A stretch of DNA of 64,000 bases from positions 186,001 to 250,000 of the forward strand of contig NZ_KB904539.1 in the NCBI RefSeq assembly GCF_000380085.1. The letters run 5' to 3'. The first letter of the stretch is position 1. Each line of letters begins with the position of its first letter. Both the position numbers and the translations under genes were made by a program. Source of the stretch: Streptococcus merionis DSM 19192 (lineage in GTDB: Bacteria; Bacillota; Bacilli; Lactobacillales; Streptococcaceae). A model generated the notes under the pieces. The model was given only the letters and a program-made list of their open reading frames with translations. It was not told the origin of the DNA and did no database searches. This document shows positions 1-64,000 of the stretch, piece by piece.

Positions 1-1
1 G

Positions 2-700
2 CAGCTTCTTCTGCCAGAAGCACGGATTTTACGGATGGATGTGGACACCACTCGAGGTAAAGGAGCGCATGAAAGGCTGTTAGAGGCATTTGGGAATCAG
101 GAGGCAGATATCCTTTTGGGAACCCAGATGATTGCTAAAGGGTTAGATTTTCCAAATGTGACCTTAGTTGGCGTATTAAATGCTGATACGGCTCTTAATC
201 TGCCAGACTTTCGGTCGTCTGAGCGGACTTTTCAACTCCTCACTCAGGTAGCTGGTCGAGCTGGTCGAGCTGATAAGGCAGGAGAAGTCATCATACAAAC
301 CTATAACCCTGAACATTATGCTATTCGCTACGCCAAAGATCAAGACTACGAAGGCTTTTACCAGTATGAGATGAAATTACGTCACCAAATGCGTTATCCA
401 CCATATGTTTACACGGTTGGAATTAGCCTTTCGCACAAGGATGAGACTTTTGTGGTCAAGCAGGCTTATCGGGTCATGACTCTTCTGCGCGAGCATCTGT
501 CTGACCAGATAGTCATTTTGGGACCAACTCCCAAACCCATTGCCCGAACGCATAACCTTTTCCATTATCAGATTTTGATTAAATATCGATTTGAAGAGCA
601 CCTGAGTCAGGTTTTGGATAACATTTTGGATCTGACTCAAGAGCGGGAAAATAAAGATCTCAAACTTTCGATAGACCATGAACCGCAAAATGTCATGTAA
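2..700 (+). CDS. priA: Primosomal protein N' (PriA helicase), C-terminal part
   Basis: This is the last 232 codons of PriA, the 3'-to-5' superfamily 2 helicase that reloads the replisome at collapsed forks. The reading frame is open from base 2, so the gene is cut by the window edge. Visible helicase motifs are LLGTQMIAKGLDFP (motif V region) and QVAGRAGRA (motif VI). They are followed by the PriA C-terminal domain with ILGPTPKPIARTHN and FHYQILIKY. The zinc-binding and Walker A parts lie upstream of the window. A terminator follows the stop codon, so it probably ends its transcription unit. Confidence 0.95.
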   Translation, partial: QLLLPEARILRMDVDTTRGKGAHERLLEAFGNQEADILLGTQMIAKGLDFPNVTLVGVLNADTALNLPDFRSSERTFQLLTQVAGRAGRADKAGEVIIQTYNPEHYAIRYAKDQDYEGFYQYEMKLRHQMRYPPYVYTVGISLSHKDETFVVKQAYRVMTLLREHLSDQIVILGPTPKPIARTHNLFHYQILIKYRFEEHLSQVLDNILDLTQERENKDLKLSIDHEPQNVM

Positions 701-708
701 CACCAAAG

Positions 709-743
709 AACAGGCTAGTTTAAGGAAAACAGCCTGTCTTTTT
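709..743 (+). terminator. Rho-independent terminator after priA
   Basis: ACAGGCT pairs with AGCCTGT across a 14-nt loop and is followed by CTTTTT. It lies just downstream of the priA stop. Confidence 0.75.
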
Positions 744-759
744 GGTATAATAGAAGGGA

Positions 760-1157
760 TTATACTCAAAGGAAATCAAAAGCTGCATCAGATAAAGAAA
801 TGGGAAAGAGGGCGATGCTCCTTTATGATGAGATAGTGATATGGATTTTGATTTTGATAGAGTATTGGTATGACAGAGATTTTGACACTTTGGTGGTAAT
901 ACTCTTCAAAAATCAAATTTAAGCATTGTCACCTATGCGATAACTGTCCAAGAGTTGCGCACTATCAGATACAAAGCCCGTTAAAAACTCAAAGCAAAAA
1001 TAGGAAAGAGACGAAGAAACTGTAGTTTCTAGGAGAAATTATACCTAAAGGTAGCCATATCCGTAAGCGAATAAAGTTCACAACGGCTACGTCTCATTTT
1101 TGCACAGAGTTTAGAGCGTGTTCAATCAGTTTGCTTTTTGATTTTTATTGAGTATAA
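760..1157. repeat. MITE-like element with terminal inverted repeats, between priA and fmt
   Basis: The left end (760-783, TTATACTCAAaggAAATCAAAA) and right end (1133-1157, read on the minus strand TTATACTCAAtaaAAATCAAAA) form terminal inverted repeats bounded by TA, as in mariner/IS630-type MITEs such as pneumococcal RUP. A second, smaller inverted pair lies inside (844-868 versus 894-919, GAGTATT/AATACTC). A block at about 931-982 closely matches 35753-35800 on the opposite strand. No credible coding sequence is present. The 445-bp gap between priA and fmt is essentially this element. Confidence 0.55.
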
Positions 1158-1188
1158 AGTTAAAAAATGTGATTAGGAGAAAAGCCAG

Positions 1189-2118
1189 ATGAAAATTATT
1201 TTTATGGGAACACCAGACTTTTCAGCAACGGTGCTTAAGGGAATTCTAGCTGACGGTCATTACGAGGTCGTTGCAGTGGTGACACAGCCTGATCGAGCAG
1301 TTGGCCGCAAGCGAGAAATGCGCATGACACCTGTGAAGGAAGTAGCGCTGGCTCATGATTTGCCGATTTTCCAGCCGGAAAAATTATCTGGTAGCTCAGA
1401 GCTTGAAGCGATTTTAGAGTTGACAGCAGATGGCATTGTAACAGCAGCTTTTGGCCAGTTTTTACCAGAGAAGCTCCTCAAAAATTTTAACTTTGCGGTT
1501 AATGTGCACGCATCACTTTTACCTAAGTACAGAGGTGGAGCGCCGATTCATTACGCTCTAATCAATGGGGAGGAACAGGCAGGTGTAACACTGATGGAGA
1601 TGGTCAAGCAGATGGATGCTGGTGATATGATTGCCAGCAAGGCCATTTCGATTACTGATGCGGATAATGTCGGTACTCTCTTTGAAAAATTAGCTATCGT
1701 GGGTCGCGATCTTCTCCTTGAAAAGCTGCCAGCCTATGCAGCTGGTGAAATTCAGCCCATCCCTCAGGACGAGAGTCAAGTCACTTTTTCACCAAATATC
1801 ACAGCAGAAGAAGAGCGCTTAGATTGGACCAAGACTAATCGTCAACTCTTTAATCAAATCCGAGGGATGAATCCATGGCCAGTTGCCCATGCACTCTTAG
1901 GAGATACTCGGTTTAAGATCTATAAAGCTAGTCCAGTCGATGGAGAAGGTCAGCCTGGTGAGATTATTGCTAAAACCAAGAAGGAGCTAATCATTGCGAC
2001 AGGTCAAGGAGCCTTGCGTCTAGAAAGGGTTCAGCCTGCTGGCAAACCGCAGATGGCTATTAGCGATTTTCTCAATGGTGTTGGCCGCACGTTGGAGGTA
2101 GGTGATTATTTTGAGTAA
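1189..2118 (+). CDS. fmt: Methionyl-tRNA formyltransferase
   Basis: Transfers a formyl group from 10-formyl-tetrahydrofolate to Met-tRNAfMet, making the initiator tRNA. It is 309 aa, the normal length. The N-terminal Rossmann domain starts [12 protein letters not shown]. The formyl-folate binding and catalytic segment [16 protein letters not shown] is at about residues 104-119, and the DAGDMI motif with the catalytic Asp is at about 142-147. The C-terminal OB-like domain binds tRNA. The start is preceded by AGGAGAA. The 3' end overlaps rsmB by a few bases, as in many Firmicutes, so the two are probably co-translated. Confidence 0.97.
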
Positions 2119-3427
2119 TAGCTGGCAAAAATCAGCTCGGGGGACTGCGCTCCTTGTTTTGGGTGAAGTCTTTGATCAAAAAGCTTACTCTAATCTTGCC
2201 CTTAATAAGGCTTTAACAGGCAGTTCTTTAAGTGCTCAGGATAAGGCACTCGTGACAGAATTGGTTTACGGTACAGTGGCTCATAAGCTGACGCTTGAGT
2301 GGTATTTGGCTCATTACATAGAAGACCGAGATAAACTGGACAGCTGGGTTTATCAGCTCCTTTTGCTCAGCCTTTACCAGTTGCTTTATCTGGATCGTCT
2401 CCCTGCTCATGCAATCGTCAATGAAGCTGTTCAGTTGGCCAAGGCCAAGCGGTCTCGTGCCGACAAATTTGTCAATGCTATCTTACGGAAAATAGACATC
2501 GCCAACTTGCCTGATTTTCAGACCATCAAACGTGTTAACAAACGGTATTCCATCCAGTATTCTCTACCAGTTTGGTTGGTCAGAACCTTGATCGAAACCT
2601 ACGGGGAGAAACGGAGCCTTGCTATCTTTGAAAGTCTTGCCCATCGCAACAAGGCCAGTGTGCGTGTGACTAGCCCTGATCGGTTAGCTGAGATAGCTGA
2701 AGCGACAGAGAGCCAACAATCCGAGCTTTCGCCAGTTGGTCTGGTCAAGGCTAGTGGCCATTTTGCAGCTAGTCAGTATTTTAAAGAGGGACTTTTGGCT
2801 ATTCAAGATGAGACCAGTCAGCTAGTGGCACCAATTATGTGTTTAGAAGGCTACGAGCAGGTCTTAGACGCTTGTGCGGCACCTGGAGGCAAGACCGTTC
2901 ATATGGCTTCTTACCTGACAACAGGCCAAATCACAGCTCTTGATCTTTATGATCATAAGCTGGATTTGATTCGTGACAATGCGAAGCGCCTAGGGGTAAT
3001 GGATAAGATTACTACTCAGAAATGTGATGCTAGAGATGTGCATCAAGTTTTTGGAGCGGATCGGTTTGATAAAATCTTGGTTGATGCGCCTTGTTCAGGG
3101 ATAGGTCTGATTCGAAGAAAGCCAGATATTCGCTATCAAAAGGATTTAGCTGATTTTGAGAGTTTGCAAAAAATCCAGCTGGAGATCTTGGATAGCGTTT
3201 GTCAAACAGTGAAAAAAGGTGGTATAATAACCTATAGTACCTGTACGGTTATTCATCAGGAAAATTTTCAAGTGATCGAGAAATTCTTGGCAAACCACCC
3301 AGAATTTGAACAAGTGATGTTGCAACATGAGCGACAAGATATCATGGTGGATGGTTGTCTCCTCATCACACCAGAACTGTATCTATCCGATGGCTTTTTC
3401 ATCGCACAGCTTAGACGAAAACTTTAA
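2111..3427 (+). CDS. rsmB: 16S rRNA m5C967 methyltransferase RsmB (Sun)
   Basis: SAM-dependent enzyme that methylates C967 of 16S rRNA. It has an N-terminal NusB-like RNA-binding domain (about residues 1-135) and a C-terminal Rossmann methyltransferase with the SAM motif [11 protein letters not shown] (about 252-262). The two expected cysteines are in DAPCSG (about 328) and YSTCT (about 375). The start is uncertain: TTG at 2111 (product beginning with the codons for [10 protein letters not shown]) is better spaced from GGAGG at 2094-2098 than the GTG at 2102, which lies only 3 nt away. It overlaps fmt and leads into the phosphatase/kinase pair. Confidence 0.93.
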
Positions 3428-3451
3428 CAATGGGAAGGAAACTTACCTAGA

Positions 3452-4189
3452 ATGCAAATTTCATTATTAACCAATGTTGGGCAGAAACGCTCCAACAATC
3501 AAGACTATGTCAATGTTTATGCCAACAAACAGGGAGTTCAACTCATCATTCTTGCAGATGGTATGGGTGGTCACAGGGCTGGCAATATTGCCAGCGAGCT
3601 AGCTACGACAGAACTTGGAAGTTTATGGGTTCAAACAGCTATTGCTGACCTAAACAGTGTTCGTGAATGGTATGTAGAGCATTTAGAAGCGGTTAATCAC
3701 ACCATTCGAGCCAAAGGAGAGCAAGAAGAATTTCACGGCATGGGAACAACCCTTGAAGCGGTTGTTATCATTGATAATCAGATGATTTATGCCCACATCG
3801 GAGACTCTCGGATTAACCTGATTCGAGGAGAAGAGCTAGAAGTGTTAACTAGCGATCACTCACTGGTTAATGCCCTTCTTAAGGCAGGTCAAATCACTCC
3901 TGAAGAGGCAGCTGCTCACCCACAGAAGAACATCATTACCCAGTCAATTGGTCAAAAAGATCCTGTGGAGCCAGACATTGCTATAAAGACCTTGGAGATG
4001 GGGGATTATATCGTTATCAATAGTGATGGCTTGACCAATATGATTTCCAATCAGGATATTTACGACATCATGGTTAGCGACGTTTCCTTGGATGATAAGG
4101 CAGAAACCTTAATTCGCTTTGCTAATAATGCAGGAGGTTTGGATAACATTACAGTCGCACTTGTCTACATTGACAAGGAGGAGAGCTAA
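3452..4189 (+). CDS. pppL: PP2C-type Ser/Thr protein phosphatase
   Basis: Metal-dependent PPM/PP2C phosphatase of 245 aa that reverses phosphorylation by the downstream kinase. Motifs visible are [11 protein letters not shown] (about 34-44), GMGTTLE, HIGDSRI, SDGLTN and DNITVAL, which carry the metal-binding aspartates. There is no membrane segment, so the enzyme is cytoplasmic. Its stop codon overlaps the start of the kinase (TAATG). Family knowledge: Stp1/PhpP-StkP pairs control cell division, cell-wall synthesis and competence in streptococci. The symbol pppL follows S. mutans usage. Confidence 0.95.
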
Positions 4190-6018
4190 TGATTCAAATC
4201 GGGAAAATATTCGCTGGACGGTACAAGGTTATTGAGCAAATTGGCCGAGGTGGAATGGCGGATGTTTATCTGGCAAGAGACCTCATTCTAGACGGCGAGG
4301 AAGTTGCAGTCAAGGTCTTAAGAACCAATTACCAGACAGATCAGGTAGCGATTCAACGTTTCCAGCGTGAAGCGCGAGCCATGGCTGATCTGGATCATCC
4401 AAATATCGTCCGCATTAGCGACATCGGAGAGGAAGATGGCCAGCAGTACCTAGCCATGGAATATGTTGATGCCTTAGACCTTAAAAAATATATTCAAGAT
4501 AAGGCACCTTTTTCAAATGAGGAAGCCGTTCGTGTTATGGCACAGATCCTCTTGGCCATGCGGCTTGCTCATCAGCAAGGTATTGTCCATCGCGATATCA
4601 AGCCACAAAATGTCCTTTTGACAAAAGAAGGCACCGCTAAGGTGACCGATTTTGGGATTGCAGTCGCTTTCGCAGAAACCAGCCTAACTCAAACCAATTC
4701 CATGCTAGGCTCTGTTCATTACCTGTCACCTGAACAGGCGCGTGGTTCAAAAGCCACAGTCCAAAGTGACATTTATGCCATGGGGATTGTTCTTTACGAA
4801 ATGCTGACGGGCCATATTCCTTATGACGGGGATTCGGCTGTTACCATTGCACTTCAGCATTTTCAGAAACCTCTGCCATCAATCATTGCAGAAAATCCAA
4901 AAGTCCCTCAAGCTCTTGAAAATGTTGTCATCAAAGCGACAGCAAAGAAGTTATCTGACCGTTATCAAACTGTAGAGGACATGTATACAGACCTGGTGAC
5001 TTGCTTGTCGCCGAGGCATCAACTAGATCGTAAACTAATCTTTTCAGACAATAAAGTAGACAGTAAAGTATTGCCAAAAGTGACACCTCCTCCTCAAGAG
5101 GTTTCGCGCCAAGAAGAGTTGCGTGTGCCTGAGGAAGAATACTCGCATCCCTATGAATCCAATGACGACTACAAACCTAAACGTCGGATGCGTATGCGGT
5201 TTAAAGTGCTTTTTGGGGCTATTTTCTTGACACTTTTAGCTTTAGTGGCAATTTTCCTGACCAGTCCTACAACAGTGATAGTTCCAGATGTTGCAGGACA
5301 AACGCTGGAAGCAGCACAACAAACGCTTGCTAAGGCTGGCTTGAGAGTTGATCAAGTGCGTAAGGAATCTAGCGATACCGTCCCTGAAGGAACAGTTATC
5401 GCAACTGATCCTGAGAGTGGAACCAGCAAGCGCAAGCATTCTTCTGTCAAGATTATTGTATCCAAAGGAGATCGTGATTTTACTTTGGAAGATTATGTCG
5501 GTCAAGCCTATAGCGATGTGGTCAATGCCTTAACTGAGCGAGGTGTGGATGAATCCTATATCAAACTGGAAGAGGTTGAAAACGGAGACCATCAGGTCGG
5601 AACCATTATTGAACAGTCGCTTGAAGCAGGGACTTTGTATGATTTAGATAAACCTAAGAGAATCACTTTTAAGGTTGCTAAAGCGCAGTCTACTGTCATG
5701 ATGCCTAATTTGACTGGCTTAACCTATAAACAGGCCGTCAACGTTCTGGTTGGATTGGGGATTAAAGCCAATCAAATCACCACTGTTCCAGAAGCAATTA
5801 GTGCCACAGCAGTTGTAGAATCCCAGAGTATCTACGCTTTCACAGAAATTTATCCAGAAACGGTTAATATCGTTCTTCATTTTGCTGCAGAGGAATCAAC
5901 ATCGTCGTCTTCTACCAATGCTTCCTCAACAAGACCGACAAGATCATCTAGCAGCACTGAACCGTCATCCGATACCGATACGGATGCGTCAACTGATGAC
6001 GATAATGCTGGTGAATAA
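4189..6018 (+). CDS. stkP: PASTA-domain Ser/Thr protein kinase (StkP/PknB)
   Basis: Membrane eukaryotic-type kinase of 609 aa. The kinase domain (about 10-275) shows [20 protein letters not shown] (about 134-141), DFGIA and the activation loop. A basic juxtamembrane region leads to one transmembrane helix at about 345-365. The extracellular part has three PASTA repeats (about 366-432, 433-502 and 503-571), as in the S. mutans kinase; pneumococcal StkP has four. It ends in an unusual low-complexity Ser/Thr/Asp-rich tail of about 40 residues. It senses muropeptides or lipid II in the family. A terminator follows. Confidence 0.96.
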
Positions 6019-6056
6019 TTAAAAACGTAGGGTCTGTATCCAGAAAGCTATTCCAT

Positions 6057-6101
6057 AAAAGTTAGACAAATCGTATCAAAAGCGACTGTCTAACTTTTTT
6101 T
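6057..6101 (+). terminator. Terminator after stkP
   Basis: AAAGTTAGACA pairs with TGTCTAACTTT and is followed by a T run. It separates the kinase unit from liaFSR, which therefore needs its own promoter in 6102-6274; a TAAAAT at 6242-6247 is a possible -10. Confidence 0.85.
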
Positions 6102-6274
6102 GACTCTCAAAAACGAGTATTACTCTGTCAAGATCAATATCTGATGTTGCTACTTCACCATAAGAAACCACCGTCCTTCCCTTTTTAAGCCTTTGGGTAG
6201 AAATTCCACCCCTAGACGGATTCAAAATATGTATTTTTTGGTAAAATAAGAATACTAGAATATAGGGACTGATT

Positions 6275-6976
6275 ATGAAAAAAATACAACTTTTTTTGAC
6301 CATTGAAGCGATTTTGCTAGCGATGGCCTTGCTGGACATTATGTCGACAGATTTTCCGCGCTTTGTCCTACTTCTCTTCTTACTCATCTTAGGGATTCGC
6401 TTTTATCTTGGGAATGATTCGGGCAATCTTGTACTGACCAGTGCAGCCCTCTTGCTCTTTTTTACCATTATGGCTAATCCCTATGTCATCTTGGCGATTA
6501 TTTTGGGAGTCATTTACATGATGATCAACTCCTTTTCTCGCATGCAAAAAAGGGAAAATTATCAGTTTATCCAGATCGACCAAGCTCCGAGACGCGTTAA
6601 ACGTGAACGCATGCAGTGGTTTGGTAATCAGGATTACTTTAGCGAAAGTACGGTTTACCCCTTTGATGATGTCAATATTGTCCGTGTTTTTGGAAACGAT
6701 GTGATTGATTTGACAGAAGTTGCATTGGCTGGTATGGATAATGTCATTCTCATTCGAAAGACCTTTGGCACAACACGGATCGTTGTTCCTGTTGGGGTGG
6801 AAGTTGATTTGACGACCTCTGCCGTTTATGGCCATTTGGAGTTTTTAGACTTAGTCGGAACAGATTTACGAAATGAATCTGTCAAATTCCAGAGCCATGA
6901 TTTTTTAAACGCTCAAAAGAAAGTCAAGATTGTTTGCAACACGCTTTTTGGTGATATTGAGGTAAGTCGCCAATGA
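6275..6976 (+). CDS. liaF: LiaF, membrane regulator of the LiaSR two-component system
   Basis: A 233-aa protein with about four hydrophobic helices in the first ~95 residues (paired hairpins at about 5-45 and 52-90) and a soluble C-terminal domain of LiaF/YvqF type. Family role: it holds the histidine kinase LiaS inactive until cell-envelope stress (lipid II cycle inhibitors, cationic peptides). It overlaps liaS by 4 bp (ATGA). The adjacent PASTA kinase/phosphatase pair is the usual streptococcal arrangement. Confidence 0.9.
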   Translation: MKKIQLFLTIEAILLAMALLDIMSTDFPRFVLLLFLLILGIRFYLGNDSGNLVLTSAALLLFFTIMANPYVILAIILGVIYMMINSFSRMQKRENYQFIQIDQAPRRVKRERMQWFGNQDYFSESTVYPFDDVNIVRVFGNDVIDLTEVALAGMDNVILIRKTFGTTRIVVPVGVEVDLTTSAVYGHLEFLDLVGTDLRNESVKFQSHDFLNAQKKVKIVCNTLFGDIEVSRQ

Positions 6977-7983
6977 GAAAATCACAAGTTTTACTGATAT
7001 TCGTCTACTCAGTGGTGATTGTCTTTATGATTGCAACGACTGTGACGTCACTTTTTCAGATAGATTTGCTGAGCTATGCAGACAATCCTTTCTTCTTGTC
7101 GCGATTTGGATTGATCATCGGACTCTTTGGCCTTTCTTTATCCATGGTTGTTCTCGTTTTGCTTCAAATCGCAACCCTGAATACGCGTTATCAGCTCAAT
7201 CGTCAGCTCAAACGGATTTTGAATAATCAGCCCTTGCGCAAACAAGCAGATGACGAGTATAGCTTGATTCTCCAGCGTTTGTCTAACAAGATGAACGAAG
7301 TGACAACCAGTTTACAACAGATTGAAAATGGAGAACTTGAAAGTAGGGAAACCATCGTTGAAGAAGAAAGAAAGCGTGTGGCTCGTGACCTGCACGATAC
7401 AGTCAGTCAAGAACTCTTTGCAGCAAGTATGATTCTCTCAGGCCTCTCAGGTCAGCTGCCCGCTCTGCAAAAGGAACAAATTGGACAGCAATTACAAACG
7501 GTCAGTGGTATTCTAGACTCGGCCCAAAAAGAGTTGCGAATTTTACTCTTGCATTTGAGGCCGCTTGAGCTTGAAGGCAGAACGCTGGTAGATGGCTTTC
7601 ACCTCATTCTCCAAGAAGTTAAGGATAAGAGCGATGTTAAAGTCATTTTTAACCACGATGATATTACGATTCCGAAAAATATGGAAGCTCACATTTTTCG
7701 AATTGCCCAAGAATTTATCAACAATACTCTGCGCCATGCTCAAGCCAAAAACTTAGCTGTCTATCTTTTTCAAAATGACCATGAACTGCAACTACGGATG
7801 ACCGATGACGGGATTGGATATGACCCGCAGGAAATTGGTGAAGTTAGCTATGGCTTGAAGAATATCAGAGAGCGCGTGGCTGATATGGCTGGTACAGTGA
7901 GAGTAACAACAGCTCCCCGCAAGGGTGTAGCCATGGATATACGAATTCCAATTATGAGGAGGAGAGACAATGAACACGATTAA
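6973..7983 (+). CDS. liaS: LiaS, cell-envelope-stress sensor histidine kinase
   Basis: A 336-aa NarL-family (HisKA_3) kinase. Two transmembrane helices at about 8-30 and 42-67 enclose only a short extracytoplasmic loop, typical of 'intramembrane-sensing' kinases. A HAMP-like linker precedes the phosphoacceptor motif ARDLHDTVSQE (His near 142). The HATPase domain has NNTLRHAQAKN (N box) and DDGIGYD/GLKNIRERV (G boxes). Its end overlaps liaR by 14 bp. Confidence 0.94.
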   Translation: MRKSQVLLIFVYSVVIVFMIATTVTSLFQIDLLSYADNPFFLSRFGLIIGLFGLSLSMVVLVLLQIATLNTRYQLNRQLKRILNNQPLRKQADDEYSLILQRLSNKMNEVTTSLQQIENGELESRETIVEEERKRVARDLHDTVSQELFAASMILSGLSGQLPALQKEQIGQQLQTVSGILDSAQKELRILLLHLRPLELEGRTLVDGFHLILQEVKDKSDVKVIFNHDDITIPKNMEAHIFRIAQEFINNTLRHAQAKNLAVYLFQNDHELQLRMTDDGIGYDPQEIGEVSYGLKNIRERVADMAGTVRVTTAPRKGVAMDIRIPIMRRRDNEHD

Positions 7984-8608
7984 AGTTATTTTGGTTGATG
8001 ATCACCAGATGGTTCGATTAGGTTTGAAAAGTTATCTGGATATGCAAAGCGATGTTGAAGTGATTGCTGAGGCAGATAATGGTCGTATTGGTGTTGAAAA
8101 GGCCTTAGAATTAAAACCAGATGTCATTATCATGGACTTGGTCATGCCTGAGATGACTGGAAGTGAAGCGACGCTGGCTATTTTGAAAGAATGGCCAGAA
8201 GCGAAGATCTTGGTTTTGACCTCTTATTTGGATAATGCCAAAATTTACCCCGTCTTAGAAGCAGGGGCTAAAGGCTATATGCTCAAGACTTCCAGTGCGG
8301 ATGAAATTCTAAATGCCATTCGTAAAGTAGCAGTCGGAGAAGTTGCTATTGAGACAGAGGTTGACAAGAAAGTCCAAGACATCAACGTCAACGCTCCCTT
8401 GCATCAGCAACTGACTGCTCGCGAACGCGATATCCTGGCCCTTCTGTCCAAAGGCTATGACAATCAACGGATTGCTGATGAAAGCTTTATCTCCCTCAAA
8501 ACTGTCAAGACCCATGTGTCCAATATTCTGGCTAAACTGGATGTTTCTGATCGGACTCAAGCAGTTGTCTATGCCTTTGAGCACGGCCTTGTAGAAGATG
8601 ATAATTAG
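7970..8608 (+). CDS. liaR: LiaR, NarL-type response regulator
   Basis: A 212-aa response regulator, partner of LiaS. The receiver domain starts KVILVDDHQMVR, has the phosphoacceptor Asp in IIMDLVMPEM (about 56) and a conserved Lys in MLKTSS. The C-terminal LuxR/NarL helix-turn-helix is at about 145-205 (LTARERDILALLSKG, KTVKTHVSNIL). In streptococci it activates envelope-stress genes including its own operon. A long hairpin terminator follows and also serves the convergent PTS operon. Confidence 0.95.
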   Translation: MNTIKVILVDDHQMVRLGLKSYLDMQSDVEVIAEADNGRIGVEKALELKPDVIIMDLVMPEMTGSEATLAILKEWPEAKILVLTSYLDNAKIYPVLEAGAKGYMLKTSSADEILNAIRKVAVGEVAIETEVDKKVQDINVNAPLHQQLTARERDILALLSKGYDNQRIADESFISLKTVKTHVSNILAKLDVSDRTQAVVYAFEHGLVEDDN

Positions 8609-8696
8609 CACTTGTCAAAAATCACATGAGTTGACCATGCTGGACTCAATTTACCTAAGGTTTCCTTGTTTCGTTAGATATTGATTTTTGTAAACT

Positions 8697-8769
8697 AAAA
8701 AAGTGGCACACAAACAATGCTTGAGACTCTAAGATGAGTTGCTCAGCCAAAGTTGTGTGTCACTTTTTT
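8697..8769. terminator. Bidirectional terminator between liaR and the PTS EIIC gene
   Basis: AAAAAAGTGGCACACAA pairs with TTGTGTGTCACTTTTTT across a loop of about 40 nt. It has an A tract on one side and a T tract on the other, so it can stop transcription from both converging genes. Confidence 0.75.
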
Positions 8770-8774
8770 ATGAT

Positions 8775-10103
8775 TTACGAATTTGTTCCGTTCATAACAT
8801 CAGCCGTTTGGGCGATTTCATTTCTATAGGCAATGTTATCTTGGATTTTGAAAAATGGAAAATAGACAGCTGTCGAGAGTGATAAAATAATGATTTGGAT
8901 CAGTGCTCCCTGCCAACCCCCAACCATAAATCCTGAAATGATAGCCGGTGTGCTCCAAGGAAGGATAATGCCTGAAAATGGAGCCATAAAGCCTACTGCA
9001 ATCGCTAAATAAACAATGATAGCTGACAGAACAGGAACCAGTACAAATGGGATAAACATAACAGGGTTCATAACGATTGGAAGCCCGAAAACAATAGGTT
9101 CATTAACATTAAAAATAGTTGGCAGAAGAGCGACTTTTCCTAGTGCCTTGTATTGTTGTGACTTCGCTGAGAGGAGCATGGCAATAACAATTCCAAATGT
9201 AATGCCAGAACCAGATAGAATTAAAAAACTGTCTAAAAACTGCTGGGTGACAATATGTGCCCCATTTGAGACACTCAGCTCGCCACTAGCTAACAATGCT
9301 TTATTGGCATCAAGATTAGAGAGTAACAGAGCTGTGACGATACCATTGACAACTGACTGTCCATGGACACCGAACCACCATAATAAAGAGATAAAAAAGG
9401 CGATACCGATTGCTCCAGGAAGGGAACTTGTTAAGCCTTGTAGCGGTGTTTGAATAACGTTATAGATCAGCTCAATAAAGGTGCCACCATTTGTCAAGGC
9501 TTTAGAGATGATATAAATTAGCATAGCTAATAAGAAGATGACAAAGGCTGGAACCATCGCTTCGAATTGTTTGGCAATGACAGCAGGAACCTGCTTTGGC
9601 ATTTTAATAATGAATCTTCTCTGAATAAAGTAGGAGTAGATAGCACCGACGCTCAGCCCTATAATAATCGCTCCGATGATACCTTGTCCCCCGAACCATA
9701 CTTTACTAATGGCATCGCTAATTGGTTCACCAACATCAGGAACATAGGATGATTTCAGAGTGATAAAAAATGCAGATAAAGACAGTACACCTGATGGGAG
9801 AGGTTCAACCTGACTATTTTTAGCATAGGAATAACCAATTGAGAAGCAGGAGACTAACCCCATAATGGCAAAAGTCCCCGCATAAACCTGCATAAAAGGT
9901 TCAGTCCATTCTGCTCCAAAGACACTGGCAATAGTACTGTTGAGGTTTTCAAAAGGCAATTGTCCAATAATGAGAAAAATACTGCCAACAACCGTTAAAG
10001 GTAAGATAGCGAGCATCCCATCTTTAAGAGCAATGACACCTTTCATATTAACAAATCGGGTAATAGGAATAATCCACTTTTGTAACTTTTCTTGATTCAT
10101 CAT
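8775..10103 (-). CDS. PTS EIIC, lactose/cellobiose family
   Basis: Membrane permease (442 aa, about ten hydrophobic segments) of a Lac-type PTS. The N-terminal region (KLQKWIIPITRFV, LKDGMLAILPLTVVGSIFL), the loop with WFGVHGQSVVNGI and the NVNEPIVFGLPIV motif are characteristic of EIIC-Cel/Lac proteins. It is last in the leftward EIIA-EIIB-EIIC operon and overlaps EIIB by 4 bp. The substrate is not readable from sequence. Context (glycyl radical enzyme, aldolase, GldA across the divergent promoter) suggests a 1,5-anhydrohexitol rather than cellobiose; this is inference. Confidence 0.93.
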   Translation of the reverse strand: MMNQEKLQKWIIPITRFVNMKGVIALKDGMLAILPLTVVGSIFLIIGQLPFENLNSTIASVFGAEWTEPFMQVYAGTFAIMGLVSCFSIGYSYAKNSQVEPLPSGVLSLSAFFITLKSSYVPDVGEPISDAISKVWFGGQGIIGAIIIGLSVGAIYSYFIQRRFIIKMPKQVPAVIAKQFEAMVPAFVIFLLAMLIYIISKALTNGGTFIELIYNVIQTPLQGLTSSLPGAIGIAFFISLLWWFGVHGQSVVNGIVTALLLSNLDANKALLASGELSVSNGAHIVTQQFLDSFLILSGSGITFGIVIAMLLSAKSQQYKALGKVALLPTIFNVNEPIVFGLPIVMNPVMFIPFVLVPVLSAIIVYLAIAVGFMAPFSGIILPWSTPAIISGFMVGGWQGALIQIIILSLSTAVYFPFFKIQDNIAYRNEIAQTADVMNGTNS

Positions 10104-10429
10104 GCGCCCTCCGCTACTTGGCTATCTTGGTAAAGTTTCATGGCTAGATTAAGAACCTTATGACCATCTAACATGCCGTAATCGCTCATAGGAATAACGG
10201 CAATAGGAACATGATGTTCTTTACAGATCGCTTCGGATTGAGAGAAGGTATAAGCAATTTGCGGTCCGAGCAAAACAACATCGTAGTGAGTGACAAGATC
10301 TTTTAATTTAGGTTGGCCATGAGCTTCAATAGTAATAGATAGCCCTTGTTCTTCTGCTGCAAGTTCAATATTGTTAACCAGCATACCTGTTGAAAATCCA
10401 GCTGCGCAAAATAATCCAATTTTAACCAT
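10100..10429 (-). CDS. PTS EIIB, lactose/cellobiose family
   Basis: A 109-aa cytoplasmic phosphocarrier. The phosphocysteine is Cys8 in LFCAAGFSTGML, followed by a Rossmann-like IIB fold (YDVVLLGPQIAYTF). It accepts phosphate from the neighbouring EIIA and passes it to the sugar during transport by EIIC. The gene lies between EIIA (16 bp upstream) and EIIC (4-bp overlap), so all three are one transcript. Confidence 0.93.
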   Translation of the reverse strand: MVKIGLFCAAGFSTGMLVNNIELAAEEQGLSITIEAHGQPKLKDLVTHYDVVLLGPQIAYTFSQSEAICKEHHVPIAVIPMSDYGMLDGHKVLNLAMKLYQDSQVAEGA

Positions 10430-10445
10430 TATCGTTTCTCCTTTT

Positions 10446-10772
10446 TTAAATATGTTTTTGACAAACTTCTTTTCTCAGCTCAATGATTTCTCTGATAAGA
10501 TTGATTTCAGTAATAGTGGTCATGAGATGATCTTGAGAGTGAACGAATAAGCCTGTAATGTCTTGCTTATGTCCATTTGCTTCTTGAGCAAGATAGGATG
10601 TTTGAAGATTGTGCGCTTCTAAGAGCGCTTGGTCAGCAAGCTCTAGCTCACTAGATGTCTCATCGAATAAGCCCTCCTTTGCTTTTTGCAGTGCTAAATA
10701 CGCATGCTGCTTAGCATCACCCGCATTTAAAATCAGCCCCATGATCAATTGATCGGCTACAATCATTTCCAT
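10446..10772 (-). CDS. PTS EIIA, lactose/cellobiose family
   Basis: A 108-aa helical trimeric IIA domain with the phosphohistidine motif FVHSQDHLMT (His near 78) and the conserved AGDAKQHAYLAL helix. It is the first gene of the leftward PTS operon. A strong AAAGGAGG lies 8 nt before its ATG. The promoter, an AACGAAA-type operator and an upstream palindrome lie in the next 130 bp. Confidence 0.93.
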   Translation of the reverse strand: MEMIVADQLIMGLILNAGDAKQHAYLALQKAKEGLFDETSSELELADQALLEAHNLQTSYLAQEANGHKQDITGLFVHSQDHLMTTITEINLIREIIELRKEVCQKHI

Positions 10773-10795
10773 TTGGAAACCTCCTTTTTAGTTTT

Positions 10796-10807
10796 GAACG
10801 AAACTTT
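10796..10807. promoter_or_regulatory. Candidate DeoR operator in the PTS leader
   Basis: GAACGAAACTTT lies between the PTS promoter and the EIIA start. The same word recurs at 12933-12944, 12954-12965 and 13831-13842, i.e. at the other promoters of this locus and not elsewhere as far as I saw. DeoR repressors of sugar operons often bind repeated AACGAAA/TTTCGTT words. Confidence 0.5.
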
Positions 10808-10828
10808 AAAAGTTTTTTTAGTAATTAA

Positions 10829-10857
10829 AAATTATCACAGCTTCATCACACTGTCAA
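10829..10857 (-). promoter_or_regulatory. Promoter of the PTS operon
   Basis: On the minus strand TTGACA (10852-10857) is followed after 17 bp by TAATTT (10829-10834); an alternative GATAAT is at 15 bp. The -35 is perfect and the -10 weak, which suits an activated promoter. Confidence 0.55.
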
Positions 10858-10882
10858 TAGAACTCTCAGTTGCGATAGATTC

Positions 10883-10898
10883 TTGCACATTTGTGCAA
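10883..10898. promoter_or_regulatory. Perfect palindrome upstream of the PTS promoter, candidate SorC-regulator site
   Basis: TTGCACA-TT-TGTGCAA is a perfect 7-2-7 inverted repeat centred about 65-70 bp upstream of the predicted PTS start site, a position typical of an activator. The SorC-family regulator encoded just beyond it is the obvious candidate protein. Confidence 0.45.
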
Positions 10899-10917
10899 AA
10901 TGAAACAAATAAATGCT

Positions 10918-10966
10918 AAAAAAGAGCTGGTCAGACAAGTCTTGTGCCTGTCTAACCAGCTCTTTT
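10918..10966. terminator. Strong terminator after the activase-SorC operon
   Basis: AAAAGAGCTGGTcAGACA pairs with TGTCTaACCAGCTCTTTT. A long stem with A/T tails on both sides insulates the PTS operon from the SorC gene. The remaining 10967-11125 stretch shows nothing else. Confidence 0.85.
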
Positions 10967-11125
10967 AGATGAAATATTTAATTTGAAACAGTGTTACACT
11001 TGTCAAAAATCTTGTTATCTTGCCTTACTGAATTCTCGTTCTGATTACAGTTTTGTTGGATAAAGATTGCTAGCTAAAGCATATTTTCATGAGATTCTAT
11101 GTCAAGGGAATTTCAAATCAGAACG

Positions 11126-12097
11126 TTATATTTGGGGATAAAAATTGTCGTTTTCAAGACGTAGGATATCTAGCATCGTTTTTTTATCGGTGATAAGGTA
11201 GTCAAGTCTTTTCTGATTCAGCGCGGATTGGATAGCAGCAACTTTATGTGCACCATAAGCTATCGCTATAACATTTGGAACGTAAAATAGTTGGTCCAAG
11301 CTGAGCCCAATTGTTCTTTTTTGCAGTTCGGGATAGATGACTCTACCTTTTTGGTCAAAGAAGCGACAGCAGATATCTCCGACAGCATTAGCAGCTATCA
11401 GAATCTGTCTATCGTACATTGATAGCTGATCCCTCCATTGACTGGCAGTTTCGAAGCTATCTGAGCCTATCCCGATAATGGCCACATCTAAGGAGTTCCA
11501 TAAAAATTGCAGGGTTTTAAATTCTTCCGTTTTTAAAATATCCTTAGCCATGTGAGTATTTGGCTGTATCGCAGTGACATTGATATATTTAGTTTCTCCG
11601 TGAAATTTACGCGCTAGTTTATAAATCAAGGTATTAACATGATAACGGGTGTTAATGTGGCTCGGACTTCCAGCTAAGGGGCAAAAGAGGAGATCTTTTG
11701 ATTGTCTGGGTTTGATAGCATCAATGGCTTTACTAACGGAAGCACCCCACGATAATCCCACGATGTCGCCATCTGAAATAACATTGCGAATAACTGCTGA
11801 GGCGCGTTTGGAGATGGCTTCAGCCAATGCCTTATCAGTAGGATAGTATGAATTAGAAACAATTTCGATTCGCTTAAGGTGGTATTTCTCTTTACAGTAT
11901 TCTTCAAGCGCAAATGTTTCAGGATTATAGTTATTGATCGTTATCTCAACAATGCCCTCTTTTTTGGATTTTTCCAGCATTCTACTGACAGTACTGCGAT
12001 GGATGTTAAGTTCTAGGGCGATCTCACTTTGCGTTTTATTTTCTATATAATATAAATAAGCCACTTTAGCTAACACCCTTTGAGATTCGTTTAGCAT
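11126..12097 (-). CDS. SorC/DeoR-type sugar-binding transcriptional regulator
   Basis: A 323-aa regulator with an N-terminal helix-turn-helix (about 18-45; YYIENKTQSEIALELNIHRSTVSRML) and a SorC-family effector domain of the sugar-phosphate-binding type (GDIVGLSWGASV, CPLAGSP, IGIGS, GDICCRFFDQKG). The ATG at 12095-12097 has AAGGAG at good spacing; the longer reading frame adds nine residues without a binding site. It lies 14 bp downstream of the activase gene in the same operon. Probably it senses the phosphorylated PTS substrate and acts on the PTS and enzyme promoters. Confidence 0.88.
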   Translation of the reverse strand: MLNESQRVLAKVAYLYYIENKTQSEIALELNIHRSTVSRMLEKSKKEGIVEITINNYNPETFALEEYCKEKYHLKRIEIVSNSYYPTDKALAEAISKRASAVIRNVISDGDIVGLSWGASVSKAIDAIKPRQSKDLLFCPLAGSPSHINTRYHVNTLIYKLARKFHGETKYINVTAIQPNTHMAKDILKTEEFKTLQFLWNSLDVAIIGIGSDSFETASQWRDQLSMYDRQILIAANAVGDICCRFFDQKGRVIYPELQKRTIGLSLDQLFYVPNVIAIAYGAHKVAAIQSALNQKRLDYLITDKKTMLDILRLENDNFYPQI

Positions 12098-12111
12098 AAG
12101 ACTCCTTACCA

Positions 12112-12891
12112 TTAAAAGTAACAATGAATATTCTTTTCTTGGAAAATGGCCTGATAGTCAAGGAGATCCTCAGGATGAAGCGCTTGTTCATCAGCCATTT
12201 CATAAGTTCGGCCTAAAAGTTTATATTTATTCTCTCCAAATTGATGAAAGGGCAGCAACTGAACTTGACGAATATCCAGTTCGTCAAATAATTCAGAAAA
12301 AGCTCTCGCATCCTCCAAGGAATTATTAAAATTGGGGATAACTGGAATCCGTAAGACAATCTCTTTACCAGTTTTAAAAGCATAATGGATATTTTGGATA
12401 ATTTGCTCATTTTTAACGTGAGTGACTCTTTTATGCTTGAGACTGTTGTAATGCTTCAAATCGGTATAAATAAAGTCGACGTACTCAATCAAAGTAACGA
12501 ATTGTTCATGTTTTGCAAAAGCCGTTGTTTCGATAGCGGTGTGAAGACCAAGCTCCTTAGCTCTTTTAAGCAGTGCTAGCGCAAAATCAAATTGGGCAAA
12601 AATTTCACCACCAGAAAGGGTCATCCCTCCGCCGGATTCTTCATAAAAATCCCAATCTTTTAAGACCTCGTCCATAATCTCATCAACAGTTTTAACCTCG
12701 CCAACGAGTGTTTCTAAATTCGGATTGGTGGCGTCCTGCATGGTTTCAATGCTAGCTTTTTGAGATTCTGGATTACTACACCATGGGCACCGCAAAGGAC
12801 ACCCTTTCAAAAAAACAGTTGTTCTAATACCCGGTCCATCGTGAATACTGAAATGTTGAATATTAAAGACGATCCCTTTTTCTTGTCTCAT
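12112..12891 (-). CDS. Glycyl-radical-enzyme activating enzyme (radical SAM)
   Basis: A 259-aa radical SAM activase. Cys31-x3-Cys35-x2-Cys38 (GCPLRCPWCSNPE) holds the [4Fe-4S] cluster that cleaves SAM, followed by GGGMTLSGGE and IPVIPNFNN. It puts the glycyl radical on the enzyme encoded at 13870. Unlike glycerol dehydratase activases of about 300 aa, it lacks a full ferredoxin insert after the cluster motif (only about 25 residues to VDEIMDEV). It is distinct from the housekeeping PflA at 27944. It is divergent from the DeoR gene and heads the activase-SorC operon. Confidence 0.9.
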   Translation of the reverse strand: MRQEKGIVFNIQHFSIHDGPGIRTTVFLKGCPLRCPWCSNPESQKASIETMQDATNPNLETLVGEVKTVDEIMDEVLKDWDFYEESGGGMTLSGGEIFAQFDFALALLKRAKELGLHTAIETTAFAKHEQFVTLIEYVDFIYTDLKHYNSLKHKRVTHVKNEQIIQNIHYAFKTGKEIVLRIPVIPNFNNSLEDARAFSELFDELDIRQVQLLPFHQFGENKYKLLGRTYEMADEQALHPEDLLDYQAIFQEKNIHCYF

Positions 12892-12920
12892 ATAGTCGCT
12901 CTCCTTTTTGATACATCCTA

Positions 12921-12949
12921 ATTTTACTATCTAAACGAAACTTTGTCAA
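12921..12949 (-). promoter_or_regulatory. Promoter of the activase-SorC operon
   Basis: On the minus strand TTGACA (12944-12949), a 17-bp spacer and TAAAAT (12921-12926). The spacer contains the AAACGAAACTTT word, so a bound repressor would block RNA polymerase directly. Confidence 0.75.
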
Positions 12950-12965
12950 TTACGAACGAAATTAA
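12933..12965. promoter_or_regulatory. Paired AACGAAA operators between the activase and deoR promoters
   Basis: AAACGAAACTTT (12933-12944) and GAACGAAATTAA (12954-12965) are direct repeats 21 bp apart, i.e. on the same DNA face. They sit between the two divergent promoters. They match the words at 10796 and 13831. Confidence 0.55.
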
Positions 12966-12972
12966 ATCTATT

Positions 12973-13000
12973 TTGAACTTGGGAAATAATATGATATAAT
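12973..13000 (+). promoter_or_regulatory. Promoter of the DeoR-family gene
   Basis: TTGAAC (12973-12978), a 16-bp spacer and TATAAT (12995-13000), 17 bp before the ATG. Confidence 0.65.
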
Positions 13001-13016
13001 AAAAGAGAGGTGAAAA

Positions 13017-13760
13017 ATGAACAGATTAGACGAAATTATCCAGTTGGTTTCAACTTATCAAAGAATTGATGTCAATACCCTTTCTGAGCAATTAGGGGTG
13101 TCGAAGGTGACGATACGAAAAGATTTAGATAAGCTCGAAGAAAAAGGATTGCTTCACAGAGAGCATGGGTTTGCGGTACGAAATAGTGATGATGACTTAA
13201 ACTTACGTTTGACCATCCATTACAATATCAAAAAAAGGATTGCCCAACAGGCAGCCCAGCTTGTCGATGATTATGAAACAGTTATGATCGAATCCGGCTC
13301 TACGTGTGTGTTACTAGCAGAAGAGCTTTGTAAAACCAAGAAGAATATAAAGATTATTACCAATTCTTATTTTATTGCCTCCTATTTGCAGGAGTATGAC
13401 AATTGCCAAATCATTCTTTTGGGAGGCGATTATCAAAAGGAAGCACAGGTAACTGTAGGTCCACTGCTCAAGGAGATGATTCATCTTTTTCATGTTGACA
13501 AGGCTTTTGTTGGAACGGACGGCTATACTATCGAATCTGGATTTACCAGTAAGGATTTGATGCGCTCGGAAGTTGTTCGCTACATGCGTGAAGCGAGTAA
13601 TGAGCTTATCATTTTAACCGATGCCAGCAAGTTTTCAAATCAAGGCACGGTTAGACAGTTTACTTTGGATCAGGTATCGCGCATCATTACAGACCAAAGC
13701 TTATCAGAGGAGATGAAAAATCATTTAAGCGCGTCCAATTTAGTCTTAGAATTAGTATGA
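13017..13760 (+). CDS. DeoR-family transcriptional repressor
   Basis: A 247-aa regulator with an N-terminal winged helix (about 6-58; DVNTLSEQLGVSKVTIRKDLDKLE) and a DeoR sugar-phosphate sensor domain (IESGSTCVLLAEEL, ITNSYFIASYL, LGGDY, FVGTDGYTIESGFTS). It is encoded on its own promoter and terminator between the two enzyme arms. Repeated AACGAAA words at its own, the activase, the PTS and the glycyl-radical-enzyme promoters are the likely binding sites. Effector unknown; probably a phosphorylated intermediate of the pathway. Confidence 0.9.
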   Translation: MNRLDEIIQLVSTYQRIDVNTLSEQLGVSKVTIRKDLDKLEEKGLLHREHGFAVRNSDDDLNLRLTIHYNIKKRIAQQAAQLVDDYETVMIESGSTCVLLAEELCKTKKNIKIITNSYFIASYLQEYDNCQIILLGGDYQKEAQVTVGPLLKEMIHLFHVDKAFVGTDGYTIESGFTSKDLMRSEVVRYMREASNELIILTDASKFSNQGTVRQFTLDQVSRIITDQSLSEEMKNHLSASNLVLELV

Positions 13761-13784
13761 CTGAGAGAAAATCTCAGTTTTTTT
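13759..13784 (+). terminator. Terminator after the DeoR gene
   Basis: CTGAGA-gaaaa-TCTCAG followed by seven T. It separates deoR from the glycyl radical enzyme operon. Confidence 0.85.
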
Positions 13785-13795
13785 GATATACTTGC

Positions 13796-13842
13796 TTGCT
13801 TTTTCTAAAAATCGGTAGTATAATAATTTCGAACGAAACAAA
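13796..13842 (+). promoter_or_regulatory. Promoter and operator of the glycyl radical enzyme operon
   Basis: TTGCTT (13796-13801), a 17-bp spacer and TATAAT (13819-13824), followed at 13831-13842 by GAACGAAACAAA. The operator overlaps the transcription start, which fits repression by the DeoR protein. Confidence 0.7.
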
Positions 13843-13869
13843 AAAAGTTGCAAACAAAAGGAGACTATC

Positions 13870-16326
13870 ATGACCAGTCAACGCTTGACCCAACACTATA
13901 CTAACGATGTGCAAACCAAGTCTCAAAGGCATTTTGGTTATTTGACAGAGCGGATGTACGCTTATCGTGACCGTGTTTTAGACAAGAAACCTTACATTGA
14001 TGCTGAGCGAGCTATCTTGGCAACAGAAAGCTACCAGGAGCATCAAGAAAAACCGAATGTGCTAAAACGCGCCTACATGCTCAAAAATATTTTAGAGAAG
14101 ATGTCTCTTTATATTGATGATGAGACTATGATCGTTGGGAACCAAGCATCCAGCGATAAGGATGCGCCGATTTTCCCTGAATATACCTTGGAGTTTGTCC
14201 TTAATGAGCTAGATTTATTTGAAAAACGAGACGGTGACGTTTTCTATATCACTGAGGAAACTAAGCGCCAGCTCCGCGAAATTGCCCCATTTTGGGAAAA
14301 TAATAATTTGCGCTCACGTGCTGGTGTCATGCTTCCAGATGAAGTTCAAGTTTATATGGAAACAGGCTTCTTTGGCATGGAAGGGAAGATGAACTCTGGC
14401 GATGCCCATTTGGCTGTTAACTATCAGAAATTGCTCGAAGAAGGTCTCATTGGATTTGAGGAAAGGGCGCGACAAGCAAAGGCTAGTCTTGATTTAATAG
14501 ATCCCGCAAGTATTGATAAATATCATTTTTATGATTCTGTCTTAATTACTATCGAAGCTGTTAAAATCTACGCTGAGCGTTTTGTCCGTTTAGCAAAGGA
14601 AATGGCTCAAAAGGCCCCTATGAAGCGGCAAAAAGAATTATTGCAAATTGCAGATATTTGTGCGCGCGTGCCTTACTATCCAGCTCGAACCTTTGCTGAA
14701 GCTGTGCAATCTGTCTGGTTTATCCAATGTATCCTACAAATTGAATCCAATGGGCATTCCTTGTCTTACGGCCGTTTTGACCAATACATGTATCCCTATG
14801 TCAAAGCAGATTTAGAAGCTGGTCGTGAGACGGAAGAATCCATTGTAGAACGCTTAACCAATCTCTGGATTAAGACGATTACGATTAATAAGGTTCGTAG
14901 CCAATCTCACACCTTCTCTTCTGCAGGTAGTCCGCTTTATCAAAATGTCACCATCGGGGGTCAAACGCGTGATAAAAAGGACGCGGTCAATCCGCTTTCC
15001 TACTTGGTTCTTAAATCAGTAGCCCAAACGCACTTGCCACAACCTAACTTGACTGTCCGCTATCATGCTGGACTTGACAAAGATTTTATGAATGAAGCCA
15101 TTGAGGTGATGAAACTTGGCTTTGGAATGCCTGCTTTCAACAATGACGAGGTCATTATTCCATCCTTTATCACCAAAGGTGTTTTGGAAGAAGATGCTTA
15201 CGATTATTCTGCGATTGGTTGTGTCGAGACTGCGGTGCCAGGTAAATGGGGCTATCGTTGTACAGGAATGAGTTATATGAACTTCCCTAAAGTTCTATTG
15301 ATTACGATGAATGATGGTATTGACCCTGCTTCTGGGAAACGCTTCACGCCTGCTTATGGACATTTTACAGAAATGAAGTCCTTTGAGGATTTGCAAAAAG
15401 CTTGGGAGAAGAGTCTTCGTTATTTGACCCGCATGAGTGTCATTGTTGAAAATGCAATTGATATTAGTTTAGAACGCGAAGTGCCAGATATCCTTTGTTC
15501 AGCTCTAACAGACGATTGTATTGGTCGAGGAAAGCACTTGAAAGAAGGCGGAGCTATTTATGACTACATTTCTGGCTTACAGGTCGGTATTGCCAATCTG
15601 TCAGATTCACTAGCAGCTATTAAAAAATTAGTTTTTGAAGACAAACGCTTGACCACGCAAGAGCTATGGGAAGCTTTGCAGTCTGATTTTGCAGGTGAAC
15701 GTGGGGAAGAGATCCGCCAAATGCTAATCAACGATGCACCTAAGTACGGTAATGATGATGACTATGCGGATCAGTTAGTTCGGGAAGCCTATGACATTTA
15801 TGTTGATGAGATTGCGAAATACCCTAATACGCGGTACGGGCGTGGTCCAATCGGAGGTATTCGTTATTCAGGAACGTCCTCTATCTCAGCCAATGTCGGT
15901 CAAGGACGTGGAACCTTGGCAACGCCTGATGGACGTCATGCAGGAACGCCTTTAGCTGAGGGCTGTTCGCCATCTCATAATATGGATAAAAATGGTCCAA
16001 CATCAGTCTTGAAGTCAGTGTCTAAATTACCGACAGAAGAAATTGTAGGCGGTGTCCTGCTTAATCAGAAAGTTAACCCGCAGACGCTTGCCAAAGAAGA
16101 AGATAAGCAAAAATTGATTGCTCTGTTACGGACGTTCTTCAATCGTCTTCACGGCTATCACATTCAGTACAATGTGGTGTCTCGTGAGACCTTGATTGAT
16201 GCTCAGAAACATCCTGAAAAACATCGTGATCTGATTGTCCGTGTTGCTGGTTATTCCGCCTTCTTTAATGTTTTGTCCAAGGCGACGCAAGACGACATTA
16301 TTGCTCGTACAGAACATGCCCTATAA
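13870..16326 (+). CDS. Glycyl radical enzyme, PflD/YbiW type; probable 1,5-anhydrohexitol-6-phosphate C-O lyase
   Basis: An 818-aa glycyl radical enzyme. The radical Gly794 is in RVAGYSAFF and the active-site pair Cys451/Glu453 in SAIGCVE. The single Cys-x-Glu motif is that of dehydratase/lyase-type enzymes. Pyruvate formate-lyase has two adjacent cysteines, so this should not be called formate acetyltransferase. Best family comparison is E. coli YbiW/PflD, which open 1,5-anhydroglucitol-6-P or 1,5-anhydromannitol-6-P to 1-deoxy-fructose-6-P. The neighbouring activase, aldolase, GldA and PTS supply the rest of that route. Which substrate is used is inference. AAGGAG lies 8 nt before the ATG. 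Confidence 0.85.
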   Translation: MTSQRLTQHYTNDVQTKSQRHFGYLTERMYAYRDRVLDKKPYIDAERAILATESYQEHQEKPNVLKRAYMLKNILEKMSLYIDDETMIVGNQASSDKDAPIFPEYTLEFVLNELDLFEKRDGDVFYITEETKRQLREIAPFWENNNLRSRAGVMLPDEVQVYMETGFFGMEGKMNSGDAHLAVNYQKLLEEGLIGFEERARQAKASLDLIDPASIDKYHFYDSVLITIEAVKIYAERFVRLAKEMAQKAPMKRQKELLQIADICARVPYYPARTFAEAVQSVWFIQCILQIESNGHSLSYGRFDQYMYPYVKADLEAGRETEESIVERLTNLWIKTITINKVRSQSHTFSSAGSPLYQNVTIGGQTRDKKDAVNPLSYLVLKSVAQTHLPQPNLTVRYHAGLDKDFMNEAIEVMKLGFGMPAFNNDEVIIPSFITKGVLEEDAYDYSAIGCVETAVPGKWGYRCTGMSYMNFPKVLLITMNDGIDPASGKRFTPAYGHFTEMKSFEDLQKAWEKSLRYLTRMSVIVENAIDISLEREVPDILCSALTDDCIGRGKHLKEGGAIYDYISGLQVGIANLSDSLAAIKKLVFEDKRLTTQELWEALQSDFAGERGEEIRQMLINDAPKYGNDDDYADQLVREAYDIYVDEIAKYPNTRYGRGPIGGIRYSGTSSISANVGQGRGTLATPDGRHAGTPLAEGCSPSHNMDKNGPTSVLKSVSKLPTEEIVGGVLLNQKVNPQTLAKEEDKQKLIALLRTFFNRLHGYHIQYNVVSRETLIDAQKHPEKHRDLIVRVAGYSAFFNVLSKATQDDIIARTEHAL

Positions 16327-16346
16327 GCTAGAAAAGAGGATAGTTC

Positions 16347-17015
16347 ATGGAATTTATGCTTGATACCTTAAATTTAGAGGAAATAAAGAAGTGGTCAGCG
16401 ATTCTGCCGCTAGCAGGAGTGACCTCTAACCCTACGATTGTCAAAAAATTAGGAAAAACGGACTTTTTTGAACATATCAAAGAAGTTAGAAAAATAGTTG
16501 GTGAAGCTGTCGGCTTGCATGCTCAAGTTGTAGCAGCAGATGTTGACGGTATCTTAGCCGATGCCAAAAATTTAAAAGACAGCATAGGAGGTAATCTCTA
16601 TATTAAGGTCCCTGTCACCCCCGAAGGCTTGACAGCTATAAAAGAGCTCAAAAAAGAAGGTTACAAGATTACTGCAACTGCTATCTATACTGTTTTTCAA
16701 GGGCTTCTGGCTATTGAAGCAGGAGCAGATTATTTAGCTCCTTATTATAATCGTATGGAAAACCTTGATACGAATGCAGAAGAGGTTATTTACCAACTAG
16801 CGACTGCGATTGAAAGGCAAGGCTCTTCTAGTAAGATATTAGCCGCTAGCTTTAAAAATGTATCCCAAGTAACTAAAGCCTTAGCCGCAGGCGCCCAGGC
16901 TGTGACAGTAGGGGCAGATATTTATGAGGCAGGTTTTGCTAATCCTTCCATTAGCAAAGCTGTCCGTGATTTTGCATCAGATTGGCAAGCTAGTCAGGGA
17001 CGGGATTATATCTAG
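16347..17015 (+). CDS. fsa: Fructose-6-phosphate-aldolase-type enzyme (FSA), not a true transaldolase
   Basis: A 222-aa class I aldolase, TIM barrel. The Schiff-base Lys87 is in [11 protein letters not shown]. Residues that mark FSA rather than transaldolase are present: Gln60 in HAQVVA (Glu in transaldolases), Tyr133 in APYYNR, and LAASFKN. The C-terminus (DWQ...GR..I) also matches E. coli FsaA. FSA enzymes cleave 1-deoxy-fructose-6-P to glyceraldehyde-3-P and hydroxyacetone. It starts 20 bp after the glycyl radical enzyme in the same operon. Databases usually label this streptococcal gene talC or mipB. Confidence 0.88.
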
Positions 17016-17394
17016 ATTTCCTGAAAAGAAATCAGTCAGAAAGAAAGTTAGCAGTTCTGTATTACTTGAAAGAAGTAACAAACGAAGAAAGTGCAAAATA
17101 ATATAATTACTAGGAATCTAGGCTGAATTTCATTAGGTTGATCTGCTTCTTTACTATCTTAGCAAATCCCAAAAACACAAGTTAAGTACCGTCTTTCAGC
17201 TCACTTTTAGGTAGTTGGAAACGAACCGTAGCCATAACTGAAGTTAGGAAACGATAAGTTGATAATGTCATGAAAGATAAGCGGAATGATGGTATTAACA
17301 TGATAAAGATACCTGCACATAGGTAATGTTCACTTCTTCAAGGTTTATACAGGAAAGAAGTATTTTAAACGATAACGATAGGAGTTCACTCATC
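17016..17394 (+). other. 380-bp gap inside the operon, between fsa and gldA
   Basis: Nothing codes here convincingly. A small hairpin (GATTTC/GAAATC, about 17018-17033) follows the fsa stop but lacks a T tract. The stretch is long for an operon whose other junction is 20 bp, and no strong promoter is visible in it. It may be degraded DNA or hold a weak internal promoter. Confidence 0.4.
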
Positions 17395-18486
17395 ATGAAA
17401 ATTTTTGCAAGTCCATCACGCTATATTCAAGGAAAGAATGTCTTGTTTGAATGTAGCAAAATCATTAAAAACTTAGGAGTTCAACCTCTAGTGCTCTGTG
17501 ATGATATTGTCTATGATATTGTCGGAAAGGATTTTGTTAAATATCTGGAACAAGAAGATTTTTTGGTCCACCACGCTTCTTTTAAGGGAGAAGCCTCCAA
17601 TAATGAAATTGAGCGTATTGCAGCAATTGTCAATGACTATGGAAGTGATGTCATTATTGGACTAGGTGGCGGAAAAACGATAGACAGCGCCAAGGCTATT
17701 GCAGATTTAACTAAAATTCCTGTGATTATTGCGCCTACAATTGCATCAACAGATGCGCCGACATCAGCCTTATCAGTCATATATACTGACGAGGGCGTTT
17801 TTGAAAAATATCTTTTTTATACCAAAAATCCAGAATTAGTCTTGGTTGACACACAAGTCATTAGTCAGGCGCCGGAGCGTCTGCTTGCTTCAGGCATTGC
17901 AGATGGGTTAGCGACATGGGTTGAAGCTCGAGCAGTTCTTCAAAACCACGGCGAGACAATGGCAGGAGGTCACCAGACCTTGGCTGGATTAGCTATTGCT
18001 CAAGCTTGTGAAGAGACCTTGTTTTCTGATGGTTTAAAAGCCCTAGCAGCCTGTAGAGCAAAAGTAGTCACACCCGCTTTAGAAAATATCATTGAAGCCA
18101 ATACTTTGTTAAGTGGTTTAGGTTTTGAAAGTGCAGGTTTGGCTGGAGCTCATGCGATTCACAATGGCTTCACAGCTTTATCTGGGGACATTCATCACCT
18201 GACTCATGGAGAAAAAGTTGCTTACGGTACCCTTGCCCAACTATTTTTAGAAAACAGACCTGCCGAAGAAATTGAAAAATACGTGAAATTTTACCAAGAA
18301 ATCGGCATGCCGACTACTCTTGCTGAGTTGCACCTTCAAGATGTTTCTTATGAGGAGTTGTTAAAGGTTGGTCGCCAAGCAACTGTTGAGGGTGAGACTA
18401 TTCACCAAATGGCTCAGGATTTCACAGCAGATGATGTCGCTAATGCCCTATTAGCTGTTGATCAATTTGTCAGACAGCTAGGCTAA
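17395..18486 (+). CDS. gldA: Glycerol dehydrogenase family protein (GldA)
   Basis: A 363-aa NAD-dependent, iron/zinc-type polyol dehydrogenase. It shows the nucleotide-binding GLGGGKTIDSAKAIAD and TIASTDAPTSALSV, and metal ligands in SGIADGLATWVEA (Asp), GLAGAHAIHNG (His) and THGEKVAYG (His). The chosen ATG begins the conserved KIFASPSRYIQGK and has AGGAG upstream; an upstream in-frame ATG at 17326 would add 23 unrelated residues. It oxidises glycerol in general. In the anhydrohexitol route it would reduce hydroxyacetone to 1,2-propanediol and regenerate NAD. Confidence 0.92.
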   Translation: MKIFASPSRYIQGKNVLFECSKIIKNLGVQPLVLCDDIVYDIVGKDFVKYLEQEDFLVHHASFKGEASNNEIERIAAIVNDYGSDVIIGLGGGKTIDSAKAIADLTKIPVIIAPTIASTDAPTSALSVIYTDEGVFEKYLFYTKNPELVLVDTQVISQAPERLLASGIADGLATWVEARAVLQNHGETMAGGHQTLAGLAIAQACEETLFSDGLKALAACRAKVVTPALENIIEANTLLSGLGFESAGLAGAHAIHNGFTALSGDIHHLTHGEKVAYGTLAQLFLENRPAEEIEKYVKFYQEIGMPTTLAELHLQDVSYEELLKVGRQATVEGETIHQMAQDFTADDVANALLAVDQFVRQLG

Positions 18487-18666
18487 TGTCCTGTATTATT
18501 AACTTAAGCGAGCATCCAAACAACTTTTGGGTGGCTACTAGTCGTCTTCTAAGAAAAGTTAGTGATGACCAGCGACAATAGTCTTTAAGATAGCGTGAAT
18601 ACTGATTTTAAAACGAGTTCGGTAACGTTTGACAACAATCAGTTACCCATAGAAATCCTTTTATTC

Positions 18667-18718
18667 AGAGTGAGACAGTAGTATCTACAGGATACCTGTT
18701 ACTCACTCTTTTTTATTT
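18667..18718 (+). terminator. Terminator after gldA
   Basis: AGAGTGAGacAG pairs with CTGTtACTCACTCT, followed by TTTTTTATTTT. The rest of 18487-18899 shows no gene. Confidence 0.8.
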
Positions 18719-18899
18719 TCTCTAAAATGTCGGGTTAAGAAGAATCAATTTCGATATTCCTCACCCAGTCTTATCAAGGAATTTCAAGCATCTTTCCAAC
18801 TCCTAAAGCACTAATATGAGGTCATTTGCCACGTATTTTTAAGGTTTTACAAAAATTGATTCAAAAGGGTGATTTCTTTTGGTTTTGTTTAGAATCTGC

Positions 18900-18905
18900 T
18901 ATAAT
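18900..18905 (+). promoter_or_regulatory. Extended -10 promoter of the HAD-cyclophilin gene
   Basis: TGCTATAAT with a T-rich, weak -35 (TTTTGG at 17 bp). It lies about 30 bp before the ATG. Confidence 0.6.
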
Positions 18906-18937
18906 GGAAGTATCAAAAGTTGTAAGATGGGAGAAAG

Positions 18938-20338
18938 ATGGACGCAAAGCTTAAATACAAAGCTAAGAAGATCAAAGTTGTATTTTTTGATATTGATGAT
19001 ACATTGCGTGTGAAAGACACAGGGTATATGCCCGACTCTATTAAGCATGTTTTTGAAGCCCTAAGAGCTAGAGGGATTATTGTCGGTATTGCATCTGGAC
19101 GTGCCCGTTATGGTGTGCCTCCAGAAATTCAAGCTCTCGATGCAGACTATTGTGTGAAACTCAATGGGGCTTATGTCAAGGACAACAAAAAGAATATCAT
19201 TTTTAAACGGCCTATTCCAAAAGAGCTAGTTGCCAAATATAAAGAGTGGGCTGATTCAGAAGGTGTTCACTTTGGTTTGGCTGGTCGTCATAAAGCTGTC
19301 CTTTCCTACCGAAATGATTTGATTAGTGATGCTATTGATGTTGTGTACGCGTCATTAGAAGTAGAGCCAGATTTTGATCAAGAGCATGATGTTTATCAAA
19401 TGTGGACTTTCGAAGATCGAGGGGATAACTTACAATTTCCAGAGGAATTAGCCCAAGACTTGCGCCTTGTTCGTTGGCATGATCATTCGTCGGATGTTGT
19501 TTTAAAAGGAACCTCAAAAGCATTGGGGGTTTCTAAAGTTGTGGAACATCTCGGTCTCAAACCTGAGAACGTTTTGGTCTTTGGGGATGAACTCAATGAC
19601 TTAGAACTCTTTGATTATGCAGGAATTGCTATTGCTATGGGAGTTTCGCACCCAGCCTTGCAAGAAAAAGCAGATTTTATCACTAAAAAAGTAGAAGAAG
19701 ATGGCATCCAGTATGCCTTGGAGGAATTAGGAATGATTGACAAACAGCTCACTTTCCCACAAGTCAACCTTGACACGCACAATGGTCCAGTTGCAACGAT
19801 CAAAACTAATCTTGGAGATTTGACCATTAAGCTTTTCCCAGAACAGGCACCAAAAACAGTGGCTAACTTTATCGGCTTAGCTAAAGAAGGTTACTACGAT
19901 GGTGTCATTTTCCACCGTATCATCAAGGATTTTATGATTCAAGGCGGTGATCCAACTGGTACTGGTATGGGTGGGCAATCCATCTACGGTGTTGAGTTTG
20001 AAGATGAATTTTCAGAAGAACTTTATAATATCCGCGGAGCTCTTTCCATGGCTAATGCTGGGCCAAACACTAACGGTAGTCAATTCTTTATCGTGCAAAA
20101 TGCTGGTCTAGCCTATTCTGCTAAAGAATTGGTGCGGGGCGGATGGCCACAAGAAATTGCAGCTATTTACGCTACAGAAGGTGGAACGCCGCATTTGGAT
20201 CGCCGACATACTGTTTTTGGCCAGCTGGCAAATGATGAATCCTATGCTGTTTTGGATAAAATTGCAGCCGTTGAGACAGGCTTTCAAGACAAGCCTGTTG
20301 AGGATGTTGTCATCGAAACAGTCGAGGTTGTTGACTAA
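18938..20338 (+). CDS. Bifunctional Cof-type HAD phosphatase / cyclophilin peptidyl-prolyl isomerase
   Basis: A 466-aa two-domain protein. Residues about 10-270 form a HAD-IIB phosphatase (DIDDTL nucleophile Asp, [16 protein letters not shown]). Residues about 275-466 form a cyclophilin ([57 protein letters not shown]). The fusion is a known streptococcal arrangement. There is no signal peptide, so it acts in the cytoplasm. Substrates of the phosphatase part are unknown. Its last base overlaps the start of the S1 protein gene (TAATG), so the two are co-translated. Confidence 0.94.
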
Positions 20339-20703
20339 TGAAAATAGGCGACAAACTGACAGGAACAGTCACTGGAATTCAGCCCTATGGTGTCTTTGTT
20401 GGTTTGGAGAATGGAATCGTAGGTTTGGTTCATATTTCAGAATTAAAGACGGGTTATGTTGATAACATTTACAAGGTTCTTGACATTGGGCAAGAAGTTC
20501 AAGTTCAGGTTATTGACGTGGATGAGTTTACGGGCAAGATTAGTTTTTCTATCCGAAGCTTAGAAGAAGAAAGGCATCGAATCCCGCGCAAACATCGGTT
20601 CTCCAGTGACAGAAAAAAATACGGATTCGAGCCACTCCGCAAGGCTATACCTAAATGGACTGACGAAGCGTTAGCATTTTTAAACAAAGAAGAAGATACA
20701 TAG
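20338..20703 (+). CDS. S1-domain RNA-binding protein (GSP13/YugI/CvfD type)
   Basis: A 121-aa protein with one S1 OB-fold in residues 1-70 (GDKLTGTVTGIQPYGVFVGLENG, GLVHISEL, VQVQVIDVDEFTGKISFSIR) and a basic, charged C-terminal tail. Related small S1 proteins are ribosome-associated or post-transcriptional regulators; CvfD is such a regulator in pneumococcus. Translationally coupled to the HAD-cyclophilin gene. Confidence 0.88.
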   Translation: MKIGDKLTGTVTGIQPYGVFVGLENGIVGLVHISELKTGYVDNIYKVLDIGQEVQVQVIDVDEFTGKISFSIRSLEEERHRIPRKHRFSSDRKKYGFEPLRKAIPKWTDEALAFLNKEEDT

Positions 20704-20791
20704 AGCCAAAATTGGGAAGCCGAATGCTTCAACAGTCTTATCTTAGACAAAAAGATTTTGGCCGATTCTTAGTTTTCAATGAAGACCATCT

Positions 20792-20846
20792 AAAAACGAA
20801 CAAAAGTAGCATTTCGGTCATCTGAAATCTACCTTTGTTCGTTTTT
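20792..20846. terminator. Terminator after the S1 gene
   Basis: AAAAACGAACAAAaGTAG pairs with CTAccTTTGTTCGTTTTT. Symmetric A/T tails suggest bidirectional function. Confidence 0.85.
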
Positions 20847-20859
20847 GTCATTTAGGGAG

Positions 20860-20891
20860 GAATTTTTGTCTCAGACTCGCCTGAGTCTGAA
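20860..20891 (-). terminator. Terminator of cysK
   Basis: On the minus strand TCAGACTCA-GGC-GAGTCTGA is followed by GACAAAAATT. The stem is tight, but the T tract is poor on this strand. Confidence 0.5.
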
Positions 20892-20945
20892 AGTAACTAG
20901 CAGAGAAAAGCTGGTTGGAGTTGGTTACTCTCTTTCTTTTCTCAG

Positions 20946-21869
20946 TTAGTCAAATTGGTAAAGGCTTGTGGACAAGTAACGCTCTCCATTATCTGGAGCC
21001 AAGACAAGAACTTTTTTGCCTGATCCAAGTTTTTTAGCAATTTCAAGAGCGGCATACACTGCTGCAGATGATGAAATTCCCAGAAGGAATCCTTCCTGTC
21101 CTCCGATAAGGCGTCCTGTTGCAATGGCCTCATCAGAAGGGACACGAACGATGTCATCGTAAGCTTCAGTGTCTAGTGTACTTGGAATAAAACCAGCTGA
21201 AATTCCTTGAATCTTGTGAGGACCGGGTTGGTCGCCTGACAAGACAGCTGATTCGTCAGCCTCAACAGCAAAAATCTTCACATCAGGATTGGCTTTTTTA
21301 AGGACGTGTGAGACACCTGAAATCGTACCACCGGTACCGACTCCCGAAACAAAGGCGTCAAGTCCAGTTTTACCAAAAGCTTCCAATATTTCTGGCCCAG
21401 TTGTTGTTTCGTGGACAGCAGGATTAGCAGGGTTTTCAAACTGTTGAGGAATAAAGCCGCCTTTTTGCTCAGCGATTTCTTGAGCTTTAGCGATAGCGCC
21501 TTTCATGCCCTCAGCACCGGGCGTTAGAACCAGCTCAGCACCGTAAGCTTGAATGATCTTACGACGCTCGATGGACATGGTATCGGGCATGACAATGATT
21601 ACCTTGTAACCAAGTGCCGCGCCGACCCAAGCTAGGCCAATTCCTGTATTTCCAGAAGTTGGTTCAACGATGGTATCACCAGGTTTTAGGACACCGCGTT
21701 TTTCAGCGTCCTTGACCATGCTAAGAGCAATACGATCCTTCACAGAAGAGCCCGGATTAAAAGCTTCTAGTTTGACGTAGACATCTGCAGCACCCTCAGG
21801 GACAATACGATTAAGTTTGATGATTGGTGTTTTGCCAACCAGTTCTGTAATATTTTGATAAATAGGCAT
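20946..21869 (-). CDS. cysK: Cysteine synthase A (O-acetylserine sulfhydrylase)
   Basis: PLP enzyme of 307 aa forming cysteine from O-acetylserine and sulfide. The PLP lysine is in [11 protein letters not shown] (about 43) and the substrate loop is [14 protein letters not shown]. The phosphate-binding [10 protein letters not shown] and the C-terminal [12 protein letters not shown] are present. AAGGAG precedes the ATG. It is monocistronic between terminators. Upstream, AGATTAT-TTCT-AATAATC-like symmetry at 21938-21954 could be a LysR-type operator but is unproven. Confidence 0.96.
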
Positions 21870-22123
21870 AGAAATCTCCTTGCAGTTTTCTTAGAGCCTG
21901 CATTCACAAGCGAGGTCCTCTGGTTCAGCAGATTATTTCTAATAATCAAGGCTGTTTTGGGGAGTAGAATCCATTTTTACCGATTTTACCGAATAGGAAG
22001 AGACTTGAGTTCAGTTCCAAAAACAAACGTTGAGTAGTGAAAATAACTTTAAATGGAGGATATGGACTGTAAATACAGGTTCTTGTTTTAAGTATAAGTC
22101 TCACAGTAAACTTTGTAAAATAT

Positions 22124-22152
22124 AAAAAAGCTATCGAGATGATAGCCTTTTT
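22124..22152. terminator. Terminator overlapping the 3' end of yigZ
   Basis: AAAAAGCTATC-gagat-GATAGCCTTTTT. The poly-A/poly-T flanks make it usable in both directions. It covers the yigZ stop codon. Confidence 0.8.
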
Positions 22153-22780
22153 ATATTAAAGGGACCTCCACTTCTTGAAGAGAAGACTTTTCGATACTAG
22201 CCTTTCCTTGGAAAAACTCTGTCAAATCAGCAATAATTTGTTCTGTTTTCTCCTTGTTGACAAAGATTTCAGTTTCCACATCAGTCGTGAATTGCGGATT
22301 GACTTCCGAGAGCCCGTTGTTTTTTAAAAAATTAGAAAAATCTTGATACTGAGCATAAGTCAGTTTGAGACGGATGCCTTGCTGTTCCTTGATTTCGATG
22401 CGGCCGATCTCCTTGACAGCATGAGCCACACTGCCAGCATAAGCTCGAATCAGTCCACTGGATCCTAGTTTAATACCACCAAAATACCGTGTAACAACAG
22501 CGACAACATTGGTCAATTCTAAATTTTCCAAAACACCTAGCATGGGTACACCAGCTGTGCCGCTAGGTTCACCATCGTCACTCGTTCGTTTAACCTCACT
22601 CTTTTCACCAAGGATAAAAGCAGAGCAGTTATGGTTAGCCTTGTGATGCTCTTTTTTGATTTGTGTGATTACCTGACGCGCTTCTTCTTCAGTTTCCACT
22701 CGCTTGATGTGGCAGATGAAACGCGATTTTTTGATGTCTTCTTCGGCCACGCCGTCTCGTGCAATTGTCTTGTACTCCAT
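22151..22780 (-). CDS. yigZ: YigZ/IMPACT family protein
   Basis: A 209-aa protein with an N-terminal UPF0029/IMPACT domain (KSRFICHIKRVE, HNCSAFILGEK, DDGEPSGTAGVPML, VVTRYFGGIKLGSSGLIRAY) and the C-terminal DUF1949 domain. The family binds nucleic acids and is linked to translation under stress; its exact bacterial role is unsettled. It is divergent from comFA, with only 55 bp between the two starts. This is the conserved streptococcal arrangement. Confidence 0.92.
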   Translation of the reverse strand: MEYKTIARDGVAEEDIKKSRFICHIKRVETEEEARQVITQIKKEHHKANHNCSAFILGEKSEVKRTSDDGEPSGTAGVPMLGVLENLELTNVVAVVTRYFGGIKLGSSGLIRAYAGSVAHAVKEIGRIEIKEQQGIRLKLTYAQYQDFSNFLKNNGLSEVNPQFTTDVETEIFVNKEKTEQIIADLTEFFQGKASIEKSSLQEVEVPLI

Positions 22781-22820
22781 GAGATGATTGTACCAAGAAA
22801 ACCTTATTTTTTCAAAAATT

Positions 22821-22828
22821 TACGAATA
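22821..22828 (+). promoter_or_regulatory. Cin-box (ComX/SigX promoter) of comFA
   Basis: TACGAATA is an exact match to the SigX cin-box, with a T-rich tract just upstream. It ends only 7 nt before the comFA ATG, so the transcript would have almost no leader. Confidence 0.88.
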
Positions 22829-22835
22829 AAGAAGT

Positions 22836-24140
22836 ATGGAAACATTGGATGATTACAAAGGAAGGTTGTTGACAAAAGAGCAAGTTCCAGAAGAATTATT
22901 GCCCTATGCAAGACAATTACCTGCTGTGAGACAAGAGAAAGGAAAACACTTTTGTGAGCGTTGTGGTAGCGAGCTTGATCAAGAAAAAAATCGCCTGCCA
23001 ATGGGAGCGATCTATTGCAGGGAGTGTCTCATTCTGGGGCGAGTTCGCAGTGATCAGCCGCTTTATTATTTTCCTCAAGCTCCCTTTGAACCTCAGTGTA
23101 CTCTGAAATGGCAGGGCCAGTTGACTAAATGGCAACAGGGAATCTCAGAAGGGTTGTGCGAAAACACACGACAGAGAAAAAATACTTTAGTACACGCTGT
23201 TACGGGTGCAGGTAAGACAGAAATGATCTATCAGGTGATTGCTGATCATATCGCTGAGGGAAAGGCTGTTTGTATTGCTACGCCAAGGATTGACGTCTGT
23301 ATTGAACTCTATCGGAGACTTTCTCAAGATTTCAGCTGCCCCATTGCCCTTCTACATGGTGAGAGCGAGCCTTATTTTCGAACACCCCTTGTCATTGCGA
23401 CGACTCACCAATTGCTCAAGTTTTACCGCGCTTTTGACTTGCTTATCATTGATGAAGTAGATGCCTTTCCTTTTGTGGACAATGCTACGCTTTACCATGC
23501 AGTGGATCAATGTATTTCAGAAAATGGGTGCAAAATTTTTCTGACAGCAACCACGACAGATGCCTTGGAGAAGCAAGTGAGGTCAGGAGAACTCAGTTTA
23601 CTGCGATTACCAAGGCGTTTTCATGAAAATCCGCTGGTTGTTCCAAAGAAGGTCTGGCTCAACTCTTTTATGAAATACCTTTCTAAAAACAAATTACCAG
23701 CCAAACTGATAACAGACATCACCAATCAGCGTCAGACAGGCCATCCGTTGCTTATCTTTGCGCCAGAGATTGCTACAGGGCAGCATCTCGTTAAAGTCTT
23801 GAAAAACGACTTCCCTCAAGAACAAATCGGTTTTGTCTCTAGCCAAACCGAAAATCGCTTGGAAATCGTGACAGCTTTTCGGGATCAAGAACTAACTATT
23901 TTAGTATCAACAACTATTTTAGAGCGAGGAGTAACCTTTCCAGGAGTTGATGTCTTTGTGGTTGAGGCCAATCATCGTCTTTACACAAAATCGAGTCTAG
24001 TTCAGATTGGCGGACGAGTCGGCAGGAGTTCTGAACGACCGACAGGGCTTCTTAATTTTTACCAAAATGGAACTAACCGCGCTATTGAAAAAGCAATTGT
24101 TGAAATAAAGCTCATGAATAAGGAGAGTGGCCTCGTATGA
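22836..24140 (+). CDS. comFA: ComFA, competence DNA-translocation ATPase
   Basis: A 434-aa DEAD-box-like ATPase that drives uptake of transforming DNA with ComEC. It has an N-terminal zinc finger (CERCGSE and YCREC), Walker A TGAGKTEM (about 124-131), Walker B IIDEVDAFPF, motif III TATTT, and the helicase C domain ending QIGGRVGRS. It is expressed from the cin-box and overlaps comFC by 4 bp. There is no clear Shine-Dalgarno before the ATG. A TTG 36 nt in has AAGGAAGG upstream, but it would cut the conserved KGRLLT start. Confidence 0.95.
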   Translation: METLDDYKGRLLTKEQVPEELLPYARQLPAVRQEKGKHFCERCGSELDQEKNRLPMGAIYCRECLILGRVRSDQPLYYFPQAPFEPQCTLKWQGQLTKWQQGISEGLCENTRQRKNTLVHAVTGAGKTEMIYQVIADHIAEGKAVCIATPRIDVCIELYRRLSQDFSCPIALLHGESEPYFRTPLVIATTHQLLKFYRAFDLLIIDEVDAFPFVDNATLYHAVDQCISENGCKIFLTATTTDALEKQVRSGELSLLRLPRRFHENPLVVPKKVWLNSFMKYLSKNKLPAKLITDITNQRQTGHPLLIFAPEIATGQHLVKVLKNDFPQEQIGFVSSQTENRLEIVTAFRDQELTILVSTTILERGVTFPGVDVFVVEANHRLYTKSSLVQIGGRVGRSSERPTGLLNFYQNGTNRAIEKAIVEIKLMNKESGLV

Positions 24141-24802
24141 CTTGTCTCATCTGCCGTAATAACACGTCTTCAAAAAGGAGTTTTACCAAGTTACTTCTAT
24201 TAAAAGAGAGCAATAGCAAACTCTGCCAGAATTGCAGAAATGAATTTATGAAGATAGAAGAAGCTCATTGCCCAAATTGCTATAAAAATGGCGCTGCGAC
24301 GACATGTGCAGACTGTCAATTATGGTTTCAAAAAGGGAAAACCGTACATCACCAAGCGCTTTATCAGTACAATGAAGCGATGAAGTCCTATATTAAAACC
24401 TACAAATTTTCTGGTGATTATCTCTTACGAGAAATATTTGCATCGGAAATCAAAAGAGTGCTGAGACCTTTTGAGAGAAGTCATCAATTGATACCGATTC
24501 CTCTTAGTCAAAAGAATTTTGAAACAAGAGGCTTTAATCAAGTAACTGGCTTTCTTGATGCTGCAGGAATAAAGTATTCGGATATTTTAGATAAAAAAGA
24601 GACAGAAAAACAATCTAGCAAAACACGGAAAGAACGCCTAAAAGCAGCACAACCCTTTTCGATAAAAGAAAGTGCTGCTCTAGAAAAGAAAGTAATCATT
24701 ATAGATGATATCTATACAACAGGAGCAACCATTCAGCTAGCCACAGAAATTCTTGAAAATGCAGGAGCACAAGAAATTCTCAGCTTCTCTTTGGCAAGGT
24801 AA
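24137..24802 (+). CDS. comFC: ComFC, phosphoribosyltransferase-like competence protein
   Basis: A 221-aa protein of the ComF/GntX family required for DNA uptake. The N-terminal part carries four CxxC-type zinc motifs (CLIC, CQNC, CPNC, CADC). The C-terminal PRTase domain has the PRPP-binding loop VIIIDDIYTTGAT (about 191-203). It is translationally coupled to comFA (ATGA). Confidence 0.94.
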   Translation: MTCLICRNNTSSKRSFTKLLLLKESNSKLCQNCRNEFMKIEEAHCPNCYKNGAATTCADCQLWFQKGKTVHHQALYQYNEAMKSYIKTYKFSGDYLLREIFASEIKRVLRPFERSHQLIPIPLSQKNFETRGFNQVTGFLDAAGIKYSDILDKKETEKQSSKTRKERLKAAQPFSIKESAALEKKVIIIDDIYTTGATIQLATEILENAGAQEILSFSLAR

Positions 24803-24811
24803 GGCAAACAT

Positions 24812-24840
24812 TTGCTAAAAGCAAATGAAAGCGATATAAT
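24812..24840 (+). promoter_or_regulatory. Promoter of hpf
   Basis: TTGCTA (24812-24817), a 17-bp spacer and TATAAT (24835-24840). The -35 is inside a small ATTTGC/GCAAAT inverted repeat. Confidence 0.75.
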
Positions 24841-24848
24841 ATTAATAT

Positions 24849-24863
24849 AAGAAAACGCTAACG
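24849..24863 (+). promoter_or_regulatory. Possible CcpA site (cre) downstream of the hpf promoter
   Basis: AAGAAAACGCTAACG matches the cre consensus WTGNAANCGNWNNCW with two mismatches. It lies just after the predicted start of transcription, a roadblock position. Confidence 0.35.
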
Positions 24864-24882
24864 CGTAGAAAGAGGAATCTAT

Positions 24883-25422
24883 ATGATTAAATATAATATC
24901 CGTGGCGAGAATATCGAAGTTACCGAAGCGATTCGTGATTATGTAGAGTTAAAACTTAGCAAGATTGAAAAATATTTTAGCGAAGAGGTAGCCTTGAGTG
25001 CTAAAATCAATCTCAAAGTATATAAAGAAAAAACAGCAAAAGTTGAAGTGACTATTCCTCTTGGAAATGTGACTCTGAGAGCAGAAGATATTTCCCAAGA
25101 CATGTACGGTTCGATTGATCTTGTAGTCGATAAGATTGAACGACAAATCCGTAAAAATAAAACTAAAATTGAGCGTCGCCATCGTGAAAAAGTGCCAGCT
25201 GCTCACCTCTTTACCGAAGCGTTAGTTGAAGAAACAGAACCCGAAGCAAAAGTAGTTCGCACGAAACAAGTTGATTTAAAACCGATGAGTGTTGATGAAG
25301 CACTTCTCCAAATGGAATTGGTAGGGCATGACTTCTTTATTTTCACAGATGTTGAAAGTAACGAGACCCATGTGCTTTACAAACGTGAAGACGGCGATAT
25401 TGGCCTCTTAGAAGCAAAGTGA
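24883..25422 (+). CDS. hpf: Long-form ribosome hibernation promoting factor
   Basis: A 179-aa long HPF (also called YfiA/RaiA in streptococci). The N-terminal domain (residues 1-100, IEVTEAIRDYVELKLSKIEKYF) binds the decoding centre. The C-terminal domain (about 125-179, MSVDEALLQMELVGHDFFIF) dimerises to make 100S ribosomes in resting cells. It lies after the competence genes but has its own promoter. Confidence 0.95.
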   Translation: MIKYNIRGENIEVTEAIRDYVELKLSKIEKYFSEEVALSAKINLKVYKEKTAKVEVTIPLGNVTLRAEDISQDMYGSIDLVVDKIERQIRKNKTKIERRHREKVPAAHLFTEALVEETEPEAKVVRTKQVDLKPMSVDEALLQMELVGHDFFIFTDVESNETHVLYKREDGDIGLLEAK

Positions 25423-25447
25423 TAGACATTAACGAAATGCAACGCAG

Positions 25448-25477
25448 AGCTGACCTATAGAATAGGTTGGCTTTTTT
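25448..25477 (+). terminator. Terminator after hpf
   Basis: AGCtgACCTAT-aga-ATAGGTtgGCT followed by six T. Confidence 0.85.
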
Positions 25478-25840
25478 CGTGTGAGGGTGAGAGCTCGATC
25501 CTATATAGTTAGTCAACGGTCAATCACTCGAATAGAGCTTAAACTCCTATGCGATAGGTCAAGAATTTGACCTAAGTCAGACGAGCTACAGTTATTAGAC
25601 ACTAGCAATTCGGGGGAATCTAAAGATGACCCAAAAAGGGTCAGATTCGTAAGAAATGGAGGAGATGTCAAAGGAAATAGGGAAACTATAGAGAAATGAA
25701 AAAGAATAAAAAATGTGCAACAATGGGCGGGAATAAAAAATGGAAATTAACGTTTTTTCCAAATTATCATCAAATTAGTCAAAGTTCAGATTTTATGCTA
25801 TAATATCTTCATTACAGATTTTTTAAGGAGGATTTCTTCC
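25478..25840 (+). other. Leader region of the CorC/HlyC gene with a stable hairpin and an extended -10
   Basis: The gap contains CCTATGCGATAG (about 25548), a word also found at about 932 and 35793. A stem at 25616-25649 pairs GAATCT/AGATTC with inner GACCC/GGGTC and an A5 loop. A promoter TGCTATAAT is at 25796-25804, and AAGGAGG stands before the gene. The hairpin lies upstream of this promoter, so it is not part of that transcript. Confidence 0.45.
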
Positions 25841-27172
25841 ATGGAAGACCCTGGCAGTCAGAACATCTGGCTACAATTTTTACTTTTGCTTTTCTTGACC
25901 TTGCTCAATGCTTTTTTCTCGGCTTCAGAGATGGCCTTGGTGTCACTCAATCGTGGCCGCGTTCAGCAAAAAGCTGAAGATGGGGAGCGCAAGTATGTTC
26001 GGCTTCTTAAGGTTTTGGAAAGTCCTGATAAGTTTCTCTCGACCATTCAAGTTGGCATCACCATCATCTCGCTTTTGACCGGTGCTAGCTTCACAGATGC
26101 TTTAGCCACGCAATTTACAGCTTGGTTCGGTGGTGGTCAGACCATGAAAATTGTAGCGCAAGTGGCAGCCCTGGCTCTCTTGACCTATATCTCTATCGTG
26201 CTTGGTGAGCTTTACCCCAAGCGGATCGCTCTCAATCTTAAGGAAAATTTAGCTGTTATTTCAGCGCCGATTATCCTTTTTTTAAGTAAAATAGCTGCGC
26301 CTTTTGTCTGGCTTTTGTCAGCATCAACGAATCTCCTCAGTCGTATAACGCCTATGAAATTAGACGACGCAGATGAAAATATGACCCGTGATGAGATTGC
26401 TTACATGCTGACCAATTCTGAACAAACGCTAGAGGCAGAAGAGATCGAGATGTTGCAGGGGATTTTCTCCTTAGACGAACTAGTGGCGCGTGAGGTCATG
26501 GTTCACCGGACAGATACCTTCATGGTAGACATCAATGATGACACCGAGACCATTATCCGCGCTATTCTCAAGCAGGTTTACTCTCGTGTGCCTGTCTACG
26601 ATGATGATCGAGATAAGATTATCGGAATTATCCATACGAAAAGTCTTCTGTCTGCTGCTTATGAAAAAGGCTTTGACCAGATCAATCTGCGTAAGCTTTT
26701 ACAAGAACCGCTCTTTGTGCCTGAGACTATTTTCGTAGATGATCTCTTGCGTGAATTTCGTAGCAATCAAAAGCAGATGGCCATTCTCTTAGATGAATAT
26801 GGTGGGGTTTCGGGTCTCGTGACCTTAGAAGACTTGCTGGAAGAAATTGTGGGTGAAATCTATGATGAAACTGACCGTTCTGAGCTTGAAGTTCGTGAAA
26901 TCGGTGAGCATACCTACATCGTCGAGGGGACTATGACCCTCAATGATTTTAATGAATACTTTGATACCGAACTTGAAAGTGAAGATGTTGACACAATCGC
27001 TGGCTTTTATCTGACAGGGATGAGTTCGATTCCGGATCAGTCAGAAAAAGAGAGCATTGTCGTTGAAAATCATAATAAACACCTGATTTTAACCAATGAC
27101 AAGGTCAAAGAAGGCCGAGTGACCAAGCTTAAGCTGGTCATTACCGATATGGAAGCTGAAGAAGCAAACTAG
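25841..27172 (+). CDS. CorC/HlyC-family membrane protein (DUF21-CBS-CorC_HlyC)
   Basis: A 443-aa protein. The N-terminal DUF21/CNNM membrane domain (about 10-195, four hydrophobic segments, FFSASEMALVSLNRGRV, VGITIISLLTGA) is followed by paired CBS domains (about 210-340; VMVHRTDTFMVD, ILLDEYGGVSGLVTLEDLLEE) and a C-terminal CorC/HlyC domain (IVEGTMTLNDFNEYF). The family mediates Mg2+ or other cation export or resistance. The name 'hemolysin' is historical and not supported here. Confidence 0.92.
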   Translation: MEDPGSQNIWLQFLLLLFLTLLNAFFSASEMALVSLNRGRVQQKAEDGERKYVRLLKVLESPDKFLSTIQVGITIISLLTGASFTDALATQFTAWFGGGQTMKIVAQVAALALLTYISIVLGELYPKRIALNLKENLAVISAPIILFLSKIAAPFVWLLSASTNLLSRITPMKLDDADENMTRDEIAYMLTNSEQTLEAEEIEMLQGIFSLDELVAREVMVHRTDTFMVDINDDTETIIRAILKQVYSRVPVYDDDRDKIIGIIHTKSLLSAAYEKGFDQINLRKLLQEPLFVPETIFVDDLLREFRSNQKQMAILLDEYGGVSGLVTLEDLLEEIVGEIYDETDRSELEVREIGEHTYIVEGTMTLNDFNEYFDTELESEDVDTIAGFYLTGMSSIPDQSEKESIVVENHNKHLILTNDKVKEGRVTKLKLVITDMEAEEAN

Positions 27173-27317
27173 GCCTGTATTCGTAGCCAAAGTTAAAGGC
27201 TCTTGAGTTGACTCACCGTCAGTTTTTTGAAATGTAGCTCATTTTCTGTCACTGATGATTGAAAAGATCATCTTACCCAAGCATTTTGCTAGTAAAGATA
27301 GATTTTCAGCTATGAGT

Positions 27318-27352
27318 AAAAGGCAAACTCACAATGAAAGGGTTTGTCTTTT
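27318..27352 (+). terminator. Terminator in the corC-csp gap
   Basis: AAAAGGCAAACtc pairs with gGTTTGtCTTTT. The rest of 27173-27598 has no gene; its last ~150 bp probably form the csp leader, which is long in this family, but I could not identify a convincing promoter. Confidence 0.65.
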
Positions 27353-27598
27353 GGTTATGTACTCAGATGACATGCGATTCAGACGATGACTTATCAAATT
27401 CAAAGTGTTACCAGCGTGTTCTTATGAAACGAAAGTGTATGACCCAGTATAAAAATCGCTGATTTAAAGGTTTTGTTTTGACTTATGCCAATATTCCTGC
27501 TAAAGTAGGTAAGTAATGAAATTTCGAGTCAAAGTATCTAGTCATATGATGTTTTTCTCCTTAACGATTTACAAATAAGAAAAAAGAGGTAACTCATA

Positions 27599-27799
27599 AT
27601 GGCACAGGGAACTGTAAAATGGTTTAACGCAGAAAAAGGCTTTGGCTTTATCACTCAAGAAGAAGGTGCGGATGTGTTTGCGCACTTCTCAGCAATCCAA
27701 TCAGACGGCTTTAAAACGTTGGAAGAAGGTCAAAAAGTGTCTTTTGACATTGAAGAAGGTCAACGTGGATTGCAAGCTGTTAACATTACAAAATTGTAA
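27599..27799 (+). CDS. cspA: Cold-shock protein, CspA family
   Basis: A 66-aa single OB-fold RNA chaperone. RNP1 (KGFGFIT) and RNP2 (VFAHFSAI) are intact and it starts [20 protein letters not shown] stands before the ATG. A terminator follows 14 bp after the stop, so it is a single-gene unit. Confidence 0.96.
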
Positions 27800-27811
27800 T
27801 GCACATTTAAA

Positions 27812-27837
27812 GACTGGCTATCTGTCCAGTTTTTTTA
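27812..27837 (+). terminator. Terminator after cspA
   Basis: ACTGG-ctatctgt-CCAGT followed by seven T. Confidence 0.85.
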
Positions 27838-27897
27838 TTTTCAGCTGGTTGGGCTTGTGTCTGACAGGAGCTGGTACTGGTTTTTTGATTGTGAAAA

Positions 27898-27928
27898 TGC
27901 TATAATGAAAAGTGTAAAAACGTTTGCA
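27898..27928 (+). promoter_or_regulatory. pflA promoter with a possible cre site
   Basis: Extended -10 TGCTATAAT at 27898-27906. GTAAAAACGTTTGCA at 27914-27928 is close to the CcpA cre consensus and lies at the transcription start. Carbon control of pyruvate formate-lyase activation is known in streptococci. Confidence 0.5.
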
Positions 27929-27943
27929 AAGAAGGGGATTGTC

Positions 27944-28738
27944 ATGGAAGAAGTAATCGATTATGGGCAAGTGACGGGTTTGGTGCATTCCACGGAAAGT
28001 TTCGGATCGGTGGATGGACCGGGAATTCGCTTTATCGTCTTCATGCAGGGCTGTAAGATGCGTTGTCAATATTGCCACAATCCTGATACTTGGGCCATGA
28101 AAAATGACAAGGCCAAGAAGCGAACAGCCTCAGACGTTCTGGCTGAAGCCCTTCGCTATCGTGGATTTTGGGGAGCAGACGGGGGCATCACTGTTTCAGG
28201 TGGTGAAGCGACCTTGCAGATTGATTTCGTGACGGCTCTCTTTACTCTGGCAAAGGAAAAAGGAATCCACACGACCCTTGACACTTGTGCCTTGACCTTC
28301 CAAGAAACGCCTGAATACCTAGCTAAGTATGATAAGTTGATGGCTGTAACAGATCTGGTTCTTCTTGATATCAAGGAAATCAATCCAGCTCAACACAAGA
28401 TTGTGACAGGCCATAGCAACGAGACTATCCTTGCTTGTGCTAAGTACCTCTCCAAAATTGGTAAACCTGTTTGGATTCGTCACGTCCTCGTACCGGGGTT
28501 GACAGATCGAGATGATGACTTGAAAGGTCTAGGAGATTTTGTCAAAGAAAACTTAACCAATGTTGAACGCTTTGAAGTTTTGCCCTACCATACCATGGGG
28601 GAATTCAAATGGCGAGAACTGGGGATTAAATACCCTCTGGAAGGTGTTAAACCGCCGACTAAGGCGCGTGTCCAAAATGCTAAAGACCTTATGCAGACCG
28701 AGACTTACACGGAGTATCTGGACCGTGTTCGTGGGTAA
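27944..28738 (+). CDS. pflA: Pyruvate formate-lyase activating enzyme
   Basis: A 264-aa radical SAM activase. Cys37-x3-Cys41-x2-Cys44 (GCKMRCQYC) binds the [4Fe-4S] cluster; ESFGSVDGPGIR, GGITVSGGE and VRHVLVPGLTD follow. It activates the housekeeping pyruvate formate-lyase, which is not in this window. The ATG at 27944 has AAGGGG in front and starts the conserved part. An upstream in-frame ATG at 27857 would place the promoter inside the gene, so it is rejected. Confidence 0.94.
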   Translation: MEEVIDYGQVTGLVHSTESFGSVDGPGIRFIVFMQGCKMRCQYCHNPDTWAMKNDKAKKRTASDVLAEALRYRGFWGADGGITVSGGEATLQIDFVTALFTLAKEKGIHTTLDTCALTFQETPEYLAKYDKLMAVTDLVLLDIKEINPAQHKIVTGHSNETILACAKYLSKIGKPVWIRHVLVPGLTDRDDDLKGLGDFVKENLTNVERFEVLPYHTMGEFKWRELGIKYPLEGVKPPTKARVQNAKDLMQTETYTEYLDRVRG

Positions 28739-28752
28739 TGATGTAAAAAGCG

Positions 28753-28783
28753 AGACCAGCTGGATGTTCCAACTGGTCTTTTA
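28753..28783 (+). terminator. Terminator after pflA
   Basis: GACCAG-ctggatgttccaa-CTGGTC followed by TTTT. Confidence 0.75.
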
Positions 28784-29061
28784 AATATTGGTTCTATCTT
28801 TCTGGAATGGGGCCTCTAACAGAAATCATGGAGTCTTTTTTGAGTATCATATTTCCCAAGAGACTGGGATAGGTAACTATAATGACTTCGGCTTCATGTA
28901 CAAAAACCAATACTCGTTGAAGAGTAGTACAATCTTGTGATTTGTGCCATCTGTATATAAGATAGCTAATAGCGCCCTGTTTTTTACTGAATGATAATAG
29001 CTGAGCTTAGCAATCAGAAAACGAAGACGCCAAAATCAATTTGGCAAAATGACGATTCATA

Positions 29062-30756
29062 TTATTTTTTATCGTCAAGAGCTTTCAGATAATCAGCTGC
29101 GGCTTGAACAGTGGCTTCAAGAGCGCCTGGGGTGAATGGTGAATTGAGATTGGCTAATGCAACTACTTGGAGGAATGACTTAGTGCCACCAACCTGACAG
29201 ATTTTAAGGTAATCTGACCAAGCTGTTTTGTCCTGTTCTACCTGTGTACGTCTCCAGAACTGGAGGGCGCAGACTTGAGCCAGAGTGTAGTCAATGTAGT
29301 AGAATGGTGAGGAAAAGATATGCCCCTGACGGAACCAGAAGATCCCGCGGTCTAAATCAGGCGCTTCGGAGTAGTCTTTGTAAGGCAAGTATTCCTTTTC
29401 CAGACGACGCCAAGTCGCTTTGCGCTCAGCAGGGGTCATCTCAGGATGCTCATAGACCTCGTGCTGGAAGTGGTCAACAAGAACACCGTATGGCAAGAAG
29501 TAGAGCGTCCCAGCGAGATGGCTAAATTTATACTTATCAACTTGAGAACCAAAGAAACCTTCCATCCAAGGCCAGGTGATAAACTCCATAGACATGGAGT
29601 GGATTTCACAGGTCTCATAAGTTGGCCAGATGGATTCAGGATTTTCGATCCAGCGAGATTGGTAGACCTGAAAGGCATGGCCAGCCTCATGGGTCAAAAC
29701 ATCAATGTCTGCACTGGTACCGTTAAAGTTTGAAAAGATAAAGGGACTCTTGAAATCGGGCAAGTAAGTGCAGTAGCCACCTGCGCGCTTGCCCTTTTTG
29801 GCAACCAGATCCAGTAAATCTCGCTCAACCATAAAGTCGATAAATTCTCCCGTTTCTGGTGAGAGTTCGTGATACATCTTAATACCGTTTTTGATGATAA
29901 AATCAGGGTCTCCTTGTGGAGTGGCATTACCATCTGGAAACTCCAGAGCTAGGTCGTAGTGCTTCAAAGTTGGCACTTGAATACGCTTAGCTTGCCGCTG
30001 ATAAAGCTTCTCCACCACGGGAACGACATGTTTCTTAATCTCTTCCCGATAGGTTTTGACCATATCGCGGTTGTAGTCAAAACGATTCATGCTGTGATAG
30101 CTGTATTCGACATAGTCCTTGAAACCAAGTGTTTTGGCAATCTGATCGCGAGTTTTGACCAATTGGTCGTAGATCTCATCAAATGCTTCTTCGTTGTCCA
30201 CAAAGAATTGGGTTGTGGCGGCAGCTGCAGCCTTACGAGTCTCGCGATCAGTTGACTGAGCAAAAGGTCCCATCTGAATCAGGGTGTAAACACTGTCTTG
30301 GAAGGGAATTTGAGCTGAAGCGATCAGTTTATCGTACTGGGTAGATAGCTCGTTTTCCTTTTGCAGGAGAGGGATGATCTCAGGCGAGAAAATCTTGAGC
30401 TGGTTTTCAGCAGACTTGAAGAACGTTTCCGGTAAGACTGTTTCTAATGTGGTACGAAAAGGGCTGTCAATGACCGCCTTGTAGTAGTTGGTTGTCAGCT
30501 CCTGATAAAGCGGACCATGGTTATCCCAATAGTTAGTTTCAGCTTCATAAAAGGTATCGTTGGTATCGATCGAGTGACGGATGCTGCAGAGGGTGTTTTG
30601 GGTCTCAATGCTAGCATTGAGTGCATTGATTGATTTGACTGCAGCCAAGGCCTCGTCGGCAGTTTTTGCCTGAGTCAATCGCTCGGTGAGCTGGGTGAGT
30701 TCTGCCTTGACTGTTTCATAGTCAGGACGCTTATAGGTATAATCTGAAAATTTCAT
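29062..30756 (-). CDS. M3-family oligoendopeptidase (PepF/M3B type)
   Basis: A 564-aa cytoplasmic zinc metallopeptidase that degrades oligopeptides. The HExxH motif is in THEAGHAFQVYQ (about 352-362), with the third ligand Glu in the following ETCEIHSMSMEFITW segment. The ATG at 30756 (KFSDYTYKRPDYE) has AAAGGGG upstream; a longer frame adds ten residues without a binding site. Shorter than classical PepF (~600 aa), as usual for this subgroup. A GCCAAA/TTTGGC hairpin at 29029-29045 lies just past its end. Confidence 0.92.
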   Translation of the reverse strand: MKFSDYTYKRPDYETVKAELTQLTERLTQAKTADEALAAVKSINALNASIETQNTLCSIRHSIDTNDTFYEAETNYWDNHGPLYQELTTNYYKAVIDSPFRTTLETVLPETFFKSAENQLKIFSPEIIPLLQKENELSTQYDKLIASAQIPFQDSVYTLIQMGPFAQSTDRETRKAAAAATTQFFVDNEEAFDEIYDQLVKTRDQIAKTLGFKDYVEYSYHSMNRFDYNRDMVKTYREEIKKHVVPVVEKLYQRQAKRIQVPTLKHYDLALEFPDGNATPQGDPDFIIKNGIKMYHELSPETGEFIDFMVERDLLDLVAKKGKRAGGYCTYLPDFKSPFIFSNFNGTSADIDVLTHEAGHAFQVYQSRWIENPESIWPTYETCEIHSMSMEFITWPWMEGFFGSQVDKYKFSHLAGTLYFLPYGVLVDHFQHEVYEHPEMTPAERKATWRRLEKEYLPYKDYSEAPDLDRGIFWFRQGHIFSSPFYYIDYTLAQVCALQFWRRTQVEQDKTAWSDYLKICQVGGTKSFLQVVALANLNSPFTPGALEATVQAAADYLKALDDKK

Positions 30757-30832
30757 AGGAAACCCCTTTCTTGAATCTTCTTTCATTTTACCTTATTTGA
30801 GCAGTCTTGCCAAATATCAACTTACTGACAAA

Positions 30833-30861
30833 TTGACTTTGGAGGCTTTTTTTGCTAGAAT
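30833..30861 (+). promoter_or_regulatory. Promoter of ppaC
   Basis: TTGACT (30833-30838), a 17-bp spacer and TAGAAT (30856-30861). Confidence 0.7.
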
Positions 30862-30921
30862 AAGGCCAATATAAGTTTGGACTGGAGGTTCTGCTCTGGT
30901 CAAGAAAAAATGAGGTAAAAC

Positions 30922-31857
30922 ATGTCTAAAGTTTTTGTTTTTGGTCACCAGAATCCTGACACAGATGCAACAGCATCATCTTACGCTTGGGCGAATTTAG
31001 AGCGTGAAGCTTTTGGCCGTGATGCAGAAGCAGTCCTGCTAGGAGAACCTAATGAAGAGACAGCCTTTGCTCTGTCTTATTTTGGCGTTGAAGCGCCGCG
31101 TGTGGTAACATCTGCTAAGGCAGAAGGTGTCAACCAGGTTGTGTTGACAGACCACAATGAGTTTCAGCAATCTATCGAGGATATTCGCGAGGTCGAAGTT
31201 TTGGGAGTTGTTGACCACCACCGTGTGGCTAATTTCGAGACAGCAAATCCACTTTATATGCGCTTAGAGCCAGTTGGATCTGCTTCATCTATCGTTTACC
31301 GCGCCTATAAAGAAACAGGAACACCAATTCCTCAAGCCATTGCTGGCCTACTTCTTTCAGGATTAATTTCGGATACGCTTTTGCTCAAATCACCAACAAC
31401 CCATGAAAGTGACCATAAAGTGGCCGAAGAGTTGGCGGCATTAGCAGGGGTTAATTTGGAAGAGTACGGTTTGGCTCTATTGAAAGCAGGAACCAATCTG
31501 GCTAGCAAGTCAGCAGAAGAACTGATTGATATTGACGCTAAAACCTTTGAACTTAGTGGCAATGCTGTGCGTGTGGCTCAGGTCAATACGGTGGATATTG
31601 CTGAAGTGCTGGAGCGTCAAGATGAGCTAGAAAGCGCCATTTCAGCAGCGATTGTTGCAGAAGGATATTCTGACTTTGTCTTGATGATTACTGATATTGT
31701 CAATTCAAACTCTGAAATCCTAGCGCTTGGGAACAACATGGATAAAGTTGAAGCAGCCTTCAATTTCAAACTTGAGAATAATCACGCCTTCCTTCCAGGA
31801 GCTGTGTCACGTAAAAAGCAAGTCGTACCTCAGTTGACGGAAAGTTTTGAAGGGTAA
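30922..31857 (+). CDS. ppaC: Manganese-dependent inorganic pyrophosphatase (family II)
   Basis: A 311-aa DHH-family pyrophosphatase. The N-terminal DHH domain has GHQNPDTDA (metal ligands), LTDHNEF and VVDHHR. The C-terminal DHHA2 domain ends with the substrate-binding [10 protein letters not shown]. It hydrolyses PPi from biosynthetic reactions. Single-gene unit with a terminator that runs into the convergent gene. Confidence 0.96.
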
Positions 31858-31946
31858 TTTGCTAGTATGATCTAAAATTAATCTAGGATTAGGCTGATAT
31901 TCCTTAAAAAGCGCCATATCACCCCCTGATTCAAGTTTATAAAACA

Positions 31947-31997
31947 ACAGCAGCCAGTCAGGACGGCCTTAGTGGTCATTCTGGCTGGTTGCTTTTT
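31947..31997 (+). terminator. Terminator of ppaC, overlapping the end of the convergent hydrolase gene
   Basis: CAgCAGCCAG pairs with CTGGCTGGTTG, followed by CTTTTTC. The stem overlaps the last codons of the minus-strand gene. Confidence 0.65.
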
Positions 31998-33180
31998 CTT
32001 TAGAAGCGGTGATTTTAGAGAGATCTTTGGTTAGACTTGAAATTTGCTCAGGTATATTTCTTAAGCCAGAAATATCGGTTTTAAAGAGTTGCTCTCGTCT
32101 GACTTGAATCAGGTTGTCCACTAATTGCTTGCTTAAGCGGTCAAGAAGTTCTGTTTGCTCAATGGGCAGGCCTTTTTTCTGGGCAATGAGTGTTTGAAGC
32201 TGTTGAAGACTACTAGTATCGGCCATTCCGATGCGCTCAATGCCAGCATCCAGAAAGAGACCGAATAAAATATCAAAGAAATCTCTCAGTTCGTCTTCAG
32301 TCAGCTGTTCTGTCCAGCTTTTGATCGCTTGGTCAGTCTGAATGCTGTTAGTCGTGAGGGATTCAGCTAGGGCAAACTGTTTATCTTCGATGATCCAATT
32401 GAAAGTATCGTGTTGGAGCAAACCAGCGGCACGACTTTTGACAATGCGAGCGTGTCGCGGAGGAGTCATCATCATTCCGATGATAGAATCTTGAGGAATG
32501 AAAGACTGGATTTTGGGTTCAATGTGGCGATAGCCAGAAGATTCTAGCAAGTCCTGATGCAAGCCCGGAGCGTCGAAAGCGGTGACAGATTGGATCCGAT
32601 CTTGTAGGGCTTGAGAGACTTGACTGGCTGCGTAGAGGGCGAGATTGCCACCCTTGGAATGCCCTGAAATGCTGAATATTCCAGAGAGCTGCGTCATGGC
32701 TTTTGTTAGATAGCTTTGTGCGGCCAGCTGAGCAGGAATGACTCGCATGTAGGTCATGTGAAAATCTTCTTTCCAACCGATGATGGAATCGTCCGTTCCC
32801 CGAAAAGCGATATGGAAATGGCCAGGTTGCCACTTGTAAGTCACTGCTGCAAACTGCTTTTGCAGATCCAAATCATAGTCATTGACATAACCCAAAACCT
32901 TGATATTCTTATAGCGTTTGGTTGCAGCAGCTGATTTTAGCAAGGTCAAGCGATTGTGATGGGAGATGACAGAGGTCGGCTTATCACCAAATTTCTTGAA
33001 ATAACCCTCTGCCAGGTCAGCTAGTCTGAGCTGGCCTGCTGGCTCGAACCCTGACGGCGCCAAATCATCAAAAAGTAGATAAGAAAGCTCGGTCAAGACG
33101 AGCGCGTCTAATGCGCTAGGGGCCAAGTCGTAAAAATTGAGATGAGCCACATCGGCTACATACTGAATGAGATTTGCCAT
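31969..33180 (-). CDS. Mbeg1-like (DUF2974) alpha/beta-hydrolase-fold protein
   Basis: A 403-aa protein of the DUF2974 family with the lipase-type nucleophile elbow ISGHSKGGNLALYAA (about 172-186; GHSKG fits GxSxG) and HIAFRGTDDSIIGWKEDF upstream. No signal peptide or membrane helix is seen. The substrate is unknown. AAAGGAAG lies before the ATG at 33180; the longer frame adds 17 residues. The C-terminal ~90 residues look coiled-coil rich (VDNLIQVRREQLFKTD). Confidence 0.85.
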   Translation of the reverse strand: MANLIQYVADVAHLNFYDLAPSALDALVLTELSYLLFDDLAPSGFEPAGQLRLADLAEGYFKKFGDKPTSVISHHNRLTLLKSAAATKRYKNIKVLGYVNDYDLDLQKQFAAVTYKWQPGHFHIAFRGTDDSIIGWKEDFHMTYMRVIPAQLAAQSYLTKAMTQLSGIFSISGHSKGGNLALYAASQVSQALQDRIQSVTAFDAPGLHQDLLESSGYRHIEPKIQSFIPQDSIIGMMMTPPRHARIVKSRAAGLLQHDTFNWIIEDKQFALAESLTTNSIQTDQAIKSWTEQLTEDELRDFFDILFGLFLDAGIERIGMADTSSLQQLQTLIAQKKGLPIEQTELLDRLSKQLVDNLIQVRREQLFKTDISGLRNIPEQISSLTKDLSKITASKEKATSQNDH

Positions 33181-33259
33181 AGGCTTCCTTTCAAGAGCTG
33201 ATTTTAGTAAATTATACCATTTTTTGCCCAAATCGGTATAATAGTAAGTGAGAAGTCAG

Positions 33260-33482
33260 GACAAACGCATGACGAAAAAATTTCAGAAATATAGGCTGAT
33301 ATTCCAAAACAGGGAAAAGTAAGTCTTGTATCTACAGACAGCTATAGTTTCATTGAATGATTTGAACTTGAAACAAAGAGCTGGTTGCCGAAAGTGTTTT
33401 AAATCCTTTTTTAAAACGATATAAATAATCCGTTTTTGCATTTTCATAACTTTTTTAATGGACAATTTTTCATGCGTTTGTC
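33260..33482. repeat. 223-bp element with 12-bp terminal inverted repeats upstream of the Bce-type regulator
   Basis: GACAAACGCATG (33260-33271) and CATGCGTTTGTC (33471-33482) are perfect inverted repeats, extended imperfectly by poly-A/poly-T. The element fills most of the 33181-33508 gap and ends 26 bp before the next start codon. It also contains AGGCTGATATTCC, shared with 31890. It has no coding content. Confidence 0.5.
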
Positions 33483-33508
33483 GCGGTGAAAAGTAAGAGA
33501 GGTGTTCT

Positions 33509-34198
33509 ATGCACAAAATTTTATTGGTCGAAGACGATGCGACGATCAATCAGTTGGTCAAGAAAAATCTGACCCAGTGGGGTTATGAGGTGACTGATAT
33601 AGCAGATTTCAATCAGGTCTTGCAGGTCTTTACCCAGACAGAGCCACATTTGGTTTTAATGGATTTGACGTTGCCGTTTTACAATGGCTATTACTGGTGT
33701 CAGGAGATTCGCAAAATTTCCAAGGTACCGATTGTCTTTTTGTCCTCGCATGAGCAGCCTATGGACATTGTCATGGCCATCAATATGGGAGCTGACGACT
33801 ATGTGACCAAGCCCTTTGAGATGACTGTGCTACTGGCTAAGATTCAGGGAATTTTGAGGCGATCTTATGAGTTTGGTTCGGAGATTGACAGTAGCTTGCT
33901 GGACTATCAGGGCTTAGTTCTGGACTTGAAGACTGCTCAGTTGCACCATCAGGGGGAGACGCTGGATTTGACCAAGAACGAATTCCAAATTCTCCAAATT
34001 CTCATGACTCATGGAAGTCAGGTGGTCAGTCGAGATGCTCTTATGCGAGCTCTTTGGCAAAGCGATCTTTTTGTTGATGACAATACCTTGACGGTCAACA
34101 TCACCCGCCTGCGCAAGAAGTTGGCTGATCTGGGTCTTGATCAGCTCATCGTGACCAAGAAAGGCCTAGGCTACTGCCTGAGCCAGTTGGAGGTGTAG
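33509..34198 (+). CDS. BceR/BraR-type OmpR-family response regulator
   Basis: A 229-aa regulator. The receiver domain (LLVEDDATINQLV, phospho-Asp near 51 in VLMDLTLPFYNG, Lys in VTKPFE) is followed by an OmpR winged helix (about 130-225; LTKNEFQILQIL, VDDNTLTVNITRLRKKL). Together with the next gene and the ABC transporter downstream, it forms a BceRS-AB module that senses and removes peptide antibiotics such as bacitracin. AGAGGTG stands before the ATG. The stop is 1 bp before the kinase start codon. Confidence 0.92.
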   Translation: MHKILLVEDDATINQLVKKNLTQWGYEVTDIADFNQVLQVFTQTEPHLVLMDLTLPFYNGYYWCQEIRKISKVPIVFLSSHEQPMDIVMAINMGADDYVTKPFEMTVLLAKIQGILRRSYEFGSEIDSSLLDYQGLVLDLKTAQLHHQGETLDLTKNEFQILQILMTHGSQVVSRDALMRALWQSDLFVDDNTLTVNITRLRKKLADLGLDQLIVTKKGLGYCLSQLEV

Positions 34199-34199
34199 C

Positions 34200-35171
34200 A
34201 TGCGCCCATTCATCAGAGCTTGGTTTCGTTCTCGCTTACCGTGGTTGGTCTTGCTGCTTCTTATTTTTATGAGCCATTTTGGTTTTGCTTTTCTTTTTGA
34301 AAATCTTCAGGCTATATTAACCTACCAGATGAGCTTGTTAGCTGTTCTAGCGCTATTTTTCCTAGGCTGGGATTTGGTTCGAGACTGGCGCAAATACCAG
34401 TTGGCTCTTAGAGACCAAGCTGTCCCAAGCGCGAGTAGCAGTCCTAGTGAGCGGGTCTTGCAGACCCGATTGGCAAGCGTTCTTGAAATGCAAAAGGCTG
34501 ACCAAGTGCTGGCGCGAGCCAAGCAGGAGGAATTGCTTGATTATTTTACCCTGTGGGCTCATCAAATCAAGACACCGCTGACAGCCAGTCAACTCTTAGT
34601 TGAGGAATTAGCCGATAAAGATAGCCAGCAAGCCTTGGAGCAAGAGCTTTTCAAAGTTGGCCAGTATGCAGATATGGCTATGACTTATTTGCGCTTAGAG
34701 AGCTTTCATGATGATCTGGTGTTAGCTAGAGAAGATTTGCACGATTTGATTCGCGAAGCGGTCAAAAAGTACGCTATCTTTTTCATTCGCCAGCAGATCA
34801 GGCTCAATTTAGCAGATTTTGACAAAACGATTGTCACGGACTGCAAGTGGTTTCTGATCATTCTTGAACAAGTCCTATCCAACAGTGTTAAGTACACGCG
34901 GTCTGGCGAAATTGCGATCTATGTTGAAGGAGACGACTTAGTAATTGCAGATACGGGAATCGGTATTCAGCCTGGCGATCTCCAGCGCGTTTTTGAACGC
35001 GGATTTTCTGGCTTCAATGGTCGAGTTAGTCAGCAGTCTTCTGGCTTGGGGCTCTATTTATCCAAGATTATCGCAGATAAGCTAGGTCACAGCCTGACCT
35101 TGACATCACAGATTGGAGAGGGCACTCAAGTTCGCATTGGACTCAAGCAGGCCGACCTGCAGTTGGATTGA
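34200..35171 (+). CDS. BceS-type sensor histidine kinase
   Basis: A 323-aa kinase with two N-terminal membrane helices (about 13-33 and 38-60) and almost no extracellular loop. This is the mark of Bce kinases, which receive the signal from their ABC permease. The phospho-His is in WAHQIKTPLTASQ (about 121); the HATPase has LEQVLSNSVKYT, ADTGIGI and SGLGLYLSKII. Immediately after its stop come about 1 kb of repeats, then the ABC genes. Confidence 0.92.
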   Translation: MRPFIRAWFRSRLPWLVLLLLIFMSHFGFAFLFENLQAILTYQMSLLAVLALFFLGWDLVRDWRKYQLALRDQAVPSASSSPSERVLQTRLASVLEMQKADQVLARAKQEELLDYFTLWAHQIKTPLTASQLLVEELADKDSQQALEQELFKVGQYADMAMTYLRLESFHDDLVLAREDLHDLIREAVKKYAIFFIRQQIRLNLADFDKTIVTDCKWFLIILEQVLSNSVKYTRSGEIAIYVEGDDLVIADTGIGIQPGDLQRVFERGFSGFNGRVSQQSSGLGLYLSKIIADKLGHSLTLTSQIGEGTQVRIGLKQADLQLD

Positions 35172-35468
35172 CAAGAAAAGAAAGATGCCAGTACGCTATC
35201 AAAATCAAAAATAGGCGTAACGGTTGCCACAGCAGCCAATCTTTTGAAAGAGGCTGGGAAAAAAGCCAACCTCACCTCTCATATCACATCGCAGTGGTTG
35301 GGAGAAGACTTGTTGGCCATGCCAACTTAGTCTTACCCCTGCAAAGATCATTAGGTGCTTTAGCACCAATGAACCACTGCTGATTAGGCTCTAATACACG
35401 GATAATCCAGTTTAGAACCCTACTCAGCGGTTCGCTGTCTCCAATCGTTTGCTTACTAACTGAACACA

Positions 35469-35557
35469 GCCTAAAATGCTCGATAAAATGCGTGAGTTTC
35501 CTTGAGCCTTCAGACCCATCAGTCACTCCCTTATTTTCCATCGCATTTTTAAACGGC
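35469..35557 (+). repeat. Palindromic repeat family 1, short unit B1
   Basis: Nested stems: GCC/GGC outermost, ATGCG/CGCAT, GAGT/ACTC, and an inner hairpin that is decayed here (TGAGCC versus GACCCA). Nearly identical in layout to 40664-40753. It ends with a variant of the TTTGTATCTTA tag. Confidence 0.7.
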
Positions 35558-35581
35558 CTCATATCTTAACGAACTGAACAC

Positions 35582-35751
35582 GGCCTAAAAAGCTAGATGT
35601 CAGGGGATACTGTCTTATTACCTTGTCGTCGTAGACGTCTGGTTTTTCTTCGATTTCATCTGTGAAAAACCTAGTCGTCCTGACGGGGGTGCGTCAACGA
35701 AATCAAAGATTTCTGACTTACCGCCATTTTTCTACGCTTTTCATAATGGCC
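35582..35751 (+). repeat. Palindromic repeat family 1, long unit B2
   Basis: Bounded by GGCC/GGCC. Contains the 31-bp hairpin GGTTTTTC...GAAAAACC (35641-35671), which is GGATTTTC...GAAAATCC in the other two long copies. Followed by TGACTTACCGCC and TTTGTATCTT. Confidence 0.75.
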
Positions 35752-35810
35752 TTTGTATCTTGTAGTGCGCAACTCTTGGACAGCTATCGCATAGGTGGAA
35801 CATCTGGGAG

Positions 35811-35940
35811 TGGGACAAAAATTGGTAAGCCAAAGGCTTCAATTTTGATGTCCCACCCCCGCAAGGCTGATTAGGCTTGTCAAAACCTACTAAGGAGGTG
35901 AATGAGAAGCCAATCAGCTACTGCGATTAGAGTTTAATAC
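35811..35940 (+). repeat. Palindromic repeat family 2 (GGGAGTGGGA element), copy 1
   Basis: First stem GTGGGAC/GTCCCAC with inner AATTG/CAATT and AAGCC/GGCTT. Second stem GCTGATT/AATCAGC closes the right part. A matching copy at about 49675-49790 has GTTGATT/AATCAAC at the second stem. Confidence 0.65.
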
Positions 35941-36200
35941 TGGAAAGGGCAAGACGAAGGATCTTCTCGGTTTGAACCAGTGTTACCACCGTAACTGTGC
36001 GGGGGTGGGAAAACGGCCTCTTTTTGATTGATTGAGTTTTCTCCCACTCCCAACTTTGAGTATTCGCCAAGTACCTTACGAAGATGTAAGGTTAAAAGGG
36101 GCAAATGAAAGGTAAATCTAAGGCAGGCAACTTTCTTTTTCGGTAAACTAGTATCAGAAAGAGGACGAAGTCCCAGATAAAATTAGAAAGAGGTAGCACC

Positions 36201-36956
36201 ATGCCACTATTAGATGTCCAACATTTGCAAAAAATTTACAAGACGCGCTTTTCCAGTAATCAAGTTGAGGCCTTGAAAGACATTCATTTCTCCATTGAAG
36301 AGGGCGAGTATGTCGCTATCATGGGGGAATCAGGCTCTGGGAAGTCAACCCTGCTCAACATCCTAGCCATGCTAGATGCGCCAACATCAGGTCAGGTCCT
36401 GCTCAAAGGGATCAATACCCAGTCTATCAAAGCTAAGGACGCGTCAGCTTTTCGTCGGGAAAAATTAGGCTTTGTCTTTCAGGATTTTAACCTGCTAGAC
36501 ACCCTGTCGGTTAAGGATAATGTCGTTTTGCCCTTGGTCTTGTCAAGAGTTCCAATCAGTGAGATGAACAAGCGCATGCTGCAAGTGCTTGAACGGTTAG
36601 GGATTGCCAGCCTCAAAGATAAGATGCCCTATGAGCTGTCTGGCGGTCAAAAGCAACGGGTAGCAGTGGCGCGTGCCATTATCAGCCAACCTGAAATTCT
36701 TCTGGCAGATGAGCCGACAGGAGCATTAGACTCTAAGTCCTCAGCCACCCTACTTGATGTCTTTGAGACGATCAACCAGACCGGACAGACCATTCTCATG
36801 GTGACTCACTCAACCAGCGCTGCCAGCCGTGCGAGCCGTGTTCTCTTTATCAAGGATGGCAAGCTTTATAACCAAATCTTCCGTGGGGACAAGACCGAGC
36901 GGCAGATGTTCCAGCAAATTTCAGATACCTTGACCGTTATGGCAGGAGGTGAGTAG
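36201..36956 (+). CDS. BceA-type ABC transporter ATP-binding protein
   Basis: A 251-aa MacB/LolD-like ATPase: Walker A GESGSGKST (about 43-51), signature [15 protein letters not shown], Walker B ILLADEPTGALD, H-loop VTHS. It energises the permease encoded next, which starts 1 bp after its stop. AAGAGGT lies before the ATG. Function with the permease: removal of antimicrobial peptides from the membrane and signalling to the kinase. Confidence 0.93.
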   Translation: MPLLDVQHLQKIYKTRFSSNQVEALKDIHFSIEEGEYVAIMGESGSGKSTLLNILAMLDAPTSGQVLLKGINTQSIKAKDASAFRREKLGFVFQDFNLLDTLSVKDNVVLPLVLSRVPISEMNKRMLQVLERLGIASLKDKMPYELSGGQKQRVAVARAIISQPEILLADEPTGALDSKSSATLLDVFETINQTGQTILMVTHSTSAASRASRVLFIKDGKLYNQIFRGDKTERQMFQQISDTLTVMAGGE

Positions 36957-36957
36957 G

Positions 36958-38976
36958 ATGTTTGGACTTATTCGCCAATTAGCTTGGAGCAATCTTATCA
37001 AAAATCGCTCACTCTACTATCCTTTTGCCCTTGCGACTAGTTTGACCGTAGCTATCTTTTACATCTTTGTTTCCCTAACCTTGAATCCGGGCTTGCGAGA
37101 TGTCTATGGTGGTGGTCAAATCATCGTGGTCATGGGCTTGGGGTTGGTTATTGTCGGTTTAGCCTCTGTGGCCATCATTACCTATGCCAATAGCTTTGTC
37201 ATGAAAAATCGGACCAAGGAGTTGGGGCTGTATGAGATTTTGGGCCTTAACAAAGGTCATCTGGTACAGATGATGGGGCTAGAGTTACTGATTTTTGCTT
37301 TGGTCAGTGGTCTTGCTGGTCTAGGTTTAGGCCTTGCTCTGGATCAGCTCATCTATGCTCTTTTACTTAAACTCATGGATTGGCCAGTTATTTTAGCTTC
37401 GACTTTCCAATGGCTGAGCGTCATCGTGACAGGAATTGGTTTTGCAGGGATCTTTTTCTTGACCTTTATCCTTAACAGTATTAAGCTGGCGCGACTCAAT
37501 GCGCTCGAACTCAACCGAGAAAGCAAAAAAGGAGAGAAGAAAGGCCGCCTGCTGGGATTGCAGACCTTACTTGGCTTGGGACTTCTAGGCGCAGGCTACT
37601 ACTTAGCCAATACAGTCAAGGATCCTGTGGCAGCGATCACTATCTTCTTTTTAGCAGTCCTTTTGGTGATGGCAGCGACTTATCTGCTTTTCAACGCAGG
37701 GATTACTGTCTTTCTCCAATGGTTGAAAAAGCGCGATCGCTATTATTACCAACCTAAGAACTTTATTTCAACCTCCAACCTGATTTTCCGCATGAAGAAA
37801 AACGCCATGGGTCTGGCAACGATTGCTATTTTGTCCACCATGGTTCTAGTGACCTTATCGGGTGGTTCCAGTATCTTTTTGGGAACCAACAGCTTTATAG
37901 AAAAAAGCAACCCTCACGATTTTGGAGTGGCTGTGTCAAAGGTTCCAGCTGATCCGATCAGTTTAGAGGAGATTGACCAGTTTACCGACCAATTTATCCG
38001 TGACCATCACGTGCCAACCAGCAAAACCGTATCCTATCAATTTGCAATGGGAGTGTTGGATGCGGTCGCTAACAATACATTAGCACTTTATGGAAGAACT
38101 TCCCAAGGTATGCCAGGAGGTGTTGTCTATATGGTGGATAGTGCTAACTATCATGCCATGACAGGAGACAAGGTCACTTTAGCAGATGGAGAAGTGATGG
38201 TTCTAGCAGAGGGTGGAGCTACTATTGATAAAAGCCAACCTCTAATCCTAGACGGGCAGAAGTTCACGATTGTGGATCAGCCTGCCAAGAACTTTATGAA
38301 AGACAATGTTCCTGATAACTTCGGAAGCGTAGTTAGTCAGGGAGTTTATCTCGTTGTCAATAACTTGGAGACGACACTTGCGAGCCTGCATAGCTATGAT
38401 CCAGATAGTGACCAAGTGACCCGTCTCAGCAATTACCTCTATACTGGATTTAACACCAATCTCACTAAGGATCAGCAGCTAGACCTTGAAAATCAGTTGA
38501 ATCAGGTGATTGCAGAAAGGTATACAGACTCTCCGAGTCTTGTGTCTGCCTCTGGTAAGGCCAGAACAGCTAAGGAAATCACCAGTCTCTTTGGCTCGAT
38601 CTTCTTTATTGGCATGATGCTGACCATGATTTTCATGCTGGGAACGGTTCTGGTCATCTACTACAAGCAGGTGTCTGAGGGCTATGAAGACCGTGAAAAC
38701 TTTGTCATTCTGCAAAAGGTCGGATTGGACGAGAAACAGACGAATCAGACCATTCGCAAACAGGTGTTAGCCGTCTTCCTCTTGCCTCTGGTCTGTGCCT
38801 TTGTCCACCTAGCCGCAGCCTTTAAGATGCTGGATAAGATTCTACACATCTTTGTTCCCATGTCTACCTTGCAAATCTTGACGGTGACAGTCGGAGTTTG
38901 TTTCGTTTTCCTAGTCGTTTACCTAGCCGTCTTTGCCCTCACCTCTAGCAGCTACCGCAAGATTGTTAGTCGCTAG
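36958..38976 (+). CDS. BceB-type ABC transporter permease
   Basis: A 672-aa FtsX/MacB-type permease with ten predicted membrane segments. A large extracellular domain of about 200 residues (about 315-530) lies between segments 7 and 8, the hallmark of BceB sensors. The ATG at 36958 is best: GGAGG at 36945-36949 is 8 nt away, and it follows the ATPase stop. A GTG at 36949 is only just after that site. A strong terminator follows. Confidence 0.92.
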   Translation: MFGLIRQLAWSNLIKNRSLYYPFALATSLTVAIFYIFVSLTLNPGLRDVYGGGQIIVVMGLGLVIVGLASVAIITYANSFVMKNRTKELGLYEILGLNKGHLVQMMGLELLIFALVSGLAGLGLGLALDQLIYALLLKLMDWPVILASTFQWLSVIVTGIGFAGIFFLTFILNSIKLARLNALELNRESKKGEKKGRLLGLQTLLGLGLLGAGYYLANTVKDPVAAITIFFLAVLLVMAATYLLFNAGITVFLQWLKKRDRYYYQPKNFISTSNLIFRMKKNAMGLATIAILSTMVLVTLSGGSSIFLGTNSFIEKSNPHDFGVAVSKVPADPISLEEIDQFTDQFIRDHHVPTSKTVSYQFAMGVLDAVANNTLALYGRTSQGMPGGVVYMVDSANYHAMTGDKVTLADGEVMVLAEGGATIDKSQPLILDGQKFTIVDQPAKNFMKDNVPDNFGSVVSQGVYLVVNNLETTLASLHSYDPDSDQVTRLSNYLYTGFNTNLTKDQQLDLENQLNQVIAERYTDSPSLVSASGKARTAKEITSLFGSIFFIGMMLTMIFMLGTVLVIYYKQVSEGYEDRENFVILQKVGLDEKQTNQTIRKQVLAVFLLPLVCAFVHLAAAFKMLDKILHIFVPMSTLQILTVTVGVCFVFLVVYLAVFALTSSSYRKIVSR

Positions 38977-39011
38977 TAGGAAGCTGTAAATCGTTTTGAA
39001 TAAAAAATTAT

Positions 39012-39070
39012 AGGAGTAAGCTAGAAGCTGATTTCACTGAAATCGACTTCTGTCTTACTCCCTTTCTTTT
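39012..39070 (+). terminator. Strong terminator after the Bce-type ABC genes
   Basis: GGAGTAAGctAGAAGctGATTTC pairs with GAAATCgaCTTCTgtCTTACTCC, followed by CTTTCTTTT. It isolates the next cluster. Confidence 0.85.
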
Positions 39071-39457
39071 CGAAAAAAATAAGTGATCTGCTGTGAAAAT
39101 CAAAATCTGATGCTGCTACTCTAATTTCTCCACTAGAAGCATAGCAGTTTTTCCATTGAGTTTTTAGCCTATTCAATTTGATGTAAAGAAAAATGTTTAT
39201 TCATTTCATATTGTATTCATAATTTCTTTGTAAAATAATACACAAATATAAAGAGTTTTAAGGTGAAACTAAAATAGAGAGTACTTAGGACAAGGATAGA
39301 CAAGATTGGTAAATCGTCAATAATCATTGTGAACACGGGCTCTTAGTCCATCATCTTTTCCTTTTTTGAAGAATCAGGTTACCTAGAAATATGTTTAAAA
39401 AGTATGAAAAAAATATATAAAATAAAGATTGACCAAAGAATGCAATGCTATCCTAAT

Positions 39458-39620
39458 AATCCAGACAAAGAGGAGGCGGCACTTACGTATGTGAGATGTT
39501 TTTTAGTCTCTTCCCCTAGATTTAGTGGGTAGCCCAGTATAAATCCTTGCTTTTGTCAGAGACAAAATTGGGCAGAAACTAACTTTCGAAACCAAATCTA
39601 TGGTAGCTTGTCTGGATGAT
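39458..39620 (+). ncRNA. Candidate structured leader RNA of the VTC-CotH-GT2 cluster
   Basis: A 10-bp closing stem ATCCAGACAA (39459-39468)/TTGTCTGGAT (39608-39617) encloses nested stems. These are TAGATTT (39517-39523)/AAATCTA (39594-39600), GCCCA (39532-39536)/TGGGC (39569-39573), and TTTTGTC/GACAAAA (39551-39567, triloop AGA). A further arm is possible in 39470-39513. It lies right before the ribosome binding site (GAGG at 39633-39636) of the VTC gene and looks like a riboswitch or protein-binding leader. I do not recognise it as a known class. Upstream, 39071-39457 is A+T-rich with no clear gene. Confidence 0.45.
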
Positions 39621-39640
39621 TATATATGAAATGAGGACTT

Positions 39641-40336
39641 ATGTTACAAGAAGTATTGAGGCAAGAGAAAAAATATATCATCACTATAGAAGATTACTAT
39701 CGTTTGTCACGCCAATTTGAACAATTTTTGCACCAAGATTCTCACAGCCAAGAGGACGGCTATTGGATCCGCTCGCTTTATTTTGATTCTTTAGAAGATG
39801 TGGATTGGCATGAAAAAGAAGATGGGGTAGCTCTCAGGCGGAAGCTCCGCCTAAGGACCTATAAAGGAAGCTCTTCTGCCAAGCTAGAAATGAAGCAAAA
39901 GCAAGGAGCTAATCAAAAGAAGCGTTCTTTGACGCTATCTCAATCCGAGGCAGAAGCCTTGATTGCTGGCCAATTCGGTGTGCTTTTGCAACATCCGACC
40001 CCTTTTGCAGCCGAGTGTTATGCCAGATTATCCGCGCATTGTTACCGCCCAAAGACTGTTATTGATTATCGGAGAAAAGCCTTTATGACTAAGGAAAATA
40101 ATATCCGAATAACATTCGATCACTCTATTTCGGTAACAGAAAGTTGTTTCGATCTTTTTTCGCCAACCCTGTTACAATATCCCGTCTTGGATGCTGGACT
40201 TGTGATCATGGAGGTAAAATATAACGGATTCTTGCTGTCCTATCTCAAAGAGTTAATCAATCAGGCTGATGCTAGTGAGTTAAGCGCGAGCAAATATTGT
40301 TTGGGAAGAGCAATCAGCAAGCACTATCACTTTTAA
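39641..40336 (+). CDS. VTC-domain protein (polyphosphate-polymerase-like, CYTH-type tunnel fold)
   Basis: A 231-aa soluble protein with the VTC/CYTH charged-tunnel motifs in order: RQEKKYII, IRSLYFDS, RRKLRLRTYKG, AKLEMKQKQG, VIDYRRKAF, RITFDHSI and VIMEVKYNGF. In yeast Vtc4 this domain makes polyphosphate. Bacterial family members sit beside DUF4956 and CotH genes and their reaction is not settled. The basic and acidic tunnel residues look intact, so it is probably active on a phosphate-containing substrate. First gene of the cluster; 560 bp of repeats separate it from DUF4956. Confidence 0.88.
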   Translation: MLQEVLRQEKKYIITIEDYYRLSRQFEQFLHQDSHSQEDGYWIRSLYFDSLEDVDWHEKEDGVALRRKLRLRTYKGSSSAKLEMKQKQGANQKKRSLTLSQSEAEALIAGQFGVLLQHPTPFAAECYARLSAHCYRPKTVIDYRRKAFMTKENNIRITFDHSISVTESCFDLFSPTLLQYPVLDAGLVIMEVKYNGFLLSYLKELINQADASELSASKYCLGRAISKHYHF

Positions 40337-40429
40337 AAAGAGCTATCAAACTAGGAGCTGTGCGGAGAAAGTAGGGTGCCAACAATGATGACATAGAGTA
40401 TCGAAGTTAAGGTTTTTATAAGTAACGGA

Positions 40430-40650
40430 TTTTTGCCTAGCCATATCGAAAATTTGACGGCTTTGTATCTTAGAAATAAATTTAGGCTAAAATGCTTGAT
40501 TTAGCTATGTATGACTGGGCTTTAGCCGTCTGGATTTTCTTCGATTTCATCTGTGAAAATCCTAGTCGTCCTGGTCGGGGGCGTCTACGTCCTCAAAGAT
40601 GACTGACTTACCGCCATTTTTCAACGCTTTTTTTACGGGCTTTGTATCTT
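40430..40650 (+). repeat. Palindromic repeat family 1, long unit C1
   Basis: Contains the 31-bp hairpin GGATTTTC...GAAAATCC (40532-40562), then GACTTACCGCC and ACGGGCTTTGTATCTTA. It is the long-unit type also seen at 35582 and, reversed, at 49634. It starts near a separate GGCTTTGTATCTTA tag (about 40461). Confidence 0.7.
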
Positions 40651-40663
40651 AAAACTGAACACA

Positions 40664-40753
40664 GGCTAAAATGCTCGGTAAAATGCGTGAGTTCCCTTGA
40701 GTCTTCGGACTCATCGGTCACTCCCTTATTTTCCATCGCATTTCTAGACGCCC
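40664..40753 (+). repeat. Palindromic repeat family 1, short unit C2
   Basis: Nested stems GGC/GCC, AAATGCG (40681-40687)/CGCATTT (40737-40743), GAGT/ACTC, and TGAGTC-TTCG-GACTCA (40698-40713), a UUCG-type tetraloop. Followed by TTTGTATCTTA and ACTGAACACG. Confidence 0.75.
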
Positions 40754-40777
40754 TTTGTATCTTAACCAACTGAACAC

Positions 40778-40868
40778 GCCCTAAAAAGCTAGATAAAATT
40801 CAAAAATTTCCTAGAGTCTACGGACTCGTCGTCAATTTTTTCATTTTTCAACGCTTTTCTTAACGGGC
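40778..40868 (+). repeat. Palindromic repeat family 1, short unit C3
   Basis: Nested stems GCCC (40778-40781)/GGGC (40865-40868), AAAAATT (40802-40808)/AATTTTT (40834-40840), and GAGTC-TACG-GACTC (40814-40827), a UACG-type tetraloop. It ends 29 bp before the DUF4956 start codon. Confidence 0.75.
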
Positions 40869-40897
40869 TTTGTATCTTACTTTATAAGGAGTATAAA

Positions 40898-41575
40898 ATG
40901 AGAGAAATTTTAAGAAATGTTCTAGAACAAAATGGAACATTAACAGTGCAAGAGATCATCATGCACTTGACTGTTGCAGCTTTGCTTAGCTTGGCTATTT
41001 ATGTGTCGTACGCTTACACTCATAGTGGTACAAGCTATAGTCAGAAATTCAATGTTTCACTAATGGTACTGACAGTGTTGACTGCGACGGTCATGACTGT
41101 TATCGGAAATAACATCGCCCTTTCATTAGGGATGGTCGGTGCTTTATCCGTTGTTCGTTTTCGGACAGCGATTAAAGATTCCAGAGACACGGTCTATATT
41201 TTTTGGACCATTGTTGTTGGGATATGTTGTGGCGTCGGAGATTACCATGTCGCTTCAACAGGGAGCGCCCTTATCTTTATAATCCTCTTGATTATGGGGA
41301 AAGTCAAAAATGAAAATCGTATGCTGCTTATTGTCCGTACGCTGCGCGATCAGGAAATGGCTGTGGAGTCACTGGTGTTCCAATACTTTGAAGGTAAGGT
41401 CGTTCAACGTGTCAAAAATACCAGTGAGGCGTCAGCTGAGATGATTTTTGAAATTTCTAGGAAAGATTATGATAAATACCATCAGGCGGACAACAATTTA
41501 ACAGACAAGTTGTACCAAATCGGTCACATGGACTATGTAAACATTGTCACCCAAAGCGATGAAATTAATGGCTAA
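40898..41575 (+). CDS. DUF4956 membrane protein
   Basis: A 225-aa protein with about four hydrophobic helices (about 22-42, 51-73, 80-100 and 112-132) and a soluble ferredoxin-like C-terminal half. The conserved LGMVGALSVVRFRTAIKDSRD segment in the membrane part is characteristic of DUF4956. Function unknown; the family occurs almost always beside VTC and CotH genes. The stop is 12 bp before the CotH gene, so the rest of the cluster is a tight operon. ATAAGGAG precedes the ATG. Confidence 0.88.
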   Translation: MREILRNVLEQNGTLTVQEIIMHLTVAALLSLAIYVSYAYTHSGTSYSQKFNVSLMVLTVLTATVMTVIGNNIALSLGMVGALSVVRFRTAIKDSRDTVYIFWTIVVGICCGVGDYHVASTGSALIFIILLIMGKVKNENRMLLIVRTLRDQEMAVESLVFQYFEGKVVQRVKNTSEASAEMIFEISRKDYDKYHQADNNLTDKLYQIGHMDYVNIVTQSDEING

Positions 41576-41587
41576 ACGTAAAAAGAT

Positions 41588-42997
41588 ATGAAACATAAAG
41601 TAATTTATCTGATCACATGCTTGACCCTTATTGTTGTGGGAGCGGTATTGGTGCGTTTTGAACCTAGACATCAGGATTTTCGAAAGCATCATCATCGTCA
41701 AAAGCCATTTCCACAGAGAAATGTTGCTGATATCACGACACACCTCCCAGTCATTGCTATTGAAACAGAGTCTCCTATTCCTTTGGTCCAAAGTTCAGGC
41801 TCTACGGTAGCCATCCAAGATAAGGTAGAGGGCAAGGTCAAGCTTTATGATACAAAGGCCTCCAAGCCCAGAGAGTCTAGCAAAGCGCTGATTGGTTATC
41901 GAGGTAATTCCTCTTGGCATTTTGATAAGAAATCTCTCAAACTTCATTTTGTGACTGATAAGGGCAAGGATCGCTCGGTTGCAGTAGCAGGAATGGCAGA
42001 GCATTCCGAGTGGGTCTTGCACGGCCCCTTTCTTGACCGTAGTTTATTAAGAAATTACATTGGTTATAATATTTCCGGTGAGATCATGGACTACGCTCCT
42101 AATGTGAGGTATTGCGAGCTGGTGGTAAATGGTGAGTATCAGGGACTTTATTTAGCGGTTGAAAATATCGAGCAAGGGAGCAACCGTATTCGTATTGAAA
42201 AAAGCGATAAACGCTCTCCTCAGACTTCCTACATTGTTGAGTGGGGTAGAAAACACAAGGCAAATAATCTCTTGGATAATTATGTCCAATCTATTCACCA
42301 AGCAGGTAAGTCAGGGTTAGATGTCAAGTATCCAGGTCCAAATCGCCTTACACCAGAACAAAAGCAATTTATTGAAAGAGACATTAGCCAGATAGAACGA
42401 ACTCTCTATTCGTACGATTTAAAGCAGTATCCTCAATATCTGGATCGAGAAGCTTTTGCGGATTATTTTATCATCAATGAATTTTTCAGAAATACAGATG
42501 CAGGGAAATTCTCGACTTATTTTTATAAGGATTTAAGAGATAAGATGAAGCCAGTTGTGTGGGATTTCAATAACGCTTTAGACAACCAAATGGACGTCAA
42601 TTACGACGCAGCTGGTTTCACCATGGTTGACGTTCCATGGTTCAATCAACTGCTTAAAGATGAGGCCTTTGTTAATCTTATTGTTCTGAAATATCGAAAA
42701 TTACGAGAATCAGTTTTTAGCACAGAATATTTGCATCGTTACATCGATGAGACAGTAGCTTTTCTAGGGCCAGCTATTGAGCGAAATTACGATAAATGGG
42801 GCTATGTTTTTAGATTGGAGCACCCTGACAGTCAAAATTACCTGATGCCCTATGAGCGAAATGTCACTAGTTACCAAGAATCCCTTGAGCAACTAAAAGA
42901 TTTTATCAGGCAGAGAGGGCGTTGGTTGGATAAACACATCGATACCCTCTACCAATATTCTTCTCCATCTAAAAACGTCAATACATTAGTAGAGTGA
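41588..42997 (+). CDS. CotH-family kinase-like protein, membrane anchored
   Basis: A 469-aa protein with an N-terminal signal anchor (about 5-22), so the domain faces outside. CotH features are RGNSSWHFDKKSLKLHF, RNYIGYNISGEIM, NGEYQGLYLAVENIE, INEFFRNTDAGKFSTYFYKD and KPVVWDFNNALDNQ (about 325-334, the Asp region corresponding to the metal-binding motif). CotH is a protein kinase that phosphorylates coat proteins in Bacillus. This bacterium does not form spores, so a surface protein or glycopolymer is the more likely substrate (inference). 10 bp before the next gene. Confidence 0.88.
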   Translation: MKHKVIYLITCLTLIVVGAVLVRFEPRHQDFRKHHHRQKPFPQRNVADITTHLPVIAIETESPIPLVQSSGSTVAIQDKVEGKVKLYDTKASKPRESSKALIGYRGNSSWHFDKKSLKLHFVTDKGKDRSVAVAGMAEHSEWVLHGPFLDRSLLRNYIGYNISGEIMDYAPNVRYCELVVNGEYQGLYLAVENIEQGSNRIRIEKSDKRSPQTSYIVEWGRKHKANNLLDNYVQSIHQAGKSGLDVKYPGPNRLTPEQKQFIERDISQIERTLYSYDLKQYPQYLDREAFADYFIINEFFRNTDAGKFSTYFYKDLRDKMKPVVWDFNNALDNQMDVNYDAAGFTMVDVPWFNQLLKDEAFVNLIVLKYRKLRESVFSTEYLHRYIDETVAFLGPAIERNYDKWGYVFRLEHPDSQNYLMPYERNVTSYQESLEQLKDFIRQRGRWLDKHIDTLYQYSSPSKNVNTLVE

Positions 42998-43007
42998 GGT
43001 TAGACTT

Positions 43008-45146
43008 TTGAAACGGTATTTGAGCTTTGTTGGCTTATTGACCCTATGTTTGATGCTGGGCTACTATTTTTATTATTTTGATGGAAGCCTTTATCTGTCA
43101 CACCAGAAAGATCAGGCCAACTTGAACATCAACTTCAAAACCCAGAATCGTCAAATCATACAAGTGAAAGATGGTCAAGACACTCCCTTTTTGGTGAAGG
43201 GGGTTGATCTAGAAAGTTCTTACCCTGGCTATCATCATAATGAATTTGCCATAGGCAAGAAAAGATATCAGGAATGGTTGGATCAAATTTCTGAGATGGG
43301 CGCTAACACGATTCGTGTTAAGACGCTTATGGATGTGGCTTTTTACGATGCCTTGCACGCTCACAATCAGAAGAATCCTAAGCATCCTCTTTACCTTATC
43401 CAAGGTGTTCGGATAGATGACTATCGCAATAACCAAGCTATTTCTGGTTCGGACAATCGTTATATTGGTCAACTTCTCAGAGATGCCCGGGCGGCTGTAG
43501 ATATCATTCATGGCCGCCGACAATTCTGGAACACCGACTTTGGGATTAGGAACTATACCAAGGATATCTCCAAATGGGTTTTGGGGTTTGTGGTAGGTGA
43601 GAATTGGAATAGTGGGATGATTGTTTATACCAATCATCAGGAGAATGCAAAGTCAGTAAAGGGCAACTATTTCCAGACGACTGATAAGGCCACTACTTTT
43701 GAGTCTTTATTAGTGAGTGTCATGGAGGATTTGGTGAGCTATGAAAGTGCTAAGTATCAGTGCCAGCACCTAGTTTCTTTTGCTAATTCTCCAGGGACAG
43801 ATCCGTTTGTCTATAGGGAAGCTTTTGAAGCACAAGCCCCTAAGTTTGCTCGCCTAAATGTTGAAAACATTAAAGCTACATCTGCCTTGAAATCAGGTGT
43901 ATTTGCGGCCTACAGTCTTTTGGACTGCCATCCAGAATTTTCTCAATATCTTGACAGTGGTCAATCTAGTATTTCTGAGGATTTGAAACGAAGTATTGAC
44001 GGACTACCTTTTATGGAAGCATATGTCAAATTACTGGCTGGCTTTCATCAGTTACCAGTCTTGATTACTGGTTATGGACATTCGACAGCTCGTGGAACAG
44101 ATTTGCATCGCGATGCCAACCAGCCGTTGACAATGAACGAGAGAGAACAGGGCGAGGCCTTGGTTAGAGATTTTATCATGTTTAAAGAGGCTGGACTAGC
44201 TGGTGCGACGATTCATGCTTGGCAGGATGATTGGAATGCTAGAAGTTGGAATGTTTCTTACGCAACTAACCGCCATGCGAGTTATCAGTGGGGCGATGTG
44301 CAAGTTCGAAACCAAGGCTTTGGTCTACTTACCTTTGATGAAGGGAAGCGACCTCATACCATTGATGGAAACTTAGATGAGTGGTCAAATAAACCTAATA
44401 TGAAGACCAAAGACGGAAATCTTTGGTTGGATTCGGATTCAAGGTATCTTTACATTGCGATACAAACAAAAGAAGCATCAAATGGAGATTACTTTATTCC
44501 GATTGATACCCATCCAGAGATAGGTAGTCGAACTTGGGAAAAGAATTCTCCTGTCTTAGACAGATTAGCTAATTTTATCCTTTCTTTTCGAGATGGAGAA
44601 GGCCATCTCTATGTCCAAGAACGCTATGACAGTGTTCGGAGTCATTACATGATGCAACTAGAAGGTGCTGACCCCCACATTGAGCCTCCGCGTAAAGATT
44701 CGTCACACTTTGTCCCGATTCGAATGGTGTTGAGAAATGACCGAATCTTTGAGGATTTGGAAAAGACTCCGCGAGAGGAGAAGTGGCTCCCAGCTTATGA
44801 CACAGGACAGCTGAAGCAAGGCTACGGTAAGCGTGGCAGTGCCTCCTTTGATTCTAGAGCTGACTATTATGTTAAGGGAACAACGATTGAGGCAAGGATT
44901 CCGTGGCAAATGCTTAATTTTTCCAATCCAGCCGAGGGCTTTATTCACGATGATTATTACCGACATTATGGGGTTGAAGATAAGAAGATTGATAAACTCT
45001 ATGTTGGTTTGGGACGATCACTACAACAGGGAACAGTCAAAATGAAACCCTACACTTTGAAGCAATGGCAGCGACCACAGGTTGTCCCAGTCTTGAAAGA
45101 GTCTTATGCTATGGTTAAAGAATTATGGACTAAAGAAGGAGATTAA
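43008..45146 (+). CDS. Membrane-anchored glycoside-hydrolase-like protein with a CBM9-like domain
   Basis: A 712-aa protein. An N-terminal signal anchor (about 5-26) precedes a (beta/alpha)8-type hydrolase domain of the GH2/GH5 kind (about 60-445; FLVKGVDLESSYPG, EMGANTIRVKTL, WVLGFVVGENWN, LITGYGHS, HAWQDDWNARSWN). A carbohydrate-binding, CBM9/DOMON-like region follows (about 455-700; HTIDGNLDEW). The catalytic acids cannot be fixed from one sequence. Starts with TTG-like weak context, but ATG... KRYLSFVG is the natural start; GAGGTTAG lies upstream. A hydrolase beside a processive synthase recalls the PgaB, BcsZ or PelA role in polymer trimming. Confidence 0.8.
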   Translation: MKRYLSFVGLLTLCLMLGYYFYYFDGSLYLSHQKDQANLNINFKTQNRQIIQVKDGQDTPFLVKGVDLESSYPGYHHNEFAIGKKRYQEWLDQISEMGANTIRVKTLMDVAFYDALHAHNQKNPKHPLYLIQGVRIDDYRNNQAISGSDNRYIGQLLRDARAAVDIIHGRRQFWNTDFGIRNYTKDISKWVLGFVVGENWNSGMIVYTNHQENAKSVKGNYFQTTDKATTFESLLVSVMEDLVSYESAKYQCQHLVSFANSPGTDPFVYREAFEAQAPKFARLNVENIKATSALKSGVFAAYSLLDCHPEFSQYLDSGQSSISEDLKRSIDGLPFMEAYVKLLAGFHQLPVLITGYGHSTARGTDLHRDANQPLTMNEREQGEALVRDFIMFKEAGLAGATIHAWQDDWNARSWNVSYATNRHASYQWGDVQVRNQGFGLLTFDEGKRPHTIDGNLDEWSNKPNMKTKDGNLWLDSDSRYLYIAIQTKEASNGDYFIPIDTHPEIGSRTWEKNSPVLDRLANFILSFRDGEGHLYVQERYDSVRSHYMMQLEGADPHIEPPRKDSSHFVPIRMVLRNDRIFEDLEKTPREEKWLPAYDTGQLKQGYGKRGSASFDSRADYYVKGTTIEARIPWQMLNFSNPAEGFIHDDYYRHYGVEDKKIDKLYVGLGRSLQQGTVKMKPYTLKQWQRPQVVPVLKESYAMVKELWTKEGD

Positions 45147-45147
45147 T

Positions 45148-45273
45148 ATGGTTTATATAGTATTGATGACTTATTGTATAGCTTGCTTGTCCATCCTTAT
45201 TTTTAATTTAGGGTACGCCTTGAAGCGTTACTGGAAGAAAAAACAACTGTCAATGAAGCTGGAACAAAAGTAG
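45148..45273 (+). CDS. Small single-pass membrane protein, 41 aa
   Basis: An ATG at 45148 with a strong GAAGGAG 6 nt upstream opens a 41-codon frame directly after the hydrolase stop (1 bp gap). The product starts MVYIVLMTYCIACLSIL and continues with a hydrophobic helix to about residue 25, then a very basic tail (KRYWKKKQL...KLEQK). Location, ribosome site and composition support a real gene; I recognise no family. It may be a small subunit of the synthase complex. Confidence 0.7.
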   Translation: MVYIVLMTYCIACLSILIFNLGYALKRYWKKKQLSMKLEQK

Positions 45274-45312
45274 CAATTTCTAGTCTGAACAGTTTGACGC
45301 AGTAGTTGTCGG

Positions 45313-45352
45313 ACTTGTAAAATCAGTGATAAATCAATTTTTTACAAGTTTT
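45313..45352 (+). terminator. Terminator-like hairpin between the small ORF and the GT2 gene
   Basis: ACTTGTAAAA pairs with TTTTACAAGT and is followed by TTT. It may reduce read-through into the glycosyltransferase. Confidence 0.55.
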
Positions 45353-45440
45353 GATAGCCCTTTAGGTTAGGACCACAAAATCAATTTGGGGAAATCACAA
45401 TTTTTTATACGTAATCTTCAACGGTTACATGCTTTTGCGG

Positions 45441-45472
45441 ATGGGCAAAGCCATCATGGCTGTTTGTCCCAT
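45441..45472 (+). promoter_or_regulatory. Stable hairpin in the GT2 leader
   Basis: ATGGGcAAaGCCAT-c-ATGGCtgTTtgtCCCAT forms an imperfect stem of about 14 bp, 35 bp before the GT2 start. It has no T tract. It may be a processing or control element; no promoter was clear between it and the preceding terminator. Confidence 0.4.
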
Positions 45473-45507
45473 TCCTATCAAGCAATGAAGGGGAGGAAGT
45501 TTTAGAT

Positions 45508-46914
45508 ATGGGATTGATGTTAGAGTTTCTAAAAATATCACAAAATATCTTTTTAGTTTATTTACTAGGTTATGCAAGTTTTTTATTATTATCGCTGGTC
45601 ATTGCAGGTGTTTATCTCCACGAGAAAAGTGAGCGTCGCCGTCAGCAGTCATCATCAGAAAATGCGGGTGAAGTAGGTGTTTCGATTATTATCCCTGCCT
45701 ATAACGAGGAAGTGACCATCGTAGATGCGGTGACATCACTCCTAAACCTTGATTACCAGTCTTACGAAATCATTGTTGTAGACGATGGTTCAGAGGATGC
45801 GACAGCTCGTCTTGTAAGGGAGAACTTTGAATTGGAGGAAGAGGACGTAACCATCAACCTTTTTATCCCTTGTCACCCATACCATCGTATTTCTAAACGA
45901 CAGTTTGGCCATGTCACGCTAACCTTGATTGAAAAGGAGAATGGTGGTAAAGGGGATGCCCTTAATTTAGGGGTTAATGCGGCTATTCACGACTATTTTT
46001 TGTGTATCGATGCCGATTCTATGCTACAGGCGGACTCCCTTAAGCAGATAACCAAACCGGTCCGACAAGATGCTACAACTATTGCAGTAGGCGGACTGGT
46101 TCAGGTATCTCAGGGAGTAAGACTTAGTAAGGGAAGTGTCAAGGATTATAAGCTGCCTTGGCAACCTCTCTGCTGTGCACAAGCCATTGAATACGATTGT
46201 TCATTTTTAGGGAGCAGGATTCTGCTGGATTACTTTAAGGCAAACGCCATTATTTCCGGAGCTTTTGGTCTCTTTCACAAGGAAATGGTCCAAGCAGTGG
46301 GTGGATACGACTGTGGGACTTTGGGAGAGGATATGGAGCTAGTGATGAAGTTACACTATTTCTGTCGAAATAACAAAATCCCCTATCAAATTTGTTATGA
46401 AACAGACGCCGTTTGTTGGAGCCAAGCACCTAGCCATTTAGGTGATTTATGTCAGCAGAGAAGACGTTGGTTCTTTGGGCTGTACCAGTGCTTGAAAAAA
46501 TACCATCGCATGTTTTTGAATCCTCGTTTTGGAGCCTTAGGATTCCTGACCTTTCCTTATTATTTTTTATTTGAATTCCTGTGTCCATTTCTGGAAGTAT
46601 TTGGAATTTCCTTAATTCTCCTCTCTTTTTATTTTCATCAGTCTAATTGGTCATTTTTGCTGTCCCTATTCGTCTTGTATATTGTCTATTGTAGTCTACT
46701 GACTATGGCATCCTTCTTGCAGAGGGTTTATGCACAGCGTCTCTTCATTCGGGGGAATGATGTGTTAAAGGCTATCTATACCGCCTTTTTCCGTTATATG
46801 GTTCTTCACTGGATTATCAGTTTTATGCAGGTGACAAGCTTTATCGGGTACAAACATAAGAAAATGAGGTGGGGAGAAATCAAGCGTGACAAGGTTGAGA
46901 AGGTATCTCCCTAA
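45508..46914 (+). CDS. Processive family-2 glycosyltransferase (polysaccharide synthase)
   Basis: A 468-aa integral membrane synthase of the PgaC/IcaA/hyaluronan-synthase type. It has one N-terminal helix (about 11-35), a GT-A domain with SIIIPAYNEE, VVDDGS (about 91-96), NGGKGDALNLG, CIDADS (about 165-170), GEDMEL (about 273) and the processivity motif QQRRRW (316-321), then three or four C-terminal helices forming the export channel. No PilZ domain. The polymer is not readable from sequence. GGGGAGG lies before the ATG. It closes the accessory cluster. Confidence 0.88.
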   Translation: MGLMLEFLKISQNIFLVYLLGYASFLLLSLVIAGVYLHEKSERRRQQSSSENAGEVGVSIIIPAYNEEVTIVDAVTSLLNLDYQSYEIIVVDDGSEDATARLVRENFELEEEDVTINLFIPCHPYHRISKRQFGHVTLTLIEKENGGKGDALNLGVNAAIHDYFLCIDADSMLQADSLKQITKPVRQDATTIAVGGLVQVSQGVRLSKGSVKDYKLPWQPLCCAQAIEYDCSFLGSRILLDYFKANAIISGAFGLFHKEMVQAVGGYDCGTLGEDMELVMKLHYFCRNNKIPYQICYETDAVCWSQAPSHLGDLCQQRRRWFFGLYQCLKKYHRMFLNPRFGALGFLTFPYYFLFEFLCPFLEVFGISLILLSFYFHQSNWSFLLSLFVLYIVYCSLLTMASFLQRVYAQRLFIRGNDVLKAIYTAFFRYMVLHWIISFMQVTSFIGYKHKKMRWGEIKRDKVEKVSP

Positions 46915-47408
46915 TACGTTAGCTTGAGCTCGAACTATCTTCTGTGGCAGGGTTAATGCAGGAATATTTTGTAAACGTGCTTCAGTTCTCCTTAAGTAGC
47001 TGGACGAAAAGTTGTCACAATTTGGTAAATAGATGAAATAACGCTAAAAGAACTGGGAACTATTGTGTTTTAACTTATAAATAGTCTCTTCATCAGAAGT
47101 GTTCGGAAACCGAAAATGTTTCAAAAGTCAGGTTTCTTCAGTGTCTCAGAGAGATGAATATAACAACAATTTGAAAACTTAGAATGACACTTTATGAAAC
47201 GAGGATGACCGTATATGCTATAACATCTAGATATAAGATGGTCAATTGTGCGCTGTTTTCACTAAATGTCTATATCACAAAAATGCCTTTTGGTTTTGCT
47301 AAAGGGCATTTTTTCCTGCGTAGAGCGTGATAGCGCATGAGATTTGCTTTAACTCTGTCCCTTTTCATGTTACAATATGGTTAATAATTCATTTAGTTGG
47401 AGGATCAT
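46915..47408 (+). other. Gap between the GT2 gene and the Xaa-Pro peptidase gene
   Basis: No gene. A terminator at 47280-47315 (AATGCCtTT/AAAgGGCATT, then six T) lies near the right side. A promoter for the peptidase is likely at TTTAAC (47348-47353), 17 bp, TACAAT (47371-47376). Confidence 0.6.
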
Positions 47409-48482
47409 ATGACGGATTACTTTGAACAACGCTTGGAAAACTTTGAAGCAGCTCTATCTGAGACAGCAGTGGATGGTATTTTGGTGACTAACCTGACTAA
47501 TATTTATTACTTGACAGGCTTTCAGGGAACCAATGCAACCCTCTTTATCAGTAAGAAACGTCGGATTTTTGTGACGGATGCCCGTTACACTTTGATTGCT
47601 AAAGATGTGGTCAAGAACTTTGACTTGGTCGAAAGTCGAGATGCTTTGGGTGAGATCGCTAAGATCATCGCAGAAGATGGGATATCCGCTATCGGTTTTG
47701 ATAGTCAGGTAACTTTTGGCTTCTATCAGCAGTTGCAAGTGGTCTTTGAAAGCTATGAGCTCCAACCTCTGGAGAATTTTATTGAAAACATCCGCATGGT
47801 CAAGGACGAATCTGAGATTGCTACCATTCGCAAGGCTTGCTCCATTTCTGATAAAGCTTTTTTGGATGTTTTGGATTTTATTAAACCAGGTCAGACGACA
47901 GAGTTAGATGTGGCCAATTTTCTGGATTTTCGTATGAGAGAATACGGGGCTTCTGGTATTTCTTTTGATACCATCGTAGCTTCTGGTTACCGCTCTGCCA
48001 TGCCGCATGGACGTGCCAGTGAAAAGGTCATTCTAGCTGGTGAATCATTGACCATGGATTTTGGTTGTTATTACAATCACTATGTCAGCGACATGACCAG
48101 AACTGTTCATGTGGGGCATGTGAGCGATGAGGAGCGGGAAATTTATGATATTATCTTGCGGGCTAATCAAGCCTTGATTGAAAAGGCCAAGGCAGGACTT
48201 TCTTACCGTGACTATGATGGGATTCCTCGGAAAATCATTACAGATGCGGGATACGGACCTCAGTTTAGTCATGGCATCGGCCACGGGATGGGACTGGATA
48301 TTCACGAGTTTCCGTATTTTGGCCAATCGGACGAGAGCCTCAAAGCGGGTATGGTGGTCACAGATGAGCCGGGTATTTACCTAGACGGAAAATATGGCTT
48401 GCGCATCGAAGATGACCTTCTAATCACTGAGACAGGCTGTGAAGTTCTGACCCATGCGCCGAAAGAGTTGATTGTTTTATAA
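47409..48482 (+). CDS. pepP: M24-family Xaa-Pro peptidase (aminopeptidase P / prolidase type)
   Basis: A 357-aa 'pita-bread' metallopeptidase. The N-terminal creatinase-like domain (about 1-130) is followed by the catalytic domain with metal ligands in MDFGCYYNHYVSDMTRTV (two Asp), SHGIGHGMGLDIHE (His), TDEPGIYL (Glu) and GLRIEDDLLIT (Glu). The ATG at 47409 has GGAGG 6 nt upstream; the TTG at 47397 overlaps that site. It removes or cleaves residues next to proline. In Firmicutes this gene (YqhT/PapA) is the usual neighbour of efp. Confidence 0.9.
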   Translation: MTDYFEQRLENFEAALSETAVDGILVTNLTNIYYLTGFQGTNATLFISKKRRIFVTDARYTLIAKDVVKNFDLVESRDALGEIAKIIAEDGISAIGFDSQVTFGFYQQLQVVFESYELQPLENFIENIRMVKDESEIATIRKACSISDKAFLDVLDFIKPGQTTELDVANFLDFRMREYGASGISFDTIVASGYRSAMPHGRASEKVILAGESLTMDFGCYYNHYVSDMTRTVHVGHVSDEEREIYDIILRANQALIEKAKAGLSYRDYDGIPRKIITDAGYGPQFSHGIGHGMGLDIHEFPYFGQSDESLKAGMVVTDEPGIYLDGKYGLRIEDDLLITETGCEVLTHAPKELIVL

Positions 48483-48492
48483 GGAAGATATT

Positions 48493-48885
48493 GTGGAAAC
48501 AGAAAAAGAAACTATTTTACGAGCGTATTTCCAAGCATGGTGCCAAAAAGACAGTAGCTGTCTGGAAGATTTTTTTACAATTGATGTTGTCTACCGAGAG
48601 TGCTATGGCCCTGAATATCATGGAATAGAGCAAATCCTGCAATGGTTTAAGGATTGGAATAGCAAAGGAACGGTTCAGTCGTGGGATATCAAACGGATGA
48701 TAGTCAGCGGGGATATAGTAGTCGTTGAGTGGCACTTTTGCTATTGTTATGACGGTCTTGCAGATCAGTTTGAAGGCGTGACAATTGCAGAGTTCCAAGG
48801 CAAAAAAATCAAGCATTTAGCAGAATATAGTTCGAGCAGTCAAGTCGTTTACCCCTACGATAATCATATCGTAGGAAGCATTTGA
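48493..48885 (+). CDS. SnoaL/NTF2-like protein
   Basis: A 130-aa protein of the NTF2-like cone fold (ILRAYFQAWCQKDSSCLEDFF, YGPEYHGIEQILQWFKDWN, VVVEWHF). These proteins can be small isomerases, hydrolases or ligand binders; the reaction is unknown. A GTG at 48493 with AAGGAAG 5 nt upstream is the best start, placing it 10 bp after the peptidase. In several streptococci a dCMP deaminase gene occupies the place between peptidase and efp; it is absent here. Confidence 0.75.
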   Translation: METEKETILRAYFQAWCQKDSSCLEDFFTIDVVYRECYGPEYHGIEQILQWFKDWNSKGTVQSWDIKRMIVSGDIVVVEWHFCYCYDGLADQFEGVTIAEFQGKKIKHLAEYSSSSQVVYPYDNHIVGSI

Positions 48886-48910
48886 GAAATCTAGGGTTTT
48901 ATGGTAAAAT
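48882..48910 (+). promoter_or_regulatory. Promoter of efp
   Basis: TTGAGA (48882-48887), a 17-bp spacer and TAAAAT (48905-48910). It begins inside the last codons of the SnoaL-like gene. Confidence 0.65.
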
Positions 48911-48946
48911 AGACCGAATAATAATTTTTTAAGAGGTAATACTACA

Positions 48947-49507
48947 ATGGTAGATGCAAGTAAATTAAGAGCAGGTATGACATTCACAACTGCCGAAGGC
49001 CGCCTTTTGCGTGTTTTGGAAGCTAGCCATCACAAACCAGGTAAAGGCAACACCATCATGCGCATGAAATTGCGTGATGTCCGTACTGGTTCAACTTTTG
49101 ATACCACTTACCGTCCTGATGAGAAATTTGACCAAGCTATCATTGAAACACGTCCAGCCACTTATCTTTACCAAATGGACGAGACAGCTTTCTTCATGGA
49201 CACAGAATCATACGAACAGTATGAAATTCCAGTGGTGAACGTTGAAGCAGAATTGAAATACATCCTAGAAAACGCTGAAGTTAAGATTCAATTCTACGGA
49301 ACAGAAGTAATCGGTGTTACCGTTCCAACAACTGTTGAATTAACTGTTGTTGATACGCAACCATCGATCAAAGGTGCGACTGTAACAGGTTCTGGTAAGC
49401 CCGCTACGCTTGAGACAGGTCTGGTGGTCAACGTTCCAGACTTCATCGAAATCGGGCAAAAGCTGATCGTTAATACCGCCGAAGGAACATACGTATCAAG
49501 AGCTTAA
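48947..49507 (+). CDS. efp: Translation elongation factor P
   Basis: A 186-aa three-domain factor that rescues ribosomes stalled at polyproline. The N-terminal KOW-like domain has the loop [13 protein letters not shown] with the modifiable Lys32 (PGK). Two OB domains follow, with the signature [31 protein letters not shown] lies before the ATG. Normally followed closely by asp23-nusB; here 519 bp of repeats intervene. Confidence 0.97.
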
Positions 49508-49519
49508 TATAAGATATAA

Positions 49520-49610
49520 GGCCATTAAAAAATTCGATGAAAAATGAGAAAGCAGACGATAAGTCTCAGGACTTGAGGAAGCTTTTGAATTTTATCGAGG
49601 ATTCTAGGCC
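49520..49610 (-). repeat. Palindromic repeat family 1, short unit D1 (reversed)
   Basis: Read on the minus strand: GGCC/GGCC, AAAATTC/GAATTTT, AAAGC/GCTTT and AAGTC-CTGA-GACTT. Each stem differs from units C2 and C3 in a base-pair-preserving way. Starts right after the efp stop. Confidence 0.75.
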
Positions 49611-49633
49611 GAATTCAGTTGTTTAAGATATAA

Positions 49634-49948
49634 GGCCGTTAAGAAAAGCGTAGAAAAATGGCGGTAAGTCAGGGAGTGGGAAAGAACTCAGCAATCAAAA
49701 AAAGAGTTCGTTTTCCCACCCCCGCACAGTTGATTAGGTCGGATTTGGAGTGTAAAACACGAACAAATCCGCCAATCAACCACTGCGCTGAGATGTTGAC
49801 GCAAACTATGAGAGGTGTGATTGGACTTTTTGCCCAGCCTCGTTGACGCACCCCGGCCATGACGACTAGGATTTTCGCAGATGAAATTGATGAAAATCCA
49901 GACGTCTACGGCCCAAATCAGACACGACAAAATTTAGCTTTTTAGGCC
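49634..49948 (-). repeat. Palindromic repeat family 1, long unit D2 (reversed), interrupted by a family 2 element
   Basis: Bounded by GGCC (49634-49637) and GGCC (49945-49948). The GGATTTTC...GAAAATCC hairpin is at 49869-49899. Compared with unit B2, about 170 bp are inserted between GGTAAGTCAG and GTTGACGCACCCC (about 49673-49843). The insert is the GGGAGTGGGA element. Confidence 0.75.
49675..49843 (+). repeat. Palindromic repeat family 2 (GGGAGTGGGA element), copy nested in unit D2
   Basis: First stem GTGGGAAA/TTTCCCAC with inner GAACTC/GAGTTC. Second stem GTTGATT/AATCAAC with inner CGGATTT/AAATCCG and GTG/CAC. Ends with the GAGAGGTG...CCCAGCCTC block also seen reversed near 35230-35320. 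Confidence 0.65.
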
Positions 49949-50026
49949 GAATTCAGTTCAAAGATACAAAGATTGTAAATAGTTGCTCTTATGTTCAACT
50001 AGACCTATTACCAGAAAGGAAATGCT

Positions 50027-50416
50027 ATGACAACAGAAAACCTTGGCGAAATCGTCATTGCACCGCGCGTGCTGGAAGTCATCACTGGTATCGCTGCTGC
50101 GAAAGTTGATGGTGTTTATGCCCTTCGCAATAAAGCTGTTTCAGATGGCCTTGTCAAGACCAGCAAAGGACGTGGAGTCTACCTCCACACAGATGATGAA
50201 GGTGTGATTACAGCTGATATCTATGTTTACGTGCAGTACGGTGTGAACGTTCCAGCCGTTGCTATGGAGATTCAAAAAGCTGTCAAGACAGCTGTTTCTA
50301 ACTACGCAGATGTGGAGATCGCCGAAATTAATATTCACGTAATCGGCATTGCGGCTGATAAAACGCCTAAGACTGACTTGAAAGATTTGTTTAACGAGGA
50401 TTTCCTTGATGACTAA
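50027..50416 (+). CDS. asp23: Asp23/Gls24 family envelope stress protein (YqhY type)
   Basis: A 129-aa DUF322 protein (LGEIVIAPRVLEVITGIAAAKVDGV, KTSKGRGVYLHTDDEG, DIYVYVQYGVNVPAVA). YqhY-type members are linked to acetyl-CoA carboxylase and fatty-acid control or envelope stress. The gene next to nusB is conserved in Firmicutes. AAGGAAA lies before the ATG. Overlaps nusB by 8 bp. Confidence 0.92.
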   Translation: MTTENLGEIVIAPRVLEVITGIAAAKVDGVYALRNKAVSDGLVKTSKGRGVYLHTDDEGVITADIYVYVQYGVNVPAVAMEIQKAVKTAVSNYADVEIAEINIHVIGIAADKTPKTDLKDLFNEDFLDD

Positions 50417-50852
50417 AACCTTGTCTCGTCGCCAATTGCGGGAGCAGGCCTTTCAGGCCCTCTTGTCCATGGAATTTGGTACAGAATTATTGCAGGCGGC
50501 TCGCTTTGCCCATGTTCATGATGATGAAGAGTTGGATGCACAAGGAGAACATTTAGACTTGCCAGTCTTCTTGCTCAACCTTGTTCAAGGTGTTACCAGT
50601 CATAAATCTGAGCTCGATGAACAGTTAGCGGATAAGCTCAAAGCAGGTTGGACCTTAGAACGTTTGACCATGGTGGACAAAACTATTTTGCGTTTGGGAC
50701 TTTTTGAAATTTCTTATTTCGAAGAAACACCTGCAAAAGTTGCAGTCAACGAAGCAGTTGAACTTGCTAAGACTTTCTCTGATCCACAAGCAGCACGCTT
50801 CATAAATGGTGTCTTAACCCAGTTTGTGAGTGAAGAAGCGGAAAATAACTAA
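50409..50852 (+). CDS. nusB: Transcription antitermination factor NusB
   Basis: A 147-aa all-helical RNA-binding protein that joins NusE on boxA of rRNA operons. Conserved segments: SRRQLREQAFQALLSMEF, FLLNLVQGV, GWTLERLTMVDKTILRLGLFE, VAVNEAVELAKTFSDPQAARFINGVL. The ATG at 50409 is inside the end of asp23; a TTG one codon earlier is possible. A terminator follows at once. Confidence 0.96.
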   Translation: MTKTLSRRQLREQAFQALLSMEFGTELLQAARFAHVHDDEELDAQGEHLDLPVFLLNLVQGVTSHKSELDEQLADKLKAGWTLERLTMVDKTILRLGLFEISYFEETPAKVAVNEAVELAKTFSDPQAARFINGVLTQFVSEEAENN

Positions 50853-50855
50853 CAC

Positions 50856-50888
50856 AAAAGGAACCTGATTGATGTCAGATTCCTTTTT
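50856..50888. terminator. Terminator between nusB and glnQ
   Basis: AAAAGGAAcCTGA-ttga-tgTCAGaTTCCTTTTT; A and T tails on both sides, serving both converging units. Confidence 0.85.
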
Positions 50889-50891
50889 GAC

Positions 50892-51632
50892 TTATCCCAA
50901 AAAACGTTTCAGGAACTCTTTCGTCCGCTCTTGAGTTGGGGTTTCAAAGATTTGCTCTGGGGTGCCTTCTTCTGCAATGACGCCTTTGTCCATGAAGATG
51001 ACACGGTCAGAGACATCGCGGGCAAACTCCATCTCGTGGGTCACGATGATCATGGTCAGACCAGAGTGAGCTAGTTCTTGCATGGTTTTGAGAACTTCGC
51101 CGACCATTTCGGGATCGAGGGCTGATGTTGGCTCGTCAAAGAGCAGGGCTTCAGGGTTGACAGAGAGGGCGCGGGCGATGGCCACACGCTGTTTTTGACC
51201 GCCAGAGAGCTGACTAGGCTTCGCTGCCCAGTATTGCTTTCCAAGGCCGACCTTTTCTAAGTTTTCCTTGGCGATTGTTTCAGCTTCAGCACGTTCGCGT
51301 TTGAGAACGGTAGTTTGCGCTACGACAGCATTTTCTAATACATTGAGATTATTGAAGAGGTTAAAAGACTGGAATACCATACCTAATTTTTCGCGATAGG
51401 CAGTCAGGTCGTAACCTTTTTCCAAGACATTTTCCCCGTGAAAGAGGATTTCTCCCGCTGTTGGCTCTTCTAAAAGATTGATCGAGCGCAAGAAAGTGGA
51501 CTTGCCCGAACCAGAAGAGCCGATGATGGAGATGACTTCACCTTGGTGAATAGTCATGGAGATGTCTTTTAGGACTTCGTTTTGCCCAAAGGATTTTTTG
51601 AGGTGTTTGATTTCTAAGATGGGATTAGACAT
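50892..51632 (-). CDS. glnQ: Polar amino acid (glutamine-type) ABC transporter ATPase
   Basis: A 246-aa ATPase of the PAAT family: Walker [10 protein letters not shown] (about 36-44), signature [15 protein letters not shown], Walker [13 protein letters not shown]-loop VTHEMEFAR. The ATG at 51632 is preceded by GAGGAGG at good spacing and overlaps the permease stop by 8 bp; a longer frame would begin inside the permease gene. Works with the fused GlnP-like protein upstream. Confidence 0.93.
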
Positions 51633-53196
51633 GAGGAACCTCCTCGATTTGCATTTGGTTAGCACCAGTCGTGTAAGTATCAACATCCATTCGTTTTTCG
51701 ATGGCACGCAGGATACGTGTCACGGTAAAGGTCAGGATGAAGTAGATGATAGCAATGACGGTGAAGGTCTGGAAGTATTGATAGGTTTGCGTTGCGACGG
51801 TATTTCCTGAAAAGTAGAGCTCGACAACTGAGATCACATTCAAGACTGAAGTATCTTTGATATTGATGACAAATTCGTTCCCCGTAGCTGGCAGGATATT
51901 GCGGATGACTTGTGGTAGGACAATCTTGCGCATGGTTTGACCATGGGTAAAACCTAGAGCTGTGGCGGCTTCAAACTGTCCTTTATCTACAGCGAAAATT
52001 CCACCACGAACAATCTCACTCATGTAAGCGCCAGTATTGATGGACACGATAAAGATCGCAGCTAATGTCCGATCGATATTGATGCCAAAAGCTTGGGCTG
52101 TACCGTAGTAGATAACCATGGATTGTACAATCATTGGAGTGCCACGGAAGATTTCAATATAAACATTGAGAAACCATCCCAGACATTTTTGGGCAAGGGC
52201 CAGCGCCTTATTGGCTGCTTTAGGTGCAGTACGAAAGACACCGATTAAAAGACCGATCAGGGTACCGACAACAGTTCCGACGATCGAAATGAGCAAAGTC
52301 ATGCCCGTTCCGCGCAGAAATTGTTTCCAGTTTTTCGTAAAAATGTTCAAAACTTGGGAGAAAAAAGAAGGTTCTTCGCCGCTATTGTTTTTTTCCATGG
52401 GCTGTTTGCTAATCATATCGTCCATGAGAGCGACTTGCTCATCATGGGTCATCTTACTGATGGTGTCATTGACTTGGACGATGCGGGCGTCATCTTTGCG
52501 CAGTCCAACAGCGATAGCGGCATCAGACTCAGCTACTTCAAAGCCAGGATCAAGGGTCAGCATTTTGAAGGTGCTATTGGCAGTTTCAGCGGTCATGGCT
52601 TCAGGGCGCTCGGAAATATAAGCGTCGATAACCCCAGAAAGTAGGGCTTGACGCATTTGGGAGAAATCTCCCATCGGTGTTTGTATATTGGCTTCTAACA
52701 ATTGAGTCAGGAGATTGACATGCCACACCCCTTGCTGGGCGGTCACCTTGGCGCCTGCAAAGTCTGCGATAGAAGTCGCATTAGCATACTTTCCATCAGC
52801 TGATACAACAACCACAGGCTCGCTAGTGTAGTAGCTTTCTGAGAAAGCAATCTCGAGCTTGCGCTCCTCTGTCGGACTCATGCCAGCGATAATCATGTCA
52901 ATCTTGCCAGAAGTCAAGGCAGGGATAAGGCCTGTCCAAGAGGTCTTAACGACTAGCAGCTCCTTGCCCATATCATCAGCAATTTTCTTAGCGATTTGAA
53001 CATCGTAACCATTGGCGTACTGGGTAGTGCCTTCAATAGGAACGGCACCGTTAGACTTATCGTCCTGAGTCCAATTAAAAGGCGCGTAGGCAGCCTCCAT
53101 CCCGACTCGTAGATAATGATCGTCAGCTTGGACAATTTGCCCAAAGCTGAAGACACTTGCCAGAAAGACAAGCAGTGTCATTAAGACTTTTTTCAT
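51625..53196 (-). CDS. glnP: Fused substrate-binding protein and permease of a polar amino acid ABC transporter
   Basis: A 523-aa fusion. It has a signal peptide (about 1-24), an SBP_bac_3 domain (about 28-260; [44 protein letters not shown]), then a BPD_transp_1 permease (about 290-500) with three to five helices and the EAA-like loop [24 protein letters not shown]-permease fusions of this type (GlnP) are usual in lactic acid bacteria and place two binding domains per dimer. The ligand may be glutamine, glutamate or another polar amino acid. Confidence 0.93.
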
Positions 53197-53299
53197 AAAA
53201 GCTCCCCCCTTTTGAATACCTCTTAGGAAAATGCTCTTTCAGAAGTGTTGACTCTGACATCACAATATTTCCCTATAGAAAAAGACTACTTAGCTTTCA

Positions 53300-53328
53300 A
53301 TTTTACATAAAATTCTAAAAATTTTCAA
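53300..53328 (-). promoter_or_regulatory. Promoter of glnPQ
   Basis: On the minus strand TTGAAA (53323-53328), a 17-bp spacer and TAAAAT (53300-53305), about 100 bp before the start codon. The remaining part of 53197-53482 has no gene. Confidence 0.7.
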
Positions 53329-53482
53329 CTAAATAGGATAAAAAATCACGACAGATGCAGGAAAAATACTCGTTGAAGTATGGTGCTAGTTAATCTCAAA
53401 AGGTTCACGTTATAAACGAGTATGACTTATCCTATGCTCAATTGTAGCTCCGAGAGTCTCTAGTTGCTACCTGTTCAATATC

Positions 53483-53521
53483 AAAAAACGAGCAACCCAT
53501 ATAAGGAAATGCTCGTTTTTT
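53483..53521. terminator. Terminator after scrR
   Basis: AAAAAACGAGCA pairs with TGCTCGTTTTTT. Read on the minus strand it ends scrB-scrR; symmetric tails allow both directions. Confidence 0.85.
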
Positions 53522-53538
53522 GCATTGTTATAGTGTAT

Positions 53539-54501
53539 CTACACTGTTTTTCCAGCCAGTAGAGTGACGGGCAGGACATAGCTTTTTTCCAATTTTGCAC
53601 CGTCTTCGATCCGCTGTATTAAGAGGTCCACGAGGAGATGGGCGATTTCGCTGAGCGGTTGTTTGATGGTGGTCAACTGGGGATAGTAGGTCTCGATGAA
53701 ATAAGTCCCATCATAGCCGATGACTTTCACATCTTTTGAGCCAGTAAAGTTTTCTTCAGCAATTTTTTTGACCAGAATAGCAGTCAAATCATCGGAAGTA
53801 AAAATCCCATCGGGCTGATAGTTCCGTAAGATGGACTTAATTTCCATCTCTTTACGAAGTGGCGAAAAGTTCGATGAGACATGGATCACAGGGGCTTGCG
53901 GGAATATTTCTGAAAAGCCAGCCTTACGTAGCCCTGTCGGTGAATTCGAGTCATCATTTCCCGTGATCATCAAGGGGGTCTGGCAACCAGCTTTGGTCAG
54001 TTGCTCAGCAGCTAATTTTCCTCCTGCGAAATTGTCAGAGGAGACAACAGGAATGCGGGGCGAGAGGTTGCGGTCAAAGGCGATGATAGGAGCCGACACA
54101 CGGTCGTAGTCTGAGATTCCCAGATTATGACTGGAAGAGATGATCCCATCGACCTGATTGGCTTCTAACATTTCCAGATATTCTCGCTCTTTTTCAGGCT
54201 CATTCTGGCTGTTACAGATGATGGTCTTGTAGCCGCGTTCAAAGAGCTCTAATTCCAAATGTTCGATGAGTTCAGCGTAAAAGACATTGGAAATTTTAGG
54301 AAAAATCAAGCCAACCAATTTGGCAGATTTGCCTTGCAAGCTTCTAGCCAAATTATTGGGTTTGTAGGAAAGTTCTCGCATAGCCTCCTGAACTTTTTGA
54401 ATCGTTTTTTCAGAAAGATAGCCTTTTTTATTGATAACACGGGAAACAGTTGTCGGGCTGACTCCTGCGAGTTCAGCGACATCGGTGAGTTTAGCGACCA
54501 T
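53539..54501 (-). CDS. scrR: Sucrose operon repressor ScrR (LacI family)
   Basis: A 320-aa LacI/GalR regulator. The helix-turn-helix and hinge (about 1-55; LTDVAELAGVSPTTVSRVINKKG, LARSLQGK) are followed by a periplasmic-binding-protein-like sensor (LVGLIFPKISNVFYAELIE, DGIISSSHN, DDLTAI, VIGYDGT). Overlaps scrB by 11 bp in the same operon. Its probable operators are the three AAACGGTT-type sites between scrB and scrA. Confidence 0.93.
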   Translation of the reverse strand: MVAKLTDVAELAGVSPTTVSRVINKKGYLSEKTIQKVQEAMRELSYKPNNLARSLQGKSAKLVGLIFPKISNVFYAELIEHLELELFERGYKTIICNSQNEPEKEREYLEMLEANQVDGIISSSHNLGISDYDRVSAPIIAFDRNLSPRIPVVSSDNFAGGKLAAEQLTKAGCQTPLMITGNDDSNSPTGLRKAGFSEIFPQAPVIHVSSNFSPLRKEMEIKSILRNYQPDGIFTSDDLTAILVKKIAEENFTGSKDVKVIGYDGTYFIETYYPQLTTIKQPLSEIAHLLVDLLIQRIEDGAKLEKSYVLPVTLLAGKTV

Positions 54502-55936
54502 AATTGAGTGTGTAGAAAGTTCCCTCAGGCTGACCTTGTGTCAAACGAATGCCAGTTTGGTCAGCATTCGGAAAGACGCGTCCTGAGAGGACTTTTTCTC
54601 CTTTATTGATAAAGATTTCAAAGATAGATTTATCCATGAAAATAGTTAGTGTTGTATCTTGGTTGTTCATCGGGCAAGTACGCGTTTGACCAAAGTCTGT
54701 GGCGTACGGAGTGCCTGCTTGACTGCGGTCTAGGGTTAAAAGCCCATCTTGGAGATTGATATTGAGTTTTAAGCCGTTGCCCTCCTTATCAGCACAGAGG
54801 ATGATTTCCATCTGGCTATTGGCGGAGATTGTTAGCTCTAGTTCATAGACATTGTCGGTTTCCATTTTTTCGGAAAATGGCAGAGCTTCTTGACGGAGCG
54901 TTTTGACGGCATCAACTGGATACTGATAGAGTTTTCCGTCTTTGAGAATGAGCTCTTTAACCAGCGACAAGGCACCTTGGTAATCAAAATCGTCTGTTGG
55001 GTAAGCAATATCTGGAAGTCCAAGCCAGCTGACAGTGAAGGCACGACCATCTGGAGCATTGAAGCCTTGAGTTGCGTAGCATTCAAAACCGTAATCCAAG
55101 TTTTGCAGGGCAGATGGTTCAATAATAGCAGGGGCTTCAGGATCAAAGCCTTTGCCGATCTTGTACGTGTTAGGATAGATATTGTCGTAGTCAAGGACGG
55201 ATTTATCCAGCCCCTGCGGGCAGTAGAGAAGGATTGGTTTGTTGTCAACGAAAACTAGATTTGGGCATTCCATCATGTAGGCAGTGCGGTCATTGGCAAA
55301 GTCAAGGTTTCCAATTTCTTGCCAGTTTGTGTAATCATTGTCCACAGCTTTGTAGAGCTTGATGATACCTTTTTTCTCCAAATCTTGCCCGCCGATGATG
55401 GCATAGTATTGTCCGTTATAGAGAAAAATCTGAGGATCACGAAAGTGGTCTGTCGTGTCTGCTGGTTGTGTAATCAGCGGTTGATCAAATTTGATCAGGT
55501 TGCCATCCTTGTCCATGAGGGCACCATTTTGGTAAGGGTGGCGAATCCAGTCGCTGTCACGAACGTTTCCTGTGTAAAATAGAAAGAGCTGATCATCCAT
55601 CTGCATAGCAGAGCCTGAGTACATGCCATGGGAATCCAAGGGGTGATCTGGCTCTAGAACAGTACCTGTCGCCTCAAAATGGACTAAATCATCTGAAACG
55701 GTATGAACCCAAGATTTTAAGCCATGAGCTGCACCAAATGGAAACCATTGATAAAAGAGGTGCCACTGGCCGTTAAAATAAGAAAAACCGTTTGGATCGT
55801 TTAAAAGGCCGCGTTTTGGCTCGATGTGAAAGGTTGAATGCCAAGGGGATTTGGCCACATTTTCTTCAATTTGTTCAATTTCTTTAGCAGACCAGTCTGC
55901 GTAGGGGCGGTAGCGCAAGTTGCTATCAAAGGCCAT
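54491..55936 (-). CDS. scrB: Sucrose-6-phosphate hydrolase (GH32)
   Basis: A 481-aa invertase that splits sucrose-6-P into glucose-6-P and fructose. GH32 catalytic motifs: LLNDPNGF (nucleophile Asp, about 45-52), HFRDPQI (transition-state Asp, about 164-170) and MMECPNL (acid/base Glu, about 221-227). A C-terminal beta-sandwich follows. It is divergent from scrA, sharing the operator region. Confidence 0.96.
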   Translation of the reverse strand: MAFDSNLRYRPYADWSAKEIEQIEENVAKSPWHSTFHIEPKRGLLNDPNGFSYFNGQWHLFYQWFPFGAAHGLKSWVHTVSDDLVHFEATGTVLEPDHPLDSHGMYSGSAMQMDDQLFLFYTGNVRDSDWIRHPYQNGALMDKDGNLIKFDQPLITQPADTTDHFRDPQIFLYNGQYYAIIGGQDLEKKGIIKLYKAVDNDYTNWQEIGNLDFANDRTAYMMECPNLVFVDNKPILLYCPQGLDKSVLDYDNIYPNTYKIGKGFDPEAPAIIEPSALQNLDYGFECYATQGFNAPDGRAFTVSWLGLPDIAYPTDDFDYQGALSLVKELILKDGKLYQYPVDAVKTLRQEALPFSEKMETDNVYELELTISANSQMEIILCADKEGNGLKLNINLQDGLLTLDRSQAGTPYATDFGQTRTCPMNNQDTTLTIFMDKSIFEIFINKGEKVLSGRVFPNADQTGIRLTQGQPEGTFYTLNYGR

Positions 55937-55970
55937 AGTAGTACTCCTGTCGTTTTCTAATCATTATAAT

Positions 55971-56096
55971 AGTAACCGTTTTCTGCCTAAAAATCAACTT
56001 TTAACTGCTTTAAAAATAAAATTTATGCTAAACGGTTGACATATTCAAAAAAGATGGTAAAATAGATAACGAAAGAAAGTGTAAACCGCTTTCACA
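55971..56096. promoter_or_regulatory. scrB-scrA divergent control region with three ScrR-type operators
   Basis: Three related sites: AGTAACCGTTTTCTG (55971-55985), TGCTAAACGGTTGACA (56026-56041) and TGTAAACCGCTTTCACA (56080-56096); on one strand they share AAACGGTT or AAGCGGTT. The middle site overlaps the scrA -35 and the third lies just past its -10, so a bound ScrR would block both steps. CcpA could also use the CCGCTTTCACA half-site. Confidence 0.65.
56036..56063 (+). promoter_or_regulatory. Promoter of scrA
   Basis: TTGACA (56036-56041), a 16-bp spacer and TAAAAT (56058-56063). Confidence 0.8.
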
Positions 56097-56128
56097 TTCT
56101 ATTTTATTTTTAAGGAGATATTTTGCAA

Positions 56129-58048
56129 ATGGATAACACACAAATTGCAAAAGAAGTCATCGAGGCACTCGGTGGCCGTGAGAACGTTCGTAGCGTAGCC
56201 CACTGTGCGACGCGTTTGCGTGTCATGGTTGTTGACGAAAGTAAGATTGACAAAGACCGTGCTGAAAACATTGAGAAAGTTCAGGGGGCTTTCTTCAACT
56301 CAGGTCAATACCAGATGATCTTCGGTACGGGTACGGTTAATAAGATTTATGACGAAGTTGTAGCGCTTGGTTTACCGACAGCATCAACGGGTGAGCAAAA
56401 GGCAGAAGCAGCTAAGCAAGGTAACGCTTTCCAGCGTGCGATTCGTACGTTCGGTGACGTCTTTGTCCCAATTATTCCTGCTATTGTTGCGACAGGTCTT
56501 TTCATGGGTCTTCGTGGTCTTTTGACTCAAGAAGCCGTTATGTCCGCTTTAGGTGTGACAGAATGGAATTCCGATTTCATTACTTACACTCAAATTTTAA
56601 CAGACACAGCTTTTATCATCCTTCCGGCTCTAGTGGTATGGTCTACCTTCCGCGTATTTGGTGGTAACCAAACGATTGGTCTAGTTCTTGGCATGATGCT
56701 CATCTCAGGGTCGCTTCCAAATGCTTGGGCAGTTGCTTCGGGTGGGGATGTGACACCACAGATTTTCTTTGGATTCATTCCAGTTGTTGGTTTACAAGGT
56801 TCTGTGTTACCAGCCTTTATCATCGGTATCATAGGTGCAAAATTTGAAAAACTTGTTCGCAAAGTTGTTCCAGACGTACTTGATCTCTTGGTAACTCCAT
56901 TTATTACCCTTTTAGTCATGTCAATCCTTGGTCTCTTTGTCATCGGACCAGTCTTCCACGTAGTTGAAAATTACATCTTGGCTGGCACACAGGCGCTCCT
57001 AGCATTGCCATTTGGTCTTGGAGGACTTTTGATAGGTGGGGTTCACCAAATCATCGTGGTTTCAGGTGTTCACCATATCTTCAACTTACTTGAGTCACAA
57101 TTGGTTGCCAATACTGGTGCTAACCCATTCAACGCGATCATTACTGCAGCAATGACAGCGCAAGGTGCGGCTACTGTTGCCGTGGGTGTGAAAACCAAAA
57201 ATCCTAAATTGAAAGCTCTGGCTTTCCCAGCAGCTCTTTCTGCCTTTCTCGGTATTACAGAGCCAGCTATCTTCGGCGTTAACTTGCGTTACCGTAAACC
57301 ATTTTTCCTTTCATTGATTGCTGGTGCAATCGGTGGTGCGGTTGCCTCCTTGCTTGGTCTTGCGGGTAATGGTTTTGGTATCACGATTATTCCAGGTACT
57401 CTCCTTTATGTTGATGGTCAACTTCTTCAATATCTTCTCATGGTTGCAGTATCATTTGCAGCAGGTTTCGCCTTGACTTATATGTTCGGTTTTGAGGATG
57501 AAGAAAAGGTTGCTGCTCCAGCTGCAGAACAACCACTTAAAACGCAACCACGTGTTTCTGCAGTTCCAGCATCAGCAGTAGCTGCAGAAGCAGCTGGTGA
57601 AACAGTTGTATCACCAGTCGCTGGTGAAGTTGTCGCTCTTGAAAATGTTTCTGATCCGGTCTTCTCATCTGGAGCTATGGGGAAAGGCTTAGCCGTTAAA
57701 CCGTCTGAAGGTGTGGTCTACGCACCAGCCGATGCCGAGGTGACTATCGCCTTTGAAACGGGTCATGCTTATGGTTTGAAAACGGCTAGTGGTGCAGAAA
57801 TCCTTATCCATGTGGGTATTGACACAGTATCTCTTAACGGTCAAGGCTTTGACATGAAAGTGTCAGCTGGCGATACGGTTAAAGCAGGGGATGTACTTGG
57901 CTATTTTGATCCAGCAGTCATTACAGAAGCTGGCCTTGATACGACCACTATGGTGATTATTACCAATACTGCAGACTATGCTTCAGTGAACGCTCTTGCT
58001 TCAGGAACAGTTGCCAAAGGCGATGCTTTCTTGAACTTGGTAAAATAA
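56129..58048 (+). CDS. scrA: Sucrose-specific PTS permease, EIIBCA
   Basis: A 639-aa three-domain permease that imports sucrose as sucrose-6-phosphate. EIIB (about 1-90) has phospho-Cys26 in VAHCATRLRV. EIIC (about 105-460) has about eight to ten helices including GGVHQIIVVSGVHHIFN and LGITEPAIFGVNLRYRKP. After an Ala-rich linker, EIIA (about 490-639) has the phospho-His in LIHVGIDTVSLNGQGF (about 562). The ATG at 56129 was chosen; an in-frame TTG two codons earlier is closer to AAGGAG and cannot be excluded. Confidence 0.95.
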   Translation: MDNTQIAKEVIEALGGRENVRSVAHCATRLRVMVVDESKIDKDRAENIEKVQGAFFNSGQYQMIFGTGTVNKIYDEVVALGLPTASTGEQKAEAAKQGNAFQRAIRTFGDVFVPIIPAIVATGLFMGLRGLLTQEAVMSALGVTEWNSDFITYTQILTDTAFIILPALVVWSTFRVFGGNQTIGLVLGMMLISGSLPNAWAVASGGDVTPQIFFGFIPVVGLQGSVLPAFIIGIIGAKFEKLVRKVVPDVLDLLVTPFITLLVMSILGLFVIGPVFHVVENYILAGTQALLALPFGLGGLLIGGVHQIIVVSGVHHIFNLLESQLVANTGANPFNAIITAAMTAQGAATVAVGVKTKNPKLKALAFPAALSAFLGITEPAIFGVNLRYRKPFFLSLIAGAIGGAVASLLGLAGNGFGITIIPGTLLYVDGQLLQYLLMVAVSFAAGFALTYMFGFEDEEKVAAPAAEQPLKTQPRVSAVPASAVAAEAAGETVVSPVAGEVVALENVSDPVFSSGAMGKGLAVKPSEGVVYAPADAEVTIAFETGHAYGLKTASGAEILIHVGIDTVSLNGQGFDMKVSAGDTVKAGDVLGYFDPAVITEAGLDTTTMVIITNTADYASVNALASGTVAKGDAFLNLVK

Positions 58049-58109
58049 TCCAGTCCTTTAGGGATTAGTTTTTAGAATATCTTGGTATGCTTAAGGCGAA
58101 AAATTTAGA

Positions 58110-58147
58110 GAACGAGGTTGAGATGATTGTCTCAGTCTCGTTTTTTT
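58110..58147 (+). terminator. Terminator after scrA
   Basis: AACGAGgtTGAG pairs with CTCAgtCTCGTT, followed by T7. A weaker AATCC/GGATT hairpin at 58047-58075 precedes it. Confidence 0.8.
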
Positions 58148-58203
58148 AAAACGAAATCCTGTATTTCTCCTGCCTCTTTTTTGCTGAAAATCTAGCGCTA
58201 GCA

Positions 58204-58212
58204 TGCTATAAT
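58204..58212 (+). promoter_or_regulatory. Extended -10 promoter of scrK
   Basis: TGCTATAAT with no good -35 at 17 bp; TTGCTG is 20 bp away. Confidence 0.55.
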
Positions 58213-58271
58213 AGTTGTTAGAAAAAGTTTGTAGGTTAATTAATAAGAACCTGCTCTGAAAGAGGAAACGC

Positions 58272-59144
58272 ATGACAAAATTATACGGCAGTTTAGAAGC
58301 TGGTGGCACAAAGTTTATCTGTGCTGTTGGTAATGAGGATTTTGAAATTGTAGAAAAAGTACAATTTCCGACAGCCACACCAACAGAGGCCATTGCTCAG
58401 ACGATTGCTTTCTTTAAACAATTTGATAATTTGGCTGCGCTAGCTATTGGGACCTTTGGTCCAGCTGATATTGACCCTGACTCAGAAACTTATGGCTATA
58501 TCACAAGCACTCCCAAACCTCATTGGTCTGATACAGATTTGGTAGGTCCTATTAAAGAGGCTCTAAATATTCCCATCTACTTCACGACGGATGTTAATTC
58601 CTCTGCTTATGGTGAAGTCCTTGCGCGTCAAGGGGTGAAGAGTTTGGTTTATTATACTATCGGTACGGGTATCGGTGCAGGTGCGATTCAAAATGGCCAA
58701 TTCATCGGAGGGATTAGCCATGCCGAAGCTGGTCATGTTTATGTTGCCAAGCATGAGAGTGATGCGGATTTTGACGGCGTTTGTCCGTTTCATGGAGCCT
58801 GCTTAGAAGGAATGGCGGCTGGACCTAGTCTTGAGGCACGGACGGGTATCCGTGGAGAAGACATCGAGCTGGATAGTCCTGTCTGGGATATTCAAGCCTA
58901 CTATATTGCTCAAGCTGCTGTGGCAGCGACACTTAATTTTCGTCCAGAAGTCATTGTCTTTGGCGGCGGTGTTATGGCGCAGGAACATATGCTTAATCGC
59001 GTTCGTGAGGCCTTTGCCAAACTCATGAATAACTACGTTCCAGTGCCAGATTTGGTAGACTACATCGTGACACCAGTTATCGCTGAAAATGGCTCAGCAA
59101 CCTATGGTAATTTTGCCTTAGCCAAGACCTTAGTCTCTGCTTAG
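58272..59144 (+). CDS. scrK: Fructokinase (ROK family)
   Basis: A 290-aa ROK kinase that phosphorylates the fructose released by ScrB. ATP-binding GSLEAGGTKFICAVG at the start, catalytic Asp in TDVNSSAYGE, TIGTGIGAGAI, and the zinc-binding ROK signature HAEAGHVYV...CPFHGACLEGMAAGPSLE (His and Cys ligands). AGAGGAAA lies before the ATG. Downstream of the scr genes but with its own promoter. Confidence 0.95.
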   Translation: MTKLYGSLEAGGTKFICAVGNEDFEIVEKVQFPTATPTEAIAQTIAFFKQFDNLAALAIGTFGPADIDPDSETYGYITSTPKPHWSDTDLVGPIKEALNIPIYFTTDVNSSAYGEVLARQGVKSLVYYTIGTGIGAGAIQNGQFIGGISHAEAGHVYVAKHESDADFDGVCPFHGACLEGMAAGPSLEARTGIRGEDIELDSPVWDIQAYYIAQAAVAATLNFRPEVIVFGGGVMAQEHMLNRVREAFAKLMNNYVPVPDLVDYIVTPVIAENGSATYGNFALAKTLVSA

Positions 59145-59411
59145 AAAGTACGAACTCGTATTTACAAGCAAGATATTTGGGTTCAGGAGGTGTGTCGTCA
59201 GTCAGTTGATCTGTATAGCGTTGTCAATTCATCTTGTTTACTCTCGGTCATATCTGTAGTTTGTAAAATCAAGCTGAAAGACTATAGTTTGAAATAACGA
59301 CCGTTGAGTAACGGGAATAGCTTCGAACGATGTGATTACAGCTATCAAAATTCAAAACGCGGTTTTTCGCGTTTTTTTGTGCGAGGACGCGCAACGGAAA
59401 TGGAAAAATTC
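59145..59411 (+). other. Gap between scrK and secA
   Basis: No gene. A terminator lies at 59354-59378 (AAACGCG-gttttt-CGCGTTT, then T run). Nothing else recognisable. Confidence 0.6.
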
Positions 59412-59440
59412 TTGAAAGTTACCTGCTATTGTGGTATGAT
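59412..59440 (+). promoter_or_regulatory. Promoter of secA
   Basis: TTGAAA (59412-59417), a 17-bp spacer and TATGAT (59435-59440) with a TG extension. Confidence 0.75.
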
Positions 59441-59465
59441 AGGGTGATTACCTTCGAAAGGAAAA

Positions 59466-61994
59466 ATGATGGGAAATAATATACTCCGCTCTCTCATTGA
59501 AAATGATAAGGGAGAGCTGAAAAAACTAGATAAAATGGCTCAAAAAGTAGAAAGCTATGCAGATGCGATGGCTGCTTTGAGCGACGAAGAGTTACAAAGT
59601 AAAACACCAGAATTCAAGCAACGTTACCAAAACGGTGAGAGCCTTGATGACCTTTTGTATGAAGCATTTGCGGTTGTCCGTGAAGCTGCTAAACGTGTCC
59701 TAGGGCTGTACCCTTACCATGTGCAAATCATGGGAGGGATTGTCCTCCATCAAGGTGATGTGCCAGAGATGCGTACGGGTGAAGGGAAGACCTTAACTGC
59801 GACTATGCCCGTATACCTTAATGCACTCAGCGGTGAAGGGGTGCACGTTGTCACTGTCAATGAATACCTATCCACGCGTGATGCGACAGAGATGGGGGAA
59901 CTCTACTCATGGCTTGGACTTTCTGTAGGGATTAATCTGGCAGCCAAGTCTCCAATGGAGAAGCGTGAGGCTTATCTTTGTGACATCACTTACTCAACCA
60001 ACTCTGAGATTGGTTTTGACTATCTGCGTGATAACATGGTTGTCCGTGCTGAGGATATGGTTCAGCGTCCATTGAATTATGCCGTTGTCGATGAGGTGGA
60101 CTCGGTCTTGATTGACGAGGCTCGTACTCCTTTGATTGTATCAGGGGCTAAGACAGGTGAGGCTGGTCAGCTTTACAACCGTGCAGACCGCTATGTTAAA
60201 ACGCTAACCAAGGATGACTACATCATCGACATTCCTTCTAAGACCATCGGTCTTTCAGATTCAGGGATTGATAAGGCTGAAGAGTTCTTTAATCTCAGCA
60301 ACCTTTACGATATTGAAAATGTTACTCTGACTCACTTTATTGATAATGCCCTTCGGGCTAACTATATCATGGCGCTTGATGTGGATTATGTGGTGTCTGA
60401 AAATCAGGAAATCCTCATCGTTGACCAGTTTACAGGTCGTACCATGGAAGGGCGCCGTTACTCAGATGGTTTACACCAAGCTATTGAGGCTAAAGAAGGT
60501 GTGCCGATTCAAGATGAATCTAAAACATCAGCCAGCATTACCTATCAAAATATGTTCCGTATGTACAAAAAATTGGCCGGTATGTCAGGAACTGGTAAGA
60601 CTGAGGAAGAGGAATTTCGTGAGATTTACAATATGCGGATTATTCCTATTCCGACCAATAGGCCAATTGCACGTTTAGACCATGAAGACTTACTTTACCC
60701 AAGCTTAGAATCTAAGTACAAGGCTGTGGTGCAAGATGTTAAAGCGCGTTACGAGAAAGGTCAACCAGTCCTTCTTGGTACGGTTGCTGTTGAGACATCT
60801 GAACTGATTTCCCAAAAATTAGTGGCAGAAGGTATTCCGCATGAAGTGCTGAATGCCAAAAACCATGCGAAAGAAGCGCAAATCATCATGAACGCTGGTC
60901 AGCGCGGGGCAGTCACTATCGCAACCAACATGGCTGGTCGCGGTACGGATATTAAACTTGGTGAAGGCGTGCGTGAACTGGGTGGCCTTGCTGTTATCGG
61001 AACAGAGCGCCACGAAAGTCGCCGTATCGATAACCAGCTTCGAGGACGTTCTGGCCGTCAAGGGGATCCGGGAGAGTCGCAGTTTTATCTCTCTCTTGAG
61101 GACGAGCTCATGCGTCGTTTCGGATCGGAACGGATCAAAGCTGTCATGGAGCGGATGAATTTGACAGAAGAAGAGTCAGTCATCAAGTCAGGCATGCTAA
61201 CTCGTCAGGTTGAAGGAGCTCAAAAGCGTGTTGAGGGGAACAACTATGACTCTCGTAAACAAGTCCTTCAATACGATGATGTGATGCGCGAGCAGCGTGA
61301 AATTATCTACCGCGAACGTTACGACGTGATTACTTCAGACCGCGATTTAGAGCCAGAAATTCAGGCAATGATTCGTCGTACGATTGAGCGTCAGGTGGAT
61401 GCACACGCCCATCTTAAAGATCGTGATGAAGCATGGACCTCGATTTTAAATTTTGCCCACATGGCTTTGGTATCCGAAGACGAGCTCAGTTTTGAGGACT
61501 TGGCTGGAAAATCTGACCAAGAAATCAAGGACTTCTTGCTTGAAAAAGCGCAAGCCATTTACGCCCGTCAAGTTGAGAAATTGCGCGATGAAGACGCTGT
61601 GAAAGAATTCCAAAAAGTGCTTATCTTGCGTGTTGTGGACAACAAGTGGACCGACCATATTGATGCCTTAGATCAACTCCGTAGCGCTGTCGGATTGCGC
61701 GGTTATGCGCAAAATAACCCAGTTGTTGAATATCAGTCTGAAGCTTTCAAGATGTTTAACGATATGATCGGAGCTATTGAGTTTGATGTGACACGTCTGA
61801 TGATGAAGGCGCAAATTCATGACAATATTGAACGTGAGCGTACAGTACAGCAAGTTCAAACAACAGCGACTCGAAATATCTCAGCTCAGCAAGCCAATTT
61901 ACCAGAGGGTCTGGATTTTTCAAAGATTAATCGTAACGATCCTTGTCCCTGCCAATCAGGCAAGAAATTTAAAAACTGTCATGGACGCATCTAG
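59466..61994 (+). CDS. secA: Preprotein translocase ATPase SecA
   Basis: An 842-aa motor of the Sec pathway. Walker [13 protein letters not shown] (about 101-112), [19 protein letters not shown] (Walker B and joint), the preprotein cross-linking domain, [14 protein letters not shown] and [23 protein letters not shown]. The C-terminal zinc tail [14 protein letters not shown] is kept, so it can bind SecB-like partners or ribosomes. Two ATG codons are adjacent (59466 and 59469). It is the housekeeping SecA1. Confidence 0.97.
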
Positions 61995-62041
61995 AGGAAA
62001 CATTCAAAACAAGTAAAAAGGCTGACTTAGGGGGAAAGACA

Positions 62042-63073
62042 GTGACGTTTAAAGCAATCAGTCAAAGAATTGATATTGATAAAGTGCGTGCTATTTCAAA
62101 ATTGACAGGGGAATGCCTAGAGAAAAAGAAAGCGCGCGACCGTGAGTTGGAAGCTATTATTCAAGGGGAAGATGACCGTCTTCTCCTTGTAATTGGCCCT
62201 TGTTCTTCTGATAATGAAGCAGCGGTTTTGGAATATGCCAATCGTTTGGCTCAGCTCCAAGAACAGGTTAAAGATCGTATTTTTATGGTAATGCGGGTCT
62301 ATACCGCCAAGCCTCGTACCAATGGTGATGGCTACAAGGGCATGATGCATCAACCTAAGGCAGATGCAGCGCCCAGCCTTATCAATGGGATTCGTGCGGT
62401 TCGTAATCTTCACTATCGCGTGATTACTGAGACTGGATTGACAACGGCCGATGAGATGCTTTACCCTGAAAATTTATCTTTGGTTGAAGATTTGGTGTCT
62501 TATGTGGCCATTGGTGCTCGTTCAGTTGAAAATCAGCAGCACCGATTTGTAGCCTCAGGGATAGATGTGCCGACAGGTTTGAAAAATCCCACATCTGGGA
62601 ACCTCAATGTGATGTTTAATGGCGTTTATGCAGCTCAGCATAAGCAGTCCTTTCTTTTTAATGGTCAAGAGGTCGAGACTGAGGGAAATCCGCTAGCTCA
62701 TGTTATTTTGCGTGGAGCTATTAATGAATTTGGAAAAATCCAGCCGAATTACTACTATGATAATCTGCTGGAAACCATTGCTCAATATGAAAAAATGGGG
62801 CTAACCAATCCCTTTATCATTGTTGATACGAATCATGACAATTCCGGTAAGAATTACTTAGAGCAGATCAGAATCATTCGTCAAACCCTCATTAACCGTG
62901 CTTGGAATCCAAAGATTAACCAAGTGGTACGTGGGTTTATGATTGAGTCTTATCTAGAAGATGGTCGTCAGGATGAGCCAAACGTTTTTGGGCAGTCTAT
63001 TACAGATCCTTGCTTGGGCTGGGATAAAACGAAAGAGTTGATTCAGGAAATATACAGGACTTTGGGAGAATAG
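62042..63073 (+). CDS. aroF: 3-deoxy-7-phosphoheptulonate (DAHP) synthase, copy 1
   Basis: A 343-aa class I (AroFGH-type) enzyme, first step of the shikimate pathway from PEP and erythrose-4-P. Motifs: LLVIGPCSSDN, MRVYTAKPRTNGDGYKG, TADEMLYPENLSL, GARSVENQQHR, GLKNPTSG, DTNHDNSGK. The start is a GTG with AGGGGGA upstream. Its stop is 1 bp before the start of a second, similar synthase. The exact symbol (aroF/G/H) cannot be fixed from sequence alone. Confidence 0.92.
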   Translation: MTFKAISQRIDIDKVRAISKLTGECLEKKKARDRELEAIIQGEDDRLLLVIGPCSSDNEAAVLEYANRLAQLQEQVKDRIFMVMRVYTAKPRTNGDGYKGMMHQPKADAAPSLINGIRAVRNLHYRVITETGLTTADEMLYPENLSLVEDLVSYVAIGARSVENQQHRFVASGIDVPTGLKNPTSGNLNVMFNGVYAAQHKQSFLFNGQEVETEGNPLAHVILRGAINEFGKIQPNYYYDNLLETIAQYEKMGLTNPFIIVDTNHDNSGKNYLEQIRIIRQTLINRAWNPKINQVVRGFMIESYLEDGRQDEPNVFGQSITDPCLGWDKTKELIQEIYRTLGE

Positions 63074-63074
63074 T

Positions 63075-64000
63075 ATGGGAATTCATCGTAAGGGCGATTT
63101 GATTGATATTGCTAAGGTTAAGGCACCTACCCAGTTGACTGGTCAGGCTTTGGCCAATAAAGAGTTTCGTGATCAGGAACTGAAAAACATTATTACAGGC
63201 GAGGACGATCGCCTGCTTTTGGTTATCGGCCCGTGTTCGTCAGATAATGAAGAAGCAGTCTTGGACTATGCGCACCGTCTAGCTAAACTTCAAGAAGAGG
63301 TGAAAGACAAGATTTTCATGGTCATGAGGGTCTATACTGCAAAACCTAGAACCAATGGTTCGGGCTATAAAGGGTTGGTTCACCAACCGGACACCTCTAA
63401 ATTGCCTGATCTTATCAATGGTCTGCAAGCGGTGCGCAATATGCACTATCGTGTCATTACAGAAACAGGCTTAACAACGGCAGACGAAATGCTTTATCCT
63501 AGCAATTTGGTCTTAGTGGATGACTTGGTGAGCTATCATGCGGTTGGAGCACGATCTGTTGAGGATCAGGAACACCGTTTTGTTGCCTCAGGAATTGATG
63601 CGCCGACTGGTCTGAAAAATCCTACATCCGGTAATCTTAATATTATGTTTAACGGGATTTTCGCGGCGCAAAATGCTCAAAATTTCTTCTTTAATGGATC
63701 AGAAGTGGATACTGACGGTAATCCTCTAGCGCATGCGATTTTACGTGGCGCGACCAATGAACACGGTGATAATGAGCCTAATTATTACTATGATATCTTG
63801 CTGAAAGCTATTGCTCAGTACGAAAAAATGGGACTTGCTAATCCTTTTATCATTATTGATACCAATCATGATAATTCAGGAAAAAACCATTTTGAACAAA
63901 TCCGAATTGTTCGCCAGACCCTCATTAACCGTGATTGGAATGAAAAGATCAACCAATATGTTCGCGGGTTTATGATTGAGTCTTATTTAGAAGATGGCCG
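63075..64000 (+). CDS. aroG: DAHP synthase, copy 2 (cut by the window end)
   Basis: An open frame of 308 codons from the ATG at 63075 to the window edge, without stop. It starts MGIHRKGDLIDIAKV and keeps all motifs of copy 1: LLVIGPCSSDN, MRVYTAKPRTNGSGYKG, ADEMLYPSN, GARSVEDQEHR, GLKNPTSGNLN, DTNHDNSGK, RGFMIESYLEDG. The two proteins are clearly paralogous along their whole length. Tandem DAHP synthases often differ in feedback control by aromatic amino acids; the N-terminal regions here do differ. Confidence 0.92.
   Translation, partial: MGIHRKGDLIDIAKVKAPTQLTGQALANKEFRDQELKNIITGEDDRLLLVIGPCSSDNEEAVLDYAHRLAKLQEEVKDKIFMVMRVYTAKPRTNGSGYKGLVHQPDTSKLPDLINGLQAVRNMHYRVITETGLTTADEMLYPSNLVLVDDLVSYHAVGARSVEDQEHRFVASGIDAPTGLKNPTSGNLNIMFNGIFAAQNAQNFFFNGSEVDTDGNPLAHAILRGATNEHGDNEPNYYYDILLKAIAQYEKMGLANPFIIIDTNHDNSGKNHFEQIRIVRQTLINRDWNEKINQYVRGFMIESYLEDG

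What the first reader, a model, noticed from the sequence alone, without database searches (positions are those of the whole stretch)
39641..46914. VTC-DUF4956-CotH-glycosidase-small ORF-GT2 accessory cluster: probable surface glycopolymer or phosphorylation system
Six co-directed genes combine a polyphosphate-polymerase-like VTC domain, a DUF4956 membrane protein, an external CotH-type kinase, a membrane-anchored glycosidase-like protein with a CBM9-like domain, a 41-aa membrane peptide and a processive GT2 synthase with QQRRRW. VTC/DUF4956/CotH association is recurrent in Gram-positives, but its role is not established to my knowledge. Adding a synthase and a hydrolase suggests a synthase-dependent polysaccharide that is trimmed outside and possibly phosphorylated by the CotH/VTC pair. 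The cluster is bounded by terminators and repeats, as for an acquired or accessory block.
Basis: partly seen in the sequence, partly recalled or inferred. Interest (0 to 1): 0.72.

Follow-up and report, generated by a model that had tools for sequence, protein, structure and literature searches.

The report
Surface sugar-polymer operon with phosphate genes
A streptococcus carries its lineage's version of a widespread but unnamed gene set that probably makes and secretes a sugar polymer with the help of phosphate-handling proteins, and in streptococci the set's sugar-cutting enzyme has lost its cutting residues.

Summary
The six genes are real and form one unit. VTC-DUF4956-CotH-glycosidase-like-(membrane protein)-GT2 keeps its order in 80 of 80 fetched relatives; with enough flanking DNA, 59 of 61 hold all five main genes. 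It is a synthase-dependent exopolysaccharide system. It is not Pel: no PelG match in the genome.

New: (1) the 41-aa ORF is the anchor left from a ~370-aa HEAT-repeat protein present in 70 of 72 relatives. (2) The glycosidase-like protein is a GH-A barrel nearest GH157, but all six streptococcal copies lack both expected catalytic glutamates, so trimming outside is unlikely here. (3) Site residues of synthase, kinase and VTC are invariant in the aligned members. (4) VTC/DUF4956/CotH is known as a streptococcal Pel accessory set; a 2025 paper did not find it outside Pel (PMC12345266). Here it is, in another order. (5) By published order and sizes, Clostridium perfringens NELoc-2 looks like the same operon. 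(6) The trio occurs with or without a downstream EAL/GGDEF gene, so it is no simple c-di-GMP substitute.

The sugar, and what the phosphate trio does, remain unknown.

The parts
39641..40336 (+). VTC-domain protein (231 aa), polyphosphate-polymerase-like
   Evidence: PF09359 148 bits; R70, R72, K85, R145, E191, K193, K218 invariant in 30 aligned members; profile aligns with yeast Vtc4 3g3q, E 4.6e-4
40453..40891 (.). dispersed repeat element lying between VTC and DUF4956; not a part of the system
   Evidence: at least 70 matching places in the genome, the query included, for query 40340-40895
40898..41575 (+). DUF4956 membrane protein (225 aa), with a sub-threshold MgtC match
   Evidence: PF16316 52 bits; MgtC 22.1 bits against cut-off 31.4
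41588..42997 (+). CotH-type kinase-like protein (469 aa), probably outside the membrane
   Evidence: PF08757 236 bits; K114, D304, D326 invariant in 28 members; aligns with B. cereus CotH 5jd9
43008..45146 (+). membrane-anchored GH-A-fold protein (712 aa) lacking both expected catalytic Glu (N199, G355): probable pseudo-glycosidase
   Evidence: model pLDDT 86.6; LaGH157 Z 22.1, 2.8 A over 311 residues; residue table; LaGH157 E224 column
45148..45273 (+). 41-aa membrane ORF: probable remnant N-terminal anchor of the HEAT-repeat subunit
   Evidence: the 7 small ORFs at this place in the other streptococcal loci (5 distinct genomes) rank first among 1742 ORFs (E 3e-9 to 2e-7); the window's own ranks 8th with E 0.02, the next, unrelated ORF has E 0.06
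45508..46914 (+). processive membrane GT2 synthase (468 aa)
   Evidence: PF00535 90 bits; DDG, DAD, GED and QxxRW residues invariant in 30 members; model matches hyaluronan synthase Z 27.9 and cellulose synthase Z 24.3

Best explanation
This is the streptococcal form of a widespread, so far unnamed synthase-dependent exopolysaccharide operon. Shown by sequence: fixed gene order across Bacillota and Actinomycetota, an intact GT2 synthase, and conserved site residues in VTC and CotH. In streptococci the hydrolase has lost its expected catalytic pair, the HEAT subunit is cut back to its membrane anchor, and this genome has no GGDEF match. Inferred: the GT2 protein polymerises a sugar from a nucleotide donor and pushes the chain through its own membrane channel. 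DUF4956 with VTC forms a membrane phosphate/polyphosphate unit, and CotH outside the membrane transfers phosphate to the growing polymer or to a protein of the secretion complex. The GH-A protein, tethered beside the exit, now holds or guides the glycan instead of cutting it. The 41-aa peptide keeps the membrane contact once made by the HEAT subunit. The product would be an uncut surface or matrix polymer.
For: The genes found on the strand of the glycosidase-like gene are in the same order in 80 of 80 loci, and 59 of 61 loci with full context have all five main genes. Identity-based distances of the five proteins correlate pairwise over 17-29 shared loci, r 0.43-0.78, 0 of 500 permutations as high in each of 10 pairs. 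The five other streptococcal loci have VTC-DUF4956-CotH-GH-like in this order with GT2 next in four; in the fifth (L013/L018) only a 52-codon GT2 start is readable beside a transposase-like ORF at a contig end. GT2 catalytic residues invariant in 30; CotH K114/D304/D326 in 28; VTC residues in 30. GT2 model Z 24-28 to cellulose and hyaluronan synthases. Glu199 and Glu355 both absent in 6 of 6 streptococci. Streptococcal clade 100/99, Filifactor as sister 100/99. Among 247 sampled streptococcal genomes, 18 have CotH: 6 with this operon, 11 with PelG within about 2 kb, 1 with a degraded remnant of this operon; none has both the GH-like gene and PelG. Deleting the Pel counterparts of DUF4956 and CotH changes polymer amount and aggregation in S. 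intermedius (PMC12345266 section 20).
Against: No product has been observed. The sugar donor is unknown: PgaC/IcaA is the best NCBIfam model but at 140 bits against a cut-off of 422. In S. intermedius Pel is still made without any of the four accessory genes, and no change is reported for the VTC deletion, which weakens a strict VTC-feeds-CotH chain. In this genome a 561-bp gap with a repeat separates VTC from DUF4956 and 234 bp precede GT2, so co-transcription is unproven. The profiles used were built from the same loci. Three of six streptococcal copies have Asp at 199, which might still act as an acid; other acids (E286, D407) are invariant in all 60 rows.
Confidence: 0.55

Rival explanations
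1. The VTC/DUF4956/CotH trio is purely regulatory: CotH phosphorylates a protein of the synthase complex and replaces c-di-GMP control, as suggested for streptococcal Pel.
For: The suggestion is printed in PMC7112168 (passages). This genome has no GGDEF match. S. intermedius DUF4956 and CotH deletions alter the amount of Pel without abolishing it.
Against: The trio is present together with the EAL/GGDEF gene in 28 of the 29 EAL-bearing loci with full context, and in 21 of 21 without it, so it is not a replacement for that gene. Regulation in addition to c-di-GMP stays possible.
Confidence: 0.25
2. In this strain the operon is a decaying, non-functional leftover.
For: The hydrolase has lost its expected catalytic residues, the HEAT subunit is truncated, a repeat sits between VTC and DUF4956, another genome keeps only a broken VTC-DUF4956-CotH remnant (L146), one copy is frameshifted near the end of the GH-like gene, and in one species only the start of GT2 is readable before a transposase-like ORF and the contig end.
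Against: All six ORFs are open here, and GT2, CotH and VTC keep their site residues. The hydrolase change and the short peptide are shared by six streptococci whose GH-like proteins are only 48-49% identical to the window's, so they are old and have been kept.
Confidence: 0.15
3. It is an already named system: Pel, PNAG (Ica/Pga) or bacterial cellulose.
For: It shares a trio with Pel and the GT2 fold with cellulose and hyaluronan synthases; PgaC is the best NCBIfam match.
Against: No PelG match in the genome and none in the 80 loci with a profile of 13 streptococcal PelG. PgaC 140 bits against cut-off 422 and CelA 32.6 against 699. No PilZ and no deacetylase domain among the Pfam hits of the cluster at E<=0.1.
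Confidence: 0.05

Closest known systems
Streptococcal/clostridial Pel locus with CotH, VTC (polyphosphate polymerase), DUF4956 and DUF4832 accessory genes (PMC7112168, PMC12345266; passages)
   Same: Same three phosphate-linked protein types beside a polymer synthase and a hydrolase gene.
   Different: The synthase is GT2, with no PelG. In the three Pel loci I fetched, the order is PelG, CotH (placed by its PF08757 match), VTC, DUF4956. VTC and DUF4956 there are about 33-36% identical to the window's, against 60-75% among the GT2-type streptococcal loci. My GT2-type CotH profile did not recognise the Pel CotH at E 1e-3.
NELoc-2 of Clostridium perfringens (PMC2879425, Table 4 seen in passages)
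   Same: VTC 230-232 aa, 222-226 aa membrane protein, CotH 497, hypothetical 685, HEAT 377, GT2 466, in this order: the sizes and order of the present operon.
   Different: Has a resolvase and a second VTC/membrane-protein pair. The 222-226 aa genes are called tubulin/FtsZ there; by size and place I read them as DUF4956. Sequences were not compared here.
Glycoside hydrolase family 157 (LaGH157)
   Same: Closest solved fold of the 712-aa protein, Z 22.1, 2.8 A over 311 residues; GH2 beta-glucuronidases follow at Z 18.7-20.8 in the 50 rows shown.
   Different: 15% identity; the streptococcal proteins lack the E224-equivalent.
Hyaluronan, cellulose and PNAG synthases (processive GT2)
   Same: Fold (hyaluronan, cellulose) and DDG, DAD, GED, QxxRW residues.
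   Different: None of the equivalog cut-offs shown is reached. The best single structural match by Z is a mannosyltransferase, PcManGT, Z 30.4.

Membership tests
VTC-DUF4956-CotH-GH-like-(HEAT)-GT2 operon (unnamed) | the five main genes in fixed order on one strand | tested here: met
   window genes; 80 of 80 relatives keep the order of the genes found
VTC-DUF4956-CotH-GH-like-(HEAT)-GT2 operon (unnamed) | full-length HEAT-repeat membrane protein | tested here: not met
   only a 41-aa ORF in the window; HEAT protein found in 70 of 72 relatives with >=3 kb downstream
Gram-positive Pel system | PelG present | tested here: not met
   no PF16933 match in the genome at E<=0.001
PNAG synthase (PgaC/IcaA) | equivalog score above cut-off | tested here: not met
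   140 bits against 422.3
Bacterial cellulose synthase (BcsA/CelA) | equivalog score above cut-off | tested here: not met
   32.6 bits against 699.1
CotH kinase family | PF08757 match and conserved ATP/metal-site residues | tested here: met
   236 bits; K114, D304, D326 invariant in 28 of 28, lined up with 5jd9; their catalytic role is recalled
CotH kinase family | protein or glycan kinase activity | not testable with these tools
   needs an enzyme assay
VTC polyphosphate polymerase | VTC domain with basic tunnel residues | tested here: met
   148 bits; invariant residues; alignment to Vtc4, which covers profile positions 4-170 only; their role in Vtc4 is recalled
VTC polyphosphate polymerase | makes polyphosphate from ATP | not testable with these tools
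   needs an enzyme assay
GH157 / clan GH-A glycosidase | GH-A barrel fold | tested here: met
   LaGH157 Z 22.1
GH157 / clan GH-A glycosidase | two catalytic Glu after barrel strands 4 and 7 | tested here: not met
   N199 and G355 in the window; Glu in 48 and 51 of 60 aligned members
NELoc-2 operon | same genes by sequence | not tested
   only the published order and sizes were compared

The most novel reading that the evidence does not exclude
VTC and DUF4956 together make polyphosphate and pass it across the membrane, and CotH outside uses it, in place of ATP, to phosphorylate the newly exported polysaccharide. This would be a general phosphate-donor module that two unrelated polymer synthases, Pel and the GT2 type, have each acquired.
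Probability: 0.13. Interest if true: 0.87.

Novelty: new variant of a known kind. Interest (0 to 1): 0.62.

Why it matters
It gives an identity to a gene set whose glycosidase-like gene is found in 17 of 299 genomes sampled from the window's phylum, the own genome included (the neighbours of the other 16 were not looked at). It links that set to the unexplained Pel accessory genes. It offers a reading for NELoc-2, a locus associated with poultry necrotic enteritis whose genes were read piecemeal as plasmid-segregation tubulins and a chitin synthase. The trio turns up with two different synthases, which makes its role directly testable: the common step must be something both need.

Tried and rejected
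Pel membership: rejected (no PelG). Romboutsia mixed-linkage glucan synthase and clostridial Ccs cellulose operons as the same system: the main texts of PMC10374906 and PMC7710045 have no occurrence of CotH or VTC; their sequences were not compared. A published description of this operon: searches of the open-licence PMC library (some lists capped: 15 of 24 shown, 15 of 213, 20 of 494). Among the papers I opened, only the two Pel papers and the C. perfringens NELoc papers bear on these genes together. Two other papers naming DUF4956 were seen only in the listing. Subscription papers and preprints were not covered. Opened by word search with nothing of use: PMC11658790, PMC5817204, PMC8250860, PMC10086821, PMC12710308.

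Single-sequence PDB search with VTC: no hit; the profile found Vtc4. GH-like alignment A1 against PDB: no hit; the deeper A2 found GH157. Plasmid carriage: only 3 distant plasmid records, 25-31% identity. Empty insertion site: in four relatives the DNA upstream of pepQ differs from the window (a uvrA-like gene in L148; a uvrA-like gene plus a 154-aa ORF in L149; a HAD-like gene in L147 and L150; labels by reading), so no clean empty site was defined. The sugar made by GT2 could not be named from structure. 'Tunnel', 'ATP lysine' and 'catalytic Asp' labels for VTC and CotH residues, and the strand numbers of the barrel, are recalled or my own reading.

Selection of rows: one search kept the best 80 of 163 relatives. 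Of 77 GH-like ORFs in those loci, 65 were 691-769 aa; A2 uses 59 of these plus the window (L076, L079, L084, L091, L092 and L094 left out for brevity). A3 uses 30 of 64, A4 28 of 68, A5 30 of 44 and A6 22 of 51 listed sequences. In one search the HEAT profile was built from 66 proteins taken from these same loci by position, the EAL profile from 5, and the others from A2-A6, so its counts are partly self-referential. Only hits on the strand of the GH-like gene within 9.5 kb were counted.
Full report
What is there. The six ORFs exist as described and carry VTC, DUF4956, CotH and GT2 domains. The 712-aa and 41-aa proteins match no Pfam family at E<=0.1. The terminator scan lists more sites than shuffles give (13 against 5.8) but no convincing boundary.

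Is it a unit? The glycosidase-like protein was used as the probe. In the genus, 6 of 247 sampled genomes have it, the own genome included. The five others have VTC, DUF4956, CotH and the GH-like gene in the same order, with GT2 next in four; in L013/L018 only a 52-codon GT2 start is readable beside a transposase-like ORF at a contig end. Flanking genes differ, by reading. In named genomes, 163 relatives were found and the best 80 kept: Streptococcus agalactiae ATCC 13813, S. thoraltensis, a Filifactor alocis MAG, Paenibacillus, Blautia, Eisenbergiella, Anaerotignum, Collinsella, Eggerthellaceae and many MAGs, one of them labelled Tenericutes. A six-frame profile scan of all 80 gave: upstream context >=3.5 kb in 67 loci, with VTC in 66, DUF4956 in 67 and CotH in 67; downstream >=3 kb in 72, with HEAT protein in 70 and GT2 in 71; both sides in 61, with all five main genes in 59. 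The order of the genes found was never broken (80 of 80). Exceptions among loci with context: L016 (S. agalactiae) lacks HEAT, L082 lacks HEAT and GT2, L087 lacks VTC. Identity-based distances of the five proteins correlate (10 pairs, 17-29 loci each, r 0.43 to 0.78; 0 of 500 permutations as high). In a sample of the window's phylum, 17 of 299 genomes have the glycosidase-like gene at E<=1e-30.

The 41-aa ORF. Outside streptococci this place is held by a ~370-aa protein with an N-terminal hydrophobic segment and HEAT repeats (Pfam HEAT_2 42 bits in L026). A 37-column profile of that segment, run on 1742 ORFs of the window and seven streptococcal loci (two genomes are there twice), ranks the seven small ORFs at this place first (E 3e-9 to 2e-7, five distinct genomes). 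The window's own comes eighth with E 0.02, and the next, unrelated ORF has E 0.06. So the peptide is probably what remains of a subunit; the window's copy alone would be weak evidence and rests on place and on the other five. The Filifactor protein (sister in the tree) is 301 aa and has no Pfam HEAT match at E<=0.01.

The glycosidase-like protein. AlphaFold model pLDDT 86.6. Best solved match GH157 from Labilibaculum antarcticum, Z 22.1, 2.8 A over 311 residues, then GH2 beta-glucuronidases at Z about 19-21. By counting in the printed profile alignment, LaGH157 E224, the residue mutated in entry 9g4n, falls on window G355. In A2 that column is Glu in 51 of 60, and column 199, after the strand 191-196, is Glu in 48 of 60. 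All six streptococcal copies have N, Q or D at 199 and G or S at 355. Filifactor also lacks both; three Lachnospiraceae lack only Glu355. These ten rows form one side of the midpoint-rooted tree (100/99), the streptococci one clade (100/99). Loss is not unique to them: L082 lacks both, L047 lacks Glu355 and seven further rows (L020, L022, L028, L063, L067, L074, L077) lack Glu199. Other acids (E286, D407) are invariant and Asp at 199 might serve, so loss of activity is an inference that rests mainly on position 355.

The parts that stay intact. GT2: D93, D168, D170, E274, D275, Q317, R318, R320 and W321 invariant in 30. Its model matches PcManGT Z 30.4, hyaluronan synthase 27.9 and cellulose synthase 24.3. 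CotH: K114, D304, D326 invariant in 28. VTC: R70, R72, K85, R145, E191, K193, K218 invariant in 30, with a profile match to yeast Vtc4 (E 4.6e-4).

c-di-GMP. In 31 of 56 loci with >=5.5 kb downstream, a gene matching a profile of five EAL/GGDEF proteins lies on the same strand downstream of GT2. The example in L026 has EAL 202 bits, GGDEF 46 bits and a sub-threshold SBP_bac_3 match. Among 50 loci with full context, the trio is present in 28 of 29 with that gene and in 21 of 21 without. The window genome has no GGDEF match. The trio therefore does not simply replace c-di-GMP, an idea raised for Pel in PMC7112168 (passages).

Relation to Pel. The trio is published as Pel accessory genes (PMC7112168, passages; PMC12345266, passages and section 20). 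In S. intermedius, Pel is still made without any of the four accessory genes. Deletion of the DUF4956 or CotH gene changed aggregation and Pel amount; no change is reported for the VTC gene, which counts against a strict VTC-to-CotH chain. [quoted passage not shown] Here the three are together outside Pel, though in another order. Among 247 sampled streptococcal genomes, 18 have CotH: 11 with PelG within about 2 kb, 6 with the GT2 operon and 1 (G090) with a degraded VTC-DUF4956-CotH remnant, 65-72% identical to the window genes over its main pieces. No genome has both the GH-like gene and PelG. Three of the 14 PelG genomes have no CotH match (G110, G129, G232), and PelG is broken in one (G171).

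Relation to NELoc-2. Table 4 of PMC2879425 (seen in passages) lists VTC, a 222-226 aa membrane protein called tubulin/FtsZ, CotH 497, hypothetical 685, HEAT 377 and GT2 466, with a resolvase and a second VTC/membrane pair. PMC11677781 (passages) also reports CotH, HEAT, glycosyltransferase and a polysaccharide deacetylase there. PMC5964661 and PMC5504799 (passages) associate the locus with necrotic enteritis but also find it in other strains, and PMC4983038 (passages) reports lower transcripts of its first VTC and the gene after it in vivo, so this says nothing about virulence by itself.

Verdict. A new variant of the synthase-dependent exopolysaccharide kind. The operon identity is well supported; the product, the target of the kinase and the role of polyphosphate are open.

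Noticed in passing
window 40453-40891; also 35458-35598 and 35632-35761: A dispersed repeat family with at least 70 matching places in the genome for one 556-base query; it interrupts the VTC-DUF4956 junction here. ORF translations at 49688-49930 look similar but that place is not among the listed matches.
   Followed up: partly
L015 5356-8156 (G000:C1 about 224.4-227.2 kb): A second, diverged VTC-DUF4956 pair (27% and 33% identity) beside a 398-aa lipoprotein-like ORF; the genome's only CotH match is elsewhere.
   Followed up: partly
L146 9403-12267: A degraded VTC-DUF4956-CotH remnant (VTC N-terminus not in the open frame, CotH split over two ORFs) without the glycosidase-like gene or GT2.
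   Followed up: partly
L071, L028 downstream of GT2: A DivIVA-like coiled-coil protein (147 aa in L028, PF05103 41 bits; a similar 167-aa ORF in L071 by reading) sits between GT2 and the EAL/GGDEF gene, hinting at polar placement of the complex.
   Followed up: no
L026 15659-16564, L032 5170-6081, L055 5200-6108: A ~300-aa exported or lipoprotein-like protein next to the operon in several species, with no clear family (Pfam run on two of the three).
   Followed up: no
L012 and L016: Runs of N in the S. agalactiae locus, one reaching into GT2, so the C-terminal part of that gene cannot be read.
   Followed up: no
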